Assembly: GCF_014836665.1 (NCBI RefSeq)
Contig: NZ_JACSQJ010000005.1
Span: forward strand, 8,950 to 72,949
Source: Luteimonas colneyensis
Lineage (GTDB): Bacteria > Pseudomonadota > Gammaproteobacteria > Xanthomonadales > Xanthomonadaceae
Reading direction: 5' to 3'
Length of the DNA: 64,000 bases
Shown: in pieces, positions 1 through 64,000 of the stretch
Layout of the letters: each line of letters starts with the position of its first letter
Position numbering within the stretch: the stretch's first letter is position 1
Position numbers and translations under genes: made by a program
The notes under the pieces: generated by a model
What the model was told of the DNA's origin: nothing
Database searches by the model: none
What the model saw: only the letters and a program-made list of their open reading frames with translations

Positions 1-15
1 CCCTGGGCGTGCGGG

Positions 16-42
16 CCGCCGCCGGCACGGGGCCGGCGGCGG
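16..42 (-). terminator. GC-rich hairpin after the first lipoprotein gene
   Basis: A 10-base inverted repeat (ccgccgccgg at 16-25, ccggcggcgg at 33-42) lies just past the stop codon at 53 of the minus-strand lipoprotein gene. The position fits a transcription stop, but there is no T tract, so it may equally be a fortuitous GC-rich palindrome. Confidence 0.3.
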
Positions 43-52
43 ACGCGGCGGC

Positions 53-550
53 CTACTTCGCGTCGACGAAGATGAACTCGACGCCGGCCGGAGCCACGGC
101 GGCGGACACGCGCTCGCGGTCGGCGGCGGCGCCGATGAACACCACGCGCACGCCCTTCATGGTGTCGGGTTCGACGCCGGCGAAGGCGTTGACGATGATG
201 TCGGCCATCTTCGCGGAGTCCGACGAGGCGTAGGCCAGCATGTTGCCGCGCACGATGCCGCGGGACACGTCGCTGGTGGCCTTGTCGGACAGGCGCTCGT
301 AGTTGCCGGCGTCGGCGGCCTCGTCGCCGGTCGGCGCCGGCAGGTAGTACACGTAGGGCTGGTTGGCGATGCCTTCCATGTTGCGCGTCACCACGTCGGA
401 GACGTAGGCGCGCCACGCGGTGTCGTCGGCGGTGGTCGGCGCGGCCAGCGGCGCGGCGACGGCAACGACGGGCGCCTCGTCCTTCTTGCAGGCCGCAAGC
501 AGCGGCAGCGCGAGGCAGGCGGACAGGAGCAGGCGGGTGGTGGTCTTCAT
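53..550 (-). CDS. Small secreted lipoprotein, unknown function
   Basis: This 165-residue protein opens with MKTTTRLLLSACLALPLLAAC, a signal peptide ending in a lipobox (LLAAC), so it should be lipidated and membrane anchored. No enzymatic motif is visible in the mature part. It contains a YVYYLP stretch near residue 67 and a C-terminal beta-alpha-like segment (VRVVFIGAAADRERV). It lies 37 bases downstream of coaD on the same strand and may be read through from it. I do not recognise a named family. The short length and lack of catalytic motifs fit the many conserved hypothetical lipoproteins of xanthomonads. The lipoprotein call is secure; the function is unknown. Confidence 0.8.
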   Translation of the reverse strand: MKTTTRLLLSACLALPLLAACKKDEAPVVAVAAPLAAPTTADDTAWRAYVSDVVTRNMEGIANQPYVYYLPAPTGDEAADAGNYERLSDKATSDVSRGIVRGNMLAYASSDSAKMADIIVNAFAGVEPDTMKGVRVVFIGAAADRERVSAAVAPAGVEFIFVDAK

Positions 551-587
551 TCGTGTTCCCCAGGAGATCGTTGCGTTGGTGGTCAGT

Positions 588-1136
<549 letters not shown>

Positions 1137-1156
1137 TCAGCGCGGCACGATGGTGG

Positions 1157-1753
1157 TCAGGGTGCCGGCGCGTGCCGGAACAGGGCGTGGCGTGCGTCCC
1201 GGGTCGAGGACTCGCGGTGCAGGCGCCAGCCGGGGCCGGGTGCCGCCGGCGTGGCCGACGGCGACTCGATGTAGAGCCAGGCCGCGTCCGTGACCCAGGG
1301 GCCGAGCCGCTCCAGCGCGGTGTCCCAGGCGCCGGAATCGAAGGGCGGGTCGAGGAACACCAGGTCGAAGCGGCCGTGCAGCGGCGCGCGCAGCAGCTCC
1401 AGCGCGTCGGCGCGCAGCACCGTGGCGGCATCGCCGGCGTCCAGGCGCGCACAGGTGTCGCGCAGCGACTGCACCAGCGCCGGGTCGCGCTCCACCAGCA
1501 AGGCCTCGCGCGCGCCGCGCGACAGCGCCTCCAGGCCCAGCGCGCCGCTGCCGGCGAACAGATCGAGCACGCGCGCGCCCGGCAGCATCGGCTGCAGCCA
1601 GTTGAACAGGGTCTCGCGGGCGCGGTCCGAGGTCGGCCGCAGGCCCGGCGCGGACGCCACCGGAAGCTTCGATCCGCGCCAGCGGCCGGCGATGATGCGC
1701 ACGCTGCCGGAGGCCGCGGGACGGGAGGGCGCGCGAGGGCTGGGTGGTACCAT
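1157..1753 (-). CDS. rsmD: 16S rRNA (guanine(966)-N2)-methyltransferase
   Basis: RsmD methylates G966 of 16S rRNA using S-adenosylmethionine. The SAM-binding motif LDLFAGSGALGLEALSRGA is near residues 65-83, and the catalytic NPPY-like motif appears as FLDPPFD near residue 135. The N-terminal VRIIAGRWRG is typical of the family. The ATG at 1753 (MVPPSPRAPS) gives 198 residues, close to the E. coli length. The reading frame stays open well upstream, but the upstream part overlaps the start of divergent ftsY and shows no conservation. Only about 70 bases separate this start from that of ftsY, so the two share a bidirectional promoter region. Confidence 0.95.
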   Translation of the reverse strand: MVPPSPRAPSRPAASGSVRIIAGRWRGSKLPVASAPGLRPTSDRARETLFNWLQPMLPGARVLDLFAGSGALGLEALSRGAREALLVERDPALVQSLRDTCARLDAGDAATVLRADALELLRAPLHGRFDLVFLDPPFDSGAWDTALERLGPWVTDAAWLYIESPSATPAAPGPGWRLHRESSTRDARHALFRHAPAP

Positions 1754-1821
1754 GACGCGGCATTGTCCGCGCTTGTGCGCACATGCGCACCCTCCCCCGT
1801 TCCCGTCTGGTCCCGATCGCG

Positions 1822-3207
1822 ATGAGCCTGTTCCGCCGCTGGAAATCCGACGCCGACAAGGCGAAGCCGGCGAAGGACGAACGCTCCTCGCTGAGCGCCG
1901 CCGCCGAGGCCATCGAGGCCGCGCGCCGGATGGGCGACGCGGCCCAGCCGGCCGCGACCGACGTGGCCACCGCCGTCGAGGACGCGTGGAGCGCGCGACG
2001 CGAGGTGCATGACGCTGCGCCAGCGCCAGCGGATGTCGCCGCAGCGACCGCCGATGCGGCCCCCGACGCGCCTGCGTCGACCGTATCCGATGCCGTTTCG
2101 CGGGCAGCGCCGGTTCCGCTGCAGATCGAGGTTCCTCCGGCTGCGGCTGCGCCCGCGCCCGCGCCCGCGACCATCGCCGCCCCGCCGCCGGCGCCGATAC
2201 CCGTCGACCCGGCGCCCGCGCACCCTCCCGTCGTCCCCGCCGACGCACCGTCGCCGCACGCCACCCAGGAAAAGCCCGCGGCCGCCCCCGGCAAGCCGGG
2301 CTGGCGCGAGCGCCTCATGGGCAGCGGAATCGCGCGCGGCCTCGGCGGCCTGTTCTCGCGCAACCCGCGCCTGGACGACGACCTGCTCGACGAGATCGAG
2401 ACCGCGCTCATCACCGCCGATGTCGGCGTTGCCGCCACCACCGGCCTGGTCGAGTCGCTGCGCAAGCGCATGAAGGCCCGCGAGTTCGCCGACGCCAACG
2501 CGCTGCGCGGCGCGCTGCGGCTGGAGCTGATCCGCATGCTCGAGCCGGTGGCGAAGCCGCTGGCGATCGACCCGGCCGCGAAACCCTTCGTCATCCTCAC
2601 CGTGGGCGTCAACGGCGTCGGCAAGACCACCACCATTGGCAAGCTGGCCAAGCGCTTCAAGGACGAGGGCCGCGGCCTGATGCTGGCCGCCGGCGACACC
2701 TTCCGCGCCGCCGCGGTGGCGCAGCTGCAGGCCTGGGGCCAGCGCAACGGCGTGGCCGTGGTCGCCCAGGGCCAGGACGCCGATCCGGCCTCGGTCGCCT
2801 TCGACGCGCTGCAGGCCGCGAAGGCGCGCGGCACCGACGTGCTGATCGCCGACACCGCCGGCCGCCTGCACACCCAGCAGGGCCTGATGGCCGAGCTATC
2901 GAAGATCAAGCGCGTGCTCGGCAAGCTCGACGCCGCCGCGCCGCACGAGGTGCTGCTGGTGATCGACGGCACCACCGGCCAGAACGCGCTCAGCCAGCTG
3001 CGCCACTTCCACCAGGCCGCCGGCGTGACCGGGCTGGTGGTGACCAAGCTCGACGGCACCGCGAAGGGCGGCGTGGTGTTCGCGCTGGCGCAGGAGTTCG
3101 GAATCCCGATCCGTTTCGCCGGCATCGGCGAGCGCCCCGAGGACCTGCGCGTCTTCGACGCCGAGGCCTTCGTCGACGCCCTGCTGCCGGAGGCGCTGGG
3201 GGCGTGA
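1822..3207 (+). CDS. ftsY: Signal recognition particle receptor FtsY
   Basis: FtsY is the SRP receptor GTPase that docks ribosome-nascent-chain-SRP complexes at the inner membrane. The C-terminal NG domain is complete. G1 reads GVNGVGKTTTIGKLAKRF, followed by DTFRAAAVAQLQ, G3 DTAGRLHTQ and G4 TKLDGTAKGG. The N-terminal A region (about 160 residues) is an Ala/Pro-rich low-complexity stretch that replaces the acidic domain of E. coli FtsY. The start at 1822 (MSLFRRWKSD) matches the usual amphipathic beginning; an in-frame upstream ATG at 1783 is less likely. It ends in a GTGA overlap with the next gene, which signals translational coupling. Confidence 0.96.
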   Translation: MSLFRRWKSDADKAKPAKDERSSLSAAAEAIEAARRMGDAAQPAATDVATAVEDAWSARREVHDAAPAPADVAAATADAAPDAPASTVSDAVSRAAPVPLQIEVPPAAAAPAPAPATIAAPPPAPIPVDPAPAHPPVVPADAPSPHATQEKPAAAPGKPGWRERLMGSGIARGLGGLFSRNPRLDDDLLDEIETALITADVGVAATTGLVESLRKRMKAREFADANALRGALRLELIRMLEPVAKPLAIDPAAKPFVILTVGVNGVGKTTTIGKLAKRFKDEGRGLMLAAGDTFRAAAVAQLQAWGQRNGVAVVAQGQDADPASVAFDALQAAKARGTDVLIADTAGRLHTQQGLMAELSKIKRVLGKLDAAAPHEVLLVIDGTTGQNALSQLRHFHQAAGVTGLVVTKLDGTAKGGVVFALAQEFGIPIRFAGIGERPEDLRVFDAEAFVDALLPEALGA

Positions 3208-4448
3208 GGCTGCGCCGCGGGCTCGCGCTCGCCGCCGGCATCGCCGTGATCGTGCTGCTGCTGGTCGCGCTGGCCGCGGCGATCCTCATGCAGCCGCGGC
3301 AACTCGCGCGCATCGCGCTGGGCAGCGTCGGCGACGCGCTCGGGCTCGGGATCGGATTCGAAGGGGAGGCGCGCTATCGCCTGCGCGGCACGCCGCTGCT
3401 CGAAGTGCGTGATGTCGTGGTGCGCGCGCCGGGTGCAGGCGCGCCGCTACTGCGCGCCGATCGCGTGCTGGTGTCGCTGCCGTGGTCGACCCTGCGCGAC
3501 CGCGCCGCGCCGCTGGTGCTGGAGCGCATCGAGCTCGACGCGCCGGTGCTGGACCTGGCGCTGCTGCAGGCGTGGCTTGCCAGCCGGCCGCCGGGCGAAG
3601 GCCGCGTGCCAACGCTGACCGGCGGCGTCGGCGTGCGCGACGGGCGTCTGCTGGGCGACGGCTGGGCGCTGCAGGGACTTCAGCTCGACCTGCCCTCGCT
3701 CGCCGAGGGCCAGCCGCTCGCCGCGCAGGCTCGCGGCGTCCTGGAGCTGGCCGCTCCCACCCGCATCCACTTCGATCTTGACCTCGCGGCCACGCAGCCC
3801 GCCGACGGCGCCGGCGCCAGCGCGCGCGGCCGCGTGCGCATCGAAGGCGCGGACTGGCAACTTCCCGCCACGGTCACCGCGTCGGGCCCTTCGCACTTCG
3901 GCGGCGGCACCCTGCGCGTCACGCCGCTGCGCCTCGGCATGTCCGCGGAATACCGCGGCGAAGGCGAGCCGCTGCGCTTCACGCTCGGCGCGCACGGCCC
4001 GCTGCGCCTGCGCGACGGCACCTGGACGCTGGTGCCGGCGTCGCTCGCGCTGCGCGGCGACGGCATGGTCCCCGACGTGGATGCGACCGGTCGCGCCGCC
4101 TTCGGCCGCGCCCTGCTGCTCGAACTCGTCGGCACCCTGCGGGAGTGGCCCGCCGCATGGCTCGCGCTGCCGGCGCCGCTGGACACGTCAGCGTCGCCGA
4201 TCGCCGTCGCGCTCGCCTATGCCGGCGCACGCGACCTGTCTGGCCCCGTCGGCCTGCACCTGCGGCGCGCCGATGCCGAAGCCCGCGCCGGGGTCCGAAT
4301 CGCCGAAGTGCTGGAATGGATGGACGCCGCCGCTTCGGGCAGTCCGCTGCCGCCGGTCGCGGCACGCGCCAGCGCCCCACGCATCGAGATCGCAGGCGCG
4401 GTGCTCGATGGCGTCGAAATCGAGATCGACCCGGACGGTGCGCGATGA
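3204..4448 (+). CDS. AsmA-like membrane-anchored protein
   Basis: This 414-residue protein begins with a GTG that overlaps the ftsY stop (GTGA). It has one N-terminal membrane helix (residues 8-28, AAGIAVIVLLLVALAAAIL). The rest is rich in beta-strand-like repeats alternating hydrophobic and charged residues, with LVLERIELDAPVLDLALL and several LxLxLPSL-type strands. That is the pattern of AsmA and related periplasmic bridge proteins involved in envelope lipid homeostasis. No enzymatic motif is seen. It ends in an ATGA overlap with mutY. The family assignment rests on architecture, not on a diagnostic motif, so AsmA-like is a cautious name. Confidence 0.7.
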   Translation: MRLRRGLALAAGIAVIVLLLVALAAAILMQPRQLARIALGSVGDALGLGIGFEGEARYRLRGTPLLEVRDVVVRAPGAGAPLLRADRVLVSLPWSTLRDRAAPLVLERIELDAPVLDLALLQAWLASRPPGEGRVPTLTGGVGVRDGRLLGDGWALQGLQLDLPSLAEGQPLAAQARGVLELAAPTRIHFDLDLAATQPADGAGASARGRVRIEGADWQLPATVTASGPSHFGGGTLRVTPLRLGMSAEYRGEGEPLRFTLGAHGPLRLRDGTWTLVPASLALRGDGMVPDVDATGRAAFGRALLLELVGTLREWPAAWLALPAPLDTSASPIAVALAYAGARDLSGPVGLHLRRADAEARAGVRIAEVLEWMDAAASGSPLPPVAARASAPRIEIAGAVLDGVEIEIDPDGAR

Positions 4449-5551
4449 ACGGTCCCGATGCGGAGGCCGGCCCCGCCGCTGACGGCACCGACGCCTTCGC
4501 GACCCCGCTGCTGGCATGGTTCGACGACCACGGCCGCCACGACCTGCCCTGGCAGCACCCGCGCACGCCGTACCGCGTCTGGCTGTCAGAGATCATGCTG
4601 CAGCAGACCCAGGTGCGCGTGGCCATCCCCTACTTCGAGCGCTTCGTGGCGGCGCTGCCCACGGTCGCCACGCTCGCCGGCGCGCCGCTGGACGACGTGC
4701 TCGGGCTGTGGTCGGGGCTGGGCTACTACGCCCGCGCGCGCAACCTGCACGCTGCCGCGCTCGCCTGCGCCGAGGCCCATGGCGGCGAACTGCCGCGCGA
4801 CTTCGACGCCCTCGTCGCGCTGCCGGGCATCGGCCGCAGCACGGCCGGCGCGATCCTGGCCCAGGCCTGGGGCGACCGGTTCGCGATCCTAGACGGCAAC
4901 GTCAAGCGCGTCCTCGCGCGCTACCACGGCATCGACGGCTGGCCGGGTCAGCCCGCGGTGGAAAAGCGCCTGTGGAGCTTCGCGCAGGCGCACCTGCCGC
5001 GCGAGCGCCTGGCCGACTACACCCAGGCGCAGATGGACCTGGGCGCCACGCTCTGCACCCGCCACGCGCCGGCCTGCGCCGACTGCCCGCTGCGGCCCGG
5101 CTGCGCGGCATACGCCCAGGCGCGGACCGGGGAGTTGCCGACGCCGAAGCCCGGCAAGGCCCTGCCCACGCGCGAGGCGACGCTGCTCCTGCTGCGCGAC
5201 GCCGAAGGCCGCGTGCTGCTGCAGCGGCGCCCCCCGGCCGGGGTCTGGGCGCAGCTGTGGTCGCTGCCCGAAGCCGGATCCGACGACGCGGCGCGCACCT
5301 GGTTCGCCATGCACGTGGACGGCGACTACGCGCGTGGCGAACCGCTGGACAGCATCGCCCACGTCTTCAGCCACTACCGCTTCAACATGCACCCGCGGCG
5401 CTGGCGTCCGGTCGCCACCGCGGCCGCGGTGCGGGACAATGACGACCTGCGCTGGGTGCCACGCGACGCGCTCGCCGGCCTCGGCATCCCTGCGCCCGTC
5501 CGCACGCTGGTCGAGGCGCAGTTCGAACAGGACCAGGAGGAACAACCGTGA
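4445..5551 (+). CDS. mutY: A/G-specific adenine glycosylase
   Basis: MutY removes adenine mispaired with 8-oxoguanine. The helix-hairpin-helix appears as [12 protein letters not shown] and the catalytic aspartate lies in [12 protein letters not shown]. The [4Fe-4S] cluster cysteines have the exact C-x6-C-x2-C-x5-C spacing ([17 protein letters not shown], near residues 200-217). A C-terminal NUDIX-like 8-oxoG-recognition domain follows ([20 protein letters not shown]). The length of 368 residues is normal. The ATG overlaps the upstream stop (ATGA) and the gene ends in a GTGA overlap with yggX, the conserved mutY-yggX pair. Confidence 0.97.
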
Positions 5552-5823
5552 GCCGCACCGTCCACTGCGAATACGAGAAGCGCGAAGCCGAAGGCCTCGA
5601 CTTCGTGCCCTGGCCGGGCGCGCTCGGCAAGCGCGTCTTCGCCGGCATCGGCAAGCCGGCCTGGAACGCATGGCTGGCGCACCAGACCATGCTGATCAAC
5701 GAGAACCGCCTGTCGCCGATGGACCCGGAGCACCGCGCGTTCCTCGAACGCGAGATGGAGAAGTTCCTGTTCGAGGGCGGCGCCGACAAGCCCGCCGGCT
5801 ACGTCCCCGAAGACGCGTCCTGA
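5548..5823 (+). CDS. yggX: Probable Fe(2+)-trafficking protein
   Basis: YggX is a small cytoplasmic protein tied to iron handling and protection of Fe-S clusters from oxidants. The 91-residue sequence starts [19 protein letters not shown], and the conserved Cys at position 7 plus the [19 protein letters not shown] block are diagnostic. The start is a GTG that overlaps the mutY stop and is preceded by a good AGGAGG ribosome site inside the end of mutY. Coupling to MutY makes sense because MutY carries an Fe-S cluster. The last 25 bases overlap convergently with the lipoprotein gene on the other strand. Confidence 0.96.
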
Positions 5824-6245
5824 GCCTCTTCCCGCGCCGCCTTCTCGGCCTCGCGGATGCGGGTGACGTCGAGCGGCCGGATCTCCCGGATGCGGCACGG
5901 CAGCCGCATCGAGTTGGGGCTGTCGACCAGTACCTTGTCGAAGCCGGCGTACACCCGGCTACCCTGGCTGGTGAGGCCGATCATCGGCGTGAATTCGATG
6001 TCCTGGCAGATGCCGCTGAAGGACAGCAGCCAGGCCTCCTTCGGCCGCGTCCAGACCGCGATGTGCTCGTCGTCGAGCGGCGTCCAGCCGCTGATCCGCC
6101 CGAGGTAGGTAAAGCTGGACACGGGCTCGCCGGCGGCCGCGCGATAGGTCGCCAGCTTTTCAGCCTCCGTCATCCCGGTGGTGGCGCAGCCCTGCAGCGC
6201 CATCAGTGCGATGGCCGCAAGCGCGGCCGTAGGCGTGCCTTTCAT
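5799..6245 (-). CDS. DUF6491-type lipoprotein, unknown function
   Basis: The ATG at 6245 gives [20 protein letters not shown], a lipoprotein signal peptide with the lipobox LQGC; upstream in-frame ATGs would bury this signal. The mature part of about 130 residues has the pattern [23 protein letters not shown], seen in small xanthomonad lipoproteins of the DUF6491 type. It also contains two cysteines (GICQDIEF and LPCRIREI) that could form a disulfide. The C-terminal KAAREEAQ tail runs into the end of yggX by 25 bases. The function is not known; the assignment rests on pattern recognition. Confidence 0.75.
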
Positions 6246-6350
6246 GATGCCTCTCCCGCCGCGGCGCGGCGCTGGAATCGGCTTTCGATCATCGCGCACT
6301 CGCGGCCCCGCTGCGCACGGGCAGCGCCCGGCGTTCAGCCACGATAAGAA

Positions 6351-6376
6351 ACAGAAAAGCCCGCATCTCTGCGGGC
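6351..6376 (-). terminator. Rho-independent terminator after tRNA-Phe
   Basis: On the minus strand a 7-bp GC stem (GCCCGCA / TGCGGGC, plus-strand arms 6359-6365 and 6370-6376) with a 4-base loop is followed by TTTTCTGTTT. It lies 14 bases past the CCA end of tRNA-Phe, the expected place for its terminator. Confidence 0.85.
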
Positions 6377-6390
6377 CCTTCGCTGCCAAG

Positions 6391-6466
6391 TGGTGGCCGG
6401 GGAGGGAATCGAACCCCCGACACGGGGATTTTCAATCCCCTGCTCTACCAACTGAGCTACCCGGCC
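6391..6466 (-). tRNA. tRNA-Phe (GAA)
   Basis: The 76-nucleotide cloverleaf reads 5' GGCCGGGTAGCTCAGTTGG on the minus strand. It has a perfect acceptor stem (GGCCGGG with CCCGGCC), a TAGCTCAGTTGGTAGAGCA D-arm, anticodon loop TTGAAAA (anticodon GAA), a GGTTCGATTCC T-arm and an encoded CCA. Its own terminator follows. The gene stands alone between convergent and divergent protein genes. Confidence 0.97.
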
Positions 6467-6560
6467 ACTGGCGAGCCCGGAATGATACGGGAGCAGACCT
6501 CGCCGAGGCAAGCATCCAGACGAACCCACTTCACCGTCGCCCGGCCTTCGCTACCCTGTA

Positions 6561-7847
6561 GTGATGCCGACGACCACCGATCCCCGCGAAGCCGCGCTGC
6601 GCCGCCGCAAGGCCATCGCGCTCGGCCTGCTCGGCATCGCCGGCCTGGGGCTTGCAGTCGTCTCCGTGCTCGAACGCACGCATCCGCACTGGGCCTTCGG
6701 TTTCCTGGCCGCGGTGTTCGAGGCCGCACTGGTCGGCGGGCTGGCGGACTGGTTCGCGGTGGTCGCGCTGTTCCGGCATCCGCTGGGCATGCGCTGGATC
6801 CCGCACACCGCGATCATCCCGTCGAAGAAGGACGCCCTCGGCGCCAGCCTCGCCGACTTCATCTGCGACCACTTCCTCGGCACCCGCCAGGTGGCGGAGA
6901 AGCTGCAGTCGGTCGACATCGCCGGCTCGATCGCCGCCAAGCTCGCCGACTCGGCCTTCGCCGGCAGCATGGGCCGCGCCCTGGCCAATGCCCTGCCCCG
7001 CATCCTGGACGCGCTCGACAGCGAGGAGCTGCACGGCTTCCTGCATCGCATCGCCGAAGCGCGGCTGCGCCAGGTCGACCTGTCGGGCGTGGTCGCGGTC
7101 ATCCTCCGCCAGCTCACCGCCGACGGCCGCCACCAGGCGCTGGTGGACGCCGGGCTGGAATACGCCGGCGAGGTGCTGGCCGCGCCCGGTACGCACGAGC
7201 GCATCTCCGGCGTGGCGGGCCGCGAACTGTGGAAGGTGCTGCGCTACCTGAAGCTCGACGGCGTGGTGGCCGACAAGGTCGCCGACAAGCTGGTCGCGGG
7301 CATGACCGGCATGGTCGGCGACATGGCGAACGACCGCGACCACGAGATGCGCCAGCGCATCGGCACCGAGTTCGAGCGCCTGATCCTGCGCCTCGAGGAC
7401 GATCCGTCGCTGCGCGCGCGCGTCAACGCCTTCCGCGACCAGCTGATCGAGGACTCCGACCTGTCGCGCTACCTGCGCAGCCTGTGGCGCGACCTCGCCA
7501 CCTGGATCCGCGACGACGCCGCGCGCGACGACTCCGCCATCGCCGCCAGGATCTCGTCGGTCGGCGCCGAGATCGGTTCGCGCCTGGCCGCCGACGACGA
7601 CATGCGTGCCTGGATCAACGACGGCATCGTCGGCCTGGTGCTGCCCGAGGTCGAGCGCTACCGCGAGGGCATCCGCGGCTTCATCGTCGAGCGCGTGCAC
7701 CAGTGGAGCGCCGACGAACTGACCCGCGAGCTGGAACTCGCGGTGGGCTCGGACCTGCAGTTCATCCGCTACAACGGCACCGCCGTCGGCGCGCTGATCG
7801 GCGGGGTGCTGTACGCGCTGGTGCATGGGATCCAGCGCCTGGCCTGA
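6561..7847 (+). CDS. DUF445 family membrane protein
   Basis: This protein of about 428 residues has an N-terminal hydrophobic segment (AIALGLLGIAGLGLAVVSVL) and a second one (GFLAAVFEAALVGGLADWFAVVALF). A long charged, largely helical middle follows, and a C-terminal hydrophobic segment (AVGALIGGVLYALVHGIQ). The ADWFAVVALFRHPLGMRWIPHTAIIP block is the hallmark of DUF445 (YjiN-like) proteins. The start may be GTG 6561 or ATG 6564. The role is not established; these proteins are inner-membrane anchored with a coiled helical domain. It is transcribed divergently from tRNA-Phe. Confidence 0.88.
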   Translation: MMPTTTDPREAALRRRKAIALGLLGIAGLGLAVVSVLERTHPHWAFGFLAAVFEAALVGGLADWFAVVALFRHPLGMRWIPHTAIIPSKKDALGASLADFICDHFLGTRQVAEKLQSVDIAGSIAAKLADSAFAGSMGRALANALPRILDALDSEELHGFLHRIAEARLRQVDLSGVVAVILRQLTADGRHQALVDAGLEYAGEVLAAPGTHERISGVAGRELWKVLRYLKLDGVVADKVADKLVAGMTGMVGDMANDRDHEMRQRIGTEFERLILRLEDDPSLRARVNAFRDQLIEDSDLSRYLRSLWRDLATWIRDDAARDDSAIAARISSVGAEIGSRLAADDDMRAWINDGIVGLVLPEVERYREGIRGFIVERVHQWSADELTRELELAVGSDLQFIRYNGTAVGALIGGVLYALVHGIQRLA

Positions 7848-7887
7848 GCCGTCGCCCCGCCGCCCCTTCCTGCCCGCCGCCCCTCCC

Positions 7888-7958
7888 TGTAGGAGCAGCT
7901 ATAGCTGCGACCCGAATCCCGACCCATCCACATACGTCGGTCGCTGCTCCTGCAGGGG
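7888..7958. repeat. GTAG-type REP element pair (BIME-like)
   Basis: A palindromic unit (ctgtaggagcagctatagct at 7888, continuing gcgac) is followed 23 bases later by a shorter inverted copy (gtcgctgctcctgcaggg). GTAG-headed REP palindromes of this form are known in Stenotrophomonas and relatives. They are mobilised by RAYT transposases, none of which is encoded in this window. It sits between the convergent ends of the DUF445 gene and the small basic protein gene. Confidence 0.8.
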
Positions 7959-7980
7959 TAGCGCGGGGGCGTGGGCCGGG

Positions 7981-8160
7981 TCAGGAGGAATTGCGGCCGG
8001 AGCCGGACTTCCTGCCGCCGCCGTCCTGCTTGTTCACCGTCGCCCAGGCGATGCGCTCCGCATCCTCCTTCGAGCGGCCTTTCCCGCGCTCGCTGTCCTC
8101 GATGTGCTCCGCCTTGCGCTTCTGCTTGTCGGTATAGGCCGACTTGTCGCCCCTGGTCAT
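7981..8160 (-). CDS. Small basic conserved protein
   Basis: A 59-residue hydrophilic protein beginning MTRGDKSAYTDKQKRKAEHI. The central DSERGKGRSKEDAERIAWAT and the GGGRKSGSG tail match a widespread family of tiny proteins found in proteobacteria, sometimes labelled plasmid stabilisation protein without good evidence. ATG 8160 is preferred over GTG 8163 because an AGGAGG ribosome site lies 6 bases upstream. It follows the dehydrogenase gene by 31 bases on the same strand, so it is probably the last gene of a Ku-SDR-small protein run. The function is unknown. Confidence 0.8.
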   Translation of the reverse strand: MTRGDKSAYTDKQKRKAEHIEDSERGKGRSKEDAERIAWATVNKQDGGGRKSGSGRNSS

Positions 8161-8191
8161 CACGCACCTCCTGACTTCAGCATGGTCCCGA

Positions 8192-9238
8192 TCATCCGCG
8201 CGGCCCGCCCATCACGGGCAGGATCGCGCCGTTCACGTACGACGACATCACCGGCGACGCCAGGAACACATAGGCCGGCGACAGCTCTTCCGGCTGCGCG
8301 GGACGCCCCATGTCGCTGTCCTTGCCGAACTTCGCCACGTCGGCGGCCGGCTTGTCGGCCGGATTGAGCGGCGTCCACACCGGCCCCGGCGCCACGCAGT
8401 TCACGCGGATGCCGCGGCCGAGCAGGTTACTCGCCAGCGCCTTGGTGAAAGCATGGATCGCGCCCTTGGTCGCGGAGTAGTCGAGCAGCTTCGGGCTGCC
8501 GAAGATCCCGGTCTCGGACCCGGTGTTGATGATGCTGGCGCCATCGTCCATGTGCGGCAGCGCGGCGCGCGCCATGTGGAAGTAGCCGGCGATGTTGGTC
8601 TGCAGGGTCTCCTGCAGGTGCTCGTCGGTGAGGTCCTCGAGGCGCTCCACGTGCTGCTGGAAGGCGGCGTTGTTGACCAGCACGTCGAGCCGCCCGAAGG
8701 CGTCGACCACCTGCCCCACTGCGTCCTCGCAGAACGCCGGGTCGCGCACGTCCCCGGCGATCACCAGGCAGCGCGCGCCTTCGGCCTCGACGTGCCGGCG
8801 GGTCTCCTCTGCATCACCGTCTTCGGCGAGATGCAGCACGGCGACGTCGGCGCCCTCCCGCGCGAACAGCACGGCCACCGCCCGGCCGATGCCCGAGTCA
8901 CCGCCGGTGACGATCGCCGCCATGCCGTCGAGCTTGCCGCTGCCCGCGTAGTCCGGCGCCTTGAAGCGCGGCTGCAGGTCGAGGTCTCCTTCCACGCCGG
9001 GCTTGGGCAGGTGCTGGGCGGGCAGCGTGGTCGGCTGCCGGCGCGCGCCCGCCTGCGCCGGCGACTTCTTCGCGGGCGCCTTCTTCTTCGCCTGCCTGGC
9101 CGAGCGCAGTGCCTCTTCCTGGATGTCGCGCTGACGCGCCGCCGTCTTCCTGCCGCTGCCGCCGCGCGCGGCACCGGCCTTGGCCGCCTTCGCCGCCTTG
9201 GCCGCCTTCGTCGCCTTGCCCGTCTTCCTCGTCGCCAT
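8192..9238 (-). CDS. SDR family oxidoreductase with Lys/Ala-rich N-terminal tail
   Basis: The C-terminal 270 residues form a classical short-chain dehydrogenase. The nucleotide motif is TGGDSGIGRA, followed by NNAA, then the Ser of NTGSETGIFG and the DYSATK Tyr/Lys pair. The closest known type is YghA-like NADP-dependent aldehyde reductase. About 60 residues at the N-terminus are extra and highly basic (repeated KAAK, then KKKAPAKKSPA). This histone-H1-like tail is not part of the SDR fold and could bind nucleic acid. The gene lies 91 bases downstream of ku and 31 bases upstream of the small basic protein, all on the minus strand. The substrate is not predictable from sequence. Confidence 0.9.
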   Translation of the reverse strand: MATRKTGKATKAAKAAKAAKAGAARGGSGRKTAARQRDIQEEALRSARQAKKKAPAKKSPAQAGARRQPTTLPAQHLPKPGVEGDLDLQPRFKAPDYAGSGKLDGMAAIVTGGDSGIGRAVAVLFAREGADVAVLHLAEDGDAEETRRHVEAEGARCLVIAGDVRDPAFCEDAVGQVVDAFGRLDVLVNNAAFQQHVERLEDLTDEHLQETLQTNIAGYFHMARAALPHMDDGASIINTGSETGIFGSPKLLDYSATKGAIHAFTKALASNLLGRGIRVNCVAPGPVWTPLNPADKPAADVAKFGKDSDMGRPAQPEELSPAYVFLASPVMSSYVNGAILPVMGGPRG

Positions 9239-9329
9239 CGAACCGCCTCCCGGGAGTGCCGTTGGACGGTCGACGCTACGCCGGGGGCCGTTGGCGCCCC
9301 GTCATCGCCGCGTGCAGGCGGCGCGAGCC

Positions 9330-10346
9330 TCAGCCGGCCTTGCGGGCCGCGCTGCCGGCCGTCCCGCGCGATGCGCTGGCGGTCTTCTTCGCGGTCTTCC
9401 TGGCGGCCTTCTTCGCCACCTTCTTCGTGGCTTTCTTCGCCGGCTTTTTCGCGGTCTTCGCCGCTGCCTTCTTCGCGGGCTTCGACGCCGGCACGTCGCC
9501 ATCCGCGGCCGAGGTCCCCGCGCCGCGCTTCTTCGCGGGCGTGCGCCTGTTGGCGCCGATGCTCTTCTGCAGCAGGGCCATGAAGTCCACGACGTTGGTG
9601 GTCGCGTCCTCGGGCACCTCGTGCTCCTGGTCGTCAGGACGCGACACCACGCCCTCGGACTTCATGCGCTCGCGGATCACCTTTTCCAGCCGCCCGCGGA
9701 ACTCGTCGCGGTACTGCGAGGGATCCCATTCCCCGCTCATCGCCTTGATGAGCTGAGTGGCCATCTCCCGCTCCTTCGCATTGATCCGGTAGTCGCCGGC
9801 CTCGCCCTCGGGCAGCCGGTACTCCGACGCGTCCACCACCTCCTGCGGATAGCGCAGCAGCATCAGCACCAGTGCATCGCCCTGCGGCAGCACCGCGGCC
9901 AGGTACTCGCGCGTGCGGATCACCACGCGCGCAATGCCGGCCTTGCCGGTATCGCGCAGGGTCTCGCGCAGCAGCACGTAGCCTTTCTCGGCCTTCTTCG
10001 CGGGCACCAGGATGTAGGGCTTCTCGTAGTAGGTCGGCGGGATGTCCGCGGCATCGACGAAGGTCTCGACCTCCACCGTTTCATGGCTCTCCGGCGCGGC
10101 CGACCTGATGTCGTCCTGCTCCAGGACCACGTAGCTGCCCTTGTCGTATTCGAAGGCCTTGACCACGTCCTTCCACGGCACTTCCTCGCCGGTCTCGGCG
10201 TTGACGCGCTCGTAGCGCACCGGATTGCGGTCGCGCGAGTCCAGCATGCGGAAGCTGATGTCGATCCGTCGTTCGCCCGACATCAGCGAAACCGGCACGT
10301 TCAACAGCCCGAAGCTCAGGGTCCCGGTCCAGATGGGGCGCGCCAT
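9330..10346 (-). CDS. ku: Ku protein of non-homologous end joining
   Basis: Bacterial Ku binds DNA ends as a homodimer and recruits LigD. The core begins MARPIWTGTLSFGLLNVPV, the invariant start of this family. It contains RYERVNAETGEEVPW, the SYVVLEQDDI region and the LILMLLRYPQEV-type block. The ATG at 10346 was chosen because it gives this N-terminus; an upstream frame extension has no similarity. The last 65 residues are a Lys/Ala-rich tail (KKAAAKTAKKPAKK), which in other long-tailed bacterial Ku proteins binds DNA. The 338-residue length reflects that tail. Its partner ligD is at 34.2 kb in this window. Confidence 0.97.
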   Translation of the reverse strand: MARPIWTGTLSFGLLNVPVSLMSGERRIDISFRMLDSRDRNPVRYERVNAETGEEVPWKDVVKAFEYDKGSYVVLEQDDIRSAAPESHETVEVETFVDAADIPPTYYEKPYILVPAKKAEKGYVLLRETLRDTGKAGIARVVIRTREYLAAVLPQGDALVLMLLRYPQEVVDASEYRLPEGEAGDYRINAKEREMATQLIKAMSGEWDPSQYRDEFRGRLEKVIRERMKSEGVVSRPDDQEHEVPEDATTNVVDFMALLQKSIGANRRTPAKKRGAGTSAADGDVPASKPAKKAAAKTAKKPAKKATKKVAKKAARKTAKKTASASRGTAGSAARKAG

Positions 10347-10446
10347 GGGGGCCTCGCGTTCGAAGGGGCGGACCCACGACGCTAGGCGTGGCGTGGTGAG
10401 ACGCCGGTGAAGCGGACCCGCCGTGCCACGGAGCGGGTGCGGGGAC

Positions 10447-10477
10447 TTGCGGGACCCGGGCCCCGCTGCTGTATACT
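10447..10477 (+). promoter_or_regulatory. Possible sigma-70 promoter of tRNA-Val
   Basis: A TATACT hexamer (10472-10477) lies 13 bases before the tRNA-Val 5' end. A weak TTGCGG (10447-10452) sits 19 bases upstream of it. The -10 match and its distance from the tRNA are good; the -35 spacing is long. Confidence 0.45.
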
Positions 10478-10490
10478 GCGCGGCCACTTC

Positions 10491-10565
10491 GGGCGGTTAG
10501 CTCAGCGGTAGAGCATTGCCTTCACACGGCAAGGGTCGCAGGTTCGATCCCTGCACCGCCCACCA
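10491..10565 (+). tRNA. tRNA-Val (CAC)
   Basis: The 75-nucleotide cloverleaf has acceptor GGGCGGT pairing with ACCGCCC and a TAGCTCAGCGGTAGAGCA D-arm. The anticodon stem TTGCC/GGCAA carries loop TTCACAC (anticodon CAC), followed by the GGTTCGATCCC T-arm and an encoded CCA. It is followed immediately by a clear terminator and by a repeat-rich gene-poor region. Confidence 0.96.
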
Positions 10566-10576
10566 GATCCAAGCAG

Positions 10577-10605
10577 AAACCCCTGGCCTCCAGGGGTTTT
10601 CTTTT
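10577..10605 (+). terminator. Rho-independent terminator after tRNA-Val
   Basis: The stem AAACCCCTGG / CCAGGGGTTT with a 3-base loop runs directly into TTTTCTTTT, 12 bases after the tRNA CCA end. This is a textbook intrinsic terminator. Confidence 0.92.
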
Positions 10606-10738
10606 GGCTTTTCTCCCAGGTGAAGGGAAGAGGCTCGCGGTCGAGCTGGCTGTGGTGATGCTGGATCGGCGTCTGCTACGGCCAGAGATGCTCGCGGGTT
10701 GGGTCGAGATGCAAGTCGGCTCCGTGGTGGCGTACGCG

Positions 10739-10853
10739 GCCCGTCGCGCACACAGGGGGTGTGCTCCCCCGGCATCTCCGCGTCCTGCTCCCACTGCCGG
10801 CCGCCGGCCATCCCTGGCCCGCTGTCCGCACACCCCCTGTGCGCGCGACGGGC
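10739..10853 (+). repeat. Large palindromic element, copy 1
   Basis: Near-perfect 26-base inverted arms (10739-10764 and 10828-10853, one mismatch) enclose about 63 bases. The enclosed core reads ccgcgtcctgctcccactgc and then ccggccgccggccatccctg. A second, diverged copy in the opposite orientation lies at 11061-11174. The long stem predicts a stable cruciform or RNA hairpin. No transposase is nearby. Confidence 0.75.
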
Positions 10854-11060
10854 TGTAGCGAGGTCCGGCCTCGGCAAAGATCGAGGGCAGCAACAGCAAC
10901 AGTAGTGACAGCACCAGCACCGCAGCAAACCGCACCCGAGCATCAGCAGCAGGGCGACAGCGATCGCGGCGGCAGCCGCGACAGGGAGTGGCGAGACCGG
11001 GTCGGGAAGCAATCGCGCAGTCAGGGTCCAACGTCTTTCCAGACCGCGGGAAAGGTGGTG

Positions 11061-11174
11061 CCCGGTGCGGGCGCAGGGGGGATGACCAGAGCCGGCCATG
11101 GATGGCCGGCGACCGGAAGTGGGAGCAGGACAGCGCAGATTCCGGCTGGGCATCCCCCCTGCGTCCGCGCCGGG
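11061..11174 (-). repeat. Large palindromic element, copy 2
   Basis: Inverted arms of 24 bases (11061-11084 and 11151-11174, two mismatches) enclose a core that, read on the minus strand, aligns with copy 1. Both cores contain tcctgctcccact followed by ccggccatcc. Arm sequences differ from copy 1 but pair within the element, so substitutions on the two sides compensate each other. This suggests that the folded form matters. Confidence 0.75.
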
Positions 11175-11245
11175 CCGCCGCAGCCCGAACTGCCCGGGTG
11201 ACGGCATTGGGGGGAGGCGCGGTCTTCCCCCACCCGGACACTGCC

Positions 11246-11674
11246 ATGCACGCGCTCGCCGGCGGACCCGTGGTCGCGCCGCGTTTCGGCGGCCCCCAGC
11301 AGCAGGCGCGCGCCCTCGCCGTCACGCACCTCGCGATCCACGATGCGCTGAACTCAATCGAGCCGCGCTACGACACGTACTCTGATCCACCGCCCGCCCC
11401 GGCGGCCGCCTCGCCGGATGCCGCGATCGCAGCGGCTGCGCGCACCAACCTGCTCGCGATGCTGGGGCCCCTGCCTCCGACGGTGCCGCCCGGGCTCGCT
11501 GTGGCGAACCGCGGCCTGGACCGATGGCAGCATGTGAGGCTGTCGCAGCTGGAGAGCGGACAGTCACTCAGCCGCGTCTACGGCGGCCTGCACTTCTTCG
11601 AGGGCTGCACCGCGGGCCTGTGCCAGGGGCGGCAGGTGGCGGACTGGGTCTACGCGCGGGCGCTCCGCCCGTAG
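11246..11674 (+). pseudogene. Collapsed vanadium haloperoxidase / PAP2-type remnant
   Basis: The 142-codon frame joins two ends of a much larger protein. Its N-terminal RALAVTHLAIHDALNSIEPRYDTY resembles the start of vanadium-dependent haloperoxidase-like PAP2 phosphatases. Its C-terminal GGLHFFEGCTAGLCQGRQVADWVYA resembles their last catalytic-site region. The whole middle, including most vanadate or phosphate ligands, is missing and the junction near residue 90 is abrupt. The family is normally 400-600 residues. The frame is open, but the product could not form the active site, so I call it a deletion remnant. It lies beside the palindromic elements downstream of tRNA-Val. Confidence 0.7.
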
Positions 11675-11690
11675 CCGCGTGCCAGCGGGC

Positions 11691-11714
11691 AGCGGCACCG
11701 GCGCCGGTGCCGCT
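11691..11714. terminator. Perfect 24-bp palindrome between convergent genes
   Basis: agcggcaccggcgccggtgc followed by cgct is its own reverse complement. It lies between the stop of the haloperoxidase remnant (11674) and the stop of the REC-EAL gene (11723). The position suggests a bidirectional transcription stop, but there is no T tract on either strand. Confidence 0.45.
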
Positions 11715-11722
11715 GCCGTGCA

Positions 11723-12949
11723 TCAGGCGGCGAGCAGTCCGTCGCGCAGGACCGGCCACTCCCGCGTCCAGCGCATGACCTCGGCCGCCGGCATGGGCTC
11801 GGCGACCAGGACGCCCTGGCCCAGCTGGCAGCCCAGCTCGCGCAGGCAGGCGAGGTCGTCCATCGCCTCCAACCCCACGGCCACGGTCTGGACGTCGATC
11901 TCGCGCGCCAGCGCCAGCGCCGCCTGGACGATCGCGCGGCGCGACGGATCCTGGGCCACGCCGCGGACGAAGCCGCGATCGATCTTGAGCTCCGAGAACG
12001 GCATGTCGCGCAGCTGCGCCAGGTTGGAAAAGCCGGTACCGAACTCGTCGATCGCCAGGCGCACGCCCTTGAGCCTCAGCCTGGTCATGATGTCGAGCTG
12101 GGCCTTCGGCTGCGTCGGCAGGTGGGTTTCCGACAATTCGAGCACCAGGCGTTCGAGCGGGAAGTCGGCGGCGGCCGCCAGGCGCGCCACGCGTTCGGGC
12201 ATGTCGAGCGTGGAGAGGTTGGCCATCGTCAGGTTCACCGCGACGTCGAGCCCGCCGCCGGGGGTGGTCCAGTGGCGCGCGTCGTGCAGCGCGTTGGACA
12301 GCACCACGCGCGCCAGCGGACCGATCAGTCCGGCGCGCTCGGCCAGGGGCACGAACTCCGTGGGCATCACGATGCCGCGCGTCCGGTGCTGCCAGCGCGC
12401 GAGCGCCTCGACGCCGACCACCTCGCCCGTCGCCAGGTCCACCTTCGGCTGGTACAGGTTGAACAGCTCACCCGACGTGATGGCGGCCTCCAGCGCCGAC
12501 GCATCCTGTCCCGAGACCAGCGGCAACGCCTCGTCGGCCGGCCCGGCCGGCTCCTCACCCGCCGCTTCCTGGTGCAGGATGTCGCGCAGCGCCGCCGGCT
12601 GCACCGGCTTGGGCAGCGTGCCCAGCACGTTCAGCCCCTGCGCCCGCGCCACCTGCTCGGCCGCCTGCAGCACGCGCGGCTCGGCCCCGCTGATCAGCAC
12701 CAGGGCGCCCGCGAATCCCACTTCGGCGAGGTGCCGGACGAACTCCACGCCGTCCATGCCGGGCATTCTCAGGTCGCAGAAGACCAGGCCGAAGCCGGCA
12801 GGGTCGGTCGACACCAGCGCCAGGCCATCCTCCCCTCGCGAGCACAGCTCGATCGCGGCATAGCCGCTCTTCCTCAGCCCCATCGCCCGCAGCTGGATCT
12901 GCAGCAGGCGGGTGGTGAAATCATCGTCATCGACAACCAGGATCTTCAT
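11723..12949 (-). CDS. Response regulator with REC and EAL domains
   Basis: Residues 1-125 are a receiver domain (MKILVVDDDDFTTRLL, phosphoacceptor Asp in LVFCDLRMPGMDG, Lys in TLPKPVQP). Residues 160-400 are an EAL domain of the cyclic-di-GMP phosphodiesterase family. The EAL signature (GVEALARW), AVNLTMANL, ELSETHL, LKIDRGF and LGQG motifs are present. Two conserved metal/catalytic positions differ: DDFGTG reads DEFGTG and the EGVE loop reads VGLE. Hydrolysis may therefore be weak or absent. The architecture is that of RocR. The start overlaps the stop of the upstream REC-HPt gene (ATGA), so the two are translationally coupled. Confidence 0.92.
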   Translation of the reverse strand: MKILVVDDDDFTTRLLQIQLRAMGLRKSGYAAIELCSRGEDGLALVSTDPAGFGLVFCDLRMPGMDGVEFVRHLAEVGFAGALVLISGAEPRVLQAAEQVARAQGLNVLGTLPKPVQPAALRDILHQEAAGEEPAGPADEALPLVSGQDASALEAAITSGELFNLYQPKVDLATGEVVGVEALARWQHRTRGIVMPTEFVPLAERAGLIGPLARVVLSNALHDARHWTTPGGGLDVAVNLTMANLSTLDMPERVARLAAAADFPLERLVLELSETHLPTQPKAQLDIMTRLRLKGVRLAIDEFGTGFSNLAQLRDMPFSELKIDRGFVRGVAQDPSRRAIVQAALALAREIDVQTVAVGLEAMDDLACLRELGCQLGQGVLVAEPMPAAEVMRWTREWPVLRDGLLAA

Positions 12950-13776
12950 AGCGCGTACCTCGTCATGTCCGGTGCCGGCGCGCCGGCCGCGGCGCGCCAG
13001 CGGCGCATCGCCGCCAGCGCCGCATCCAGCGCAACCACCACCTGTTGCACCAGCGGAGCGATTCCATCGCGCCGCCCCCCATCCACGTGCTCTTCGAGCC
13101 GCGCGCACAGCACGGCCAGTGGCACCGCCCCCACCGAATGCGCCGAGGCCTTGAGCCGGTGCGCGAGCATGCCTGCCCCGCAGGCGTCGCCGGCGCGCGC
13201 CGCGCGCAGCAGGTCGTCGCGCATGCCGGTCGCGACCTCGTCGAAATAGCCGAGGATCTCCAGCATCAGTCCCCGCTCGCCGCCGACCAGCTCGCGCAGT
13301 GCGGCGACCTCGAACACGGGCACCGCCCCCGGGCCGGCGCCGGATGCATCGCCAGGCGTCGTCGCGGCGGTGCCGGCCTGCACCGGCGCCGCGGCCAGCC
13401 AGCGGCCAAGCACGGCACGGAGGCCATCGAGCTGCATCGGCTTGGCCAAGAAGTCGTCGAACCCCGCCTCGCGCGCCCTTTCGGCCTGTCCGATGCGCAC
13501 GTCGGCGCTGAAGGCGAGCACGGGCGTCCTGGTGCCACGGGCCTCCCGGCTGCGGATCGCGCGGACCAGGCCGAAGCCGTCCATCACCGGCATGTGGAGA
13601 TCGCTCAGGACCAGTGCGAAGCCGCCGCCGAGCCAGCGCGACAGGCCGTCTTCCCCGTTGCCCGCCATGTCCGCTTCGACGCCCACCACGGCCAGCTGGC
13701 GGGCCAGGACGCTGCGGTTCGTCGGGTCGTCCTCGACGACCAGGATGCGGCATGCGTCAGCTCGAAACTCCGTCAA
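12946..13776 (-). CDS. REC-HPt protein, probably the tail of a lost hybrid kinase
   Basis: The protein has a receiver domain (ACRILVVEDDPTNRSVLARQ, acceptor Asp in VLSDLHMPVMDGF, Lys in FLAKPMQ). An HPt domain follows, with the phosphotransfer His in AHRLKASAHSVGA. No histidine kinase or sensor domain precedes it. The order REC-HPt is what one sees at the C-terminus of BvgS/RocS-type hybrid kinases, whose partner is often a REC-EAL regulator like the next gene. The start is uncertain: TTG 13776 has a GGAG-type ribosome site and begins just before the receiver, while GTG 13866 would add 30 unconserved residues. It either acts as a phosphorelay adaptor for an unlinked kinase or is a 5'-truncated relic. 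Confidence 0.75.
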   Translation of the reverse strand: MTEFRADACRILVVEDDPTNRSVLARQLAVVGVEADMAGNGEDGLSRWLGGGFALVLSDLHMPVMDGFGLVRAIRSREARGTRTPVLAFSADVRIGQAERAREAGFDDFLAKPMQLDGLRAVLGRWLAAAPVQAGTAATTPGDASGAGPGAVPVFEVAALRELVGGERGLMLEILGYFDEVATGMRDDLLRAARAGDACGAGMLAHRLKASAHSVGAVPLAVLCARLEEHVDGGRRDGIAPLVQQVVVALDAALAAMRRWRAAAGAPAPDMTRYAL

Positions 13777-13893
13777 GCTCCCTCTCCATGGAGCAGCCGG
13801 AATGATGGATGCTGCTACGCAACATGGTAGCGGCGCGCGCGCCATCCCTCCCGTGCGCACCGTCACAGAGCGGACATGCCGGGTGCAGTGATC

Positions 13894-15513
13894 TCAGGGG
13901 CAGTCGCCCACCCGCACGAACGCGAGATCCTCGTAGTCGTAGCTGAAGTCGGCCTCGGGATCGACCTTGGCCATCGCCAGCGTTGCCGGTCCTCCGACCG
14001 TCGCGGTGGCGAACTCGAGCCAGGCATCGGCGTCGGGGCCCAGCGTGTCGAAATCCACCAGCAGGCGCTCTCCCGCACGCAGCACCGGTCCGGCGAGCCG
14101 CGGCGACTTCAGCGATTCGAAGCGCACGCCTCCGTCCGCTTCGCACACCGTGGCCTCGCCGAACCAGGGATCGCGGTAGCGGCCCAGCCTGCCGCTCAGC
14201 GCACCGGCGGCGGCGGGCGCGCGCTCCGAGTGGGCTGCATCGCCATCCGGTGCGTCCTGCGCGGCGACGGCCGCGGAGCGCTCCGCGGCCAGCAGCGAGG
14301 CGTAGTGCGCGACCAGACCGTCCGCCCGGGGACAGGCCGCCCCGGGACACGCGGTGAAGATCTTCGACAGCGACTGTTCCAGCACCGTCCGCGCATCGCC
14401 CGCATCCCCGTTGACGAGGATCACGAAGCCGGTGTCCAGCTCCGGCAGCAGGCTCACCGCGGAATACATGCCCGACAGCGTCCCGGTGTGCGCGACCTTC
14501 CAGGTCCCGTCGACGTCGCTCAGCCGCCAGCCGTAGCCATAGGCGTGGAAATGGCTGCGATTCCAGGCGCGCATCCGCGCCGACAGCGGCATCGGCATGT
14601 GCGCGGTCCACGCCTCGTCGCGCTGCGCGGCGGACAGCCATCGCGCGCCATCGCCCCCGGCGGTGTCCGGATCGAGCCACGCGCGCACCCAGCGCAGCAT
14701 GTCGTCGAGCGTGCAGCGCACCCCGCCCGCGGCGGACATCGGCATGTCGGCCACGACCTCGCCCTCCGCGCGCGGCTCCCAGGCATCCCCGCGGCGCACG
14801 TGCGGCGCGGCCACGGGCCCTGCCCCGTCCACGCGCCATTCCCCGACCCGGCAGCCCTGCATGCCCAGCGGCTCGAACACCTCGCGCCGCAGCAGCACGT
14901 CGTAGGGCGCGCCGCCGGCCGCGGCCGCCACTTCGCCGGCGACGATGTACAGCGTGTTGTCGTAGGCATAGCGCGAGCGGAAGCTCCAGCGCGGCTTCAG
15001 GTGCGCCAGGCCGGCGATCACCTCGTCGCGCGAGAACGCGTTCGGCTCCGGCCACAGCATCAGGTCGCCGGCGCCCGGCCCCAAGCCGCTGTTGTGGATG
15101 AGCAGGTCGCGCACCTGCATCTCGCGCGTCACCCAGTCCTCGTGCATGCGGAAGCCCGGCAGGTGCTTCACCACCGGGTCGTCCCAGGCCAGCACGCCGG
15201 CATCGACCTGCCGCGCCAGCAGCGCCGCGGTCATGGCCTTGGTGTTGGAGGCGACCTTGAACAGCGTGTCGGCAGTGATCGCCTCGCCGCTGCCGGCGAC
15301 GGTCTCGCCGCGCAGTTCGACGTGCCGGACTTCGCCGTCCACGACCACGCCGACGGCGATGCCGGGAAGCGCGTAGCGGGCGGTGGCGTCGTCCACCGCC
15401 GCGGCCACGGCCTGCCGGGGCCAGCCATCATCCGTGCCAGCGGTCGCCGCTGCCGATGCAAAAAAAATCGCGGCCGTGGCTGCGGCCGCGAAGAGGACAC
15501 CCGTTCCCGCCAC
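13894..15513 (-). CDS. Secreted serine hydrolase (beta-lactamase class C-like)
   Basis: This 539-residue exported protein has a signal peptide (VLFAAAATAAIFFASAAATA). The penicillin-binding/class C fold follows, with the nucleophile motif SNTK (Ser 89, Lys 92), a Tyr-x-Asn motif (YDN, in RYAYDNTLYIVAGE) and HTG as the third motif. About 130 residues of a C-terminal DUF3471-like domain follow. Such enzymes are usually D-aminopeptidases, esterases or DD-peptidases rather than resistance enzymes. GTG 15513 was chosen because an AAGGAG ribosome site lies 5 bases upstream; a longer frame from 15567 adds a Gly/Arg-rich stretch before the signal. It follows the TonB receptor gene closely, so the two may act together on extracellular peptides. 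Confidence 0.88.
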   Translation of the reverse strand: MAGTGVLFAAAATAAIFFASAAATAGTDDGWPRQAVAAAVDDATARYALPGIAVGVVVDGEVRHVELRGETVAGSGEAITADTLFKVASNTKAMTAALLARQVDAGVLAWDDPVVKHLPGFRMHEDWVTREMQVRDLLIHNSGLGPGAGDLMLWPEPNAFSRDEVIAGLAHLKPRWSFRSRYAYDNTLYIVAGEVAAAAGGAPYDVLLRREVFEPLGMQGCRVGEWRVDGAGPVAAPHVRRGDAWEPRAEGEVVADMPMSAAGGVRCTLDDMLRWVRAWLDPDTAGGDGARWLSAAQRDEAWTAHMPMPLSARMRAWNRSHFHAYGYGWRLSDVDGTWKVAHTGTLSGMYSAVSLLPELDTGFVILVNGDAGDARTVLEQSLSKIFTACPGAACPRADGLVAHYASLLAAERSAAVAAQDAPDGDAAHSERAPAAAGALSGRLGRYRDPWFGEATVCEADGGVRFESLKSPRLAGPVLRAGERLLVDFDTLGPDADAWLEFATATVGGPATLAMAKVDPEADFSYDYEDLAFVRVGDCP

Positions 15514-15574
15514 CTTGTCTCCTTCCGGAACCGGAGGGCGACGGCCCCCGCCGCCGCCCTCCGTCACGCCGTGC

Positions 15575-18556
15575 TCAGAAGTTCCAGGTCACGACCAGCT
15601 GCGCGTAGCGCGGAGCCTGCCAGACCGTGCCTTCGCCGAAGTAGGGCATCCGCGTACCCGGCGTGCTTTCGTAGCGCGAATGCACGTTGACCACGGTCTG
15701 GCTGTTGAACAGGTTGTAGACCGAGAAGCGCGCCTTCAGGTCGATGTCCTCCACCGGCAGCGTCCAAGTCACGTTGACGCCCACGTCCTTCACCCAAGGC
15801 ATGCGGCCAAAGGCGCCGCGCTCGGAGTAGACCAACTGGCGCGTGGCCGGGTCGGCGCAGTTGGCCACGCAAAGCCAGCCGGTGCCGCCGCCGCTGAACT
15901 CGCCGGAACCGCCGCCCGGGCGGCTGTCATCCGGCCAGACCACGCCGAACGCCGTGATGGGGCCACCCGAGCGCGCCGTCGCGGTGGCGCCGAAGCTCCA
16001 CATCTCGTTGAGCTTGTAGCTGCCGCGCAGCTTGAACTGGTGGCGGAAGTCGTTGAACAGGACGCCGAAGCGCTCGTTGTTGGCCGGATGGTCGTAATGC
16101 TGCACCAGGTTGGTGTCGGCATAGCCGGTATCCGAGTTGACCGGACCCTCGAGGTTGCCCTCGCTCTTCGACCAGAGGTAGCTGAAGTTCACCGCCCACT
16201 TGTCGTCCCAGGCGCGGTCGAGCTGGAACTCGACGGCCTTGTACGTCCGCTTGGGCCGCTTGTAGCCCATGACCGCGCCGGCGCCATAGGAGGCCACGTA
16301 GCCGTCCTGCGACGAATCGAACTCCACCCAGTCCTCGGTGTCCGGGCACCACAGGGTGACCTTCTCGCCCGGGTTGATGATCGGCCAGTCGCCCGAGTAC
16401 CAGCCGCAGCCTTCGACGTGGTTGATGCGGGCGTCCTCCACGGCGCGGGTGACTTCCCGATAGGTCGCATTGACGCCGTACGACCAGGCCTGGTTGATCG
16501 CCTGCTGGAAGCCGAGGATGAACTCGTCCTGGTACACCTGCTTCAGGTCGCGCGCCACCGCGGTGCGCACGTCGTCCGGCGGCGGTGCGTTCATGTCGGT
16601 GTTGACGGGGCCGATCTGCGCGCCAAGGTTGGGCGAGAGGTAGGGCTTGCCGGTGATCGGATCGTCGAGCTCGGTCCAGCCGTTGAACACGTAGTAGGAG
16701 TGCTCGTCGGTGGTGCCGCCGCCGAAATAGTCGGTCAGCTTGTTGGTCAGCGGCAGGTAGTAGCGGCCGGCATTGGCGAACAGCTTGGTGGTGCCGTCAC
16801 CCCTCATGTCCCAGCTGAAGCCCACGCGCGGCGAGACCATGTCCTCGAAGTCGGCGCGGGCGAAGGTCGCGCCCGAGGCCAGCTTGTTGTGGAACTTGTC
16901 GAAGCGCACGCCCAGGTTCAGCAGGACGTTCGGCGTGACGCTCCAGTTGTCCTCGATGTAGAAGGCCTGCATCTCGGTGCTCACCGGCGCACCGGTGATG
17001 TACCGGCGCGCATCGACGATCTGGGTGACGCCCGGCGGCACGAAGGTGCCGTTCAGCGGCGCGCCCGGGGTCACGGTCTGCACCTGGTAGCTGCGGCCGT
17101 CGCCGGGGTAGCGCACGAAACTGGTGGAATCGAGCACCTCGTGGTCGACGCCGAAGCGCAGCAGGTGGTCGCCCAGGGTCCACTCGAAGTCCAGTCGCGC
17201 GGCCTCGCGCTCATCGACGCGGCCGTTGAAACTGGAGTTCGTCGGGTGGCAGCCCCAGTTCACCCGCGCCTGGTTGGCCACGGTCACGATGCTGCAGTCG
17301 CCGTCCCACGGGCTGCTGGTGTTGGTGCTGCGCTCGTTGACGCCGTACATGGCCTTGGCCATGAAGTTGTCGCCGAAGTGGCCGGTATAGGTCACCGACC
17401 AGTTCTCGCCGCCGCTGCCCGACACCGAGCCGCCATTGAGGTCGCCGCTCTCGCCCGTGTCCCAGTCGTAGTCGTAGATGCTGGTCTCGCTCTCGGCCTT
17501 GTCGGAGAACGCCAGCAGCTCCAGCAGGTGGTTGTCGTTGATCTGCCAGTCGAGCTTCGCGCCCCAGAAGTCGTTGTCGCCCTTGGTCATGTAGACCTCG
17601 TTCTCGTCGACGTCCTTCGGACTGCTGTCGCGCACCTCGTACATCGCGAAGAAGAACAGCCTGTCCTTCACGATCGGACCCGACGCCCAGACATTGGCCT
17701 TGTAGAACGAGTTCGAGTCGCGGCTGGTGCGATCGCGCTCGTCGAGCGAACCATCCGAATGGAAATGGTCGTCCTTGGACGACGCCCAGGCCGAGGGTTC
17801 CATGGTCAGCTCGACGCCGGACTGGAACTCGTTTCCGCCCGACCGGGTCACCGCGTTGATGACGCCACCGGTGCTGCGGCCGAACTCCGCCGAATAGCCG
17901 CCGGTCTTGACCTGGAATTCGTCGTAGAAGCCGAACGGCACCGAGGAGAAGCCCTGGCGGCGATACGGGTCGGTGACGTTGAGGCCGTTGATGTAGACCG
18001 CGTTCTCGGCCACCGAGGCACCGCCGAAGGTCAGGCCGCCGAAGGTGGCGCCCGACGACACCACGCCGGGTGCGAGCAGGGCCACCGAGGCCAGGCTCTG
18101 GTCCACCGGCAGCTGCGCGATCTGTTCGCGGGTCACGTTGGTGGCGGATTCGGTCGAGCGCACGTCGACGCGGTTCACGACGCGCGCGCCGACCACCTGC
18201 ACCGCGGCCATGTTGGCGATGCCGCCCTCACTGCCGAGGTTGACGGTGGTGGTGCCGCCCAGCGCGACGCTGACCGGCACCGGCTCGCCGACCGGCGCGC
18301 CGTCACGCACCACCTGCACGCTGTAGTCGCCCACCTGCAGCTGGCCCAGGCGGTAGCTCCCGTCGGCGCCCACGGTCACGGTGCGCGTGGCGCCGGTGGT
18401 GGCGTTCACCAGTTGCACCTGGTCACCGGCGTTGGCGCGGCCGGCGACCGCGCCGGTGGCGCTCTGCGCCAGCGCAACCGGCGCCATTGCGGACAGGCAG
18501 GTGCCCAGGGCGATGCAGAGCGCGGCTCTGCGGAGTCGGGTGTGGCTGGCCTTCAT
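15575..18556 (-). CDS. Oar-like TonB-dependent receptor
   Basis: This 993-residue outer-membrane receptor begins MKASHTRLRRAALCIALGT with a signal peptide ending ALAQS. A carboxypeptidase-regulatory-like beta-sandwich follows (about residues 35-115, with NATTGATRTVTVGADGSYRL). The plug comes next (VNRVDVRSTESATNVTREQI, then GFYDEFQVKTGGYSAEFGRS), and then a large 22-strand barrel ending in the typical C-terminal Phe (VVTWNF). The Oar subfamily is expanded in xanthomonads and usually imports large peptides or protein fragments. It lies 44 bases downstream of the transglutaminase-like gene and upstream of the serine hydrolase on the minus strand, which supports a shared peptide-scavenging role. 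Confidence 0.93.
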   Translation of the reverse strand: MKASHTRLRRAALCIALGTCLSAMAPVALAQSATGAVAGRANAGDQVQLVNATTGATRTVTVGADGSYRLGQLQVGDYSVQVVRDGAPVGEPVPVSVALGGTTTVNLGSEGGIANMAAVQVVGARVVNRVDVRSTESATNVTREQIAQLPVDQSLASVALLAPGVVSSGATFGGLTFGGASVAENAVYINGLNVTDPYRRQGFSSVPFGFYDEFQVKTGGYSAEFGRSTGGVINAVTRSGGNEFQSGVELTMEPSAWASSKDDHFHSDGSLDERDRTSRDSNSFYKANVWASGPIVKDRLFFFAMYEVRDSSPKDVDENEVYMTKGDNDFWGAKLDWQINDNHLLELLAFSDKAESETSIYDYDWDTGESGDLNGGSVSGSGGENWSVTYTGHFGDNFMAKAMYGVNERSTNTSSPWDGDCSIVTVANQARVNWGCHPTNSSFNGRVDEREAARLDFEWTLGDHLLRFGVDHEVLDSTSFVRYPGDGRSYQVQTVTPGAPLNGTFVPPGVTQIVDARRYITGAPVSTEMQAFYIEDNWSVTPNVLLNLGVRFDKFHNKLASGATFARADFEDMVSPRVGFSWDMRGDGTTKLFANAGRYYLPLTNKLTDYFGGGTTDEHSYYVFNGWTELDDPITGKPYLSPNLGAQIGPVNTDMNAPPPDDVRTAVARDLKQVYQDEFILGFQQAINQAWSYGVNATYREVTRAVEDARINHVEGCGWYSGDWPIINPGEKVTLWCPDTEDWVEFDSSQDGYVASYGAGAVMGYKRPKRTYKAVEFQLDRAWDDKWAVNFSYLWSKSEGNLEGPVNSDTGYADTNLVQHYDHPANNERFGVLFNDFRHQFKLRGSYKLNEMWSFGATATARSGGPITAFGVVWPDDSRPGGGSGEFSGGGTGWLCVANCADPATRQLVYSERGAFGRMPWVKDVGVNVTWTLPVEDIDLKARFSVYNLFNSQTVVNVHSRYESTPGTRMPYFGEGTVWQAPRYAQLVVTWNF

Positions 18557-18600
18557 TGCGGTTCTCCCCGGAACAGGTGTGCGTTGTTGGTTGGCTTGGC

Positions 18601-20211
18601 TCAGGTGCCGTCGTCCGTGACCGGTGGCAGCAGCTGCCACTCGAAGTCGTAATTCCACTGGTCGAAATACAGGTTGCCGCCGTCCCACTCGGCTTCGCCG
18701 CGCTGCAGGTCGACGGTTTCGGAACGCGGGTGGCGCTTGGCCGGCACGAACTCGCGCGACCAGTCGTCGTTGAATGCGATGCGCCAGGCGTCGAGTCCGC
18801 CCAGGTAGAAGTCCTGCAGCTCCGGCGCGGCGCCGGGCAGGCGGCCGAAGGTCACGTCCATCGGCACCCAGCCGTAGGGGGCCAGGTACATCCAGCCCCA
18901 GTCGTGCATGTTGTTGTATTCGCCGTCGGAGAAGATCCAGCCCGACTGCCAGCGCGCCGGAATGCCGTTCATCCGCAGCAGGGTGATCAGCAGCAGGGTC
19001 TGCTGGCCGCAGTCGGCGTGGCCCTGCTCCAGCGCGTGCTGGCCGATGTTGGTGATGGTCGAGTACTCGCGGGCGCCGGCCCAGGGAATGCGGTCGACGG
19101 CGGCGAACAGTTTCTGCGCGATGCGGTAGGGGTTGGTTTCGTCGCCAACGATGCGCGCGGACTCCAGGCGCATGGCGTCGTTGAACACCACGTGCGGCGC
19201 GCGCTCGGCCACGAAGGGCGCGAGCTCGGGCGTGATCTCCGCCGGCACCACGCGTTCGGGGTCGATCCGGTGGTACTGCGCGTGCACGGTCAGCTCGTAG
19301 GTCACCGAGAACGCGGTCGGCTCGCCGGCCACGGCCGGGGCCTCCATGTACACGGTGCGCTGCATCGCGGATTCGGGCGCCAGCCGATGCGCGGCCGGCA
19401 CCGTCGACTGGAGCGCGATGTGCTCCTGCTGCCCGGCGATGGCGCGCGGGAACGGAAGCCAGGCGCGCACTGTCTCGCCGGCGGGCACCGCGTCGGGCTT
19501 GACCGTCAGCGACTGGGTCACGCGCACGCGCTGCGGCGCGACCGCGCTTTCTCCGCTGGCCAGCGCGGCCTCGCGCACGCGGGCGTGCTGCGGATGCGCC
19601 ACTTCCAGCGGGCTGTCGTAGAACACCAGCGGCGTCGCGCGACGCTTGCGCGCCTCTTCGCTCAGCCGGAACAGGTTGGAGGGCCCGCGGCTGAACCAGC
19701 GGCGCTGGCCGTCGATCACCCGCGCCTCGATCAGGCCCTCGGCGTCCCAGCGCGCGAACTCGGCGTCGGTGAGGTCGGGGATGTCGCGGCGCAGGCGCGC
19801 CTTGGCGCCGGCCTCGTCCAGGCGGAAGTCGAGCAGGATGCGGCGCATGCGTTCGCGCTGGAACTCGAGCGCGGTGCGCTGGTCGGCGTTGAGCGACGCG
19901 TCTTCGAGCGCACGGGCGATGGCGGCTTCGGCGCCGATGAAGTCGCCGGAGTCGACCAGGTCGATGATGGCGGGCGGAGCAGCGAGGCGTGCGCCGATGT
20001 CGTCGCTGTCGGCGGTGGCCGTTGTTGTTGCTGTTGCAGGAGCGGCTATAGCCGCGACCGCTGCCACGTCCACCGACGAAACGGCGGTCGCGGCTATAGC
20101 CGCTCCTACAGGGAGGGTTGCGGCGAGGGCGAGGGCCAAGGCACGGGCACGCCATCGGCGCGGGGCGGGGCCCGCGCTGGCAAGCATGTGTGCTGGATCG
20201 ACTGCAGGCAT
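18601..20211 (-). CDS. Secreted transglutaminase-like cysteine peptidase domain protein
   Basis: The catalytic triad of the transglutaminase-like fold is visible: Cys in HADCGQQTLLLI, His in NNMHDWGWMYL, Asp in VPMDVTFG. The N-terminal half (about residues 90-330) is helical and has no clear motif. The start at 20211 gives a signal peptide with the hydrophobic core ALALALAATLPVGAAIAA; an earlier ATG at 20271 adds 20 residues without a better ribosome site. Unusually, codons about 35-60 are made of a REP palindrome pair, so part of the export signal and its flank derive from a repeat. Many such proteins process peptides or cell-wall stems in the periplasm. It heads the run with the TonB receptor. 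Confidence 0.85.
   Translation of the reverse strand: MPAVDPAHMLASAGPAPRRWRARALALALAATLPVGAAIAATAVSSVDVAAVAAIAAPATATTTATADSDDIGARLAAPPAIIDLVDSGDFIGAEAAIARALEDASLNADQRTALEFQRERMRRILLDFRLDEAGAKARLRRDIPDLTDAEFARWDAEGLIEARVIDGQRRWFSRGPSNLFRLSEEARKRRATPLVFYDSPLEVAHPQHARVREAALASGESAVAPQRVRVTQSLTVKPDAVPAGETVRAWLPFPRAIAGQQEHIALQSTVPAAHRLAPESAMQRTVYMEAPAVAGEPTAFSVTYELTVHAQYHRIDPERVVPAEITPELAPFVAERAPHVVFNDAMRLESARIVGDETNPYRIAQKLFAAVDRIPWAGAREYSTITNIGQHALEQGHADCGQQTLLLITLLRMNGIPARWQSGWIFSDGEYNNMHDWGWMYLAPYGWVPMDVTFGRLPGAAPELQDFYLGGLDAWRIAFNDDWSREFVPAKRHPRSETVDLQRGEAEWDGGNLYFDQWNYDFEWQLLPPVTDDGT
20034..20113. repeat. GTAG-type REP pair inside a coding region
   Basis: Two inverted REP units (ttgcaggagcggctatagcc at 20034 and its mirror ggctatagccgctcctacag ending at 20111) are separated by about 26 bases. 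They lie wholly inside the N-terminal codons of the transglutaminase-like gene. Each unit is the same palindrome as the intergenic copies at 7888, 23770 and 36888. Confidence 0.85.
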
Positions 20212-20271
20212 CGCTGAAAGCCCCTCTCCTGGCCCCGGAACTGCGTCGGGGCTGTGTAACATGGGCTTCAT

Positions 20272-20365
20272 GGGGCGTCAATAATTTATTCTTATTGGTT
20301 GATTTGTCCGAATCATGTATTCCATGATGCCCTCCGGCTCCGATATCGCCGGAAGGGGACGATCC
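20272..20365. promoter_or_regulatory. AT-rich divergent promoter region
   Basis: The gap between the transglutaminase-like gene and the NlpC/P60 gene contains an island (20280-20320, ataatttattcttattggtt and onward) far more AT-rich than its surroundings. It probably carries promoters for both divergent transcription units. No clear consensus -35/-10 pair or operator was resolved. MurR/RpiR regulators bind palindromes, and the control site of the downstream operon may lie here. Confidence 0.5.
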
Positions 20366-21760
20366 ATGCGATCCACTGCGCTGCTCCTCAGCCTCCTGCT
20401 CGCACTGCCCGCCTCGCTGGCCGCGCGCGAACCGGTCCAGGCGTCGCCGCCGCTGGCGGTCCCGGGGCTGGCCGAAGCCCATCTCTCGCCCGGGTTCTGG
20501 ATCGACGCGCTCGCCGACGCCGACCGCGTGGTGCTGACGCCGGCGCAGATCGCCGCGCAGAACGCACGCATGCAGGCCGAGGACGGCTCGATCCACGACC
20601 TCGAGGCCCTGCCCGGCCACGTCGACGGCACGCAGGTTCGCGCCTGGATCGAAGGCCTGTCGAAGCTGCCCGAACGCACGCTGTTCGACGTCCACGGCCA
20701 GCCGGTGGAGCGCGGCGAACTCGAGCGCCTGCAGGCCTCGCTCGACCTCGACGCGATCCCGGCCAGCCAGCCGCTGCGCCACGGCATGGTCGTGCGCCGC
20801 GCCGACCTGCGCACCTTCCCCACCCGCCTGCGCGTCTTCAGCACCGCCGGCGACACCGACATCGACCGCTTCCAGGAAAGCGCCCTGTTCCCGGGCGATC
20901 CCGTGGCCATCGTCCACGAGAGCCGCGACGGCGACTGGGCCTTCATCGTCAGCCAGCGCTACGCCGCGTGGATCGAGAAGCAGTCCATCGCCGAGGGCGA
21001 GCGCGACGCGATCCACGCCTGGGGCCGCCGCGCGCCCTTCCTGGTGGTGACCGGCGCCACCGCGCGCACCGCGTACACGCCGGAAAACCCCGCCGTCTCC
21101 GACGTGCAGCTCGAGATGGGCGTGCGCGTGCCGGTGCTGGCCGACTGGCCGGCGATGGACGAGGTCAACGGCCAGCTGCCCGCCGCGGCCCACGTCATCG
21201 AACTGCCGGTGCGTGGCGACGACGGCCGCCTGTCGTTCCAGCCCGCCCTGCTGCCGCGCTCGGCCGACGTCGCCAGTGACTACCTGCCGCTGACCGAAGC
21301 CAACCTGATCCGCCAGTCCTTCAAGTTCCTCGGCGAGCGCTACGGCTGGGGACACTCGTACAACACCCGCGACTGCAGCGGCTTCGCCTCCGAGATCTAC
21401 CGCAGCTTCGGCGTGCTGCTGCCGCGCAACACCAGCGCGCAGGCCGTCAGCCCCGCGCTCAACCGCCTGCCCTTCGACGCCGGCGACAGCCACGCCGAGC
21501 GCGTCCAGGCGCTGCGCGAAGCCCGCCCGGGCGACCTGGTCTACATCCCCGGCCACGTGATGATGGTGATCGGCCACGTCGACGGCGAGCCCGTCGCCAT
21601 CCACGACACCAGCGGCATGAGCTGGAAGCCCGAGGGCACCGACGACCTGGTGCGCCTGCACCTCAACGGCGTGGTGGTCACCCCCATCCTGCCGATGATG
21701 TCGAACGCGACCACGCCCACCGTCGACCGCATCACCAGCATCCAGCGCATCCGGCCCTGA
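20366..21760 (+). CDS. Secreted NlpC/P60 murein peptidase with SH3 domains
   Basis: This is a YkfC-like gamma-D-glutamyl-L-diamino acid endopeptidase that cleaves murein stem peptides. MRSTALLLSLLLALPASLAA is a signal peptide. Bacterial SH3-like modules occupy roughly residues 120-290 (GDWAFIVSQRYAAWIEK). The NlpC/P60 domain has Cys in TRDCSGFASEIYRSFG, His in IPGHVMMVIGHV and a third polar residue in AIHDTSGMS. ATG 20366 has a GGAAGGGGA ribosome site 5 bases upstream, so the earlier ATG at 20315 is unlikely. The next gene is the matching Ala-Glu epimerase, 32 bases away, which strongly supports the murein-peptide role. Confidence 0.92.
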   Translation: MRSTALLLSLLLALPASLAAREPVQASPPLAVPGLAEAHLSPGFWIDALADADRVVLTPAQIAAQNARMQAEDGSIHDLEALPGHVDGTQVRAWIEGLSKLPERTLFDVHGQPVERGELERLQASLDLDAIPASQPLRHGMVVRRADLRTFPTRLRVFSTAGDTDIDRFQESALFPGDPVAIVHESRDGDWAFIVSQRYAAWIEKQSIAEGERDAIHAWGRRAPFLVVTGATARTAYTPENPAVSDVQLEMGVRVPVLADWPAMDEVNGQLPAAAHVIELPVRGDDGRLSFQPALLPRSADVASDYLPLTEANLIRQSFKFLGERYGWGHSYNTRDCSGFASEIYRSFGVLLPRNTSAQAVSPALNRLPFDAGDSHAERVQALREARPGDLVYIPGHVMMVIGHVDGEPVAIHDTSGMSWKPEGTDDLVRLHLNGVVVTPILPMMSNATTPTVDRITSIQRIRP

Positions 21761-21792
21761 CCGGATCCCGCCCAGACAAAGACCCGCCGCAC

Positions 21793-22896
21793 ATGAAGAT
21801 CACCGATATCCGGCTCGCGATGCTGCGGGTCCCGCTGAAGACGCCGTTCAAGACCGCGCTGCGCACCGTCGACACCGTCGAGGACATCGTGGTGATGATC
21901 CACACCGACGACGGCCGCATCGGCTACGGCGAGGCCGCGCCCACGGCGGTGATCACCGGCGACACCCACGGCTCCATGATCGAAGCGGTCGCACGGGTCA
22001 TCGGCCCGCGGCTCATCGGCCGCGACGTCGCCGACCTCAACCGCAACGTGCAGCTGGTGCAGACCGCCATGGAGCGCAACACCAGCGCCAAGGCCGCGGT
22101 CGAGATCGCGCTGTACGACCTGTGGGCCCAGCTGTACGGCGCCCCGCTCTACCGCATGCTCGGCGGCGGCGGCGACCCCGTGGTCACCACCGACCTCACC
22201 ATCAGCGTCGACTACATCGACAAGATGGTGGCCGACTCGCTGGCCGCGATCGACCGCGGCTTCGAGTCGCTGAAGATCAAGGTCGGCAAGGACATCGGCC
22301 TCGACATCGAACGGGTCAAGGCGATCCACGCCGCGGTCGACGGCCGCGCCCTGCTCCGCCTGGACGCCAACCAGGGCTGGACGCCGAAGCAGGCGGTGTT
22401 CGCCATCCACGCCCTGGAGGACGCCGGCATCCACCTGGAACTGCTGGAGCAGCCGGTGCCGGCGAGCGACATCGAAGGGCTCAAGTACGTCACCGAGCGC
22501 GTGCATACGCCGGTGATGGCCGACGAGAGCGTGTTCGGCCCGTCCCAGGTCATCGACCTGATCCAGCGGCGCGCCGCCGACATCATCAACATCAAGCTGA
22601 TGAAGACCGGCGGCATCTCGAATGCGGTCCGCATCGCCGACATCGCCGCGGTGCACGGCGTGGACTGCATGATCGGCTGCATGATCGAGTCCGCCATCAG
22701 CGTCGCGGCCGCGGTGCACCTGGCCGTGGCCAAGGCGGGCGCGATCACCAAGGTCGACCTCGACGGACCCTCGCTGTGCACCTTCGACCCGGTCGAAGGC
22801 GGCGTCGAGTTCAACGAGGCCGAGATCGCCATCAGCGACGCGCCGGGCCTGGGCATCCGCTCGGTGCGCGGGCTCGAGCCGATCACCACCGGCTGA
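21793..22896 (+). CDS. ykfB: L-Ala-D/L-Glu epimerase (dipeptide epimerase)
   Basis: This enolase-superfamily enzyme converts L-Ala-D-Glu released from murein into L-Ala-L-Glu so it can be used as food. The 367-residue length is typical. Conserved elements are the first catalytic Lys in LKIKVGKDIG, the metal ligands Asp in LRLDANQGW, Glu in LLEQPV and Asp in MADESVF, and the second Lys in INIKLMKTGG. The closing DLDGP motif is characteristic of dipeptide epimerases rather than muconate enzymes. It lies between the NlpC/P60 peptidase, which would make its substrate, and a MurR/RpiR regulator. Confidence 0.93.
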   Translation: MKITDIRLAMLRVPLKTPFKTALRTVDTVEDIVVMIHTDDGRIGYGEAAPTAVITGDTHGSMIEAVARVIGPRLIGRDVADLNRNVQLVQTAMERNTSAKAAVEIALYDLWAQLYGAPLYRMLGGGGDPVVTTDLTISVDYIDKMVADSLAAIDRGFESLKIKVGKDIGLDIERVKAIHAAVDGRALLRLDANQGWTPKQAVFAIHALEDAGIHLELLEQPVPASDIEGLKYVTERVHTPVMADESVFGPSQVIDLIQRRAADIINIKLMKTGGISNAVRIADIAAVHGVDCMIGCMIESAISVAAAVHLAVAKAGAITKVDLDGPSLCTFDPVEGGVEFNEAEIAISDAPGLGIRSVRGLEPITTG

Positions 22897-22903
22897 GGCG
22901 CCG

Positions 22904-23740
22904 ATGCCCCCGCTCGCGAGGATCCGCGGCGAACGCGACCGGATGTCGGCGATCGAGCGCCGCATCGCCGACTTCATGCTCGACAACGCCCACCTGCTGC
23001 GCGACTACTCCTCGCAGCAGCTGGCCAACGCGCTCGGCATCAGCCAGTCGAGCGTGGTGAAGTTCAGCCAGAAGCTCGGCTTCAAGGGCTACCCGGACCT
23101 CAAGTTCTCCATCGGCGAATCGCTGGCGAGGCTCGACTCCGACAACGGCGACGCCGGCACGGCACTGGCCGCGCGCGACGATGATCCGGGGGCGCAGCTT
23201 GCCGAATCGCTGTGGCGCGCCAAGGCCGAGGCCGTGACCGTCACCCGCGCGCTCAACGCGCACACCGACGTCGCCAGGGTGGCCGAGGCCATCCGCGCGG
23301 CCGGCAAGGTCTACGCCATCGGCGTCGGCAACGACGGCCTGCACGCGCGCTCGATCGCGATCAAGCTGGCGATGATCGGGCGCACCGCCATCCACCTGTT
23401 CGACCCGGCGCTGATGGCGGTCGGCAGCTCCTCGGCCGGCACCGGCGACGTCCTGCTGGTGCTCTGCGAACACGGCCAGGAAGCCGCGCTGTGCCACACC
23501 GCGCGCCTGTTCCGACAGCGCGGCGGCAAGGTCGTCACGATCACCCGGCACACCGCGAACGCGCTGCGGGCGCATGCCGACATCGCCCTGCTGGTCAGCG
23601 CGCACGACCCGCGCCCGCAGGTGGAGCTGCTGCTGTACCACGCGGCCCTCCAGCACCTGCTGGACCTGGTGTTCCTGCTGCTGTGCGAGGACGAGGCCCA
23701 CCTGCGTATGCTGGTCGAGAACGCCGCACCCATCGAATGA
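22904..23740 (+). CDS. MurR/RpiR family transcriptional regulator
   Basis: The N-terminal HTH_6 domain (residues 5-75, SSQQLANALGISQSSVVKFSQKLGFKGYPDLKFSI) is followed by a SIS sugar-isomerase-like ligand domain (about 115-260, with AIGVGNDGLHARSIAIKLAMIGR). Such regulators sense phosphosugars such as MurNAc-6-phosphate and control cell-wall recycling or sugar catabolism. The start is 8 bases after the epimerase stop, so it is in the same operon. Its likely targets are this operon and perhaps the divergent transglutaminase/TonB unit. The ligand is not known from sequence. Confidence 0.93.
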   Translation: MPPLARIRGERDRMSAIERRIADFMLDNAHLLRDYSSQQLANALGISQSSVVKFSQKLGFKGYPDLKFSIGESLARLDSDNGDAGTALAARDDDPGAQLAESLWRAKAEAVTVTRALNAHTDVARVAEAIRAAGKVYAIGVGNDGLHARSIAIKLAMIGRTAIHLFDPALMAVGSSSAGTGDVLLVLCEHGQEAALCHTARLFRQRGGKVVTITRHTANALRAHADIALLVSAHDPRPQVELLLYHAALQHLLDLVFLLLCEDEAHLRMLVENAAPIE

Positions 23741-23769
23741 GACGCCCATGGCAGCACCTCGCAACGCCT

Positions 23770-23815
23770 TTGCAGGAGCGGCTGTAGCCGCGACAACCGC
23801 CGGTCGAAGCCGCAA
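23770..23815. repeat. GTAG-type REP element with degenerate partner
   Basis: The unit ttgcaggagcggctgtagcc (continuing gcgac) is followed by a short inverted remnant (ggtcgaagccgc). It fills most of the 99-base gap between the MurR/RpiR gene and the symporter gene and could form a stem in the operon transcript. Confidence 0.75.
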
Positions 23816-23839
23816 CCCTGCATCGGGGAGGCGTTGAGG

Positions 23840-25084
23840 ATGCCGCGGCTTTCAAACGCGGCCCGCGTGCTGCTGGCACTGGCCCTGGGCGCCATCGCCG
23901 GCCTGCTGCTGGCCTGGAACGATCCCGCGCTCGGCGCGCGCGCGGCAGACCTGGTGCAGCCCGTCGGGCGCCTCTGGCTCAACGCCCTGCAGATGACCGT
24001 GGTGCCGCTGGTGGCGGCGCTGGTGGTGCTGGGCGTCAACTCCGCCACCGACGCCGCCGCCTCGGGCCGCACCGCGCGGCGGGCGATGGCCGTGTTCGCC
24101 GTGCTGCTGATCGCCTCCGGCGGCTTCACCGCCTTCATGGCCCCGGGCCTGCTGTCGCTGGTACCGCGCGACCAGGCCCTGGTCGACGCGTTCCGGCTCG
24201 CCATCGGCGCCGACGAAACCGTGATCGGCCGCGCGCCCTCCTTCGGCGAATGGATCACCACGGTCATCCCCAGCAACGCGCTCGCGGCCGCGGCCGCCAA
24301 CGCCATGCTGCCGCTGGTGGTGTTCTCGCTGTTCTTCGGCTTCGCCGCCACCCGCATCGACCCCGAGCGCCGCGCGCGCCTGCTCGAGCTGGTGCAGGCC
24401 ATCGCCGACACCATGATCCAGGTCGTGCGCTGGGTGCTGCTGGCGGCACCGCTGGGCGTGTTCGCCCTGGTGCTGGCGGTATGTGCGCGCGTGGGCCTGG
24501 CGGTGCTGGGCGCGCTCGGCTGGTACGTGCTGCTGCTGTGCACGCTGTACGTCATGGTGACCGTGCTGCTGTACGGCGTCGCGCGCCTCGTGGCGAAGGA
24601 GCCGGTGCGCCGCTTCATGGTCGGCATCTTCCCTGCCCAGGTGATCGCGGCCAGCACCCAGTCCTCGCTGGCGTCGCTGCCGGCGATGATCGACTGCGCG
24701 CGCAGCCGCCTCGGCTACCCGCTGCACGTCACCGCGCTGGTGCTGCCGATGGCGGTCTCGCTGTTCCGCATCACCAGCCCGGTCCAGTACATCGGCGTGG
24801 TGAGCTTCATCGCCTGGATGTACGGCCTCGACCTTGGCGGGCTGCAGGTCGGCACCGCCATCGTGCTGTCGGCGCTGATCAGCATGGGTTCGGTCGGCCT
24901 GCCCGGCCAGGTCAGCTTCATGACCAACAACCTGCCGGTGACGCAGGCGATGGGCCTGCCGGTGGAGCCGCTGGGGCTGCTGCTGGCGGTGGACAACATC
25001 CCCGACGTGTTCTCGACCACCGGCAACGTCACCGGCGACCTGACCGCGACCGCCATCGTGAACCGGCTGGAGGGCGGCGCGTAG
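23840..25084 (+). CDS. Dicarboxylate/amino acid:cation symporter (DAACS family)
   Basis: This inner-membrane transporter of the GltP/DctA family has about eight membrane helices plus two re-entrant hairpins. The first hairpin serine motif reads STQSSLASLP, and the later MTNNLP and VDNIPDVFSTTGNVTGD blocks carry the conserved Asn and Asp of the cation and substrate sites. The 414-residue length is normal. ATG 23840 follows a GGGGAGG ribosome site; TTG 23834 is a poorer alternative. As last gene of the murein-peptide operon it probably takes up glutamate, aspartate or a related product. The transported compound is inferred from context. Confidence 0.9.
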   Translation: MPRLSNAARVLLALALGAIAGLLLAWNDPALGARAADLVQPVGRLWLNALQMTVVPLVAALVVLGVNSATDAAASGRTARRAMAVFAVLLIASGGFTAFMAPGLLSLVPRDQALVDAFRLAIGADETVIGRAPSFGEWITTVIPSNALAAAAANAMLPLVVFSLFFGFAATRIDPERRARLLELVQAIADTMIQVVRWVLLAAPLGVFALVLAVCARVGLAVLGALGWYVLLLCTLYVMVTVLLYGVARLVAKEPVRRFMVGIFPAQVIAASTQSSLASLPAMIDCARSRLGYPLHVTALVLPMAVSLFRITSPVQYIGVVSFIAWMYGLDLGGLQVGTAIVLSALISMGSVGLPGQVSFMTNNLPVTQAMGLPVEPLGLLLAVDNIPDVFSTTGNVTGDLTATAIVNRLEGGA

Positions 25085-25102
25085 CCGCCACCGCAGGCGC
25101 GG

Positions 25103-26734
25103 TCAGCGGCTCTTGGAGGCGCGCATCTCGAGCACGCGCGGCGGCGGGGCGAAGGTGTCGGCGCGGGCGTCGGCCCAGAACGAGCGGAACACGGCGTGGC
25201 GCTCGGGCACGTCGCCCAGCAGTTCGCCCGGCTGCAGGAACTGGTAGATGTTGGCCAGCGAGCTCACGTGGTTGCCGGACACCCGGCGCACGATGTGCTC
25301 AGGCCCCAGCTCCGCCGGCGACGACAGCCCCGCCGCGCACAGCAGGTCGCGGAAGCCCAGCATGGTGTTGCGGTGGTAGTGCTCCACCCGCTCGGCCTTG
25401 CCCGCGACGTCGAGGTGGGTCCAGCGCCGCGGATCCTGGGTGGCGATGCCGGTCGGGCAGCGGTCGTTGTGGCAGCTGCGCGCCTGGATGCAGCCCAGCG
25501 AGAACATAAAGGCGCGCCCCGCGTTGCAGAAGTCCGCGCCCATCGCCAGCGTGCGCGCGATATCGAAGCCCGAGGTGATCTTTCCCGCCGCGCCCACCCG
25601 GATCCGGTCGCGCAGGTCCACGCCCACCAGGGTGTTGTGCACCAGCATCAGCGCTTCCTGCAGCGGCACGCCGATGTGGTTGACGAACTCCACCGGCGCC
25701 GCGCCGGTGCCACCCTCGGCACCGTCGACCACGATGAAGTCGGGCAGGATCCCGGTCTCGCGCATGGCCTTGGCCACGCCGAACCATTCCCAGGGATGCC
25801 CGATCGCCAGCTTGAAGCCCACCGGCTTGCCGCCCGCCAGCTCGCGCAGCCCGGCCACGAACTCCAGCAGCCCGATCGGCGACCCGAAGGCCGAATGCTG
25901 CGCCGGCGAGATGCAGTCCACGCCCGCCGCCACCCCGCGCGCCAGCGCGATCTCCGGCGTCACCTTGGCCGCCGGCAGCATGCCGCCGTGTCCGGGCTTG
26001 GCGCCCTGCGACAGCTTGATCTCGACCATCTTCACCTGCGGGTCGGCGGCGTTGTCGGCGAAGCGCGCCGGATCGAAGCGCCCCTCCGCGTCGCGGCAGC
26101 CGAAGTAGCCCGAGCCGATCTCCCACACCAGGTCGCCGCCGTGCTCGCGGTGGTAGCTCGAGATCGAGCCCTCGCCGGTGTCGTGGTAGAACCCGCCGCG
26201 CTTCGCGCCCAGGTTCAGCGCGCGGATCGCGTTCGCCGACAGCGAGCCGAAACTCATCGCCGAGATGTTGAACAGGCTGGCCTCGTAGGGCGCGTTTCCG
26301 CCCTCACCCACCGTGACCCGGAAGTCGTGGTCGGACAGGTGCGTGGGCACCAGCGAATGGTTGATCCACTCGTACTCGTTGCCGTAGACGTCGTGGATCG
26401 TCCCGAACGGCACCGTGTCCTGCATCCGCTTCGCCCGCTGGTACACCAGCGCACGCTGCTCGCGCGAGAACGGCACCTCCTCGGTATCGCGCTCGATGAA
26501 GTACTGCCGGATCTCCGGCCCCACCGACTCCAGCCCGAAGCGGAAGTGCGCCAGCACCGGATACAGCTGGCGCAGCGTGCTGGTCCGCTGGCTTACGTCG
26601 GCCAGGCCCAGCACCGACAGCGCGCCGGCCACGCCCGCCACCCACCACCACCCCGGTGACCATGCCAGCGCCAGCGCGATACTGGCCAGCGTGACGGCGA
26701 TGCAGGCGATCCAGGCGGCGTGGCGATAGGTCAT
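25103..26734 (-). CDS. FMN-binding glutamate synthase-family protein
   Basis: The 543-residue protein begins with two hydrophobic helices (AAWIACIAVTLASIALALAW and WWWVAGVAGALSVLGL). It continues with a complete GltS-type TIM-barrel domain. Typical elements are FNISAMSFGSLSANAIRALN, GGFYHDTGEGSIS, the KPGHGGMLPAAKVTPEIA loop, VVDGAEGGTGAAP and the Fe-S cysteine block GCIQARSCHNDRCPTGIATQ. It lacks the amidotransferase and C-terminal domains of true glutamate synthase, so it is the stand-alone, membrane-anchored archaeal-type form. The substrate is not established. The gene is convergent with the symporter and separated from it by 18 bases. Confidence 0.92.
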   Translation of the reverse strand: MTYRHAAWIACIAVTLASIALALAWSPGWWWVAGVAGALSVLGLADVSQRTSTLRQLYPVLAHFRFGLESVGPEIRQYFIERDTEEVPFSREQRALVYQRAKRMQDTVPFGTIHDVYGNEYEWINHSLVPTHLSDHDFRVTVGEGGNAPYEASLFNISAMSFGSLSANAIRALNLGAKRGGFYHDTGEGSISSYHREHGGDLVWEIGSGYFGCRDAEGRFDPARFADNAADPQVKMVEIKLSQGAKPGHGGMLPAAKVTPEIALARGVAAGVDCISPAQHSAFGSPIGLLEFVAGLRELAGGKPVGFKLAIGHPWEWFGVAKAMRETGILPDFIVVDGAEGGTGAAPVEFVNHIGVPLQEALMLVHNTLVGVDLRDRIRVGAAGKITSGFDIARTLAMGADFCNAGRAFMFSLGCIQARSCHNDRCPTGIATQDPRRWTHLDVAGKAERVEHYHRNTMLGFRDLLCAAGLSSPAELGPEHIVRRVSGNHVSSLANIYQFLQPGELLGDVPERHAVFRSFWADARADTFAPPPRVLEMRASKSR

Positions 26735-26805
26735 CGGCGGTACCGGAGTCGCGCCGGGCTGGCGCCGGGGCATGATCCCACAGCGTGCGTGGCCGCCCGA
26801 CAGTC

Positions 26806-26893
26806 TGGTGCCCGGGGTGGGATTCGAACCCACAAGGCCTTGCGGCCGGAAGATTTTAAGTCCCCTGCGTCTACCTGGTTTCGCCACCCGGGC
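26806..26893 (-). tRNA. tRNA-Leu (UAA), first copy
   Basis: The 88-nucleotide class II tRNA has acceptor GCCCGGG / CCCGGGC, a long variable arm (CGGCCGCAAGGCC) and an encoded CCA. The anticodon loop is CTTAAAA, anticodon TAA. The anticodon stem GGGGA/TCTTC includes two G-U pairs, weaker than in the neighbouring copy, and the D-loop is one base longer. It is separated from the second tRNA-Leu by 93 bases and transcribed from the same strand. Confidence 0.9.
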
Positions 26894-26986
26894 CGATGGC
26901 GCGGCCCGGTGTCCCGGATGCGCACCCGGGTTCAACGCATAAAGGCAGGCGATGCGGCCGCGGCTGAATGCGCGAGGCGCTCGAAA

Positions 26987-27074
26987 TGGTGCCCGGAGCG
27001 GGACTCGAACCCGCAATGGCCGCAAGGCCCAGGGAGTTTAAGTCCCCTGCGTCTACCGATTCCGCCATCCGGGC
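26987..27074 (-). tRNA. tRNA-Leu (UAA), second copy
   Basis: The 88-nucleotide class II tRNA has acceptor GCCCGGA / TCCGGGC, anticodon stem GGGGA/TCCCT, loop CTTAAAC (anticodon TAA), variable arm GGGCCTTGCGGCC and an encoded CCA. Its stems are more canonical than those of the first copy. It lies directly downstream of the wecA-type gene on the same strand, with 36 bases between, and could be part of one transcript. Confidence 0.92.
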
Positions 27075-27110
27075 GGGCTGGACAGTCCGCCATGATGGCG
27101 GATTCCGGCC

Positions 27111-28394
27111 TCAGGCGCTGCGGCGTAAACGCTGGTCGTCGGAATCCTGGCCGCCTTTGCCCTCGGCCTCGGCCCCGGTCGCGGACGGACCGGCCGGATG
27201 CGTACCGTCGCGGGACGGCATGGTGCGTCCCGCGATGCTCGCGGCGGCGACGCCCAAGGCCGCCCGCGGCGGCTCGCCGCCTCCGTCCTGGCGGCCACGG
27301 ATGCGCTCGGGCAGCGGCCCGAACACCGGCAGCGCGCGCAGCGCGCCAAAGAAGCGCAGCGTCGCCGCGCGGTTGCAGCTCAGCGCATACCAGCCCACGC
27401 ACAGGGCGACGAAGGCGGCCAGGATCGCCATGTTCGGCACGTCCAGGCGCATCATCTGTCCGGCCACCGCGCCGGTCGCGAAGCTGAAGACCATCAGCGT
27501 CAATGCCGCCTGGGTCGGGCCGAAGCCGGCGTCCTGCATGAAGTGGTGGATGTGGTCGCGCCCGGCGGAGAACGGCGAGCGGCCTTCGCGCGTGCGGCGC
27601 ACGGTCAGCACCAGGCAGTCCATCACCGGGATCGGGATCAGCCACAGCGCGAGCACGGGGTTCACGGGATGGCCGGAGTTCTGGGTCAGGCGGAACACCA
27701 CCCACGCCACCAGCAGGCCCAGCCAGGCGCTGCCGGCGTTGCCCATGAAGGTCTTCGCGCGCGGCTGCCAGGGGAAGCGCATGTTGTAGAGCAGGAAGGC
27801 GCAGACGGCGCCGGCGATCACCAGCGAGATCCGCGCCAGCGAGGGGTTGCCGGCGTAGACGGCGGCGGCGGCCAGCATCACCAGGCAGGCCGCCACCAGC
27901 GAACCCGCGAGGCCGTCGGCACCGTCGACCATGTTGATCGCGTTGATGATGCCGACGGTGGCGAACACGGTGAACGGCACCGAGATCCAGCCCAGCTCGC
28001 CCATGCCGAACACGCCGCCGAGATTGGCCACGCGCACGCCGGCGCCGTAGATCATGATCAGCGCGGCGACCACCTGGGCGAGCACGCGCCAGTACCAGCG
28101 CAGGTCATGGCGGTCGTCGTACAGGCCCACGCCCACCAGCAGCAGCGAGGCGGCCAGGAACGCGAGCATGGTCGAGGTGGCGTGCGCGGGCAGCAGCGGC
28201 AGCACCACCAGGCAGCCCACGACCATCGCCAGGCCGCCAATGATCGGGGTCGGATGGGCGTGGTCCTTCCGGCCCTGCGGGAAATCGAGGAGGTTCAGGC
28301 GCGGCGCCAGCGGGTGCAGCAGCTTCAGCATGCCCCAGGCGATCACGGCGGCCAGCAGTGCGTAACCCAGCCCGATTTCCAGCACCCAATCCAT
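27111..28394 (-). CDS. wecA: Undecaprenyl-phosphate GlcNAc/GalNAc-1-phosphate transferase
   Basis: This polyprenyl-phosphate sugar-1-phosphate transferase of the MraY/WecA family starts O-antigen or capsule repeat units on undecaprenyl phosphate. The 427-residue protein has about eleven membrane helices. Cytoplasmic-loop motifs are intact: HAHPTPIIGG after helix 1, the metal-binding VGLYDDRHDLRW, NAINMVDGADGLAG, and the C-terminal GRDHIHHFM substrate motif. The start is ATG 28394, just before the first helix. The C-terminal 60 residues are hydrophilic and poorly conserved. It fits with wecB at 39 kb and the polysaccharide cluster from 46.6 kb. The exact sugar is inferred. Confidence 0.92.
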   Translation of the reverse strand: MDWVLEIGLGYALLAAVIAWGMLKLLHPLAPRLNLLDFPQGRKDHAHPTPIIGGLAMVVGCLVVLPLLPAHATSTMLAFLAASLLLVGVGLYDDRHDLRWYWRVLAQVVAALIMIYGAGVRVANLGGVFGMGELGWISVPFTVFATVGIINAINMVDGADGLAGSLVAACLVMLAAAAVYAGNPSLARISLVIAGAVCAFLLYNMRFPWQPRAKTFMGNAGSAWLGLLVAWVVFRLTQNSGHPVNPVLALWLIPIPVMDCLVLTVRRTREGRSPFSAGRDHIHHFMQDAGFGPTQAALTLMVFSFATGAVAGQMMRLDVPNMAILAAFVALCVGWYALSCNRAATLRFFGALRALPVFGPLPERIRGRQDGGGEPPRAALGVAAASIAGRTMPSRDGTHPAGPSATGAEAEGKGGQDSDDQRLRRSA

Positions 28395-28653
28395 CACGAC
28401 TCCATTCGCTGGTCTGCGCTGCCACGGGAGCGCCCGTCCGACCTTGTGCATGCAAGAACCAGGCCAACTCGACGGTGGCCCGGCGCGAAAGGGCATACGA
28501 CGCGGCGGTCGCACGTCCAGCATGCCAGCCCGACGTGGACGACCCGTGACAGGATCGGCGGCAAGGCCTTCATACTACGGCATTGTTGCGCCGCAGCATA
28601 GCCGTCCGGCACCCTGCGCCCGCGGGCGCCACCAAGTGCCCCCCAGCGGCGCT

Positions 28654-29658
28654 TCAGTAGTAGTCGCGGTACCAGCGCACGAAGTTGGCCACGCCCTCTT
28701 CCACCCCCACCACCGGCCGATAGCCGACGTCCGCGACCAGCGCCGAGACGTCGGCCTCTGTGTCGGGCACGTCGCCGGCCTGCAGCGGCAGCAGCTCCAT
28801 CACCGCCTTGCGGCCCAGGCACTGTTCCAGCACCTCGATGTAGCGCAGCAGCTCGACCGGCTGCTCGTTGCCGATGTTGTAGATCCGGTACGGCGCCACG
28901 CCGCTCGAACCCGGATCCGGTGATTCGCCGTTCCACGCCGGATCGGCGGTGGCCGGCCGGTCCAGCGCGCGCACGATGCCTTCGACGATGTCGTCGACGT
29001 AGGTGAAGCTGCGGCGGTGGTGGCCATGGTTGAAGACCTTGATCGGCTCGCCGGCCAGGATCGCCTTCGTGAACAGGAACAGCGCCATGTCCGGGCGACC
29101 CCAGGGCCCGTACACGGTGAAGAAGCGCAGCCCCGTCGACGGCACGCCGTAGAGGTGCGCATACGAGTGCGCCATCATCTCGTTGGCCTTCTTGGTCGCC
29201 GCGTACAGCGTCAGCGGATGCTCGGTGGCCTGGTGCTCGTTGAAGGGCATGGCGCGGTTGGCGCCGTAGACGGAACTGGTGGAGGCGAACACCAGGTGCT
29301 CGACGCCGTGGTGGCGGCAGCCTTCCAGCACGTGCAGCGTGCCGGTGACGTTGCTCGACACGTAGACGTGCGGATTCTCCGCCGCGTAGCGCACGCCCGC
29401 CTGCGCCGCCAGGTGCACGACGCGGTCCGGCCGGTGCGTCGCGAACACCGCCTCCACCGCCGCGCGGTCGGCCAGGTCGGCCTGCACGTGGGTGTAGCCG
29501 GGATGGTCCATGAAGCGCGCCAGCCGCGCCTTCTTCAGGTTGACGTCGTAGTAGTCGTTGAGGCTGTCGAAGCCGATGACCTCGTCCCCGCGCGCCAGCA
29601 GCTTGAGGGCGACATGGCTGCCGATGAAGCCGGCGGTGCCGGTGACGAGGACTTTCAT
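28654..29658 (-). CDS. NAD-dependent epimerase, UDP-glucuronate 4-epimerase type
   Basis: This extended short-chain dehydrogenase has the Rossmann motif [19 protein letters not shown] with the catalytic Ser, and YAATKKANE with the Tyr/Lys pair. The opening [18 protein letters not shown] matches UDP-glucuronate 4-epimerases such as LspL more closely than GalE. The 334-residue length is normal for that group. It would supply UDP-galacturonate, or a related epimer, for surface polysaccharide. It lies 259 bases from wecA on the same strand, and that gap shows no gene. Epimerases of this clan differ in substrate, so UDP-N-acetylhexosamines remain possible. Confidence 0.88.
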
Positions 29659-29702
29659 TGCGTGACTCCCGGAGACAGGGCGGCATGATACCGCCCCTGC
29701 CC

Positions 29703-29742
29703 CGGCGTCACGGCGTCACGGCGTCACGGCCTCACGGCGTCA
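29703..29742. repeat. Tandem 8-bp repeat at a stop codon
   Basis: Five copies of cggcgtca (one with cggcctca) run across the end of the alcohol dehydrogenase gene. On the minus strand the last base triplet of the fourth copy is the TGA stop, and the fifth copy encodes the final codons. Copy-number slippage here would change the 3' untranslated region rather than the protein. Confidence 0.85.
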
Positions 29743-30895
29743 GCACCACCTTGCGGCAGTCGTCCTCGGCGCCGTTGAAGATCTCGTAGCCCTTGGCCGC
29801 GTCGTCGAGCTTCATGCGGTGCGAGATGATCACCTCCGGCGCCAGCCGCCCCTCGCCGATCGCCTCCAGCAGCTCCGGCATGAAACGCTGCACGTGCGTC
29901 TGGCCCATCTTGAACGTCAGGCCCTTGTCGAAGGCGTCGCCGAACAGGAAGCCGTGGATGAAGCCCGCGTACACGCCCGGCACGCTCACCGTGCCGCCGC
30001 GGCGCGTGGCCGCGATCGCCTGGCGGATGGCCTTGCCGCTGGAGCCCTCCAGCTTGAGGTTGGTCAGCACGGTTTCGGTCGCGCTGCCCTTGGCCTCGAA
30101 GCCCACGGCCTCGATCGTGGCGTCCACGCCGCGACCCGCGGTGGCCTCGACGATCGCCTCGGCCGGGTCGTCGACCTCGTCGAAGTTGATCGGGATGATC
30201 CCGTACGTCGCGCGCGCGAACTCCAGCCGGTAGGCGTGCTCGTCGACCATGAAGATGGTTTCCGCGCCGAGCATGCGCGCGCAGGCCGCCGCCATCAGGC
30301 CCACCGGGCCCGCGCCGAAGATCGCCAGCGTCGACCCGGGCTCCACGCCGGCATTGACCACGGCCTGGTAGCCGGTCGGGAGGATGTCGGACAGGAACAG
30401 CACCTGCTCGTCGGACAGCACGTCCGGGATGACCAGCGGGCCGACGTTGGCCTGCGGCACGCGCACCAGTTCGGCCTGTCCGCCGGGCACGCCGCCGTAC
30501 AGGTGGCTGTAGCCGAACAGCGCCGCCGGCGGCTTGATCTGCTTGGCGTTGAGGATCGCGCCGCGGCCGGTGTTGGTGGTCTCGCAGGCCGCGTACTCGC
30601 TGAGCAGGCAGTGGAAGCACTGGCCGCAGGCGATCACGAAGGGGATCACCACCCGGTCGCCGCGCTTCACCCGCGTCACCGCCGGGCCGGCGTCCTCGAC
30701 GATGCCCATGAACTCGTGGCCGAGGATGTCGCCGTCCTCCATCTTCGGGATCTTGCCGCGGTAGATGTGCAGGTCGGAGCCGCAGATCGCGGTGGCGGTG
30801 ACGCGCAGGATGATGTCGTCGGCGGCGACCAGCGCCGGATCCGGAACCGTCTCGACGCGCACGTCCTTCGCGCCCTGGTAGGTCAATGCCCGCAT
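29732..30895 (-). CDS. Zinc-dependent alcohol dehydrogenase (formaldehyde dehydrogenase-like)
   Basis: This medium-chain dehydrogenase has catalytic zinc ligands in [10 protein letters not shown] and GHEFMG. The four structural-zinc cysteines lie in [17 protein letters not shown], and the NAD motif is GAGPVGL. The insertion [21 protein letters not shown] is typical of the glutathione-independent formaldehyde dehydrogenase / FdhA-like branch. The 387-residue length fits. ATG 30895 is preferred because it begins [15 protein letters not shown], the standard start. It stands alone between the epimerase and the MerR-type regulator, all on the minus strand. The true substrate cannot be read from sequence. 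Confidence 0.92.
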
Positions 30896-30976
30896 GGGGA
30901 GTCTCCTCGCTGCGCCGCGTGCGGCGTGGACGGACGATCCTGCGGACCACCCCGTGAGTCCGGCGTGGCGTGCTGG

Positions 30977-31864
30977 TCAGGCAGCGCGACGGGCGTGCGA
31001 GACGTGGCGGGCGAAGACCTGCGGATCCGTCACCGCGCGCACCCGAGGCAGCGCCAGGGCCTCGCCGAGATAGCGCGCATTGGCGCCGCCCAGCCACACC
31101 GGGATGCCCGGATCGAGCGCGGCGTCGAGCTCGCGCAGCGCGTCCAGCGCCGCGCGCGCCTGGCCCGGATCCACCGAGCTGACAGCGACCGACGCCGCGC
31201 CCAGCCGGTTGGCCACGCGCGCCAGCTCCGGCGCCGGCAGCTCGGTGCCGAGGTACAGCACCGGCTGTCCGAGCTCGTGCAGGTGCAGCGCCGCGCCGAG
31301 CAGGCCGAGTTCATGCGGCTCGCCGCTGAGCGTCGCGAACAGCACGCGCGGGCGTCGCTCGCGCGGATGCTGGTTGAGGATCGACAGCAGCCGCGCGCGC
31401 AGCATGCTGCTGACCAGCCGCTCCTGCGCGATCGCCAGGCGTCCGTCGGCCCAGCGCTGGCCGACTTCGCCCAGCAGCGGCATCACCACGCGCGCGAGCA
31501 GCACCGGCAGCGGCAGCGTGGCGATGGCCACGGAGAGCTCCCGATCGAAGACGTCGACGCGGTAGTCGGCGACCGCGTCCAGCAGCTGCCCGGGCAGTCC
31601 GTCGAGTCCGCCGTAGCCGGCGTTGCGGCGCTCCTCGAGCAGGGCATCGAGCGCGGCGTCGTCAAGCCGTGCGAGGTCGCGGATCGGGTGTCCGCGATCG
31701 GTCAGGCGATGCAGCTTCGCCAGGCGCTCGACCATCGCGGCGTCGTACAGCCGGCGTCCCTGCGCGTCGCGGATCGGCACCACGGCGCCGTGCCGGCGCT
31801 CCCACGCGCGCAGCGTCTCGGGCGTGAGCCCGCTGAGTTCGGCGGCGGCCTTGACCGGGTACAT
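30977..31864 (-). CDS. MerR regulator with B12-binding domain (CarH/LitR-like)
   Basis: Residues 1-70 form a MerR-type winged helix ([24 protein letters not shown]). Residues 85-165 form the helical cap of a cobalamin-binding domain, and 170-295 the Rossmann part. The CarH photoreceptor motifs are partly conserved: W138-x9-E148-Arg149 replaces Trp-x9-Glu-His, so the upper axial His is missing. EPHELG at 182-187 keeps the lower-ligand His (His 184) of the Asp-x-His-xx-Gly motif. It is divergent from fasciclin, DUF378 and photolyase genes, the classic neighbourhood of light-responsive LitR/CarH repressors. ATG 31864 was chosen so that the protein starts at the HTH. Confidence 0.88.
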
Positions 31865-31873
31865 GCCGAGGAC

Positions 31874-31905
31874 TGTACAACCAAAATACAATCATCGCCT
31901 GTACA
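31874..31905. promoter_or_regulatory. Paired TGTACA sites in the LitR-photolyase divergent region
   Basis: Two TGTACA hexamers (31874-31879 and 31900-31905) lie 20 bases apart in the 100-base gap between the CarH/LitR-like gene and the fasciclin gene. A related AATACA lies between them at 31885. TGTACA is self-complementary and resembles half-sites reported for LitR-type regulators. The spacing does not exactly match any consensus I can state with certainty. Confidence 0.5.
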
Positions 31906-31964
31906 CACATCTAACCGCCGTGGCGGGAGACTGGCGCCGTCACCCACACCCCAAGGACATCGCC

Positions 31965-32489
31965 ATGCACGCCCCGTCCCGCCTCCGCCTCCTCGCCGCC
32001 GCGCTGGCCATCGGCCTCGCCGCGCCCCTGGCCCACGCCGCCCCGTCCGGCGACGCCGCCGCCAGCAAGCCTGCACAGGCCAAGGCCGACATCGTCGACA
32101 CCGCCGTGGCCGCCGGCCAGTTCGGAACCCTCGCCGCCGCCCTGAAGGCCGCCGGCCTGGTCGACACCCTGAAGGGCCCCGGTCCGTTCACCGTGTTCGC
32201 ACCCACCGACGCCGCCTTCGCCGCGCTGCCGGCCGGCACCGTCGAGTCGCTGCTGAAGCCGGAAAACCGCGAGCAGCTCACCGCGATCCTCACCTACCAC
32301 GTCGTCCCCGGCCGCTACCCTGCCGCCCGCGTCGCCGGCATCGACAGCGCCGCCACCGTCAACGGCGGCACGATCGACATCAAGGCCGACGGCGGCACCG
32401 TGATGGTCGACGAGGCCCGCGTCATCCAGGCCGACGTCACCGCCACCAACGGCGTCATCCACGTCATCGACAAGGTGCTCATGCCATGA
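31965..32489 (+). CDS. Secreted fasciclin-domain protein
   Basis: The 174-residue protein has a signal peptide ([18 protein letters not shown]). One full FAS1/fasciclin domain follows: [20 protein letters not shown], the H1 block [17 protein letters not shown], the YHVVPG motif and the H2 block [12 protein letters not shown]. Secreted single-domain fasciclins are thought to act in adhesion or envelope stress. It opens an operon with DUF378 and photolyase, divergent from the light-type regulator. The stop overlaps the next start (ATGCCATGA). Confidence 0.94.
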
Positions 32490-32713
32490 AAGCCATCAAC
32501 CTCATCACCCTGGTCCTCGTGATCGTGGGCGGCATCAACTGGGGCCTGGTCGGCCTCGCCCAGTTCGACCTGGTGGCGGCGATCTTCGGCGGCCAGGACG
32601 CCCTGCTCGCCCGCGTGGTCTACGTGCTGGTCGGCCTGTCCGCACTCTGGCAGATCGTGCCGCTGCTGCAGGCCGGCAGTGCCGGACAGGTGCGGGCGGA
32701 GGCTCGTCGCTGA
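32486..32713 (+). CDS. DUF378 family small membrane protein
   Basis: The 75-residue protein begins [23 protein letters not shown] and contains two membrane helices joined by a short loop; the INWGLVG motif is diagnostic of DUF378. Its start codon overlaps the fasciclin stop (ATGA), and the photolyase start follows 5 bases after its stop. The function is unknown. Its position suggests a role in the same light- or stress-induced envelope response. Confidence 0.93.
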
Positions 32714-32718
32714 TCCAC

Positions 32719-34161
32719 ATGCCGCCACGCGACCTGCCTACCGCGGTCATCTGGTTCCGCGACGACCTGCGCCTGCGTGACCACCCTGCGCTGCAGGCCG
32801 CAGCCAGGGCCGGCTTCGCCCCGCTCCCGGTGTACATCCATGCCCCCCACGAAGACGGTGGATGGGCGCCGGGAGCGACTTCCAATGCCTGGCGGCACCG
32901 TTCGCTGGCCGCGCTGGACGCCTCGCTGCGCCAGCGTGGCTCGCGTTTGCACGTCTTCGCCGGCGACAGCCTGGCCACGCTGCAGGCGATCGCCGCGGTT
33001 ACCGGCGCCGGCGCCGTGTACTGGAGCCGCCGGCACGAGCCCGCCGCCGCGCGGCGCGACGAGGCGGTGCGCCGCGCCCTGCGCGCGCAGCGACTGCGCG
33101 CCGATGCCTGGAACGCCAGCCTGCTGTTCGAGCCCTGGCAGCTGGAGACCCGCGCCGGCGATCCCTTCCGCGTCTTCACCCCGTTCTGGAACGCCGCCCG
33201 CCGCGCGTGGTCGCCGCAGGCGCCATACCCGGCGCCGGACGCCCTGCCTGAATTCGACCGTCTGCCGGGCGAAACCGCTCTCGACGCCCTCGGCCTCGCG
33301 CCCGACATCCCCTGGGACGCCAGCTTCTGGGCGCACTGGACGCCGGGCGAAGCCGGTGCCGACGCCGCGCTCCAGGCCTTCATCGAACACGGCCTGCACG
33401 ACTACCGCGACGGCCGCGACCGGCCCGACCGCCCCCTGACCTCGCGGCTGTCGCCGCACCTGCACTTCGGCGAGATCGCGCCCTGGCGCATCGTCGACGC
33501 CGTCGCGCACGCGGGTCCGGTGGAGGAGCGCGCCGCCTTCGTGCGCGAGCTGGCCTGGCGCGAGTTCGGCGTGCACGTGCTGCACCACTTCCCGCAGACG
33601 CCCGACGCCAACTTCAACCCGCGCTTCGACGACTTCCCCTGGGCCGCGCCCGATCCGGCCCTGCTCGCGGCCTGGCAGCGCGGCCGCACCGGCGTGCCGA
33701 TCGTCGACGCCGGCCTGCGCGAGATGCGCGCCACCGGCTGGATGCACAACCGCGTGCGCATGGTCGTCGCCAGCTTCCTCACCAAGCACCTGCGCCTCCA
33801 CTGGCTCCACGGCGCGCGCTGGTTCTGGGACCACCTGGTCGACGCCGACCTCGCCAACAACACGCTCGGCTGGCAGTGGGTGGCCGGCACCGGCGTCGAC
33901 GCCGCGCCGTACTTCCGCATCTTCAACCCGGTGCTGCAGGCGCGGAAGTTCGATCCCGCGGGCGAGTACATCGCGCGCTGGGTCCCCGAGCTGCGCGGGC
34001 TGCCTGCGAAGGCGCGGCACGCGCCCTGGGAGGTCCCGAGCGGCTCGCGCCCGACCGGCCTGTATCCCGCGCGCCCCATCGTCGACCTCGCCGAAGGCCG
34101 CGCCTCCGCGCTGGAGGCCCTGAAGCGCATCCGCGTGCCGGTCGCCGACCCGCTGGGCTGA
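32719..34161 (+). CDS. phrB: Deoxyribodipyrimidine photolyase
   Basis: This flavoprotein repairs cyclobutane pyrimidine dimers using blue light. It has the N-terminal antenna domain (AVIWFRDDLRLRDHPAL) and the C-terminal FAD domain, with LSPHLHFGEIAPW, ELAWREFGVHVL, RGRTGVPIVDAGLREMRATGWMHNRVRM and DADLANNTLGWQWVAGTG. The last motif carries conserved Trp and Asn residues of class I CPD photolyases. The 480-residue length is typical. The final TGLYPARPIVDLAEGR fits the family end. It follows DUF378 by 5 bases and is probably regulated by the divergent LitR/CarH-like protein. Confidence 0.97.
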   Translation: MPPRDLPTAVIWFRDDLRLRDHPALQAAARAGFAPLPVYIHAPHEDGGWAPGATSNAWRHRSLAALDASLRQRGSRLHVFAGDSLATLQAIAAVTGAGAVYWSRRHEPAAARRDEAVRRALRAQRLRADAWNASLLFEPWQLETRAGDPFRVFTPFWNAARRAWSPQAPYPAPDALPEFDRLPGETALDALGLAPDIPWDASFWAHWTPGEAGADAALQAFIEHGLHDYRDGRDRPDRPLTSRLSPHLHFGEIAPWRIVDAVAHAGPVEERAAFVRELAWREFGVHVLHHFPQTPDANFNPRFDDFPWAAPDPALLAAWQRGRTGVPIVDAGLREMRATGWMHNRVRMVVASFLTKHLRLHWLHGARWFWDHLVDADLANNTLGWQWVAGTGVDAAPYFRIFNPVLQARKFDPAGEYIARWVPELRGLPAKARHAPWEVPSGSRPTGLYPARPIVDLAEGRASALEALKRIRVPVADPLG

Positions 34162-34221
34162 CCGGCCGTTCACGGCGGCGGCGGGAAGGTGGGTGGCCCG
34201 CCCGCACGCAGGTGCCGCCGC

Positions 34222-36867
34222 ATGAGCCTGGTCGAATACCGCCGCAAGCGCAGCTTCGACAAGACGCGCGAACCCGAGCCGGGCAAGCCGCTGCCGCGCG
34301 GCCAGCGCGCCATCTTCGTCGTCCAGCTGCACCACGCCAGCCGTCGCCACTATGACTTCCGGCTGCAGGTGGGCGACGCCCTCAAGAGCTGGGCGGTGCC
34401 CAAGGGCCCGAGCTACGACCCCGACGTCAAGCGCATGGCGGTGGAGGTCGAGGACCACCCCGTCGACTACGCCGGCTTCGAGGGCGAGATCCCCAAGGGC
34501 GAGTACGGCGGCGGCCACGTCGCGCGCTTCGACCACGGCGTATGGTCCACCGAGGGCGATCCCGAGGCGCAGCTCGCGAAGGGGCATCTCCGCTTCGAAC
34601 TCTTCGGCGACAAGCTCAAGGGCGGCTGGCACCTGGTGCGCTCGGGCAAGCCGGCGAAGCAGCCCCAGTGGCTGCTGTTCAAGGACAAGGATGCGTGGGC
34701 GGGCACGCTCGAGGCCGACGACCTGCTGGCCGACGTCACCGCGCCGCCCGCCGCCGACCTCAAGCGCGCCGGCGCGGGCAAGGCCGTCAAGAAGAAGCTC
34801 GCCGCGGTGCCCGTGCGCAAGGGTCGCCGCAAGGACTGGGCGAAGCAGGCGCTGAAGCTCGCCGGCGCGCGCAAGGGCAAGGCGCCCGACGGCCCGTTCG
34901 AGCCGCAGCTGGCGAAGCTGCACGAGCGCGCGCCCGAAGGCGACCAGTGGCTGCACGAGATCAAGTGGGACGGCTACCGCATCCTCGCCACCATTGCGAA
35001 GGGCGAAGTGCGGCTGTGGTCGCGCAACGCGCTGGAATGGACCGCGAAGCTGCCCGAGATCCGCGCCGCCATCGAAGCCCTGCGCCTGGACGCCGGCGCG
35101 CTCGACGGCGAGCTGATCGCCGGCGGCGGCACGAAGGACGACTTCAACCTGCTGCAGGCCACGCTCTCGGGCGAGCGCCAGGGCAGCCTCGCCTACGCGC
35201 TGTTCGACCTGCTGCACATCGACGGCGTCGACGTCTCCGGCGCCCCGCTGGTCGCGCGCAAGGCGCTGCTGCAGTCGCTACTGGCCGGGGCCACCGGGCA
35301 CCTCGCCTACAGCTCGCACACCGTGGGCGACGGCGAGGCCGCGTTCGAGCTGGCCGGCGAGAACGACTTCGAGGGCATCATCTCCAAGCGCGCCGACCGC
35401 CCCTACCATCCCGGCCGCAGCGACGACTGGCGCAAGACCAAGCAGCTGGCCAGCGACGAGTTCGCCGTGGTCGGCTACACCGCGCCCAAGGGCAGCCGCA
35501 CCGGCTTCGGCTCGCTGCTGCTGGCGAAGCCCGATGCCGAACATGGCTGGCGCTACGTCGGGCGCGTGGGCAGCGGCTTCAACGACAGGCTGATGGCCGA
35601 GGTCACCGCCAGGCTGCCGAAGCGCGGCGCCAGGCAGCCCACCGCCCACGTCGGCACCACCGACACCGACCTGCGCACGGCGACCTGGTTCGCGCCGCGC
35701 TTCGTGGTCGAGGTGTTCTTCCGCGGCATCGGCCGGCAGCAGCTGCTGCGGCAGCCATCGCTGAAGGGATTGCGCCGGGACAAGGACGTGGCGGACCTGG
35801 CGGACAGCGACCACGGAACGACGGAGGAGAGGCCGATGGCCGCGAAGAAGGCTGCGAAGAAGGCGAAGAAGACATCGGCGGCAGCGGCGACGAAGAAGGC
35901 GACGAAAAAGGCCACGAAAACGGCCTCCGCGAAGAATGCTTCGAAGGTGGCTGCGAAGAAGGTCACGCCGCGTGGAGCGAAAGCGCGCCCGGACCGCCAG
36001 CCCCCCGCCCTTTCCAGCCCCACCAAGATCCTCTACGCCGATATCCGCGCCACCAAGCAGGACGTCTGGAACTACTACACCGCGGTCATGGACCACCTGC
36101 TGCCCGAGGTGCAGGGCCGTCCCGTCTCGATCATCCGTTGCCCGTCCGGCACCGACAAACCCTGCTTCTTCCAGAAGCACCTCACCGCGGGACTTGGACT
36201 CGTGTCCACGCAGCGCCTGAAGGAGGAAAGCGGCATCAACGCCGACTACCTGGTGATCGAGGACGCCGCCGGCCTGCTGGAACTGGTGCAGTTCAACGCG
36301 CTGGAGTTCCACCCCTGGGGCGCCCACGCCGACACGCCCGACACCGCCGACCGCGTCATCTTCGACCTCGACCCCGGCCCGGGCGTGCCGTTCTCCGAAG
36401 TGAAGCGCGCCGCCACCCACATCCGCCGCCTGCTCGACCAGGCCGAACTCGAATCCTTCCTGCGCGTCTCCGGCGGCAAGGGCCTGCACGTGGTGGTGCC
36501 GCTCAATCCGGGCTGCGACTGGGACCTGACCAAGCGCTTCGCACAGGGCTTCGCCCAGGCGCTGGCGCAGAGCGAGCCCGACCGCTTCGTCGCCACCGCC
36601 ACCAAGGCCAAGCGCAACAAGCGCATCTTCGTCGACTACCTGCGCAACGGTCGCGGCGCCACCGCGGTGGCCTCGTATTCGCTGCGCGCCCGCCCGCGCG
36701 CGCCGGTGGCGATGCCGATCGCCTGGAGCGCGCTGTCGAAGCTGGAGCGCCCGGATCCGTACACGATCAAGGACGTGCCGGCGATGCTGAAGCGCCGCCG
36801 CAAGGACCCCTGGGCCGACATCGACAAGCTCAAGCAGAACCTCGCCGCCTGGTCCAACGGGGACTGA
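34222..36867 (+). CDS. ligD: DNA ligase D (PE-LIG-POL)
   Basis: LigD is the multifunctional enzyme of bacterial non-homologous end joining. Residues 15-170 are the 3'-phosphoesterase domain (QLHHASRRHYDFRLQ). Residues 225-535 are the ATP-dependent ligase, with adenylated Lys 248 in EIKWDGYR and ENDFEGIISKRADRPY. Residues 600-875 are the primase-polymerase (FDLDPGPGVPF, LRVSGGKGLHVVVPL). This PE-LIG-POL order is that of Pseudomonas. A Lys/Ala-rich linker of about 50 residues (539-590) joins LIG to POL. Its first Met (35836) has a GGAGGA sequence 7 bases upstream, so a separate POL product is conceivable. The start is ATG 34222 (MSLVEYRRKRSF). Ku is encoded at 9.3-10.3 kb. Confidence 0.97.
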   Translation: MSLVEYRRKRSFDKTREPEPGKPLPRGQRAIFVVQLHHASRRHYDFRLQVGDALKSWAVPKGPSYDPDVKRMAVEVEDHPVDYAGFEGEIPKGEYGGGHVARFDHGVWSTEGDPEAQLAKGHLRFELFGDKLKGGWHLVRSGKPAKQPQWLLFKDKDAWAGTLEADDLLADVTAPPAADLKRAGAGKAVKKKLAAVPVRKGRRKDWAKQALKLAGARKGKAPDGPFEPQLAKLHERAPEGDQWLHEIKWDGYRILATIAKGEVRLWSRNALEWTAKLPEIRAAIEALRLDAGALDGELIAGGGTKDDFNLLQATLSGERQGSLAYALFDLLHIDGVDVSGAPLVARKALLQSLLAGATGHLAYSSHTVGDGEAAFELAGENDFEGIISKRADRPYHPGRSDDWRKTKQLASDEFAVVGYTAPKGSRTGFGSLLLAKPDAEHGWRYVGRVGSGFNDRLMAEVTARLPKRGARQPTAHVGTTDTDLRTATWFAPRFVVEVFFRGIGRQQLLRQPSLKGLRRDKDVADLADSDHGTTEERPMAAKKAAKKAKKTSAAAATKKATKKATKTASAKNASKVAAKKVTPRGAKARPDRQPPALSSPTKILYADIRATKQDVWNYYTAVMDHLLPEVQGRPVSIIRCPSGTDKPCFFQKHLTAGLGLVSTQRLKEESGINADYLVIEDAAGLLELVQFNALEFHPWGAHADTPDTADRVIFDLDPGPGVPFSEVKRAATHIRRLLDQAELESFLRVSGGKGLHVVVPLNPGCDWDLTKRFAQGFAQALAQSEPDRFVATATKAKRNKRIFVDYLRNGRGATAVASYSLRARPRAPVAMPIAWSALSKLERPDPYTIKDVPAMLKRRRKDPWADIDKLKQNLAAWSNGD

Positions 36868-36887
36868 CGCCTCTCCACACCCCTTCC

Positions 36888-36913
36888 CTGTAGGAGCAGC
36901 TACAGCTGCGACC
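36888..36913. repeat. Single GTAG-type REP unit
   Basis: The palindrome ctgtaggagcagctacagct (continuing gcgacc) lies in the 98-base gap between ligD and the DUF2058 gene. It is one half of the REP pair seen elsewhere in the window. Confidence 0.75.
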
Positions 36914-36965
36914 CCAACCCACCCCACCGCTATCATGGTCCGCCCCTCCCGCCGCCCGACCACCC

Positions 36966-37517
36966 ATGGCCAAACTCAACCCCCTCCAGGAACAACTCCT
37001 GAAAGCCGGCCTGGCCAAGAAGTCCAAGGTCGCCGAAGTCGCCCGCCAGCAAACCAAGGCCCGCCAGGGCAAGGCCCCGCCGACCGACGCCGAGATCCAG
37101 CGCGACGCCGAACGCGCCCGCCTCGAGAAGATCGAACGCGACCGTGCCCTTGAAGCCGAGCGCAAGGCCAGGGCCCGCGACGCCGAACTCCAGGCCCAGG
37201 CGCGACAGATCATCCAGGACAAGAAGGTGCCGCGCAGCGGCGAGAGCGAGTACCGCTTCACCGCCGACGGCGCGATCCGGACGCTGCTGGTGAACGACGA
37301 GCTGCGGAAGAAGCTGTCGTCAGGCGCGCTGGTGATCGCGCGCCTCGGCGACCGGTACGAACTGCTGCCGCGCGGCGCTGGCGATAAGGTGCGCGAGCGC
37401 GTGCCGGATTGGATCGTGCTGGATCATGGGCAGCCGGGCGACGAGGCCCTCGCCGCCACGTCCGAAGACGACGCCTATTACGCGCAGTTCAAGGTTCCCG
37501 ACGATCTGGTCTGGTAA
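36966..37517 (+). CDS. yaiL: DUF2058 family protein (YaiL-like)
   Basis: The 183-residue cytoplasmic protein begins MAKLNPLQEQLLKAGLAKKSKV, the diagnostic start of DUF2058. A long charged coiled-coil follows (residues 20-85, rich in Glu/Arg/Ala). The C-terminal domain has EYRFTADGAIRTLLVNDELRKKLSSGALVIARL. YaiL has been described as a nucleoprotein or polysome-associated factor, but its role is not settled. ligD ends 98 bases upstream with a REP unit between. The gene converges with the toxin-antitoxin pair. Confidence 0.92.
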   Translation: MAKLNPLQEQLLKAGLAKKSKVAEVARQQTKARQGKAPPTDAEIQRDAERARLEKIERDRALEAERKARARDAELQAQARQIIQDKKVPRSGESEYRFTADGAIRTLLVNDELRKKLSSGALVIARLGDRYELLPRGAGDKVRERVPDWIVLDHGQPGDEALAATSEDDAYYAQFKVPDDLVW

Positions 37518-37537
37518 CCACTCGGGTCGCAGCCGCT

Positions 37538-37906
37538 TTACTGCGCAGCGGCCTTCCTGGTGCGCTCGATGAACGCTTCCACCGGGGGACTCGACTCGTC
37601 AGCCGATTGGGCCTGGTCCATGCGGTTGCTCAGGTCTGCCTGGATCTGCTGGAACTCCGAGCGTGCGAACCGCATCAGCAGGTCGCGGATCATCGGCTGG
37701 TAAGCGATGCCGTGATGGCTCGCAATCGCTTTCAGCGCGTCGATCAACGGGATGGGCAGCCGGATCGAGACCAGCTTCATCGCCAGGTTGGTATCGAGCT
37801 GCAGAGACTCGTCCTCAGGCACCACCGCGACGTGCGCATCGCTACGCCCATACTCGCCGCTTTCCCACTTGGCGGTTACTTCTGCATCAAGGGCACGTGT
37901 CGTCAT
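37538..37906 (-). CDS. Antitoxin of a BrnTA/CopG-like pair
   Basis: The 122-residue protein starts MTTRALDAEVTAKWESGEYG. It contains a ribbon-helix-helix-like segment (KLVSIRLPIPLIDALKAIASHHGIAYQPMIRDLLMRFA), the fold of many CopG/BrnA antitoxins. ATG 37906 has a TGAGGA ribosome site that overlaps the upstream toxin stop; an earlier ATG at 37927 would overlap the toxin gene. The order toxin then antitoxin, 10 bases apart, is that of BrnT-BrnA systems. It should neutralise the toxin and repress the shared promoter. Confidence 0.82.
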   Translation of the reverse strand: MTTRALDAEVTAKWESGEYGRSDAHVAVVPEDESLQLDTNLAMKLVSIRLPIPLIDALKAIASHHGIAYQPMIRDLLMRFARSEFQQIQADLSNRMDQAQSADESSPPVEAFIERTRKAAAQ

Positions 37907-37916
37907 GGCGGGTTCC

Positions 37917-38210
37917 TCAGAAGTCATGGGGCTTTCCGTGCCGCCGGTAGATGGCCAGCTCGGCTTCATTGGGCTCGTAGCAGGTACGGATGAAGTAATC
38001 CCCGCGCGGGACATAACAGACCTTCAGAAGCCGACCCTTGTTGGTCGGCGCTATGAACCAGCGTGTCGGAGGATCAGTGGCATGTTCCTCCCGGGTGTCT
38101 ATCAGCAGATGACCGGTGCGATTGGCAAAGCACTGCTCAACCTCCGGCACTCCAACATCATGTTCGGCAGCCAGCTTGGCGCGAATCTGATCCGAGATCC
38201 GGATGGCCAT
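37917..38210 (-). CDS. BrnT-like toxin (DUF4258-type small protein)
   Basis: The 97-residue protein (MAIRISDQIRAKLAAEHDVG) matches small RelE-fold-like toxins that are often mislabelled ADP-ribosyl-dinitrogen reductase hydrolase. Conserved features are EVEQCFANRTG, DTREEHATDPPTRWFIAPTNKGRLLKVCYV and RTCYEPNEAELAIYRR. ATG 38210 has an AAGGA site 6 bases upstream, so the longer frame starting in the operator is rejected. It is the first gene of the pair with the CopG/BrnA-like protein. The presumed activity is mRNA cleavage; this is inferred from the related BrnT family, not shown by active-site residues here. Confidence 0.8.
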   Translation of the reverse strand: MAIRISDQIRAKLAAEHDVGVPEVEQCFANRTGHLLIDTREEHATDPPTRWFIAPTNKGRLLKVCYVPRGDYFIRTCYEPNEAELAIYRRHGKPHDF

Positions 38211-38239
38211 GCAGCATCCTTTGCCTTGGCGGCTGTCGA

Positions 38240-38267
38240 TTGTATATAAACCACGATGTATATACAA
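38240..38267 (-). promoter_or_regulatory. Palindromic operator of the toxin-antitoxin pair
   Basis: A perfect 9-base inverted repeat (TTGTATATA at 38240-38248, TATATACAA at 38259-38267, 10-base spacer) lies 30-57 bases upstream of the toxin start. It stands out as AT-rich in a GC-rich region. RHH antitoxins typically bind such repeats over the promoter, so this is a strong candidate for the autoregulatory site. Confidence 0.8.
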
Positions 38268-38371
38268 GTCTCGCGAGGGCCCAGCCCGATCAATTCCGTC
38301 CGGCCGCGTCGATCGTGAATTGCTTCCCGCGATGGCGCAGGTGTTCCCAATGCAGGCAACCGAAACGGACG

Positions 38372-38405
38372 CAGAAAAAGGCCGGGCATGAGCCCGGCCT
38401 TTCGC
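38372..38405 (-). terminator. Rho-independent terminator of the outer-membrane barrel gene
   Basis: On the minus strand the stem AGGCCGGGCT / AGCCCGGCCT-type arms (plus strand 38380-38400) with a 2-3 base loop are followed by TTTTTC. It lies 22-55 bases after the stop of the barrel gene at 38427. Confidence 0.9.
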
Positions 38406-38426
38406 ATCACGACAATCCGCAATCGA

Positions 38427-38957
38427 TCAGAAATCGAACCGCACCTGCACCTGCGCCAGATCCACGTCCACGTCATCCAGCTCGAAGCGGCTGTACTCGC
38501 CGCGGAGCGCGAAGGTGTCGGTGAAGCGGTACTGCAGGCCCAGGCCGTAGGTCGGGTCGGTGCCGTCGTCGGAGGCGCTGCCGATGCCGGCGGCGCGGGC
38601 GTCGGCGTCCCAGCTGTGCACGCCGGCCTTGGCGTAGCCCGAGAACTTGTCGGTGAACGGCAGCGTGCCGACCGCGACCAGCGAGACCGTGTCGGCTTCC
38701 AGCGAAGCCACGTCGCCGTACTCGATCTTGCCGAAGTCGGTGTAGCCCAGCTCGAAGCCCCAGTTCGGGTGCAGCTGGTAGCCGCCGTAGACCTGGAAGC
38801 CGGTCTCTTCTTCGTCGAGGATGCCCTCGTCGATCATCGACTGGCCGACGCCGGCGCCGGCGTAGAAGCCGACGGGCTCGGCCGCCTGGGCGCCGAACGA
38901 CAGCGCGCCGAGGGCGGCGGCAAGGACGGTACCGGCAAGGAAAGGGGTCTTGTTCAT
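38427..38957 (-). CDS. Outer-membrane beta-barrel protein (OmpA/OmpX-like porin fold)
   Basis: The 176-residue protein begins with signal peptide MNKTPFLAGTVLAAALGAL ending QAAEP. It continues with eight amphipathic beta strands alternating with loops (GFYAGAGVGQS, GFQVYGGYQL, WGFELGYTDFG, SGYAKAGVHSW, DPTYGLGLQYRF, FALRGEYSRFEL, VDLAQVQVRFDF). It ends in the Phe that BAM recognises. This is the OmpA-like transmembrane barrel of small outer-membrane proteins and has no peptidoglycan-binding domain. ATG 38957 was chosen because it starts the signal peptide; a longer frame is not conserved. The physiological role is not evident. Confidence 0.9.
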   Translation of the reverse strand: MNKTPFLAGTVLAAALGALSFGAQAAEPVGFYAGAGVGQSMIDEGILDEEETGFQVYGGYQLHPNWGFELGYTDFGKIEYGDVASLEADTVSLVAVGTLPFTDKFSGYAKAGVHSWDADARAAGIGSASDDGTDPTYGLGLQYRFTDTFALRGEYSRFELDDVDVDLAQVQVRFDF

Positions 38958-39080
38958 GACGTGTCGCTCCTGGAGGTTGTAAGTCACACCTCCAACGTGG
39001 AGCCGCACCCTGCAGAACGAAGTGGCACAAACGCCACTCATCGTTCCACCCTTCCGCTTTGAATCACGCCTGCGCCGTGA

Positions 39081-40211
39081 TCAGACGGCCTCCAGCACCC
39101 GCTGCCCTTCCACCTCCGCCACGCCCAGCAGCCGCTCCAGCTCCGCCACGATCCGCACCGCCGTGCGCCCGTCCCACTTTTCCGGGATCGCGCCGCGCTT
39201 CCACTGTCCCGCGAACAGCCGGTCCAGCGCCGGCTTCAGCGCCGCCGGATCGGTGCCCAGCAGTTCGTTGGTGCCTGTGGTGATGGTTTCCGGCCGCTCG
39301 GTGGTGGTGCGCAGCGTCATGCAGGGCACGCCCATGACCGTGGTCTCCTCGGTGATGCCGCCCGAGTCGGTGATCACCGCCTTCGCGTGCTTCACCAGCC
39401 AGTTGAACTCCAGGTAGGGCTGCGGATCCACCAGCCGGATCGACGGCGGGAAGCCCGGCAACTCGCGCAGCGTCTTCGCGGTGCGCGGGTGGACCGGGAA
39501 CACCACTGGCATGCCGCGCGTGCCCTCGGCGATCGCCGCCAGCAGCGCCGCGAAGGTGCCAGTCGCGTCCACGTTCGAGGGCCGGTGCAGGGTCAGCACG
39601 AAATAGCCGCCCGGCTCCAGGCCCTGCGCGGCCGCGAAGCCCGGCGCGCGCAGCCGGTCCATGTTGGCCAGCAGCGTGTCGATCATGGTGTTGCCGACGA
39701 AGAAGATGCGCTCCGCGCCCACCCCGGCCGCGCGCAGGTTGGCGTTGGCCACCTCGCTGGTGGTGAAGAACCAGTTGGTGATGGCGTCGGTCACCATGCG
39801 GTTGATCTCCTCGGGCATGCCCCAGTCGCCCGAGCGGATGCCCGCCTCCACGTGCGCCACCGGCACGTGCAGCTTCTGGGCGGCGATCGCGCAGGCCATG
39901 GTCGAGGTCACGTCGCCGACCACCAGGCACAGCGCGCTGCGCTCGGCCAGCAGCAGCCGCTCGTAGCCGACCATGATCCCCGCGGCCTGCTCGGCCTGGC
40001 TGCCGGAGCCGACCTCCAGGTTGACCTGCGGCGCCGGGATCCCGAGCTGCTCGAAGAAGTCCCCCGACATCCGCGGATCGTAGTGCTGGCCGGTGTGCAC
40101 CAGCCGGTGGCGGAGCCGCCCCCCCTGGGCCCGGCGGGCATCGAGCGCCTGGATGATCGGCGCGATCTTCATGAAGTTCGGGCGCGCGCCCGCGATGATG
40201 TCGATGAGCAT
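39081..40211 (-). CDS. wecB: UDP-N-acetylglucosamine 2-epimerase (non-hydrolysing)
   Basis: WecB interconverts UDP-GlcNAc and UDP-ManNAc, a precursor of ManNAcA and related sugars. Conserved pieces are GARPNFMKIAPII at the start, the HVEAGIRSGDWGMPEEINR block, FVGNTMIDTL, LTLHRPSNVD, the VFPVHPRT His and the DSGGITEET loop. The 376-residue length is normal. It lies between the outer-membrane barrel gene and the SRAP gene, away from the main polysaccharide cluster, on the same strand. With the TviB-like dehydrogenase at 59-60 kb it could feed a pathway to N-acetyl-mannosaminuronate. Confidence 0.94.
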   Translation of the reverse strand: MLIDIIAGARPNFMKIAPIIQALDARRAQGGRLRHRLVHTGQHYDPRMSGDFFEQLGIPAPQVNLEVGSGSQAEQAAGIMVGYERLLLAERSALCLVVGDVTSTMACAIAAQKLHVPVAHVEAGIRSGDWGMPEEINRMVTDAITNWFFTTSEVANANLRAAGVGAERIFFVGNTMIDTLLANMDRLRAPGFAAAQGLEPGGYFVLTLHRPSNVDATGTFAALLAAIAEGTRGMPVVFPVHPRTAKTLRELPGFPPSIRLVDPQPYLEFNWLVKHAKAVITDSGGITEETTVMGVPCMTLRTTTERPETITTGTNELLGTDPAALKPALDRLFAGQWKRGAIPEKWDGRTAVRIVAELERLLGVAEVEGQRVLEAV

Positions 40212-40311
40212 TGCGTAGGCCGGAAGGCATCGGACGATGCGGGGGTTCCAGCTACACCAACGTCAACCGGCCCCACGGCCGGACGCCATCAGATGTCCCG
40301 CGCTTCCATGG

Positions 40312-41235
40312 TCAGGCCGCCTCGCGATGTTCGTAATACGGCCGCTCCCGGTCATCGAGGATCGCGTACAGCGCGGCCAGGTTGCCGGGGTCCGGCGTCA
40401 GCCACGCCTCCAGGTGCTCCGCCTTGATCGGCACGATGCAGCGGTCATGCCCCGCCGCCGCCACCTCGGCCGGCGGCGCGTCGGTGATGGCGGCGAACGA
40501 GTACAGCTCCGAGCCGTCCGCCTCCGCGGTCCGCGTCCACAGGCAGGCCGCGATCATGTCGCGGCCGTCGCTGGGCCGGAACTCGAGGACCTGGTCGTGG
40601 CCGCCGCGGTCGACGTGTTCGTAGAAGGCGCTGGCCACCATCACCCCGTGGCCGTGGCCGAAGACCTTGCCCCAGGACTTCTCCAGGTTGTCGCGGCGGG
40701 CGTTGTAGGTGCCGGGGTATCGGCGCTCGATGGCCTCGGTCCAGTCGGGCAGCCGGCACTGGTAGCGCATCAGGCGCGCCACGTAGCGGCCGCGCTCGCG
40801 GATGACCACCGGGCACCAGTAACCGGGATAGATGCGGCCGGGACCGGCGTCGGCGGTCGGCGCGCGGAGTTCGTCCAGGCGACGCATCGCGGCCTCGACC
40901 TTGCCGGTGCCGATGCGAATGTCGTCACGGGCCTTCTTTGTCTCGCGCGCCTGCAGCGAGCGCTCTGCGTCGGCGACGCGCTTGCGCTGGGCGAAGACCA
41001 GCTGGGTGAGCTGGTCGATCTCGGCCTGGTCGGCAGCGGCGATGGCGGCGGCGATGCTGGCGGGGGCGAGCGCCATGGCTTCGCGCTCGACGACGCGGGG
41101 CATCCTGGGGCGCTTGCCGGGGTCCTTGCCCTTGCGGATCCAGAATTCCTCGACGTACCAGTCGGGGTCGATCTTGACGCCGAGCGTGCGTTCGAGTTTG
41201 CGGATTTCGGCGTGGACGAGGGCGGAGTAGCACAT
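40312..41235 (-). CDS. SRAP (SOS response-associated peptidase) family protein with a coiled-coil insertion
   Basis: SRAP proteins (YedK/HMCES) crosslink through Cys2 to abasic sites in single-stranded DNA. Here the start MCYSALV places the reactive Cys at position 2. Other site residues appear as TYNARRDNL, SAFYEH and the His of GHDRCIVPI. Unlike the usual 220-residue protein, this one has 307 residues. Residues 35-135 form an extra, highly charged helical insertion (LVFAQRKRVADAERSLQARETKKARDD) likely to be a coiled coil. The ATG at 41235 is fixed by the need for Cys2. No LexA-type box was recognised upstream. The family call is firm; the insert's role is unknown. Confidence 0.88.
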   Translation of the reverse strand: MCYSALVHAEIRKLERTLGVKIDPDWYVEEFWIRKGKDPGKRPRMPRVVEREAMALAPASIAAAIAAADQAEIDQLTQLVFAQRKRVADAERSLQARETKKARDDIRIGTGKVEAAMRRLDELRAPTADAGPGRIYPGYWCPVVIRERGRYVARLMRYQCRLPDWTEAIERRYPGTYNARRDNLEKSWGKVFGHGHGVMVASAFYEHVDRGGHDQVLEFRPSDGRDMIAACLWTRTAEADGSELYSFAAITDAPPAEVAAAGHDRCIVPIKAEHLEAWLTPDPGNLAALYAILDDRERPYYEHREAA

Positions 41236-41319
41236 GGCGGATTGCGATAGGCGATCGAGGTCACATTCGCCTCGATACTGCACCTGTGCGGGTGAACGCT
41301 AGCGCTTGGGTTTCCTCGA

Positions 41320-41565
41320 TCATGAGTCCACCCCCGCAAGCAGGCGCAGGCCGAGCACGGCGAGCATATCCAGCACCTTGTCCAGCTCGGCGCTGACCTT
41401 GCCACGCTCCAGCTCGCTAATGAAGCGGGGGCCGGTGCCGGGAAGACCGGCCAGATCGGGCTGAGCCAGGCCGTAGGCCTTGCGGGCCTGGCGCGCGGCA
41501 CCGCCCAGAGGGCCGGCATCGGCCAGCACCACAGATGAACCCGTACGGGACAATGGGTCCGTCAT
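41320..41565 (-). CDS. Orphan HipB-like HTH regulator
   Basis: The 81-residue protein carries a Cro/C1-type helix-turn-helix (ARQARKAYGLAQPDLAGLPGTGPRFISELERGK). This is followed by SAELDKVLDMLAVLGLRL, the pattern of HipB/y4mF antitoxins. The turn is unusual (AGLPGTGPRF in place of AGLAGVGLRF), so DNA binding may be weakened. In HipBA pairs the kinase gene hipA follows; here the downstream gene is the SRAP gene and no hipA is visible. It may be a relic or a solitary regulator. The ribosome site before ATG 41565 is poor, so the exact start is uncertain. Confidence 0.65.
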   Translation of the reverse strand: MTDPLSRTGSSVVLADAGPLGGAARQARKAYGLAQPDLAGLPGTGPRFISELERGKVSAELDKVLDMLAVLGLRLLAGVDS

Positions 41566-41678
41566 CAGACCGGGGCAGCCTTGCTGTTCCCGATCGGGAT
41601 AATCCAGCAAGCGGTGCGCTTGCCTCAAGGCAATCATCCCGATCGAAAATGCGGCCAGCACCCGGATCGTCTCGCGCG

Positions 41679-44600
41679 TCAGGAGGCCACGAGGGTATCC
41701 GAGTCCACCTCAACACCCGCATCTGGATCAAATGCACAGAACGTCATGGACCGCGCATGAAGGCTACGGAAAGCCGCGGCGGCGCCCAAAGGCTCGATAC
41801 CATGGCGCCGCAAGGTCGCCAACAGATCCTCCACGACATCAGCGCGGTGCAGGACGAAGTTGGAAGCGAAGCAACGCCAGAACGTCCACCCGGCCCGCTC
41901 AAGCACGCGCTGGCGACGGATGTCGTGTTCCCACTGGTCGGGGCCGTGATACCGGTCGCCGTCGCACTCGACCGCCAGGCGGGCGTCGTTCTCGCCTTCG
42001 ATCACCATGTCGATCCGATAGCTGCCGACCCGCACCTGCGGAATCACCCTGTAGCCACGCTGCACCAGCTCGTCGAACACTTCCCGCTCGAACGGGGATT
42101 CGCAGCGCGACCGCAGATCGACTGCCTCCTCCTCGTTCTGGGCGAAGGGAGCGCGGAAGTGCTCGATAAGCCGCCGTCGCAACACATCGTTCGGGCTTAG
42201 ATCCTCCAGGGCGACGCTGCGCACCAGATACATCCGGTCCCGCGCGCGTGACGCCGCGACGTTGTACCGCTGCGCGAACAAATGCTCGGACGCAACCGCG
42301 GGACGGTCCGAGACCACCATCGACAGGAACATGATGTCGCGCTCCTTGCCCTGGAACGTCCGCGCGTCGCCGAATGCCAGCTGGTGGCGCTCCACCACCG
42401 CCTCGCCGAGCTCGCTGTTCACCAGGTCCCAAACGAGCTTGGCCTGCTCGCTGCCCAGCAGCGAAACCACGCCGATCGTCTTGGTCGCCATCGCCGGGTC
42501 GGCCACGATCTGGCCGATCTCGCGCACGATGAACTGCGCTTCCGCCCGGTTCGTCTTGCCGGTTCCACGCGCTCCATCCAGCACGTGGACGTCGACCAGG
42601 GGAGGATCCAGCCGCTCGGATTGCCTGGGAACACGCAGCGGCCTCAGTTCATGGTCGTAGAACTCCCGTTTCGAGTACTCGATGATCGGCTCCACGCAGC
42701 GGAAATGCTCGCGCAGCATCACGGCGCCCTGGGCGAACACCACCTTGAACAGGTCGTAGATGGAACGGTCCGGCGACATCTGCGCCCGGTAGATGTCGAC
42801 CTGGTTCTGGAGATGCTGGGTCATCAGCGCGCCCACGCGTGCCGCATCGATCCCGACGCCGTCCGGCGAAACCTGCTTGTCGTCGCCGACGATCAACACC
42901 TTCTTTGCACGCAGGATCGCCGGGAGGGCGGTCAGGTCCGACTGCGACGCCTCGTCGATGATGACCAGATCGAAGCCGCCCAGCTCCACCGGAAGGGATT
43001 CGCAGATCCTGTAGTGCGGCATGATCCAGCAGGGCACGGCTGGACTGGCCTTGTCGGCAGCCTCGCGAGCGTCTTTTCTGAAACGCGGGGCGCGGATGCC
43101 GGTCCCCTTGCCGATCCTCTTGATGGCCGTGCGATACGCTTCCAGCGCAGAACGCACCGCGGGACTGGCCTTCCGGGCCATCTCCAGCCACGTGCGGCGC
43201 GCCACCGCCTCCTCGTACAGCCTGGCGAGCGCTGATTCGAAATCCGCGCGCTCCCGGCTCAGCCGCTCGAGCTCCTGCCGCCCGTCCATGTCCTGCACCG
43301 CGCTCAACAGGCGGCGCAGCCTCCAGCACTGCCGCCAGTTGTCGGGCAGGAGCGGGTCATGCTGCGGATGCGGAGGATCGTGCCTCAGCTGCTCCGCCCA
43401 CCGCACGGCACCGCTGGCCGCGATCAGCTGCGTCGTCGCGGACACCGTCCCCACGGCGGGCAGCAGCCTATGGCAGCGTCGCAGCTCCTCCAGGATCGCG
43501 AGCCATTCCGACCTGAGCGTGCTCTCGTCCACGCTCCCAGCACCGACGCGTTCCTCGAGGAACTGCCTGATCCGCCCCACCAGTCGACCGTGCGCGCCAT
43601 CGAGCGCACCCAGGAATGCGTCTTTGACCTGCCAGATGCTGGCCAGGCGATTCCGCGTCAGGTTGTGCTCGAGGACCTGGCGGACACCGGCGATCCCGTC
43701 CTGGTCGAGCGGTACCCGCGGCCGGTCTGCCCACGCCGGGAAAAGGTCGACAAGCAGCCCGAGCAGCTCGGCTTCGCCGTGCACGACGCGGAGCATCTTC
43801 CGCCACCCCTTGATGACGTCTTCCGCACGCGTGGGGAACGCGTGGACCGTTGCGATCGCCGGAATCCCCAGGTCCGGCACCAGCGCGTTCCACCGTGCCA
43901 GCAGACGCGTCAGGTCCTGCAGCAGGGCCACGTGGCGCGCCACGTGCGCCCAGTCCGAGGGGGTTGCCGGCGCCATGCCCTCCAGGCGGATGCTGCCGAG
44001 CCGCTGTTTCCCGGCCGACTTGCCGAACAGCCCGGCGACACCGAAGGGACGCTGCCCCTTGGCAAGATTCCCGATGCCGGCGACGACCTCGGCATCGGCC
44101 AGGGCCTCGTCCGGGATCTCCACCGGTCTGGCGAGAAGCCGCGCCCTCTCTTCCAGCGCAATGACGACCTCACCGCCCAGTGCATCGAAGACCGGCAGGA
44201 GCCCTTCCGTCATGCCGACCTGTCGGACGCGCGCTTCCAGGCGGGACAGCCAGTCATCCCCTACAGCGTCGACCGCGGCGCGCTCCACAAGCAGCGCTTC
44301 GGCCTTCGCGGCAGCCACGAGCGCCGCCTCGATCGTCTGCTGCTCGGCATCACGCAGCGCTGGCACCTCCTCCGACGCCACCTGCGCGTTCAACTCGGCC
44401 AGGCGGCACAGATCAGCGTGCGCCTGGATCAGCCTGTCCGTGGACGGGAAGGCCTCGACCTTCGGAAGCGATTCCCGCACCAGCGCCATGTCATCGGCCA
44501 GCCGCCTGCGGGCGTCCCTCAGGGCCACGATGTCCTCATCGTCGAACCCGGGCCGGTGCATGTCCTGGGGGGTGAGCGGATCAGGAATCAGCGTGGCAGC

Positions 44601-46550
44601 CGCCATGTCCGTCGCGACCTCGCGGGCAAGGTCCACGGGACGGATCTCCTCGCCGTCCATCACCACGGGCTCCAGGTTCTTGCGCGCCCATTTCGCAATG
44701 GCCCCATCCACGGCCGCAATCCTGGCGTGGGTCTGGTCGACCTCCGCGTCCAGGCGCTGGACCGCCTTCATCTCTGCCGGACGGTTGATCCTCGCCACCT
44801 CGGCGGAGATCCTTGCGATCGCGTGCTCGAACTGCTTCATCCCGTCGGCTTCGCTGCTCAGGAGGCTGATTGCGAGGGCACGGATATCGTCCGGAAGCTT
44901 GTCCCGCAGCACCGCGAGCGCCGGGTCCTTCATCGACGTCACCAGCACCCGCTTTCCGTTGGCGAGGTAGTGGCAGATGACGTTGGCGATCGTATGGGTC
45001 TTGCCAGTGCCCGGAGGCCCCTGCACCACCACGCCATCGTAGGCGTCGAGCATCTGGACGATCTGGACCTGCTCGTCGTTGTACGGCATCGGAAAGTAGA
45101 GATCCCGCGCCCGCTCCGACTTCCCGGCGTTCCAGTCGATATTGGAAAGGCCACGATAGGCCTGGAGGGGCAGGTCCGAGACCTCGGTTCCAGGATCCGA
45201 CACGATGGAAGCGATCGCCGGCGGCAGCAGGTGCACGTCCTGCTGCAGCAGGGTCTCGAACCGCTCCAGGTCATGCACGAAGAGGCTTCTGCTTCGCGGC
45301 CGCGCGAACAGCGCCCAGGTGTTCGTCACCACGAGCTGATCCGTGGGCGGCGGGAGCTTCGCGCCGGAACCGGCCAAGTCCAATTGGACGAACGTACCCC
45401 GTCCGTCCAGCAGTCCGCTCGCGGTCTTGAGAACCGGCTCGAACGTGCTGGCCTCGAACGGATTGACGCTGGCCTCCAGCGAGGCGAGGAACTCCTTGCC
45501 GCTCCGGGCTACATCGGCCACCCGCGGCAACTCCATCACCCGGTAGAGATCGAGCTCCACCCGGGCCTCGAGCAGGCGAGGCCGAACACTGATCGCGTGG
45601 TCGTCCCCATCCACCGAAAGCTCGGCCAGCTTGGTGATCAGCGGATAGCGAATGGGCCCGCCAGGGCAGTCCCAGACCGCCACGCCGATGCCCATCACCA
45701 GCTCCAGCTCGGATTCGACAATGTTGCCTTGCAGCTTCTGGTGCAACGCGAACAGGTCCGCGTACAGAGCAATGCTCCGGCGCCGGGTCTTCTCCTCCGC
45801 CGCCCACGGCTGCCAGGTGCCGCGGAGATAGGCCGCCAACTGGATGTCCGCCTCTTCCCTGATTCCAAGCGCGTCCAGCGTGAAGAAGTCGGTTGGCGCG
45901 TCTTGTCCCGGCTCCGGCAGTGTCAGGCCCAGCTCGACAGCGCGTTCCTTCGACAGGCGCTTCTGCAGTACCGGAACTGCTGCCGGATTGGTCGACTGCG
46001 CGATGACTGCCCGCAACAACCGGTCGCTTGGCGGTGGGGGTTCGGTCTCCCGGAGGCGCTCGACGCGGATCCACACCTCGTCGTGGTCGCCGTCTCGCGC
46101 AGGAAAGCTGATGCCCGGGAGACCCGACAGTTCGCCCGCATAGCGCCGGAAATCGTCGTGCTGCTCGATGGTGCGTGGAGGCTGTCCACGCAGCAAAGCC
46201 GTCTGCTTGACGAAGTCCAGCAGCTCGCGCAACCGCGTCACGATCATGGGGTCCCCCTGTTCAGCCGACGCTTCCGCCGGTTCGATCACGTCTTCCATTC
46301 CGGTCGCCGGTATCCCCGGGGCCGGCTCCAATGCTGCATCCGGCGGGGTGTTTGCCACGAGGGTGCCGCCCTTGGCCCGCTTCTGCAGGCGCTCGACCTT
46401 GCGTGCGAGCGTCTGGGCTCTCGGCACCCGCCGGTACCGCAGTTCGGCGGCAATCTGGTCGAGGGACCACGGATGGGTCCCTTCGTCGACGTTCCGCACC
46501 ATGTCTTCAAGCTGTTCGATGCGCTTGTTGAGAAGCGGGCGCCTGGTCAT
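41679..46550 (-). CDS. Giant SF1 helicase with C-terminal PD-(D/E)XK nuclease
   Basis: The 1,623-residue protein has an N-terminal region of unknown fold (1-500) and a Walker A GPPGTGKT at about residue 510. A 650-residue helical insertion lies between motifs I and II. The Walker B block is VIIDEAS near 1195, followed by GDDKQVSP (about 1222), and the motif VI-type NVAASRARDR is near 1425. This is the Upf1/Dna2-like SF1 arrangement. Residues 1475-1570 are a DUF559/Vsr-like nuclease: CESPFEREV, YRIDMVIEG with the metal Asp, and the ECDGDRYH core. Similar helicase-nuclease fusions act alone as phage defence genes. It stands between a VanZ gene and an orphan HipB gene. The substrate and immune role are inferred. 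Confidence 0.85.
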   Translation of the reverse strand: MTRRPLLNKRIEQLEDMVRNVDEGTHPWSLDQIAAELRYRRVPRAQTLARKVERLQKRAKGGTLVANTPPDAALEPAPGIPATGMEDVIEPAEASAEQGDPMIVTRLRELLDFVKQTALLRGQPPRTIEQHDDFRRYAGELSGLPGISFPARDGDHDEVWIRVERLRETEPPPPSDRLLRAVIAQSTNPAAVPVLQKRLSKERAVELGLTLPEPGQDAPTDFFTLDALGIREEADIQLAAYLRGTWQPWAAEEKTRRRSIALYADLFALHQKLQGNIVESELELVMGIGVAVWDCPGGPIRYPLITKLAELSVDGDDHAISVRPRLLEARVELDLYRVMELPRVADVARSGKEFLASLEASVNPFEASTFEPVLKTASGLLDGRGTFVQLDLAGSGAKLPPPTDQLVVTNTWALFARPRSRSLFVHDLERFETLLQQDVHLLPPAIASIVSDPGTEVSDLPLQAYRGLSNIDWNAGKSERARDLYFPMPYNDEQVQIVQMLDAYDGVVVQGPPGTGKTHTIANVICHYLANGKRVLVTSMKDPALAVLRDKLPDDIRALAISLLSSEADGMKQFEHAIARISAEVARINRPAEMKAVQRLDAEVDQTHARIAAVDGAIAKWARKNLEPVVMDGEEIRPVDLAREVATDMAAATLIPDPLTPQDMHRPGFDDEDIVALRDARRRLADDMALVRESLPKVEAFPSTDRLIQAHADLCRLAELNAQVASEEVPALRDAEQQTIEAALVAAAKAEALLVERAAVDAVGDDWLSRLEARVRQVGMTEGLLPVFDALGGEVVIALEERARLLARPVEIPDEALADAEVVAGIGNLAKGQRPFGVAGLFGKSAGKQRLGSIRLEGMAPATPSDWAHVARHVALLQDLTRLLARWNALVPDLGIPAIATVHAFPTRAEDVIKGWRKMLRVVHGEAELLGLLVDLFPAWADRPRVPLDQDGIAGVRQVLEHNLTRNRLASIWQVKDAFLGALDGAHGRLVGRIRQFLEERVGAGSVDESTLRSEWLAILEELRRCHRLLPAVGTVSATTQLIAASGAVRWAEQLRHDPPHPQHDPLLPDNWRQCWRLRRLLSAVQDMDGRQELERLSRERADFESALARLYEEAVARRTWLEMARKASPAVRSALEAYRTAIKRIGKGTGIRAPRFRKDAREAADKASPAVPCWIMPHYRICESLPVELGGFDLVIIDEASQSDLTALPAILRAKKVLIVGDDKQVSPDGVGIDAARVGALMTQHLQNQVDIYRAQMSPDRSIYDLFKVVFAQGAVMLREHFRCVEPIIEYSKREFYDHELRPLRVPRQSERLDPPLVDVHVLDGARGTGKTNRAEAQFIVREIGQIVADPAMATKTIGVVSLLGSEQAKLVWDLVNSELGEAVVERHQLAFGDARTFQGKERDIMFLSMVVSDRPAVASEHLFAQRYNVAASRARDRMYLVRSVALEDLSPNDVLRRRLIEHFRAPFAQNEEEAVDLRSRCESPFEREVFDELVQRGYRVIPQVRVGSYRIDMVIEGENDARLAVECDGDRYHGPDQWEHDIRRQRVLERAGWTFWRCFASNFVLHRADVVEDLLATLRRHGIEPLGAAAAFRSLHARSMTFCAFDPDAGVEVDSDTLVAS

Positions 46551-46618
46551 TGAAAGCCGTGCATCATCCGTGGGTCCGACGCAGCCATCTTAAGCAATTC
46601 TCGCGCCAGCTTTCCCCC

Positions 46619-47104
46619 TTACCCGCCCTTCCCCTCACTCGCGCGGCGCGCCCTCGCCGCAACCACGCAGCACACCGACCCGAGCAAGACGCCCACCAGC
46701 CCGCCCAGCACATTCAGCGCCGCGTCCTCGACCTTGGGCTGGCGCCCGTCGGTCAGCCATTGCGACAGCTCCGCGGCGACGCCGAGCGCGGCGACCAGCG
46801 CCACCCCGCGCCAGTTGCGGATGTCCCGGCGGGCCAGCCACAGCAGGAACCCGAGCCAGCCGAAAACGATCAGATGGACCCACTCCGGCGGATCGAGCGG
46901 CGTCGCGCGCGTGAGGTCGTACCACCCGTGGACGCGCTCCATGCCGACCAGGCCCGCGAGCATGGCCGTCGGCAGGAACAGCACCGCGGAGACCGCCAGC
47001 GCGGATGCCACCAGCAGGGCCGCGACCAGCGGGTGGCTGCCACGTCCCAGGAGGATCGCGACGCCGAGCGCCAGCACGGCCAGCAGCAGGTCGGCCCCGG
47101 TCAT
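46619..47104 (-). CDS. VanZ family membrane protein
   Basis: The 161-residue protein has four membrane helices with the VanZ-like pattern: ADLLLAVLALGVAILL, ALAVSAVLFLPTAM, VHLIVFGWLGFLLWLA and a last ALNVLGGLVGVLLGSVCCVV. The motif AAELSQWLTDGRQPKVEDAALN is the signature of the family (VanZ/RDD type). Such proteins sit in envelope polysaccharide loci but have no defined activity. Its start overlaps the stop of the upstream glycosyltransferase gene (ATGA). It is the last gene of the polysaccharide operon before the helicase-nuclease gene. Confidence 0.85.
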   Translation of the reverse strand: MTGADLLLAVLALGVAILLGRGSHPLVAALLVASALAVSAVLFLPTAMLAGLVGMERVHGWYDLTRATPLDPPEWVHLIVFGWLGFLLWLARRDIRNWRGVALVAALGVAAELSQWLTDGRQPKVEDAALNVLGGLVGVLLGSVCCVVAARARRASEGKGG

Positions 47105-48231
47105 GACGCGGGCAGCAGCTCGCGGTACACGGCAAGGGTGCGTTCGATCACAATCTTCTCGTCGAATTCCGCCAGCGCCTTGGCGCGCGCGGCCTTGCCG
47201 AGGCGGGTCGCAAGCTCCGGATCGTCCTGCAGGCGCGCGATCGCCCGCGCCAGCGCATCCGCATCGCGCGCGGGCACCAGCAGCCCGTCGACGCCGTCGG
47301 TCACGACGTGGCGGCACCCGGGCACGTCGGTGGTGACCAGCGGCAGCGCGCAGGCCGCGGCCTCGATGAGGCCCTTGGGCAGGCCCTCGCGGTAGCTCGG
47401 CAGCACCACCATGTCGACGGACGCGAACAGCGCGGGCATGTCGTCCACGTGCCCGAGCCACTCGACGGTGCCATCGGCCACCCACTCGCGCACCGTGGTC
47501 TCGGGCACGGCGGCGGGGTTGCCGGGATCCGGATCGCCGGCCAGCAGGAACTCAATCGTCCTGCCCTCGTCCCGCAGGCGGCGGGCGGCGGCGATGTACT
47601 CGGCCAGTCCCTTGTCCCACAGCAGGCGCGCGGCGAGCAGGACGCGCAGCGGCCGGCCGGCCGGCGCCGACGGACGCACCAGGAAGCGCCCGCAATCCAC
47701 CCCGGAACCCGCGATCAGGCGCACCTGTGCAGGATCCACCAGACCCGCCTGCGCGAACAGTGCAACGTCGTCCGGGTTCTGCAGGACGAGCCGCGCACCT
47801 TGTCCGCCGAGGGCCAGCCGCAGCAGCGCGCGCACGACGGGGCGCAGCAGCCGGGCCTTGGGCGAATCGCTGATGAAGACGTACCCCATGCCGGCCACCG
47901 CGTTGACGCGGCCCGCCACACCCGCCAGCCGCGCGGCAAGCGCGCCGTATACGGCGCACTTGATGGTGAAGCCGTGGACCAGCGCTGGGCGCTCTTTGCG
48001 GAACAGCGACACCAGCCACGCCAAGAGCCTGACTTCGCGCAGGGGGTTGAGGCTGCGACGGTTCATCGGAACCGGTTCCCAGCGCAAGCCGAGCGCGCGC
48101 AGCTTCTCGCCATAGGGGCCGGGGGGTGAGATCAGCAGCAGGTCGTGTCCACGCTGCTGCAGCGCCAGGGCGAGTGAGCGGCGGAAGTTGTAGAGGTACC
48201 AGTCGGTGTTGGCGAAGAGGACGAGCTTCAT
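47101..48231 (-). CDS. Glycosyltransferase family 4
   Basis: The 376-residue GT-B enzyme has FANTDWYLYNFRRSLALAL at the start. The donor-site block EGLPKGLIEAAACALP (about residue 283) carries the two glutamates of the E-x7-E motif, preceded by VDMVVLPSY. It resembles N-acetylhexosamine or GalNAcA transferases of O-antigen loci. The acceptor and sugar are not predictable. It overlaps the YdjC-type gene upstream (ATGA) and the VanZ gene downstream (ATGA), so all three are translationally coupled. Confidence 0.92.
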   Translation of the reverse strand: MKLVLFANTDWYLYNFRRSLALALQQRGHDLLLISPPGPYGEKLRALGLRWEPVPMNRRSLNPLREVRLLAWLVSLFRKERPALVHGFTIKCAVYGALAARLAGVAGRVNAVAGMGYVFISDSPKARLLRPVVRALLRLALGGQGARLVLQNPDDVALFAQAGLVDPAQVRLIAGSGVDCGRFLVRPSAPAGRPLRVLLAARLLWDKGLAEYIAAARRLRDEGRTIEFLLAGDPDPGNPAAVPETTVREWVADGTVEWLGHVDDMPALFASVDMVVLPSYREGLPKGLIEAAACALPLVTTDVPGCRHVVTDGVDGLLVPARDADALARAIARLQDDPELATRLGKAARAKALAEFDEKIVIERTLAVYRELLPAS

Positions 48232-49070
48232 GCGGGCAGGTCGTCGTAGCTTCCGATACGAAAACCGAGTGACCGCGCAAGCTCACCCAGTTCCCCACGG
48301 CGAAGCCACCGATACTCCGCCTCACCGACCGCCCCGACCCTCGTATACCCCTCCATTGCTGCAGCGCTCGTGACCGGGTGGACCATAAGCTCAAAAACAC
48401 CAGGCGGCGCGTTCTTCAGGATCTCTCTGTAATTCGCGATGGAAAGATGGCCGCCTGCGCCTCCGAGATCGAACACACTCCCTAACCCGTCATTCCAGCG
48501 TACTCGACCGCGCCAACGCCGCACGGATGTCCCTAAGGCAGCGCCAAGCACGGCACGGCGTGCCCGTCTTGCCAAGCTGCCAGCTTGGCCAGATGCAACC
48601 CATGGCACGCGCATCGGGATCCGCTCGCGTGCGCAAAGCTTAGCCACGGCCGAGAAGACCGGGCTAAACGCGTGCACGTGTTGATGGCTATCCACATGAG
48701 TGACGCGCAAGCCGTGTGAACGGAGACGCTGAAACTGTGCCTCCAACTCCTGCTCAACGGCGTCCTGCGGCAACCGCCCGGCCAATGCCTGTCGTCCAAG
48801 TCGACCGCGGTCGCGAAAGTTCCCGGCCGAGTCGACGAGCGTGAGAACGGCAGGGAGGCCGAGGAGCGGCTTGCCCCATGTGAGGTTGAAATGCAGGCCG
48901 ACGCCCAACCCTGGATTGGCCTTTGCGAGCGTTACCGCCTCCGCGAACCCGGGCGTGTTGGCCATCAGGGTCGTGCTGGAAACGCTACCGGCTCGGAAAC
49001 ACTCGATGATGCCGGCATTGGCCGCCGCGTTTAGCCCGAAGTCGTCAGCATTGACGATCAAAAGTCTCAT
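48228..49070 (-). CDS. YdjC/ChbG family carbohydrate deacetylase
   Basis: The 280-residue metal-dependent deacetylase starts MRLLIVNADDFGLNAAANAG, with the metal-binding Asp pair (ADDFG). It continues with HFNLTWG and the HVDSHQHVH motif that supplies further metal ligands. Family members remove acetyl groups from N-acetylated sugars (ChbG, HpnK). Here it presumably trims a sugar of the surface polysaccharide or a lipid-linked intermediate. It overlaps the ATP-grasp gene upstream (ATGA) and the glycosyltransferase downstream (ATGA). Confidence 0.9.
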   Translation of the reverse strand: MRLLIVNADDFGLNAAANAGIIECFRAGSVSSTTLMANTPGFAEAVTLAKANPGLGVGLHFNLTWGKPLLGLPAVLTLVDSAGNFRDRGRLGRQALAGRLPQDAVEQELEAQFQRLRSHGLRVTHVDSHQHVHAFSPVFSAVAKLCARERIPMRVPWVASGQAGSLARRARRAVLGAALGTSVRRWRGRVRWNDGLGSVFDLGGAGGHLSIANYREILKNAPPGVFELMVHPVTSAAAMEGYTRVGAVGEAEYRWLRRGELGELARSLGFRIGSYDDLPA

Positions 49071-50233
49071 GCCCAGCGCTCCAGAGCCTTGCGCACGAAC
49101 CCGAATGGTTCCACCAGTGCAGGAACGGGATCCCGGGCCTGGAACACCGGCCAGCTACGCTTTCCCGCCGCGCCTGCACTCGAGATGTCCGGCGAAGGGA
49201 AGATGAAATTCCGGGTCCGCCGATAGAACCCCGATGACGCAACATCCTTGAAGAGATAGCGCCAAAGAACGTCTTGGCTGGGTTCTGACTCGTTCAGAAC
49301 GGGCTGGTCGGTCATATCCCGCAAGGCAGCCTCGATGATCCTGCAGCCGGCATCATGCGTGATCTGGAACCACAGGGTTGGCCGCGGATTGATCTCGATC
49401 ATCTTGAGGCGCCCATCGCGCGGGTCGCGCTTGTACTCAGCACCGCAGATGCCATGGAACCCAATCCTGTCCAGAAACCGCAGGGTGAGATCTAAGGTTT
49501 CACGACAAGGCTGGCTAGTCACGAGCGAGGCAGAGCCAAAGCCCGAAGGGTACTGCCGCAGCTTCCTCCCAGTGAAAACCTGCCGCGGCTCCCCGTCACG
49601 CGCGATGTATCCTCCGAACAACGTGATCTCAGATTCCGCACCGGGGATGATCTCCTGCACCAACCATCCGCCTAACTCCTCCGGCATAGCATCAACGTGA
49701 GAGAAAAACTCCCCGCGAGTTCTCGCCAGCAGTACCTTCTTGCCTTGCAAGTAATGGCGCGCCCGGTGGATAAGCGCCGGTTTGAGAATGCAGGGAAAGG
49801 GAATCGCATCACCCAAAGCGCGAAGGGATTCTCGACCGTCCGCCTGCCAAACACCAGGTGTATCGACGCCGTGCTGGTGGCACAACGCATTGAAACGCTG
49901 CTTGTCAAGAAGCGACTCAGCCAGTCCGGTGTAGGCAGAGAAGAACTGCGCATGTTCAGCGATATGGGGAGCGGCTAGCATCACCCTCTCGATCCACTGA
50001 TCACTGGTGGGAATAAGCAATGGTCGACGGCCATCTCTCGCATTCGCGCGCAACCAGTCAACGAGCCCATCGGTTCCAAGCACATGTCGAATGGACACGA
50101 ACCTAGAGCTGAAAGCACATCCAGGGGCAGTATCCAGCACCCCAACCCGAAGTCCTGCCCGCGACGCTTCGCGCACCGCGTAGAGCCCTGTCGGAGAACT
50201 GCCAAGCACTACAACATCGATCGATACGCTCAT
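49067..50233 (-). CDS. ATP-grasp domain protein
   Basis: The 388-residue protein has an N-terminal Rossmann-like preATP domain (SIDVVVLGSSPTGLYAVREA) and a central ATP-grasp domain. The latter has FPCILKPALIHRARHYLQGKK, WLVQEIIPGAESEITLFGGY and the metal-site EYKRDPRDGRLKMIEINPRPTLW. This is the carboxylate-amine ligase type, so it may attach an amino acid to a sugar carboxylate. The start is ATG 50233; the frame is open upstream but overlaps the polymerase gene. It overlaps its neighbours at both ends (ATGA). The substrate is unknown, but an amide-linked amino acid on a uronate would suit this cluster. Confidence 0.88.
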   Translation of the reverse strand: MSVSIDVVVLGSSPTGLYAVREASRAGLRVGVLDTAPGCAFSSRFVSIRHVLGTDGLVDWLRANARDGRRPLLIPTSDQWIERVMLAAPHIAEHAQFFSAYTGLAESLLDKQRFNALCHQHGVDTPGVWQADGRESLRALGDAIPFPCILKPALIHRARHYLQGKKVLLARTRGEFFSHVDAMPEELGGWLVQEIIPGAESEITLFGGYIARDGEPRQVFTGRKLRQYPSGFGSASLVTSQPCRETLDLTLRFLDRIGFHGICGAEYKRDPRDGRLKMIEINPRPTLWFQITHDAGCRIIEAALRDMTDQPVLNESEPSQDVLWRYLFKDVASSGFYRRTRNFIFPSPDISSAGAAGKRSWPVFQARDPVPALVEPFGFVRKALERWA

Positions 50234-51285
50234 TGCAGCAACCAGCTCTGATAGGGGATATAGCAACTCGTCCCGTGGCGCGACATCGTGAACCAGGACA
50301 CGATATAGAGCCCATACATCGCAAAGGGGATCCCCCACGCAAGCCGCCGACTGGTGGGCGCGAACGCGCACTCCACCACGCACAGCAGGGCCAATAGGCT
50401 TACCGGAAGCACGTAGAAAGTCAGGCGGTGCAAGGCGACACTCGAGACGCCACCAACCAAGACCAGTGCCATCGTGATCAGCATGAAAATCCACAAGAGC
50501 GGATAAAGCGTGGGGAACGCCGCTTGCACCTTCCCTCGCTTCCACCAGCACAGAAAAAGGGGAGTTGCCGCGATCGCGTAGCGAATCCATGCGCCACCAG
50601 CGGAGTTCTCTCCATAGATCTGGTCCACGTAACGGGCGCTGTAGACATCGAGCCGCTCGCCCAACAGCATGCCAGCCAGCGGCGCAAGCAGGATCACGCC
50701 CACTACCAAGTACTTAGCCGAGATTTGTCGACGTGCAAGAAGAGCCATGGGCAGGAACGCGATGGCGGATTCATGGAACAGGAACGCCAGCCCAATCCAG
50801 CCAGCGGTGAGCCACTGCCGACGCTGGGTGAATGCAACGTAGGCGAGCATCAATAGGGCCGTTGCAGTGGCCTGCCGCATGCCCGACATACCCAGCTGCA
50901 CCACGAGGATGGGGATGGCGATCGCCACAAATGCCATCGGCCTCGGGGCCAATCGCGAAAAACGGACCAGCCCCCACGCGTACAGGATCGCACAAAGCAT
51001 CACCACGCCACGGAACCCCCAGCCCAAGTCCCGCGACAGGATATTGATGATGTGAAAGCCGCCCTCCCCCATCTGCAAACCCTGAAGCCAGCCAACAGTA
51101 GCGGGATACAGAGACTCGTAGCGCGCGGCGTAGGCAGTAAAGTCGCAGCCGACCTCATGCCGAGTACCGATAAATAGCGCAAGGAAAACACCGGTCAGGA
51201 TCGCCAGGTGCCAACTCCGCCGAGGTGATCGGACGAGGAAGGCAGATCCGGCGGCCAGTAGGTAGACCAACAAGTAGACGTGCAT
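50230..51285 (-). CDS. EpsG-like polysaccharide polymerase (Wzy candidate)
   Basis: The 351-residue integral membrane protein has about ten helices. A periplasmic-loop motif (FIGTRHEVGCDFTAYAARYES) is of the type seen in EpsG/Wzy O-unit polymerases, which often have G-x-R-x-x-x-G-x-D. There is no ligase signature, and polymerases are poorly conserved, so the call rests on topology, the motif and its place among glycosyltransferases and near the Wzx flippase. It overlaps the ATP-grasp gene (ATGA), and its ATG overlaps the stop of the preceding glycosyltransferase gene by one base. Confidence 0.8.
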   Translation of the reverse strand: MHVYLLVYLLAAGSAFLVRSPRRSWHLAILTGVFLALFIGTRHEVGCDFTAYAARYESLYPATVGWLQGLQMGEGGFHIINILSRDLGWGFRGVVMLCAILYAWGLVRFSRLAPRPMAFVAIAIPILVVQLGMSGMRQATATALLMLAYVAFTQRRQWLTAGWIGLAFLFHESAIAFLPMALLARRQISAKYLVVGVILLAPLAGMLLGERLDVYSARYVDQIYGENSAGGAWIRYAIAATPLFLCWWKRGKVQAAFPTLYPLLWIFMLITMALVLVGGVSSVALHRLTFYVLPVSLLALLCVVECAFAPTSRRLAWGIPFAMYGLYIVSWFTMSRHGTSCYIPYQSWLLQ

Positions 51286-52403
51286 CAGGCGCTTCCCTTA
51301 CCGAACCGCCCATCCGTGACGACCGTCCTCAGCAATGTGGACATCTGACCAGCGATGACACGGGGCGCGAACCGCTCCTGCACCACGCGGCGTGCCGCGA
51401 CTGCCATAGCGGCGCGTTCCGCGGGCTGATCGACGAGCAGCGCCAAGGCAGAGGCCCAGTCATCGGGTGTCCGGCACAACAGTCCGGTCGCCCCGTGGTG
51501 GATGAGCTCCAAGTTGTAGCCGATGCCTGTGCATACCGGAACCACGCCGGCCGCCATGTAGGTACGCGCCTTACCGCCGGATTTACCCTTCGCCCAGTCC
51601 TCCTCTGGAAGAGGCATGAGTCCGATGTCCCAACGATCGAGCGCCTCGACCTCGCCGCCCAACGACCAGGGCAGGAGGGTCCAGGGCACGCCTTTCATTG
51701 CGAAGTCCCCACCGCCCATCAACTCGAATCTTACGTGCGGGTAGCGACGGGCGACGTCCTGCAGCACCGGCTCAATGAGCCGCAGGTATTTAACGGTGGA
51801 AGTAGAGCCCAGCCAGCCAATCACAATCTGCTCGCCCGGTGCTTTGGTTGTCGGCCCACTGAAGCGGCTGGCATCCTCGGCCACCTCCAGCGTGACTGCT
51901 GTCGCGCCATGCGCGACCGCTTGGTCCCGCAACCAGTTGTTGCCGGCAACCACCAGGTCAACCAACTGGAACAGATCGCGAACTTTACCCGGCGCCCTAA
52001 AGAGGCTTGCCAGCGGGTTGTAGCGGCTGGGTTTGGCGATGAACAGCGCGTCGTCGTAGTCGAAGACTAGCCGTGCGCCAGAACGTTTCAGCCAGCGTTC
52101 GAGCCAAGGGGGACCGAACGGAAGCAACTCACGCTGCATATAGATCGCATCGTATCGTCGGTGCCGGCGCAGCACCCACAATCGGCGGAGCACGGCGACG
52201 AAGGTCCGCACGAGCTTGTTCCCTGTTCGACCGGGGGAGAAGCTCAACGCATACAACGCATCATCCATGAACGACTGCACCTCGCACTGGACCCCGAACT
52301 CCTCGAGATACGCCAGGTACTGATGCACCCGGTAACGACTGGAAGCTCCGGCGATCGGGTATCGGGTGAGGAACAGTACGCGGAGGGATGCCGGATCAAC
52401 CAC
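51285..52403 (-). CDS. Glycosyltransferase (GT-B)
   Basis: The 372-residue protein has an N-terminal LRVLFLTRYPIAGASSRYRVHQYLA block. A GT-B C-terminal half follows, with IVIGWLGSTSTVKYLRLI and the region KSGGKARTYMAAGVVPVC that replaces the usual E-x7-E. It resembles family 4-like transferases found beside O-antigen genes. It is followed by the polymerase gene with a one-base overlap and preceded by another glycosyltransferase with an 8-base overlap. The sugar specificity is unknown. Confidence 0.85.
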   Translation of the reverse strand: MVDPASLRVLFLTRYPIAGASSRYRVHQYLAYLEEFGVQCEVQSFMDDALYALSFSPGRTGNKLVRTFVAVLRRLWVLRRHRRYDAIYMQRELLPFGPPWLERWLKRSGARLVFDYDDALFIAKPSRYNPLASLFRAPGKVRDLFQLVDLVVAGNNWLRDQAVAHGATAVTLEVAEDASRFSGPTTKAPGEQIVIGWLGSTSTVKYLRLIEPVLQDVARRYPHVRFELMGGGDFAMKGVPWTLLPWSLGGEVEALDRWDIGLMPLPEEDWAKGKSGGKARTYMAAGVVPVCTGIGYNLELIHHGATGLLCRTPDDWASALALLVDQPAERAAMAVAARRVVQERFAPRVIAGQMSTLLRTVVTDGRFGKGSA

Positions 52404-53589
52404 TTGCCATCGCCTCGTAGATCGTTCGATAGCGCTTCACGCCCTCGTCCAGGGAAAAATGCCGGCGCGCACTGGCGACGCACCGCTCGGCCACGTCTTG
52501 CTCGCCGCACAGATCCAGCAACGCCGATACGCCGGACTCCAGTCCTGCGGGGTCCATAGCATCCACGGCGACTCCGACCCGGTCACCTACGAGAACCTGA
52601 GCCATGTCTCCGACCCCCGTATTCGAGAGGCAGGGGATCCCGCAGCCGAGGAACTCGGCAAGCTTGGTGGGCGCGGACGCCTGCTTGGAGAACACCGGTT
52701 TGATGAAGAACACCCCGGCATGCATCCGCCGCATCTGTGCAGGCACTTCCGTGTGGGATGCCTGCATCAGCTCGACAGCGTCCTCCGGAACTCTGGCAGC
52801 GTCGAGCCGCTCCCGGATATAGGCGTGCGCATCCCGATTGATGATAAGGAACCGTGCATCCGGACGAAGCCGCCGCACCACCCCGAAAGCAGCAACGGCC
52901 GCGTCGAACAGATACCAAGTGCCGGCGGATCCCACGTAGCCGAGGGTGAACGGCTCGTCCTTGCTGTCTGCTACCGGACTGAAGCGCGCTAGGTCCGCAC
53001 AGGTGGGAATGACGGACATGGGCGGTGCGCGGTCCTGCAGGTAATCGAACCCGGCCATCTCAGTCACCCCAGCATGTGTCAGGGACACAACGTGGTCGGC
53101 GTCGATAAGCAGCTTGCGCTCGAACCACTTCGCAACGCGATACATCCGGCCATTCCGAGGCCACAACCCACCGTCAACTCGCTCATCGACCCAGAAGCCA
53201 CGCATATCGAACAGAAAACGAACACCAACCGCCTTTTTGACAAGCAACGCCATGATCCCAGCGACGTAGCTGCGCGCATGCACGATGCCGAGGCCGTGAC
53301 GCCTGGCTAACCGAATGCCCAATGCCGCGCCCCAGCCGATGTCCCAAAGCGTGGCCAGCGTCGACGGCCGCTTGTGGTAGCGGAGGCAATGCCAGTGGAT
53401 GCCAGCTGCACGTATACGGCGCCGAACGGCCTCTACCTTCGCTCGATCGGCAAGGTCGATGGGGCGTTCGAAACTGAGGATATGCACCGGTCTTTCGGAG
53501 GCTAGGTTCTCCTGGTAAGCAAGTACCTGCGACTGACCAAGCGGCTCCAGCAGGCCGGTATATGAAATGAGAAGAACGCCAACGCTCAT
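52396..53589 (-). CDS. Glycosyltransferase family 4-like
   Basis: The 397-residue protein starts MSVGVLLISYTGLLEPLGQSQVLAYQEN. Its C-terminal half contains FTLGYVGSAGTWYLFDA, a donor-site region PTKLAEFLGCGIPCLSNTGVGD and a helical tail. The N-terminal block SYTGLLEPLGQSQ is typical of a class of O-antigen transferases with similarity to the previous gene. ATG 53589 was chosen; a longer frame overlaps the acyltransferase remnant. The gene overlaps the next one by 8 bases. The sugar and acceptor are unknown. Confidence 0.85.
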   Translation of the reverse strand: MSVGVLLISYTGLLEPLGQSQVLAYQENLASERPVHILSFERPIDLADRAKVEAVRRRIRAAGIHWHCLRYHKRPSTLATLWDIGWGAALGIRLARRHGLGIVHARSYVAGIMALLVKKAVGVRFLFDMRGFWVDERVDGGLWPRNGRMYRVAKWFERKLLIDADHVVSLTHAGVTEMAGFDYLQDRAPPMSVIPTCADLARFSPVADSKDEPFTLGYVGSAGTWYLFDAAVAAFGVVRRLRPDARFLIINRDAHAYIRERLDAARVPEDAVELMQASHTEVPAQMRRMHAGVFFIKPVFSKQASAPTKLAEFLGCGIPCLSNTGVGDMAQVLVGDRVGVAVDAMDPAGLESGVSALLDLCGEQDVAERCVASARRHFSLDEGVKRYRTIYEAMASG

Positions 53590-53596
53590 GACAGCA

Positions 53597-53851
53597 TCAC
53601 CCGGCCCGGCCCGTAATCCAGCGACCGATTCTACGCCTGAGGGGAAGATCGAACTTCCTCTCGGCAACCACGCATGCGACTGGAAGAACTAAAACAAGAG
53701 CGACGCCGCAAACAAAAGTAGCTTCCGGACCAAGCTTCTCTACTATGCCACGCATCAACCAGTATCCCGACTCAACAAGTTGGCGGCCAAAGAGCATATC
53801 CCCATGAAAGACGACGACAGCGATTGCCGCGATACCACGCATGAAGTTCAT
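53597..53851 (-). pseudogene. Internally deleted acyltransferase-3 (OafA-like) remnant
   Basis: The frame fuses the first membrane helix of an OafA-type O-antigen acyltransferase (MNFMRGIAAIAVVVFHGDMLFGRQ, with the conserved HG that precedes the catalytic region) to its last helices (TFVCGVALVLVLPVACVVAERKFDLPLRRRI). Roughly 250 middle residues are gone. The junction is at VESGYWL. The remaining 84 codons cannot form a functional enzyme. It lies between two glycosyltransferase genes, where acyltransferases commonly decorate O-units, and indicates loss of an acetyl group from the polysaccharide. Confidence 0.75.
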
Positions 53852-53919
53852 GCCGTGGAAGGTTCGGACCAGGGACGTTGCCGACGGGGGAAACGGCGTC
53901 GCGGTTCCAGCTTGAGCTA

Positions 53920-55065
53920 TCAAGAATCTTCCCCAGCAAGCTGCAAGTTGGTGTTGATCATTGCCGAAACGTAATGCATGGACACCGCGTCCGGTGCAAA
54001 CGTTCGGGCCCACTCCCTTCCCGGCCCTGGGTCCGGCGGCGCTTCCAGTACCTCCTCGATGGCGTTCGCGAGCGCTCCTGCATCGTCGATTGGGACTAGT
54101 CGCCCGTAGCGCCCACCGGCTAAGACTTCCCGCGGCCCGACGGGGCAATCCGTACTGACGATCGCGAGGCCGTGAGCCATAGCCTCGACAAGGACATTCC
54201 CGAACCCTTCGTAGCTCGAAGCCAGAACGAAGACGTCGGCATGCGCGTACCACGGCGCCGGGTCGGAAACGTGGCCCGGAAACACCACGCGTCCTCCCAG
54301 GCCAGCGGAGGCGGCTTGTGAAACCAGGCGATTCCGTTCGGGGCCATCACCCACGATGCACAACGTGGCGTTGAATGACGGCTTGATGCGAGCGAAGGCA
54401 CTGATGATCAGATCCTGACGCTTGACCTTCTTAAGCGTCCCGACGGTCAGGATGACCGGCCCGCATCTTGGCCTGAGAAGCGCCGGCAGCTCCAGGTTGC
54501 GCGACCCTGCCCCCTCCCCAGCTACAGGGTTGTGGATCACCCGGAACAGACGCCTGTCCAGGCCGGAAAGGGTTGCCAGATCGTCGGCGACGCCGGAGGT
54601 CACGGCGATGCGCACATCGGCTCTTGCGTACGCAAGGCGGATGCTGCTCCTGAGGAACAGACGATGCCACCAGCCTCGCCCCGCGTACGCCAGTGAGAGC
54701 GGCGAATGATCGCTGACGACAAGGCGTCCTCGATATCGCGCCAGCCATCCAGCGAGGACCGCCGCCGTCGTGAGCGGCCACATTGCGACCAGGAGCACGT
54801 CTGGCGGGTTACTTCGCAAATAGCTCGCCAGCGCCGGAACTGCGTTCCTTACGCGACGCGCCCTCAGGTCCACAACGCCAGCCCCTTGTGGCAGTTGGTC
54901 CAGAAGCGCGCCCCGCCTCTGCCGCAGTACGAAATTGACCGAGAAACCCAACCGCAACCACTCGGCAGCCAGGAGCACATGCAACTTTTCCGCCCCCCCG
55001 GGCCGGAGATCGGGGAGGACCACTGCGATTCGCAGAGGCCGCGTCGTTCCTCCTCCCGCGATCAC
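53920..55065 (-). CDS. Glycosyltransferase family 4
   Basis: The 381-residue GT4 enzyme begins at GTG 55065, which has an AAGGAG site 7 bases upstream and follows the deacetylase stop by one base. Motifs are LPDLRPGGAEKLHVLLA near residue 20, ILTVGTLKKVKRQDLIISAF, and the donor-binding SSYEGFGNVLVEAMAHG (E-x7-E). The PGGAEK start is typical of family 4. It belongs to the same polysaccharide operon and is separated from the acyltransferase remnant by 68 bases. Confidence 0.92.
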   Translation of the reverse strand: MIAGGGTTRPLRIAVVLPDLRPGGAEKLHVLLAAEWLRLGFSVNFVLRQRRGALLDQLPQGAGVVDLRARRVRNAVPALASYLRSNPPDVLLVAMWPLTTAAVLAGWLARYRGRLVVSDHSPLSLAYAGRGWWHRLFLRSSIRLAYARADVRIAVTSGVADDLATLSGLDRRLFRVIHNPVAGEGAGSRNLELPALLRPRCGPVILTVGTLKKVKRQDLIISAFARIKPSFNATLCIVGDGPERNRLVSQAASAGLGGRVVFPGHVSDPAPWYAHADVFVLASSYEGFGNVLVEAMAHGLAIVSTDCPVGPREVLAGGRYGRLVPIDDAGALANAIEEVLEAPPDPGPGREWARTFAPDAVSMHYVSAMINTNLQLAGEDS

Positions 55066-55066
55066 G

Positions 55067-55930
55067 TCACCGCTCCTTGGTGGTTGAGCCCACAGCACGC
55101 ATCGAAGCCAGTTCACCGAGGGACAGGAAATGGGCTCCGTGCGACTGAAGGTCCTGGAGCGTTCGAACCGCGGACGGCACGTCCATGTCCCAATCATGGC
55201 TGTACAGTGTCACCACTCGTCCCGCCCCTCGCACGCCCCCCCCGAATGCTGCCAAAGTTCTGCGGGGCACGGCAGAAATCCGTGGGGATCCACAGATTCC
55301 AGACACCGCCCAGGCACCGTGCAACCCAGGAGCCATCTCGAACAACGCGGGGTTCGGGCTACCACGTCTATGAAAACGTGCCGTTGGACTGTCGTTGTAC
55401 CTTCCTACCGACGGAGTGAAGTCGAATTCGAACCCGTTCGCTACGAGCGCAGCGACGACGGATCTGTTCAGATGCCACCACCCACCTGAGTAAACCCGTG
55501 TCCGCATCAGTCCGTGTGTCTCGAGCCAGCTGCTTTCTTCGCGCATCTGCTTTGCGACAAGCCCGGAATCGCTCCAGTAGTTGTGCACCGGGCGCCGCGA
55601 CTCGACGGGACATCTGAGAAAGTGGCCATGGAGGCCAATGTCCGAGTGTTCTGCGACGGCCGCGATGCGGCCCATATACGCCTGATGGGAGAACCCAACG
55701 CTCAGGAGCTCATTGGCCAGGATTGGCGCAAGCGGCGTAATGACAGTCGAGATCGCCCTGCGCGACGTCATCACCTCGTAGGTGCGGCAGAATTCCAGAA
55801 CGCGGGCAAAGCTGTCGTCATCCTGTAGACGTTCGACATGCAACACCGGCACGAACCCGACGCCGAGAAGCGGCTGGATACCGGCGCCGGCTGCGGCCAA
55901 AAGAACAGAATCGACGACATGGGACAGCAT
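55067..55930 (-). CDS. NodB-like polysaccharide deacetylase family protein (atypical)
   Basis: The 287-residue protein shows a NodB-like arrangement. An N-terminal LHVERLQDDDSFARVLEFC corresponds to the metal-site region, a GLHGHFLRC block corresponds to the His motif, and a YSHDWDMD segment lies near the C-terminus (residue 250). The canonical TFDDG motif is not exact, so it is either divergent or a related hydrolase. ATG 55930 overlaps the upstream GNAT stop by one base; TTG 55933 is the alternative. It is part of the coupled operon and probably edits an N-acetylated sugar. Confidence 0.7.
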   Translation of the reverse strand: MLSHVVDSVLLAAAGAGIQPLLGVGFVPVLHVERLQDDDSFARVLEFCRTYEVMTSRRAISTVITPLAPILANELLSVGFSHQAYMGRIAAVAEHSDIGLHGHFLRCPVESRRPVHNYWSDSGLVAKQMREESSWLETHGLMRTRVYSGGWWHLNRSVVAALVANGFEFDFTPSVGRYNDSPTARFHRRGSPNPALFEMAPGLHGAWAVSGICGSPRISAVPRRTLAAFGGGVRGAGRVVTLYSHDWDMDVPSAVRTLQDLQSHGAHFLSLGELASMRAVGSTTKER

Positions 55931-56838
55931 CAATAAACATCCTTCATGCCGGTATGGGCGTCAAAGTCCAGCCCGTCAATTTCGCTGTCAACCGGGAAGA
56001 AGATGAACGGTTCTGTCCTGTCGCCATGGCGCGTCCAACGGGATGCTTCATCGACTAGGCTTCCGCTGGCAGACACAAAGCGGACAATGGAAACTCCAGA
56101 CGCCTTCCTCACCTCTTGCATCAGCCGTCCAAAAAGCTGGGGCTTGTTCAGTTCAACTCCTCCTGCAAGGAGAACCTTGAACTTTACGCCCGCGATGCGG
56201 CGCACGCCCACTCTGCCCCAGATGAAGTTCGTATTGTGCTCCACCGCGACGTGACCTCCGCCCTCGGCAAGCTTCCAGTCCGAGATTGCATACTGGTCAA
56301 ACCTAATGAGGTTGTCGTTCTCCAGACCAGCGAACCAGCGACCGATGTCGATCTGTGCCTGCAGCGCCTGTTCCGTGCCGCGAACCCAGATCAAGTTGCG
56401 GACCATGGGCACTGAGTGAAATCCGAGTTTCCCGCTGAAGATTGGCCCAGAAACCGCATTCGGGAACCCACAGAGGAATGCGCATCGCCCAGCGAGCAGC
56501 AACTTGGCTTCGTTTATGATCCTGGTGAACAGGCCTTTCCCGCGATAATCGGGCTTTGTCGCGCTCCAGCATGACTGGAAGGCGAAAGAAGGCGTGCCCT
56601 TGATCATGATGGGATGGGCAAGGAAGCCATTCACGGCAGCGAGCTTTCCATCATGAAAGGCTCCCAGGAAAGTCGAACCGGGATGGCTTCTCAACCAGTT
56701 AGAACGCAGCTTATCCAAGGAAACATTGGTGAAGGCCCCAGAGCAGATCGCGAACACTGCTTCGATGACGTCGTCGCTGCGGTCAAGCTCCCGAATCACG
56801 AAATCTTCTGCCACCTTCTGAGATTGCACCTGGCTCAT
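55930..56838 (-). CDS. GNAT family acyltransferase
   Basis: The 302-residue protein has a GNAT acetyltransferase domain in its first 150 residues. The acyl-CoA pyrophosphate-binding motif appears as SATKPDYRGKGLFTRIINEA. A second helical/beta region of about 150 residues follows, with no clear motif. The domain likely N-acylates an amino sugar of the polysaccharide. It ends in a one-base overlap with the deacetylase gene and overlaps the FkbM gene upstream by 4 bases. The composition here is more AT-rich than in housekeeping genes of the window. Confidence 0.85.
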   Translation of the reverse strand: MSQVQSQKVAEDFVIRELDRSDDVIEAVFAICSGAFTNVSLDKLRSNWLRSHPGSTFLGAFHDGKLAAVNGFLAHPIMIKGTPSFAFQSCWSATKPDYRGKGLFTRIINEAKLLLAGRCAFLCGFPNAVSGPIFSGKLGFHSVPMVRNLIWVRGTEQALQAQIDIGRWFAGLENDNLIRFDQYAISDWKLAEGGGHVAVEHNTNFIWGRVGVRRIAGVKFKVLLAGGVELNKPQLFGRLMQEVRKASGVSIVRFVSASGSLVDEASRWTRHGDRTEPFIFFPVDSEIDGLDFDAHTGMKDVY

Positions 56839-57782
56839 AGCGTCACTTCCTTGCGATCCTGATCCCCCGTTGCAATCAAGTTTCTGCAGCTGGCGATCAC
56901 CAGCCCATGCGGTCGGTCCTCGGGACGCGCCACGCTCCGCGCGATCAGCCTCTCGCCCTTGAATGCCCTTCGGATGCCCCGCAGAAGCTTGCTGGCGAGT
57001 TGAGGGCGATCCCGTTCAATCACGTAGAAGTGCCCAAACCCGTGCTCCTTCAGGAAACGAACCACTTCGTCGCTCCCCGTCGCACCGGTAGCCCCGTGGG
57101 ATTCGAACAGTACGATTGGATGATGCTCGCGAAGGACCCCGGACAACCCCTTGAGCACGGAGATCTCGTGTCCTTCGACGTCGATCTTCAGGAGCCTGAC
57201 CGGGAGGCTCCCCAAGACGTCCTGGTTCAGAGCGACGTCGCCGACCACCAGATCAACCTCAAACTTTGTGCTGGCATTCTTTACGAGATCGGCGTTAACG
57301 CCGGAATTCCCGATGTTCCCTTCGCCGTTCATGTAGAAACTGGCGCGCGCATTCTGATCACTTAACCCCGACCGCACCAACACGACGGTCGAGATGTCAT
57401 TTAGCAACAGGTTCGCTTCCAGGATCCGCCAGCAGATCGGGTTCGGCTCGAAAGCGACGACCCGGGCGAACAGCTTTGAGAACCAGATCGAGTGGTTCCC
57501 GATGTTTGCGCCAACGTCGAGGGCCACACCGGCGAGGAATTGGTCGCGCTCGTTCCTCAAGAGACCATCGAAGATGGCGCGCAGCAACATGTCCTCGTAC
57601 CAGCCATGCGCGATCAGATTATCTCCGATGTCATCCCCTGGGATACAGGCGATTTTGTGACTGTTCAACGAGTTACGCCTGCGCGTAAGTGCCTTGGTCA
57701 CCCACTTCCGAAAGAATCTCGACAAGAATTCCCTACCGCCCACCCTGAATACAACAAGGGAATCAATGGGATCATTCACCAT
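56835..57782 (-). CDS. FkbM family methyltransferase
   Basis: The 315-residue SAM-dependent methyltransferase has LDVGANIGNHSIWFSKLFA and VVAFEPNPICWRILEANLLLND. The FkbM-typical KIDVEGHEISVLKGL is near residue 220. ATG 57782 follows a GGAG site 7 bases upstream and overlaps the Wzx stop by 11 bases. It likely O-methylates a sugar of the surface polysaccharide. It is translationally coupled to the GNAT gene downstream. Confidence 0.9.
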   Translation of the reverse strand: MVNDPIDSLVVFRVGGREFLSRFFRKWVTKALTRRRNSLNSHKIACIPGDDIGDNLIAHGWYEDMLLRAIFDGLLRNERDQFLAGVALDVGANIGNHSIWFSKLFARVVAFEPNPICWRILEANLLLNDISTVVLVRSGLSDQNARASFYMNGEGNIGNSGVNADLVKNASTKFEVDLVVGDVALNQDVLGSLPVRLLKIDVEGHEISVLKGLSGVLREHHPIVLFESHGATGATGSDEVVRFLKEHGFGHFYVIERDRPQLASKLLRGIRRAFKGERLIARSVARPEDRPHGLVIASCRNLIATGDQDRKEVTL

Positions 57783-59118
57783 GGCGCGCTCCAGGAAGAA
57801 CCGAGGACGAGATGCCGACACGGCTCTTCAGCCGCCTTAACAGCAGTCCTTGCATGACGAACTGCCCGATAACGATTGCCAACGCCGCACCAACCGCGCC
57901 AAATTCCGTCGTCAAGGGAAATGCACTGGCGATGGCGATGACCATCGCGATCACGCAACAAGCGAGGGTATCGCGCTCGAATCCCGCCATGTTCAGCGTC
58001 AAGCCGACGAGACCAAGGGTTGAAAGGAGTACCTGACCGACTGTAGTCACCAGCAGTGTCGTGCCGCCCTTAGCAAAATCCTCGCCGAACAGGAAGGAGA
58101 GCACTTCACCGCCCCAGATCATGAGGACCACGGCAGGGACCAAGGTTCCAATGAACATGATCCTGGCGAATCGGCGAAGCAGGCGCGCCAGCTCCTGGAG
58201 CTCACCCAGACGAAGCAAACTCGCGACATGAGGCGCTGCCGCAGAGTTGACAGCTAGAACCACCAAGCCGGACAACATGGCTAGCTGCTGGCTCGCCTTG
58301 AGCAGCCCGACATCCTGTGTCGAAGCACTCGCCGCGAGTATGACGGTTACCAGACTCTGCAGGATGCTGCCAAACCCGGACACAAGTGCGAATGCCAGCA
58401 TTGGCTTCAACCACTTCCAAGCATGATAGGCAGGCGTCGCCCCCCTGATTTCGGAAGGTGTCGCCCTGAGAAGGAGCGCCACTCCGACGACGAACGTTGT
58501 CACGGCTGCAATGAAATGGGCCCTTAGTGCGGTTTCCGGATCCAGCCCTTTATCAAGGAAGGAAACGATGAAGATGATCACGGCAAGCTGCATCGCTGGC
58601 CTCAGCACCTGCTCGGGGGCCAGCCCTTCGGTGACTCGCCCCAGACCGCGCAAAACTGCTGACCGCAACGCGGACAGGCAGTAGACCGGAACCAACAGGG
58701 CAATCCAGATCAGGATCTCGCTACTGAGGCCCGACTGTGAGACCTCAACTTGCGTCCAGTACAGAGCGAAGACTGACGCAGACGACACCGACACAATGAA
58801 GCAGGTGACATTGCCTAGCAGCAACAGACCTTTTGCGGATGACCAGTCGCCCACCGCCTTGTAGCCGGCAGTTTCCCTCACCACGACACCGACGAGGCCG
58901 GCTTGCACCGGAACCGCGAACAACAACACCCAGCTGATAGCCAACGAGTACGCACCAAAGCCCGTAACACCAAGAGCGCGGGTCAGAACCAGTGTCAGGG
59001 CAAAGCTGATACCAAGGCCTGCGCACTTCACCACCAGTGCGGCAGCGCTCGCCTTGAACACCTTCCTGGAAGCACCCGATCCTGACAAGCGCGCCAAAAA
59101 CTTGCCGCAGATCGACAT
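57772..59118 (-). CDS. wzx: O-antigen flippase (Wzx family)
   Basis: The 448-residue polytopic protein has about twelve to fourteen membrane helices and the polysaccharide-transporter (MATE-like) pattern: VVKCAGLGISFALTLVLTRALG at the start, VREFAG-like basic helix ends, and LLGLVGLTLNMAGFERDTL late. It flips the undecaprenyl-linked repeat unit across the inner membrane. The start is ATG 59118; the ribosome site is weak. It is the first gene of the AT-richer segment, 58 bases downstream of the nucleotide-sugar dehydrogenase gene. Confidence 0.85.
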   Translation of the reverse strand: MSICGKFLARLSGSGASRKVFKASAAALVVKCAGLGISFALTLVLTRALGVTGFGAYSLAISWVLLFAVPVQAGLVGVVVRETAGYKAVGDWSSAKGLLLLGNVTCFIVSVSSASVFALYWTQVEVSQSGLSSEILIWIALLVPVYCLSALRSAVLRGLGRVTEGLAPEQVLRPAMQLAVIIFIVSFLDKGLDPETALRAHFIAAVTTFVVGVALLLRATPSEIRGATPAYHAWKWLKPMLAFALVSGFGSILQSLVTVILAASASTQDVGLLKASQQLAMLSGLVVLAVNSAAAPHVASLLRLGELQELARLLRRFARIMFIGTLVPAVVLMIWGGEVLSFLFGEDFAKGGTTLLVTTVGQVLLSTLGLVGLTLNMAGFERDTLACCVIAMVIAIASAFPLTTEFGAVGAALAIVIGQFVMQGLLLRRLKSRVGISSSVLPGARHGE

Positions 59119-59176
59119 CGACGGACGCGACGTGAGGCGCCGCTGGTCTGGCAGATCATGCACGATCGAAATGTCC

Positions 59177-60463
59177 CTACAACCGCCCGTCCACCGCTTC
59201 CCGCGGCAACACATACTTCACGTCATACAGCACCGCCCCCGGCTTGCCATGCGCGCGGATCCCCGCCGCGCCCAGCTTCCGGAACTCCTCGTGCCCCACC
59301 GCCACGATGATGGCGTCGTACTCGCCCTCGCCCGGCGCGCACAGGCTCAGCCCGTACTCGTGCTTCGCCTCGCCCGCATCCACCCACGGGTCGCACACAT
59401 CCACGCGCGCGTTGTAACCCTGCAGCGCGCCAATGATGTCCACCACGCGAGTATTCCGCAGGTCCGGGCAGTTCTCCTTGAACGCCAGCCCCAAGATCAG
59501 GATGCGCGCACGCACGGGGTTGATACCGTTGCGCACCATCAGCCGGATGACCTCGTTGGCCACGTACTGGCCCATGCCGTCGTTGGTGCGGCGGCCGGCC
59601 AGGATCACGTCCGGGTGGTGCCCCACTTCCTGCGCCTTGTGGGTCAGGTAGTACGGATCCACGCTGATGCAGTGCCCGCCCACCAGGCCCGGGCGGAACG
59701 GCAGGAAGTTCCACTTGGTGCCGGCGGCTTCCAGCACTTCCAGCGTGTCGATGCCGAGCTTGTTGAACAGCATCGCCAGGTCGTTCACCAGCGCGATATT
59801 GAGGTCGCGCTGGGTGTTCTCGATCACCTTGGCGGCCTCGGCCACCTTGATGCTGCTGGCTTTGTGGGTCCCGGCGGTGATGATGCTGGCGTACAGCGCG
59901 TCTACGAAGTTCGCGGCCGCAGGCGTGCTGCCGCTGGTCACCTTGAGGATGGTGGTGACGCGGTGCTCCTTGTCGCCCGGGTTGATGCGCTCCGGGCTGT
60001 AGCCGACGAAGAAGTCCTGGTTGAACTTCAGCCCGCTCACGCGCTCCAGGATCGGCACGCACACTTCCTCGGTGCAGCCGGGGTAGACGGTACTCTCGTA
60101 GACCACGGTGTCACCTTTGGCCAGCACCTGGCCGAGGGATTCGCTGGCCTTGCGCAGCGGCGTCAGGTCCGGGCGGCGGGCGCTGTCAATGGGCGTGGGC
60201 ACGGTGACGATGTAGACGTTGCAGCCGCGGATGTCGTCCAGGCTGTCGGCGAACGACAGCCGCGCGGACTCGGCCAGCAGCTCCGGCTCCACTTCCAGCG
60301 TGCTGTCGCGCCCTTCGCGCAGTTCGGCGACGCGGGCGGTGTTGATGTCGAAGCCGACGGTGTCGTACTGCTTGCCGAACTCGACCGCCAGCGGCAGGCC
60401 GACATAGCCCAGGCCCACGACGGCGATGCGGGTGTCTTCTTTGGACGGGAACGTCTGCGTCAC
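59177..60463 (-). CDS. tviB: Nucleotide-sugar dehydrogenase, UDP-N-acetylhexosamine 6-dehydrogenase type
   Basis: The 428-residue UDP-sugar dehydrogenase oxidises C6 of UDP-GlcNAc, UDP-GalNAc or a related sugar to a uronate. It has the NAD motif AVVGLGYVGLPLAVEFGK, KVIENTQRDLNIALVNDLA, the catalytic-Cys block LVGGHCISVDPYYL and KENCPDLRNTRVVDII. The N-terminal layout is that of TviB/WbpO rather than UDP-glucose dehydrogenase. It overlaps the O-antigen ligase-like gene upstream (ATGA). It marks the return of high GC after the AT-rich segment. The exact sugar is inferred. Confidence 0.92.
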   Translation of the reverse strand: MTQTFPSKEDTRIAVVGLGYVGLPLAVEFGKQYDTVGFDINTARVAELREGRDSTLEVEPELLAESARLSFADSLDDIRGCNVYIVTVPTPIDSARRPDLTPLRKASESLGQVLAKGDTVVYESTVYPGCTEEVCVPILERVSGLKFNQDFFVGYSPERINPGDKEHRVTTILKVTSGSTPAAANFVDALYASIITAGTHKASSIKVAEAAKVIENTQRDLNIALVNDLAMLFNKLGIDTLEVLEAAGTKWNFLPFRPGLVGGHCISVDPYYLTHKAQEVGHHPDVILAGRRTNDGMGQYVANEVIRLMVRNGINPVRARILILGLAFKENCPDLRNTRVVDIIGALQGYNARVDVCDPWVDAGEAKHEYGLSLCAPGEGEYDAIIVAVGHEEFRKLGAAGIRAHGKPGAVLYDVKYVLPREAVDGRL

Positions 60464-61887
60464 GGTGTCATACCCCTTTGTGATCTGTCGATGGCGGCCG
60501 CGCCTGCGTGGCGCCTCCCGCCATTATGTGTGCCGTCGTCGCGGATGGCCTGCCCCACCGCGATGCCCGCAAGCGCGGCCGCCACGGCCAGCATGGCCGG
60601 GGTGCGCAGCGGGTAGTCCACCCACGAGTGCGCCAGGATCGCGCCCAGCGCCACTAGGGCGGTCACGCCGAGTCCGCGCAGCTGTGCAGGCTGGCGCAGC
60701 AGCATACGCAAGGTCAGTGCCAAGGCGATGCTGCCCAGCACCATCGCCAGCAGGGCGGGCGCGCCGGCGGCAAACCACCACTGTGCGTACTCGTTGTGCG
60801 CATGGTTGACGTAGTTCGCCATCAGCAGCTCGCGCGGCGCCTCCTGCTCGAACAGGGGCACGTAGCTGCCCATGCCGGCGCCCATGGGCGCGTAGCGCGC
60901 GGCGATCTCGCCGGTGAGCGCGCGCAGCGGGCCGCGCAGCTCGTCGATGGCTTCGACCTGCATCCAGCGGAGCGCGAGGAACAGCGCGATGGCGGCGATG
61001 GCCATGCTCGCCACCAGCACCGCGCGGCTGCGCACGCCGCCGCGCCAGGCCGGCCAGTGCGCCGCGACCACCAGCGCACAGGACAGGATCAGCAGCACCA
61101 CGCCCGCGCGCGAGCCGGTGAGCGGAAGCGCCACCGCCGCCAGCAGCATCACCAGGGCCGCGACCACGCCGTGCGTCACGCGGTGCGGACGGCCGGGACG
61201 CCAGGCACCCACCACCATCGCCAGGCGGGCGCAGGCCAGCGTGGCCGCCACCACCAACAGGGTGGCCTGGTGGTTGGGATTGGCGAAGAAGCCGTTCATC
61301 GCCGCCGCCCACTGCGGATAGGGATTGAGCGCGCTTTCCTGCGGTGCGCCGAGCTGGGCGACGCCCAGCACCAGGCTGGCAACGGCCAGCGCGACGACCA
61401 GCTGCGCCAGGCGGCGCTGCGCGGCAGCAGGCAGCGACAAGGCCATGGCGAAGATGGCAAGCGCGGGCAGCAGGTGGAAGGCCGCGGCCAGGCTGGCCGC
61501 GGGCGCCAGCGACCAGCGCGACGGCGCTTCGACGCCGAACCGGCCCAGGTCGGCGGCAAGCGCCGTCCGGCCCTCGCCTCCCGCCATCCCGGCCGGCAGG
61601 ACGGACTGGAGGACGGGAATGGCGAACAGCAGGCCGGCGAATGCGAGCCATGCATATCGATGTGGATTCGCGGCGCGGGGAGTGGCGTGCAGCAGGCGCC
61701 AGCCTGCCCAGCCCAGCAACGGCAGCGCCAGCAGCTGGGCGGCGAATACGCCCGCGCCCGATTCCTGCGAACTGCCCCCCGACACCACGCACAGCACCAG
61801 CAGCGCGCACGCCGCCATCAGTCCGGCGCGGGACTGGAGGTCATGGGTGTGCCCGCCGTGGTGGTGGTCGGCATCCGCGCCGCGCAT
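60460..61887 (-). CDS. O-antigen ligase-like membrane protein
   Basis: The 475-residue integral membrane protein has about eleven helices and the Wzy_C/WaaL core. The periplasmic-loop segment MGAGMGSYVPLFEQEAPRELLMANYVNHAHNEYAQ carries the conserved His pair of ligases. A His-rich N-terminus (HHHGGHTHD) precedes the first helix. It may be the O-antigen ligase or a bacterial oligosaccharyltransferase; motifs alone do not separate them. It overlaps the dehydrogenase gene downstream (ATGA). Confidence 0.85.
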   Translation of the reverse strand: MRGADADHHHGGHTHDLQSRAGLMAACALLVLCVVSGGSSQESGAGVFAAQLLALPLLGWAGWRLLHATPRAANPHRYAWLAFAGLLFAIPVLQSVLPAGMAGGEGRTALAADLGRFGVEAPSRWSLAPAASLAAAFHLLPALAIFAMALSLPAAAQRRLAQLVVALAVASLVLGVAQLGAPQESALNPYPQWAAAMNGFFANPNHQATLLVVAATLACARLAMVVGAWRPGRPHRVTHGVVAALVMLLAAVALPLTGSRAGVVLLILSCALVVAAHWPAWRGGVRSRAVLVASMAIAAIALFLALRWMQVEAIDELRGPLRALTGEIAARYAPMGAGMGSYVPLFEQEAPRELLMANYVNHAHNEYAQWWFAAGAPALLAMVLGSIALALTLRMLLRQPAQLRGLGVTALVALGAILAHSWVDYPLRTPAMLAVAAALAGIAVGQAIRDDGTHNGGRRHAGAAAIDRSQRGMTP

Positions 61888-61904
61888 CGGGTGTCCTTGC
61901 CTCA

Positions 61905-61937
61905 ACAAAAAACGGGACGGGGTGGCCCCGTCCCGTC
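61905..61937 (-). terminator. Rho-independent terminator of the small secreted protein gene
   Basis: On the minus strand the stem ACGGGACGGGG / CCCCGTCCCGT (plus-strand 61912-61937) with a 4-base loop is followed by TTTTTTG. It lies just past the stop (61963) of the small secreted protein gene and before the ligase-like gene. Confidence 0.92.
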
Positions 61938-61962
61938 GATCCTGCTGTCAATCCGCCAGTGG

Positions 61963-62400
61963 TCAGCGGCTGACCGGAGGCGGCTCCACGTATTCGACAT
62001 CGTCCATCGAGGCCAGGCCCGCGGCACCGGCCGCGGCAATGCCCGCGACGATGGCGATTCCGCCGCCGTCGACGCCAGTGGCCGCGGTGGCGGCGCCGGC
62101 ACCGGAGCTGCCGGCAGCGGCGACGCAGGTCGCCGGCACGCCGTACACGCCGGCGCTGGAGAGCGGCTGGGTGCAGCCGTTCGGGTAGACGAGGGTGGCG
62201 CGGCTGCCTTCGGCCAGCATCACGCGGCTGCCCGCCGTGACCTGGGTGCCCGAGGATGCCGAGACGAACTCACCGCCGTTGCTGACCATGGCGCTGCCGA
62301 TGTCGACTCGAAGCGTGGCGGCGCCACCGTCCTGGGCGAACGCGGGCGCGGTGCAAAGCGCACCGGCCAGGGCGAGGACAAACAGATGGGGCTTCTTCAT
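61963..62400 (-). CDS. Small secreted FecR-like protein, copy B
   Basis: The 145-residue protein begins MKKPHLFVLALAGALCTAPAFAQ, a clear signal peptide. It has a FecR-like beta domain with SNGGEFVSASSGTQVTAGSRVMLAEGSRATLVYPNGC. A Gly/Ala-rich hydrophobic helix (AIVAGIAAAGAAGLA) and the tail PPPVSR follow. It is a diverged paralogue of the neighbouring gene at 62553-62966: both keep GGEFV, RVM, NGC and a second Cys, and both end PVSR. The two Cys may form a disulfide. No enzymatic motif is seen. It has its own terminator, so it may be transcribed apart from the ligase gene. Confidence 0.8.
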   Translation of the reverse strand: MKKPHLFVLALAGALCTAPAFAQDGGAATLRVDIGSAMVSNGGEFVSASSGTQVTAGSRVMLAEGSRATLVYPNGCTQPLSSAGVYGVPATCVAAAGSSGAGAATAATGVDGGGIAIVAGIAAAGAAGLASMDDVEYVEPPPVSR

Positions 62401-62552
62401 GGCTTTCTTCCCTGACGACGTGAGGATCCAGCGGATGCTGCAGTGCGACAAACATTACGGGACCGATGGGTCCGATGCAAGCTGCGACACGCCGGATGTG
62501 CCTGTTTTAACAGACGAATGTGCTAATTGCGTGACGGTACCCCGTTCAGCCT

Positions 62553-62966
62553 TCAGCGACTGACCGGCCTGGGATCGTCGCTGCCGCCGCCGCCCGCGAC
62601 GGCGGCGATCACGGCCACGCCGCCCACCACGCCCGCGACCACGGTACCGGTGCTGACATTGCGCCCGGTGGTGGCCACGCTGCAATCGGGGCTGACGGTG
62701 TAGACGCCCGGCTCGGACAGCGCCTTGCTGCAGCCGTTGCCGTAGGCCAGCGAGGCCTTGCCGCCCTCCGCCACCATCACGCGGTGGCCCGGCGCGACGA
62801 CCTGGCCGGGCACGGCCTGGACGAACTCGCCGCCGGTGCTGACGAGGACCGATCCGCCATCGACCTGCAGCCCGATGGGGGCCGCGGCGGGCTCCTGGGC
62901 CTGTACGGCCAGGGGCGCGATGGCGAGGGTCAGGCCGAAGCCGATCAGGGTCTGGCGCAGTGGCAT
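62553..62966 (-). CDS. Small secreted FecR-like protein, copy A
   Basis: The 137-residue protein has a signal peptide (LIGFGLTLAIAPLAVQAQ). A FecR-like region follows (STGGEFVQAVPGQVVAPGHRVMVAEGGKASLAYGNGC), then a Val/Gly-rich membrane-like helix (TVVAGVVGGVAVIAAVAGGGG) and the tail DDPRPVSR. ATG 62966 was chosen because the signal starts there; longer in-frame alternatives add a basic stretch. A 152-base gap separates it from copy B, with no open gene visible. The conserved tail and shared Cys suggest a common sorting or complex-forming role, which is inference. Confidence 0.8.
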   Translation of the reverse strand: MPLRQTLIGFGLTLAIAPLAVQAQEPAAAPIGLQVDGGSVLVSTGGEFVQAVPGQVVAPGHRVMVAEGGKASLAYGNGCSKALSEPGVYTVSPDCSVATTGRNVSTGTVVAGVVGGVAVIAAVAGGGGSDDPRPVSR

Positions 62967-63028
62967 GGGGGTGAGCGTCCTTGTTCGCCGGTCAACGGCG
63001 TGAATTCTACCGCAATAACCGTGCCAGC

Positions 63029-64000
63029 TCACGTCCCGACGTGGATATCGGCGTAGTGCACTTCGCCGCGCAGGGTCTGGGCGACGCCACGCGGCGCAGG
63101 GTTCACCAGCCGGAGCCACTGGCCTTCGCAACCCTCGCCTTCCGGCACGGTGAAGGCGAGTTCAAGCGCGACCCAGTCGCGCGCCTCCCGCACTCGGGCG
63201 CCGCTGGCGATGGCGGTGCGGCCGTCGCTGCAGGTCAGCCGCCATTCCAGGCCCTGGTCCGAGCGCAGGCCTTCGGTGCGCGCGCGCAGGCGCAGCACGT
63301 GTTCGCCCGGCGCCAGCAGCAGCGGGACTTCGAGGCCGGTGTTGGCCACCGGGCGGCCGAGGAAACGCAGGCGCGCGGCGTGGCGGCCCTCGCCGGTTTC
63401 GATGCGGTCGAACAGCACGCCGGGCACGCGGCGCACGCGCCAGTCGAACCCGGCCGAGGACGGTGCGCGTCCGAAGTCGCCGTTCCACGGCACCGGCAGG
63501 CGCGCGGGGGCGCCGTCGAGGCCGCTGGCCCAGCGGGCATAGGCGCTGCCCCAGCGGCCGTCGCGGAGCATGCCGTCGATCCAGCGCGCGGTGTCCTGGG
63601 CGTCCAGGGCGCCGTGCGCGCGCAGGGCGCCGTGCAGGTTGTCGGCGGCGTCGGGCAGCTTGCTGGCGGTCGTGGCGCGCAGGATCGCGCTGCGCCACTG
63701 CGGGCGCTGCACGAGGTGGGTGGCCAGGGCGTCGGCGAACGCGGGGTCCTGGGCCAGCTGGGCGATCAGCTCCAGCAGCGGCTTGCGCTGCGCGGGCGCG
63801 ACGGTGAGCAGCGCATCGAGCTGGTCGGCGGCGGCGGCGAAGTCGCCCCGCTGCAGCGCGTCGGTGGCGAGCCAGCCCCGCACCTGGGGATCGCGCGGGG
63901 CGCGGCGCACGGCGGTTTCGTAGCGGGCACGCGTCGCGTCCGGGCCGCCCTGCCCGTCTTCGGCGCGGGCGATGAGGCCGAAGGCGCGACCCAGGGCGGG
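63029..64000 (-). CDS. TPR-like protein, cut by the window edge
   Basis: The frame is open from 64000 to its stop at 63029, so its start lies outside the window. The visible 323 codons begin with helical repeats (ALQRGDFAAAADQLDALLTVAP, PLLELIAQLAQDPAFADALATHLV) of TPR type. A C-terminal beta-rich domain of about 150 residues follows (LEVPLLLAPGEHVLRLRARTEG) that resembles a carbohydrate-binding-like sandwich. In polysaccharide loci such proteins often act as periplasmic or outer-membrane assembly factors. The function is not established. It is on the same strand as the rest of the polysaccharide cluster. Confidence 0.75.
   Translation of the reverse strand, partial: PALGRAFGLIARAEDGQGGPDATRARYETAVRRAPRDPQVRGWLATDALQRGDFAAAADQLDALLTVAPAQRKPLLELIAQLAQDPAFADALATHLVQRPQWRSAILRATTASKLPDAADNLHGALRAHGALDAQDTARWIDGMLRDGRWGSAYARWASGLDGAPARLPVPWNGDFGRAPSSAGFDWRVRRVPGVLFDRIETGEGRHAARLRFLGRPVANTGLEVPLLLAPGEHVLRLRARTEGLRSDQGLEWRLTCSDGRTAIASGARVREARDWVALELAFTVPEGEGCEGQWLRLVNPAPRGVAQTLRGEVHYADIHVGT

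Follow-up and report, generated by a model that had tools for sequence, protein, structure and literature searches.

A stand-alone SF1 helicase-nuclease of Luteimonas colneyensis as a candidate anti-phage gene in a variable locus

Described systems and the helicase-nuclease gene

The defence family Hhe reportedly has a DUF4011-helicase-Vsr architecture, and Mokosh systems use a PLD nuclease. An SF1 helicase combined with an MTES_1575 nuclease and further domains, without modification genes, was predicted to be a defence device in 2013, and that paper (PMC3710099) includes giant HEPN-transglutaminase-SF1 helicase-Vsr-wHTH proteins. The BREX-related helicase-nucleases of PMC12839542 have SF2 motors and are of a different kind. 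Within the open-licence literature, no paper was found under REase_MTES_1575, PDC-S37, or DUF3320 together with Hhe, and no relevant-looking paper under ProA together with helicase.

We analysed a 64,000-nucleotide stretch of the Luteimonas colneyensis genome (the window), for which the original prediction had proposed a stand-alone helicase-nuclease gene as a candidate anti-phage gene. The single reading frame claimed there was open from its ATG for all 1,623 codons (Table 1). Coding was supported by a third-codon-position GC content of 0.82-0.87 per segment over residues 101-1590, and homologues could be aligned along the frame. The SF1 helicase said to have intact motifs I, II, and VI was recognized by Pfam as AAA_11 (residues 490-606, 61.6 bits; cut-off 27) and AAA_12 (1267-1443, 48 bits; cut-off 27). 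The C-terminal DUF559/Vsr-like nuclease with its metal-site segments was found as an MTES_1575 restriction endonuclease domain covering positions 1-96 of the 96-position profile (E = 8.6e-33; 112.7 bits, above the gathering cut-off of 38.2), with DUF559 as a weaker match (1493-1580, E = 5.4e-6). In a six-protein alignment, motifs I and II, most of motif VI, and the three acidic residues of the nuclease were invariant or nearly so, and the key columns of the motifs and the nuclease stayed invariant in a 24-protein alignment. The core of a structure model of residues 476-1600 (pLDDT 85.3) matched SETX, UPF1, IGHMBP2, and Dna2 in a Foldseek search (82 chains at E ≤ 0.001). The motor is an SF1 helicase of the UPF1/SETX/IGHMBP2/Dna2 kind, with intact motifs.

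Table 1 Coordinates of the features discussed, in window positions
Feature	Position	Strand	Basis
SF1 helicase/MTES_1575 (Vsr-like) nuclease gene, 1,623 aa	41679..46550	(-)	Open frame from ATG; Pfam
Three-helix N-terminal module, residues 1-60	46371..46550	(-)	Leave-one-out HMM; model
N-terminal region, residues 101-480	45111..46250	(-)	Model, pLDDT 80.4
Helicase motif I, GPPGTGKT (511-518)	44997..45020	(-)	Invariant in 6-protein alignment; AAA_11
Helical insertion between motifs I and II, residues 571-1100 (~530 residues)	43251..44840	(-)	Structure model; low conservation
Helicase motif II, VIIDEAS (1196-1202)	42945..42965	(-)	DEAS (1199-1202) invariant in 6-protein alignment
Helicase motif VI, NVAASRARDR (1430-1439)	42234..42263	(-)	Mostly invariant in 6-protein alignment
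MTES_1575/Vsr-like nuclease, residues 1487-1580, with E1488, D1514, E1528	41811..42092	(-)	PF18741; invariant residues
HipB-type HTH gene, likely start 41565	41320..41661	(-)	TIGR03070 66.8 bits, cut-off 71.65
Presumed VanZ-like gene, neighbour of the insert	46619..47104	(-)	75% identical at same place in G044
SRAP gene, anchor of the site comparison	40312..41283	(-)	PF02586; 93% identical in G044

Some 680 residues separate motif I from motif II. The helical insertion proposed between them was confirmed at a length of about 530 residues (650 in the original prediction), being almost wholly helical in the model with one short strand pair. Its identity to the protein of the related genome G060 was 27%, compared with 58-61% for the nuclease and the parts that hold the motifs; its length was retained across the family despite this poor conservation.

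The N-terminal 500 residues, described earlier as lacking a nameable domain, were found not to form one block. In a model of residues 1-490 (pLDDT 80.4), a separate three-helix unit (1-59) is followed by a low-confidence linker (63-97), and beyond this lie a long helix at 231-274, two stretches of beta strands at 282-324 and 386-418, and a returning helix at 421-437. Because the order of these elements in the model fits, residues 231-437 may represent stalk helices and a beta-barrel resembling domain 1B of UPF1-type helicases. A fold search with the N-terminal model gave no match at E ≤ 0.001, and the best VIA-align hit (Z 5.0 over 60 residues) was too weak to use; such an absence of matches is no proof of a new fold. 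An AGGGGG stretch was noticed at 46245-46258, shortly before an internal ATG (codon 102) and near the starts of the relatives. A shorter product without the N-terminal module, starting from this ATG, is possible.

Distribution, insertion site, and mobility

No full-length match to the helicase-nuclease gene was found in the 51 other genomes of the genus, some of which are incomplete drafts. Full-length matches were present in two of 101 relatives, the genome itself included, and in six of 398 genomes of the order; outside these six, G230 matched at both ends within a 1,628-codon frame. Partial matches occurred in six genomes of the genus (G010, G011, G012, G024, G032, and G041), and those in G011, G024, and G032 were ProA-like genes.

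The locus had been predicted to be variable, and the comparison with relatives bore this out. In the window, the gene order is VanZ-like, helicase, HipB, and SRAP. In G044, a phosphomannomutase-like gene (by eye) stands between the VanZ-like and SRAP genes; the same kind of gene (by eye) follows the VanZ-like gene in G051, and yet another gene occupies the helicase position in G003. Conservation at the same place was thus not seen in G044 and G003. The best match to the G044 phosphomannomutase-like gene in the genome of the window was only 36% identical, so that no close copy is present. The helicase gene was also absent from ten stretches sharing a 65-84% identical glycosyltransferase neighbour (L052, L081-L087, L091, and L092), of which L052 breaks off shortly past the VanZ-like gene and several more are no longer syntenic over the full stretch, and likewise from L088. 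A search for repeats of 9-16 nt, direct or inverted, that would link the two insert junctions found none, and neither a recombinase nor a known defence system was found in the window neighbourhood as far as it was scanned. Because no full-length match occurs in the 51 other genomes of the genus and other genes occupy the site, the helicase-nuclease gene is, as judged from these genome comparisons, accessory. Further along the window (37538-38267), a BrnA-like antitoxin gene (CopG, 28.5 bits; cut-off 28) lies with a weak overlapping BrnT-like frame; BrnA is kept in the G044 relative, where the BrnT match comprises the first 24 residues only.

The gene had been placed between polysaccharide genes and a HipB gene, and this position was correct, with polysaccharide genes on one side and the HipB-type gene, whose TIGR03070 score falls just under the cut-off, downstream. 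The HipB locus of G033, which has no helicase gene, becomes similar in DNA sequence to the window at 41645, 34 nt beyond the stop codon of the helicase. The G033 HipB gene (74% identical in the core) is an orphan on a 3.3-kb contig, where its neighbour is another VanZ-like gene, and those of G034 and G005 (67-70% identical) are followed by HipA-sized genes (417 and 427 aa; HipA by reading). The helicase gene is absent from all three HipB stretches, and therefore a joint system is not supported and HipB was rejected as a partner of the helicase-nuclease; the neighbouring HipB appears to belong to the locus, not to the system. From the site order in G044, G051, and G003 together with these helicase-free HipB loci, we take the helicase gene to be the insert and HipB to be resident at the site. 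The region upstream of HipB (41566-41645) contains CCCGATCGGGA-type palindromes, partly kept in G033, which are probably HipB's own operators.

Relatives were grouped as I, II, and III by summed bits, with L131, labelled I, falling among group II in the tree. Among 16 group I members, counting the window but not L131, three have a small ribbon-helix-helix-like ORF (by eye) that overlaps the helicase gene or ends within its first bases. The remaining 13 lack it, although for two of them the available upstream sequence is short, and the ORF was rejected as a fixed partner; P0003 and the small ORF of G060 had no Pfam match.

Relatives occur on mobile elements. A plasmid search matched 450 records, 22 of them at a cover of at least 80% of the protein. 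Six phage records matched, none with a full-length copy, and predicted viral contigs gave 11 loci, eight with long matches (two near-duplicates) at up to 48% identity. In G060, the copy (42%) is flanked on one side by a large serine recombinase gene (by eye) at a distance of about 1 kb and on the other by a tmRNA gene at 545 nt; a tmRNA site marks a defence hotspot in P. aeruginosa (PMC10250203). The recombinase context is repeated in the predicted viral contig L233, which has HsdM-like genes (by eye). A DUF2924-like gene and a serine recombinase (both by eye), one or more small ORFs, and the helicase-nuclease are shared by L089 (8069-16698) and L233 (1196-11424); the helicase gene of L089 runs on the opposite strand, with a tmRNA gene beyond. 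The window protein falls into a mobile branch of enzymes suspected of anti-phage action, to which the reference models give only weak matches.

Classical defence systems were located within 10 kb in four of 14 distinct group I contexts, some of which have short flanks; these four loci were chosen for checking from annotation or reading. PADLOC identified BREX pglX and brxL beside the Acinetobacter relative (brxL 63 bp upstream), Wadjet jetA, jetC, and jetD upstream of the Chromobacterium relative, Wadjet jetB and jetC within 10 kb of the Variovorax relative, and a type III methylase as neighbour of the Sphingobium relative. In the other ten contexts, 111 neighbour ORFs gave scattered hits to 26 PADLOC families, almost every one of them represented by a single member (raw counts), and the 25 families listed included AbiEii, RT-type, DrmD (two members), mad2, mad3, and candidate PDC models. 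The nearest relative (L112, 51%) lies within a run of ordinary-looking genes (by eye). In their available parts, two papers on Acinetobacter BREX (PMC9122589 and PMC10117892) make no mention of the helicase-nuclease gene. Near another family member (L202 3691-7967, in G405), frames resembling an OLD-like ATPase and a UvrD-like helicase (by eye) stand in a Gabija-like order.

A portable N-terminal module

Residues 1-95 of the window protein have little or no counterpart in the other group I proteins. Weak matches in G165 and G037 led to a motif common to five other sequences, about RPx5IxQLE...L..EL..R...RA..L, which characterizes the N-terminal three-helix module (helices 4-22, 30-38, and 43-59 in the model). 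An HMM built without the window sequence retrieved the window N-terminus at E = 4.7e-11 among 34,641 frames, another built without the Variovorax ORF recovered that ORF at 6.3e-14, and the Mesorhizobium ORF had matched at 7.9e-11 before its use as a seed. The module had no Pfam match, and plasmids were matched only when a relative's sequence was used, with no match from the window's own. A search with residues 1-90 reached ten genomes at E 0.01; of five loci re-examined besides G165, only G037 seemed a genuine carrier. The module is rare, with ten carriers among the 398 genomes of the order, the window's own included and G060 discounted. The G060 candidate (C5, E = 8.7e-4) was rejected since the frame around it appears to encode a different protein.

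The carriers are of several types, among them two SF1 helicase types other than that of the window. Helicases of about 1,150 residues form one type, with 1,153-1,210 codons in G318, G379, G312, G333, G432, and a Xanthomonas plasmid; 925 codons in G165, 1,194 in G037, and a 211-codon fragment in G400 are further examples. AAA_11/12 domains were identified by profile in the Xanthomonas protein only, and the rest were assigned by size and visible likeness. UvrD-type helicases carry the module in G346 and, by annotation, in two Rhizobium plasmids, and short ORFs do so in Mesorhizobium and G431. On the Xanthomonas hortorum plasmid (L216 7001-12910), the module-bearing AAA_11/12 helicase is accompanied by an Mrr-type nuclease and an NYN-OST-HTH protein. 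The same three-gene cassette, judged by frame sizes only, occurs in G318 (L229 8006-13975), where the module-bearing helicase lies 1.1 kb from a divergently oriented relative that, with 1,888 codons, is the size of ProA.

On the Variovorax paradoxus VAI-C plasmid (CP063168.1; L098 14474-15043), an unannotated ORF of 189 aa begins 4 nt after the stop of the helicase-nuclease gene. It is made up of the module, followed by a linker and a DnaJ-like end for which the PF00226 score of 20.7 bits falls below the cut-off of 27.8. The fusion in the window and this separate ORF thus show the same helicase-nuclease type with the module either fused or encoded as the next gene. On a Mesorhizobium huakuii plasmid (L217 6947-10289), an IS1634-family transposase gene lies between the module ORF and a UvrD-helicase-domain gene, and these two could be the halves of a single gene that the element has interrupted.

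Because relatives lack the module or encode it next door, it could serve as an exchangeable adaptor or targeting piece. We tentatively propose, while holding the idea doubtful, that it is a portable adaptor common to helicase-based conflict systems, recruiting a common partner or recognizing a common signal of the invader. If so, several unrelated defence helicases would read one cue via a shared module. The module, common to several helicases, gives a starting point for asking how helicase-nuclease defence proteins might recognize invaders without a methylation mark.

Function and relation to known defence families

Patchy distribution, other genes at the same site, mobile carriage, and the defence neighbours of some relatives make the gene a defence candidate, and its proposal as a stand-alone anti-phage gene is supported to that extent. 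We consider it probable that the gene encodes a single-gene mobile effector with a defence role against invading DNA, a reading with which the abortive and anti-plasmid alternatives overlap, so that their likelihoods are not to be added. Direct interference by cutting the invading DNA is the reading we favour. The protein would load on an abnormal nucleic-acid end or a single-stranded gap of incoming DNA, and its SF1 motor would track along entering or damaged DNA, presumably from 5' to 3', the direction in which UPF1/Dna2-type helicases move. The helical insertion could be a clamp or sensor restraining the nuclease, and the Vsr-like nuclease would cut the tracked DNA with no need for a partner methylase.

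It is possible, though we lean against it, that the system acts by abortive infection, in which phage attack would release the nuclease on all cell DNA, that of the host included. A single-gene helicase-nuclease with no methylase to protect self would fit such a mode, and so would the ribbon-helix-helix-like ORF, placed at the helicase start as a regulator might be. However, that ORF is missing from most group I members and has no Pfam match in the two cases above, and the HipB of the window is not tied to the helicase gene.

That the gene shields the cell or a mobile element from rival plasmids and integrative elements, and not from phages, seems unlikely. Relatives are carried on plasmids and recombinase islands, and Wadjet, an anti-plasmid system, is among their neighbours; however, the neighbouring BREX and type III restriction-modification systems are anti-phage kinds, and ProA and Hhe, the curated relatives, bear anti-phage names. 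Very unlikely is a Dna2- or SETX-like helicase for DNA repair or R-loop/RNA surveillance, since the resemblance of the core to SETX, UPF1, IGHMBP2, and Dna2 and the nearby SRAP gene of a damage-response family are set against the lack of a full-length match in nearly all relatives searched and the occurrence of the SRAP gene at this site in G044 and G003, where the helicase is missing.

Both top NCBIfam matches of the protein are anti-phage families, which supports a defence role. The best, ProA (NF058533, 'anti-phage protein ProA'), matched residues 479-1582 with 222.6 bits against an equivalog cut-off of 1500, and Hhe (NF042953; PADLOC PDLC02194) scored 142.5 bits against a cut-off of 2000. 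ProA shares the SF1 helicase and C-terminal MTES_1575 nuclease. However, the ProA member L093 scored 1866 bits with DUF4011, which Pfam detected there at 142 bits as a positive control, whereas the window protein belongs to another clade and had no DUF4011 match at E ≤ 1, a search in which filters drop most matches above 0.1. L093 is one of five ProA-like genes (L093-L097, in G067, G011, G024, G062, and G032), which come from three genomes of the genus and two of the order and scored 1465-1866 bits, three of them above the cut-off. The Hhe-like architecture originally proposed holds as a general resemblance, a helicase followed by a Vsr-like nuclease, but does not amount to membership given the score and the missing DUF4011.

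The best PADLOC match of the window protein was the candidate PDC-S37 (PDLC05009) at 212 bits. Its best stretch covers positions 732-1339 of the 1550-position profile, whereas L159, on the ProA side of the tree, scored 1357. Mokosh MkoA/MkoC shares the SF1 motor (108 bits), with a best stretch confined to motor residues, and Pfam found no PLD-type nuclease domain in the window protein, in which the nuclease is PF18741. On scores and domains together, Hhe, ProA, PDC-S37, and Mokosh were rejected as assignments. The motor and the MTES_1575 nuclease are also those of the giant proteins in PMC3710099; however, the HEPN, transglutaminase, and wHTH/DUF3320 domains of the latter had no Pfam match in the window protein. 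DUF3320 is present in the Sphingobium relative.

In a tree of the core (84 rows, 473 columns), built by a quick method and rooted at the midpoint, with long branches elsewhere among its rows, the window protein fell into a 49-row group with SH-aLRT support of 100, and the five ProA-like rows into a separate 17-row group (100). The members of the 49-row group come from Pseudomonadota, Bacillota, Actinomycetota, Planctomycetota, and Acidobacteriota. At E ≤ 1e-10, each of the 24 members of the branch alignment was matched by the models for ProA, Hhe, PDC-S37, and Mokosh, and therefore these models see the superfamily, not the branch. The branch thus spans five phyla, yet the curated models tried catch its sampled members only via the wider superfamily, and defining it as a family of its own beside ProA and Hhe would provide a testable single-gene candidate system.
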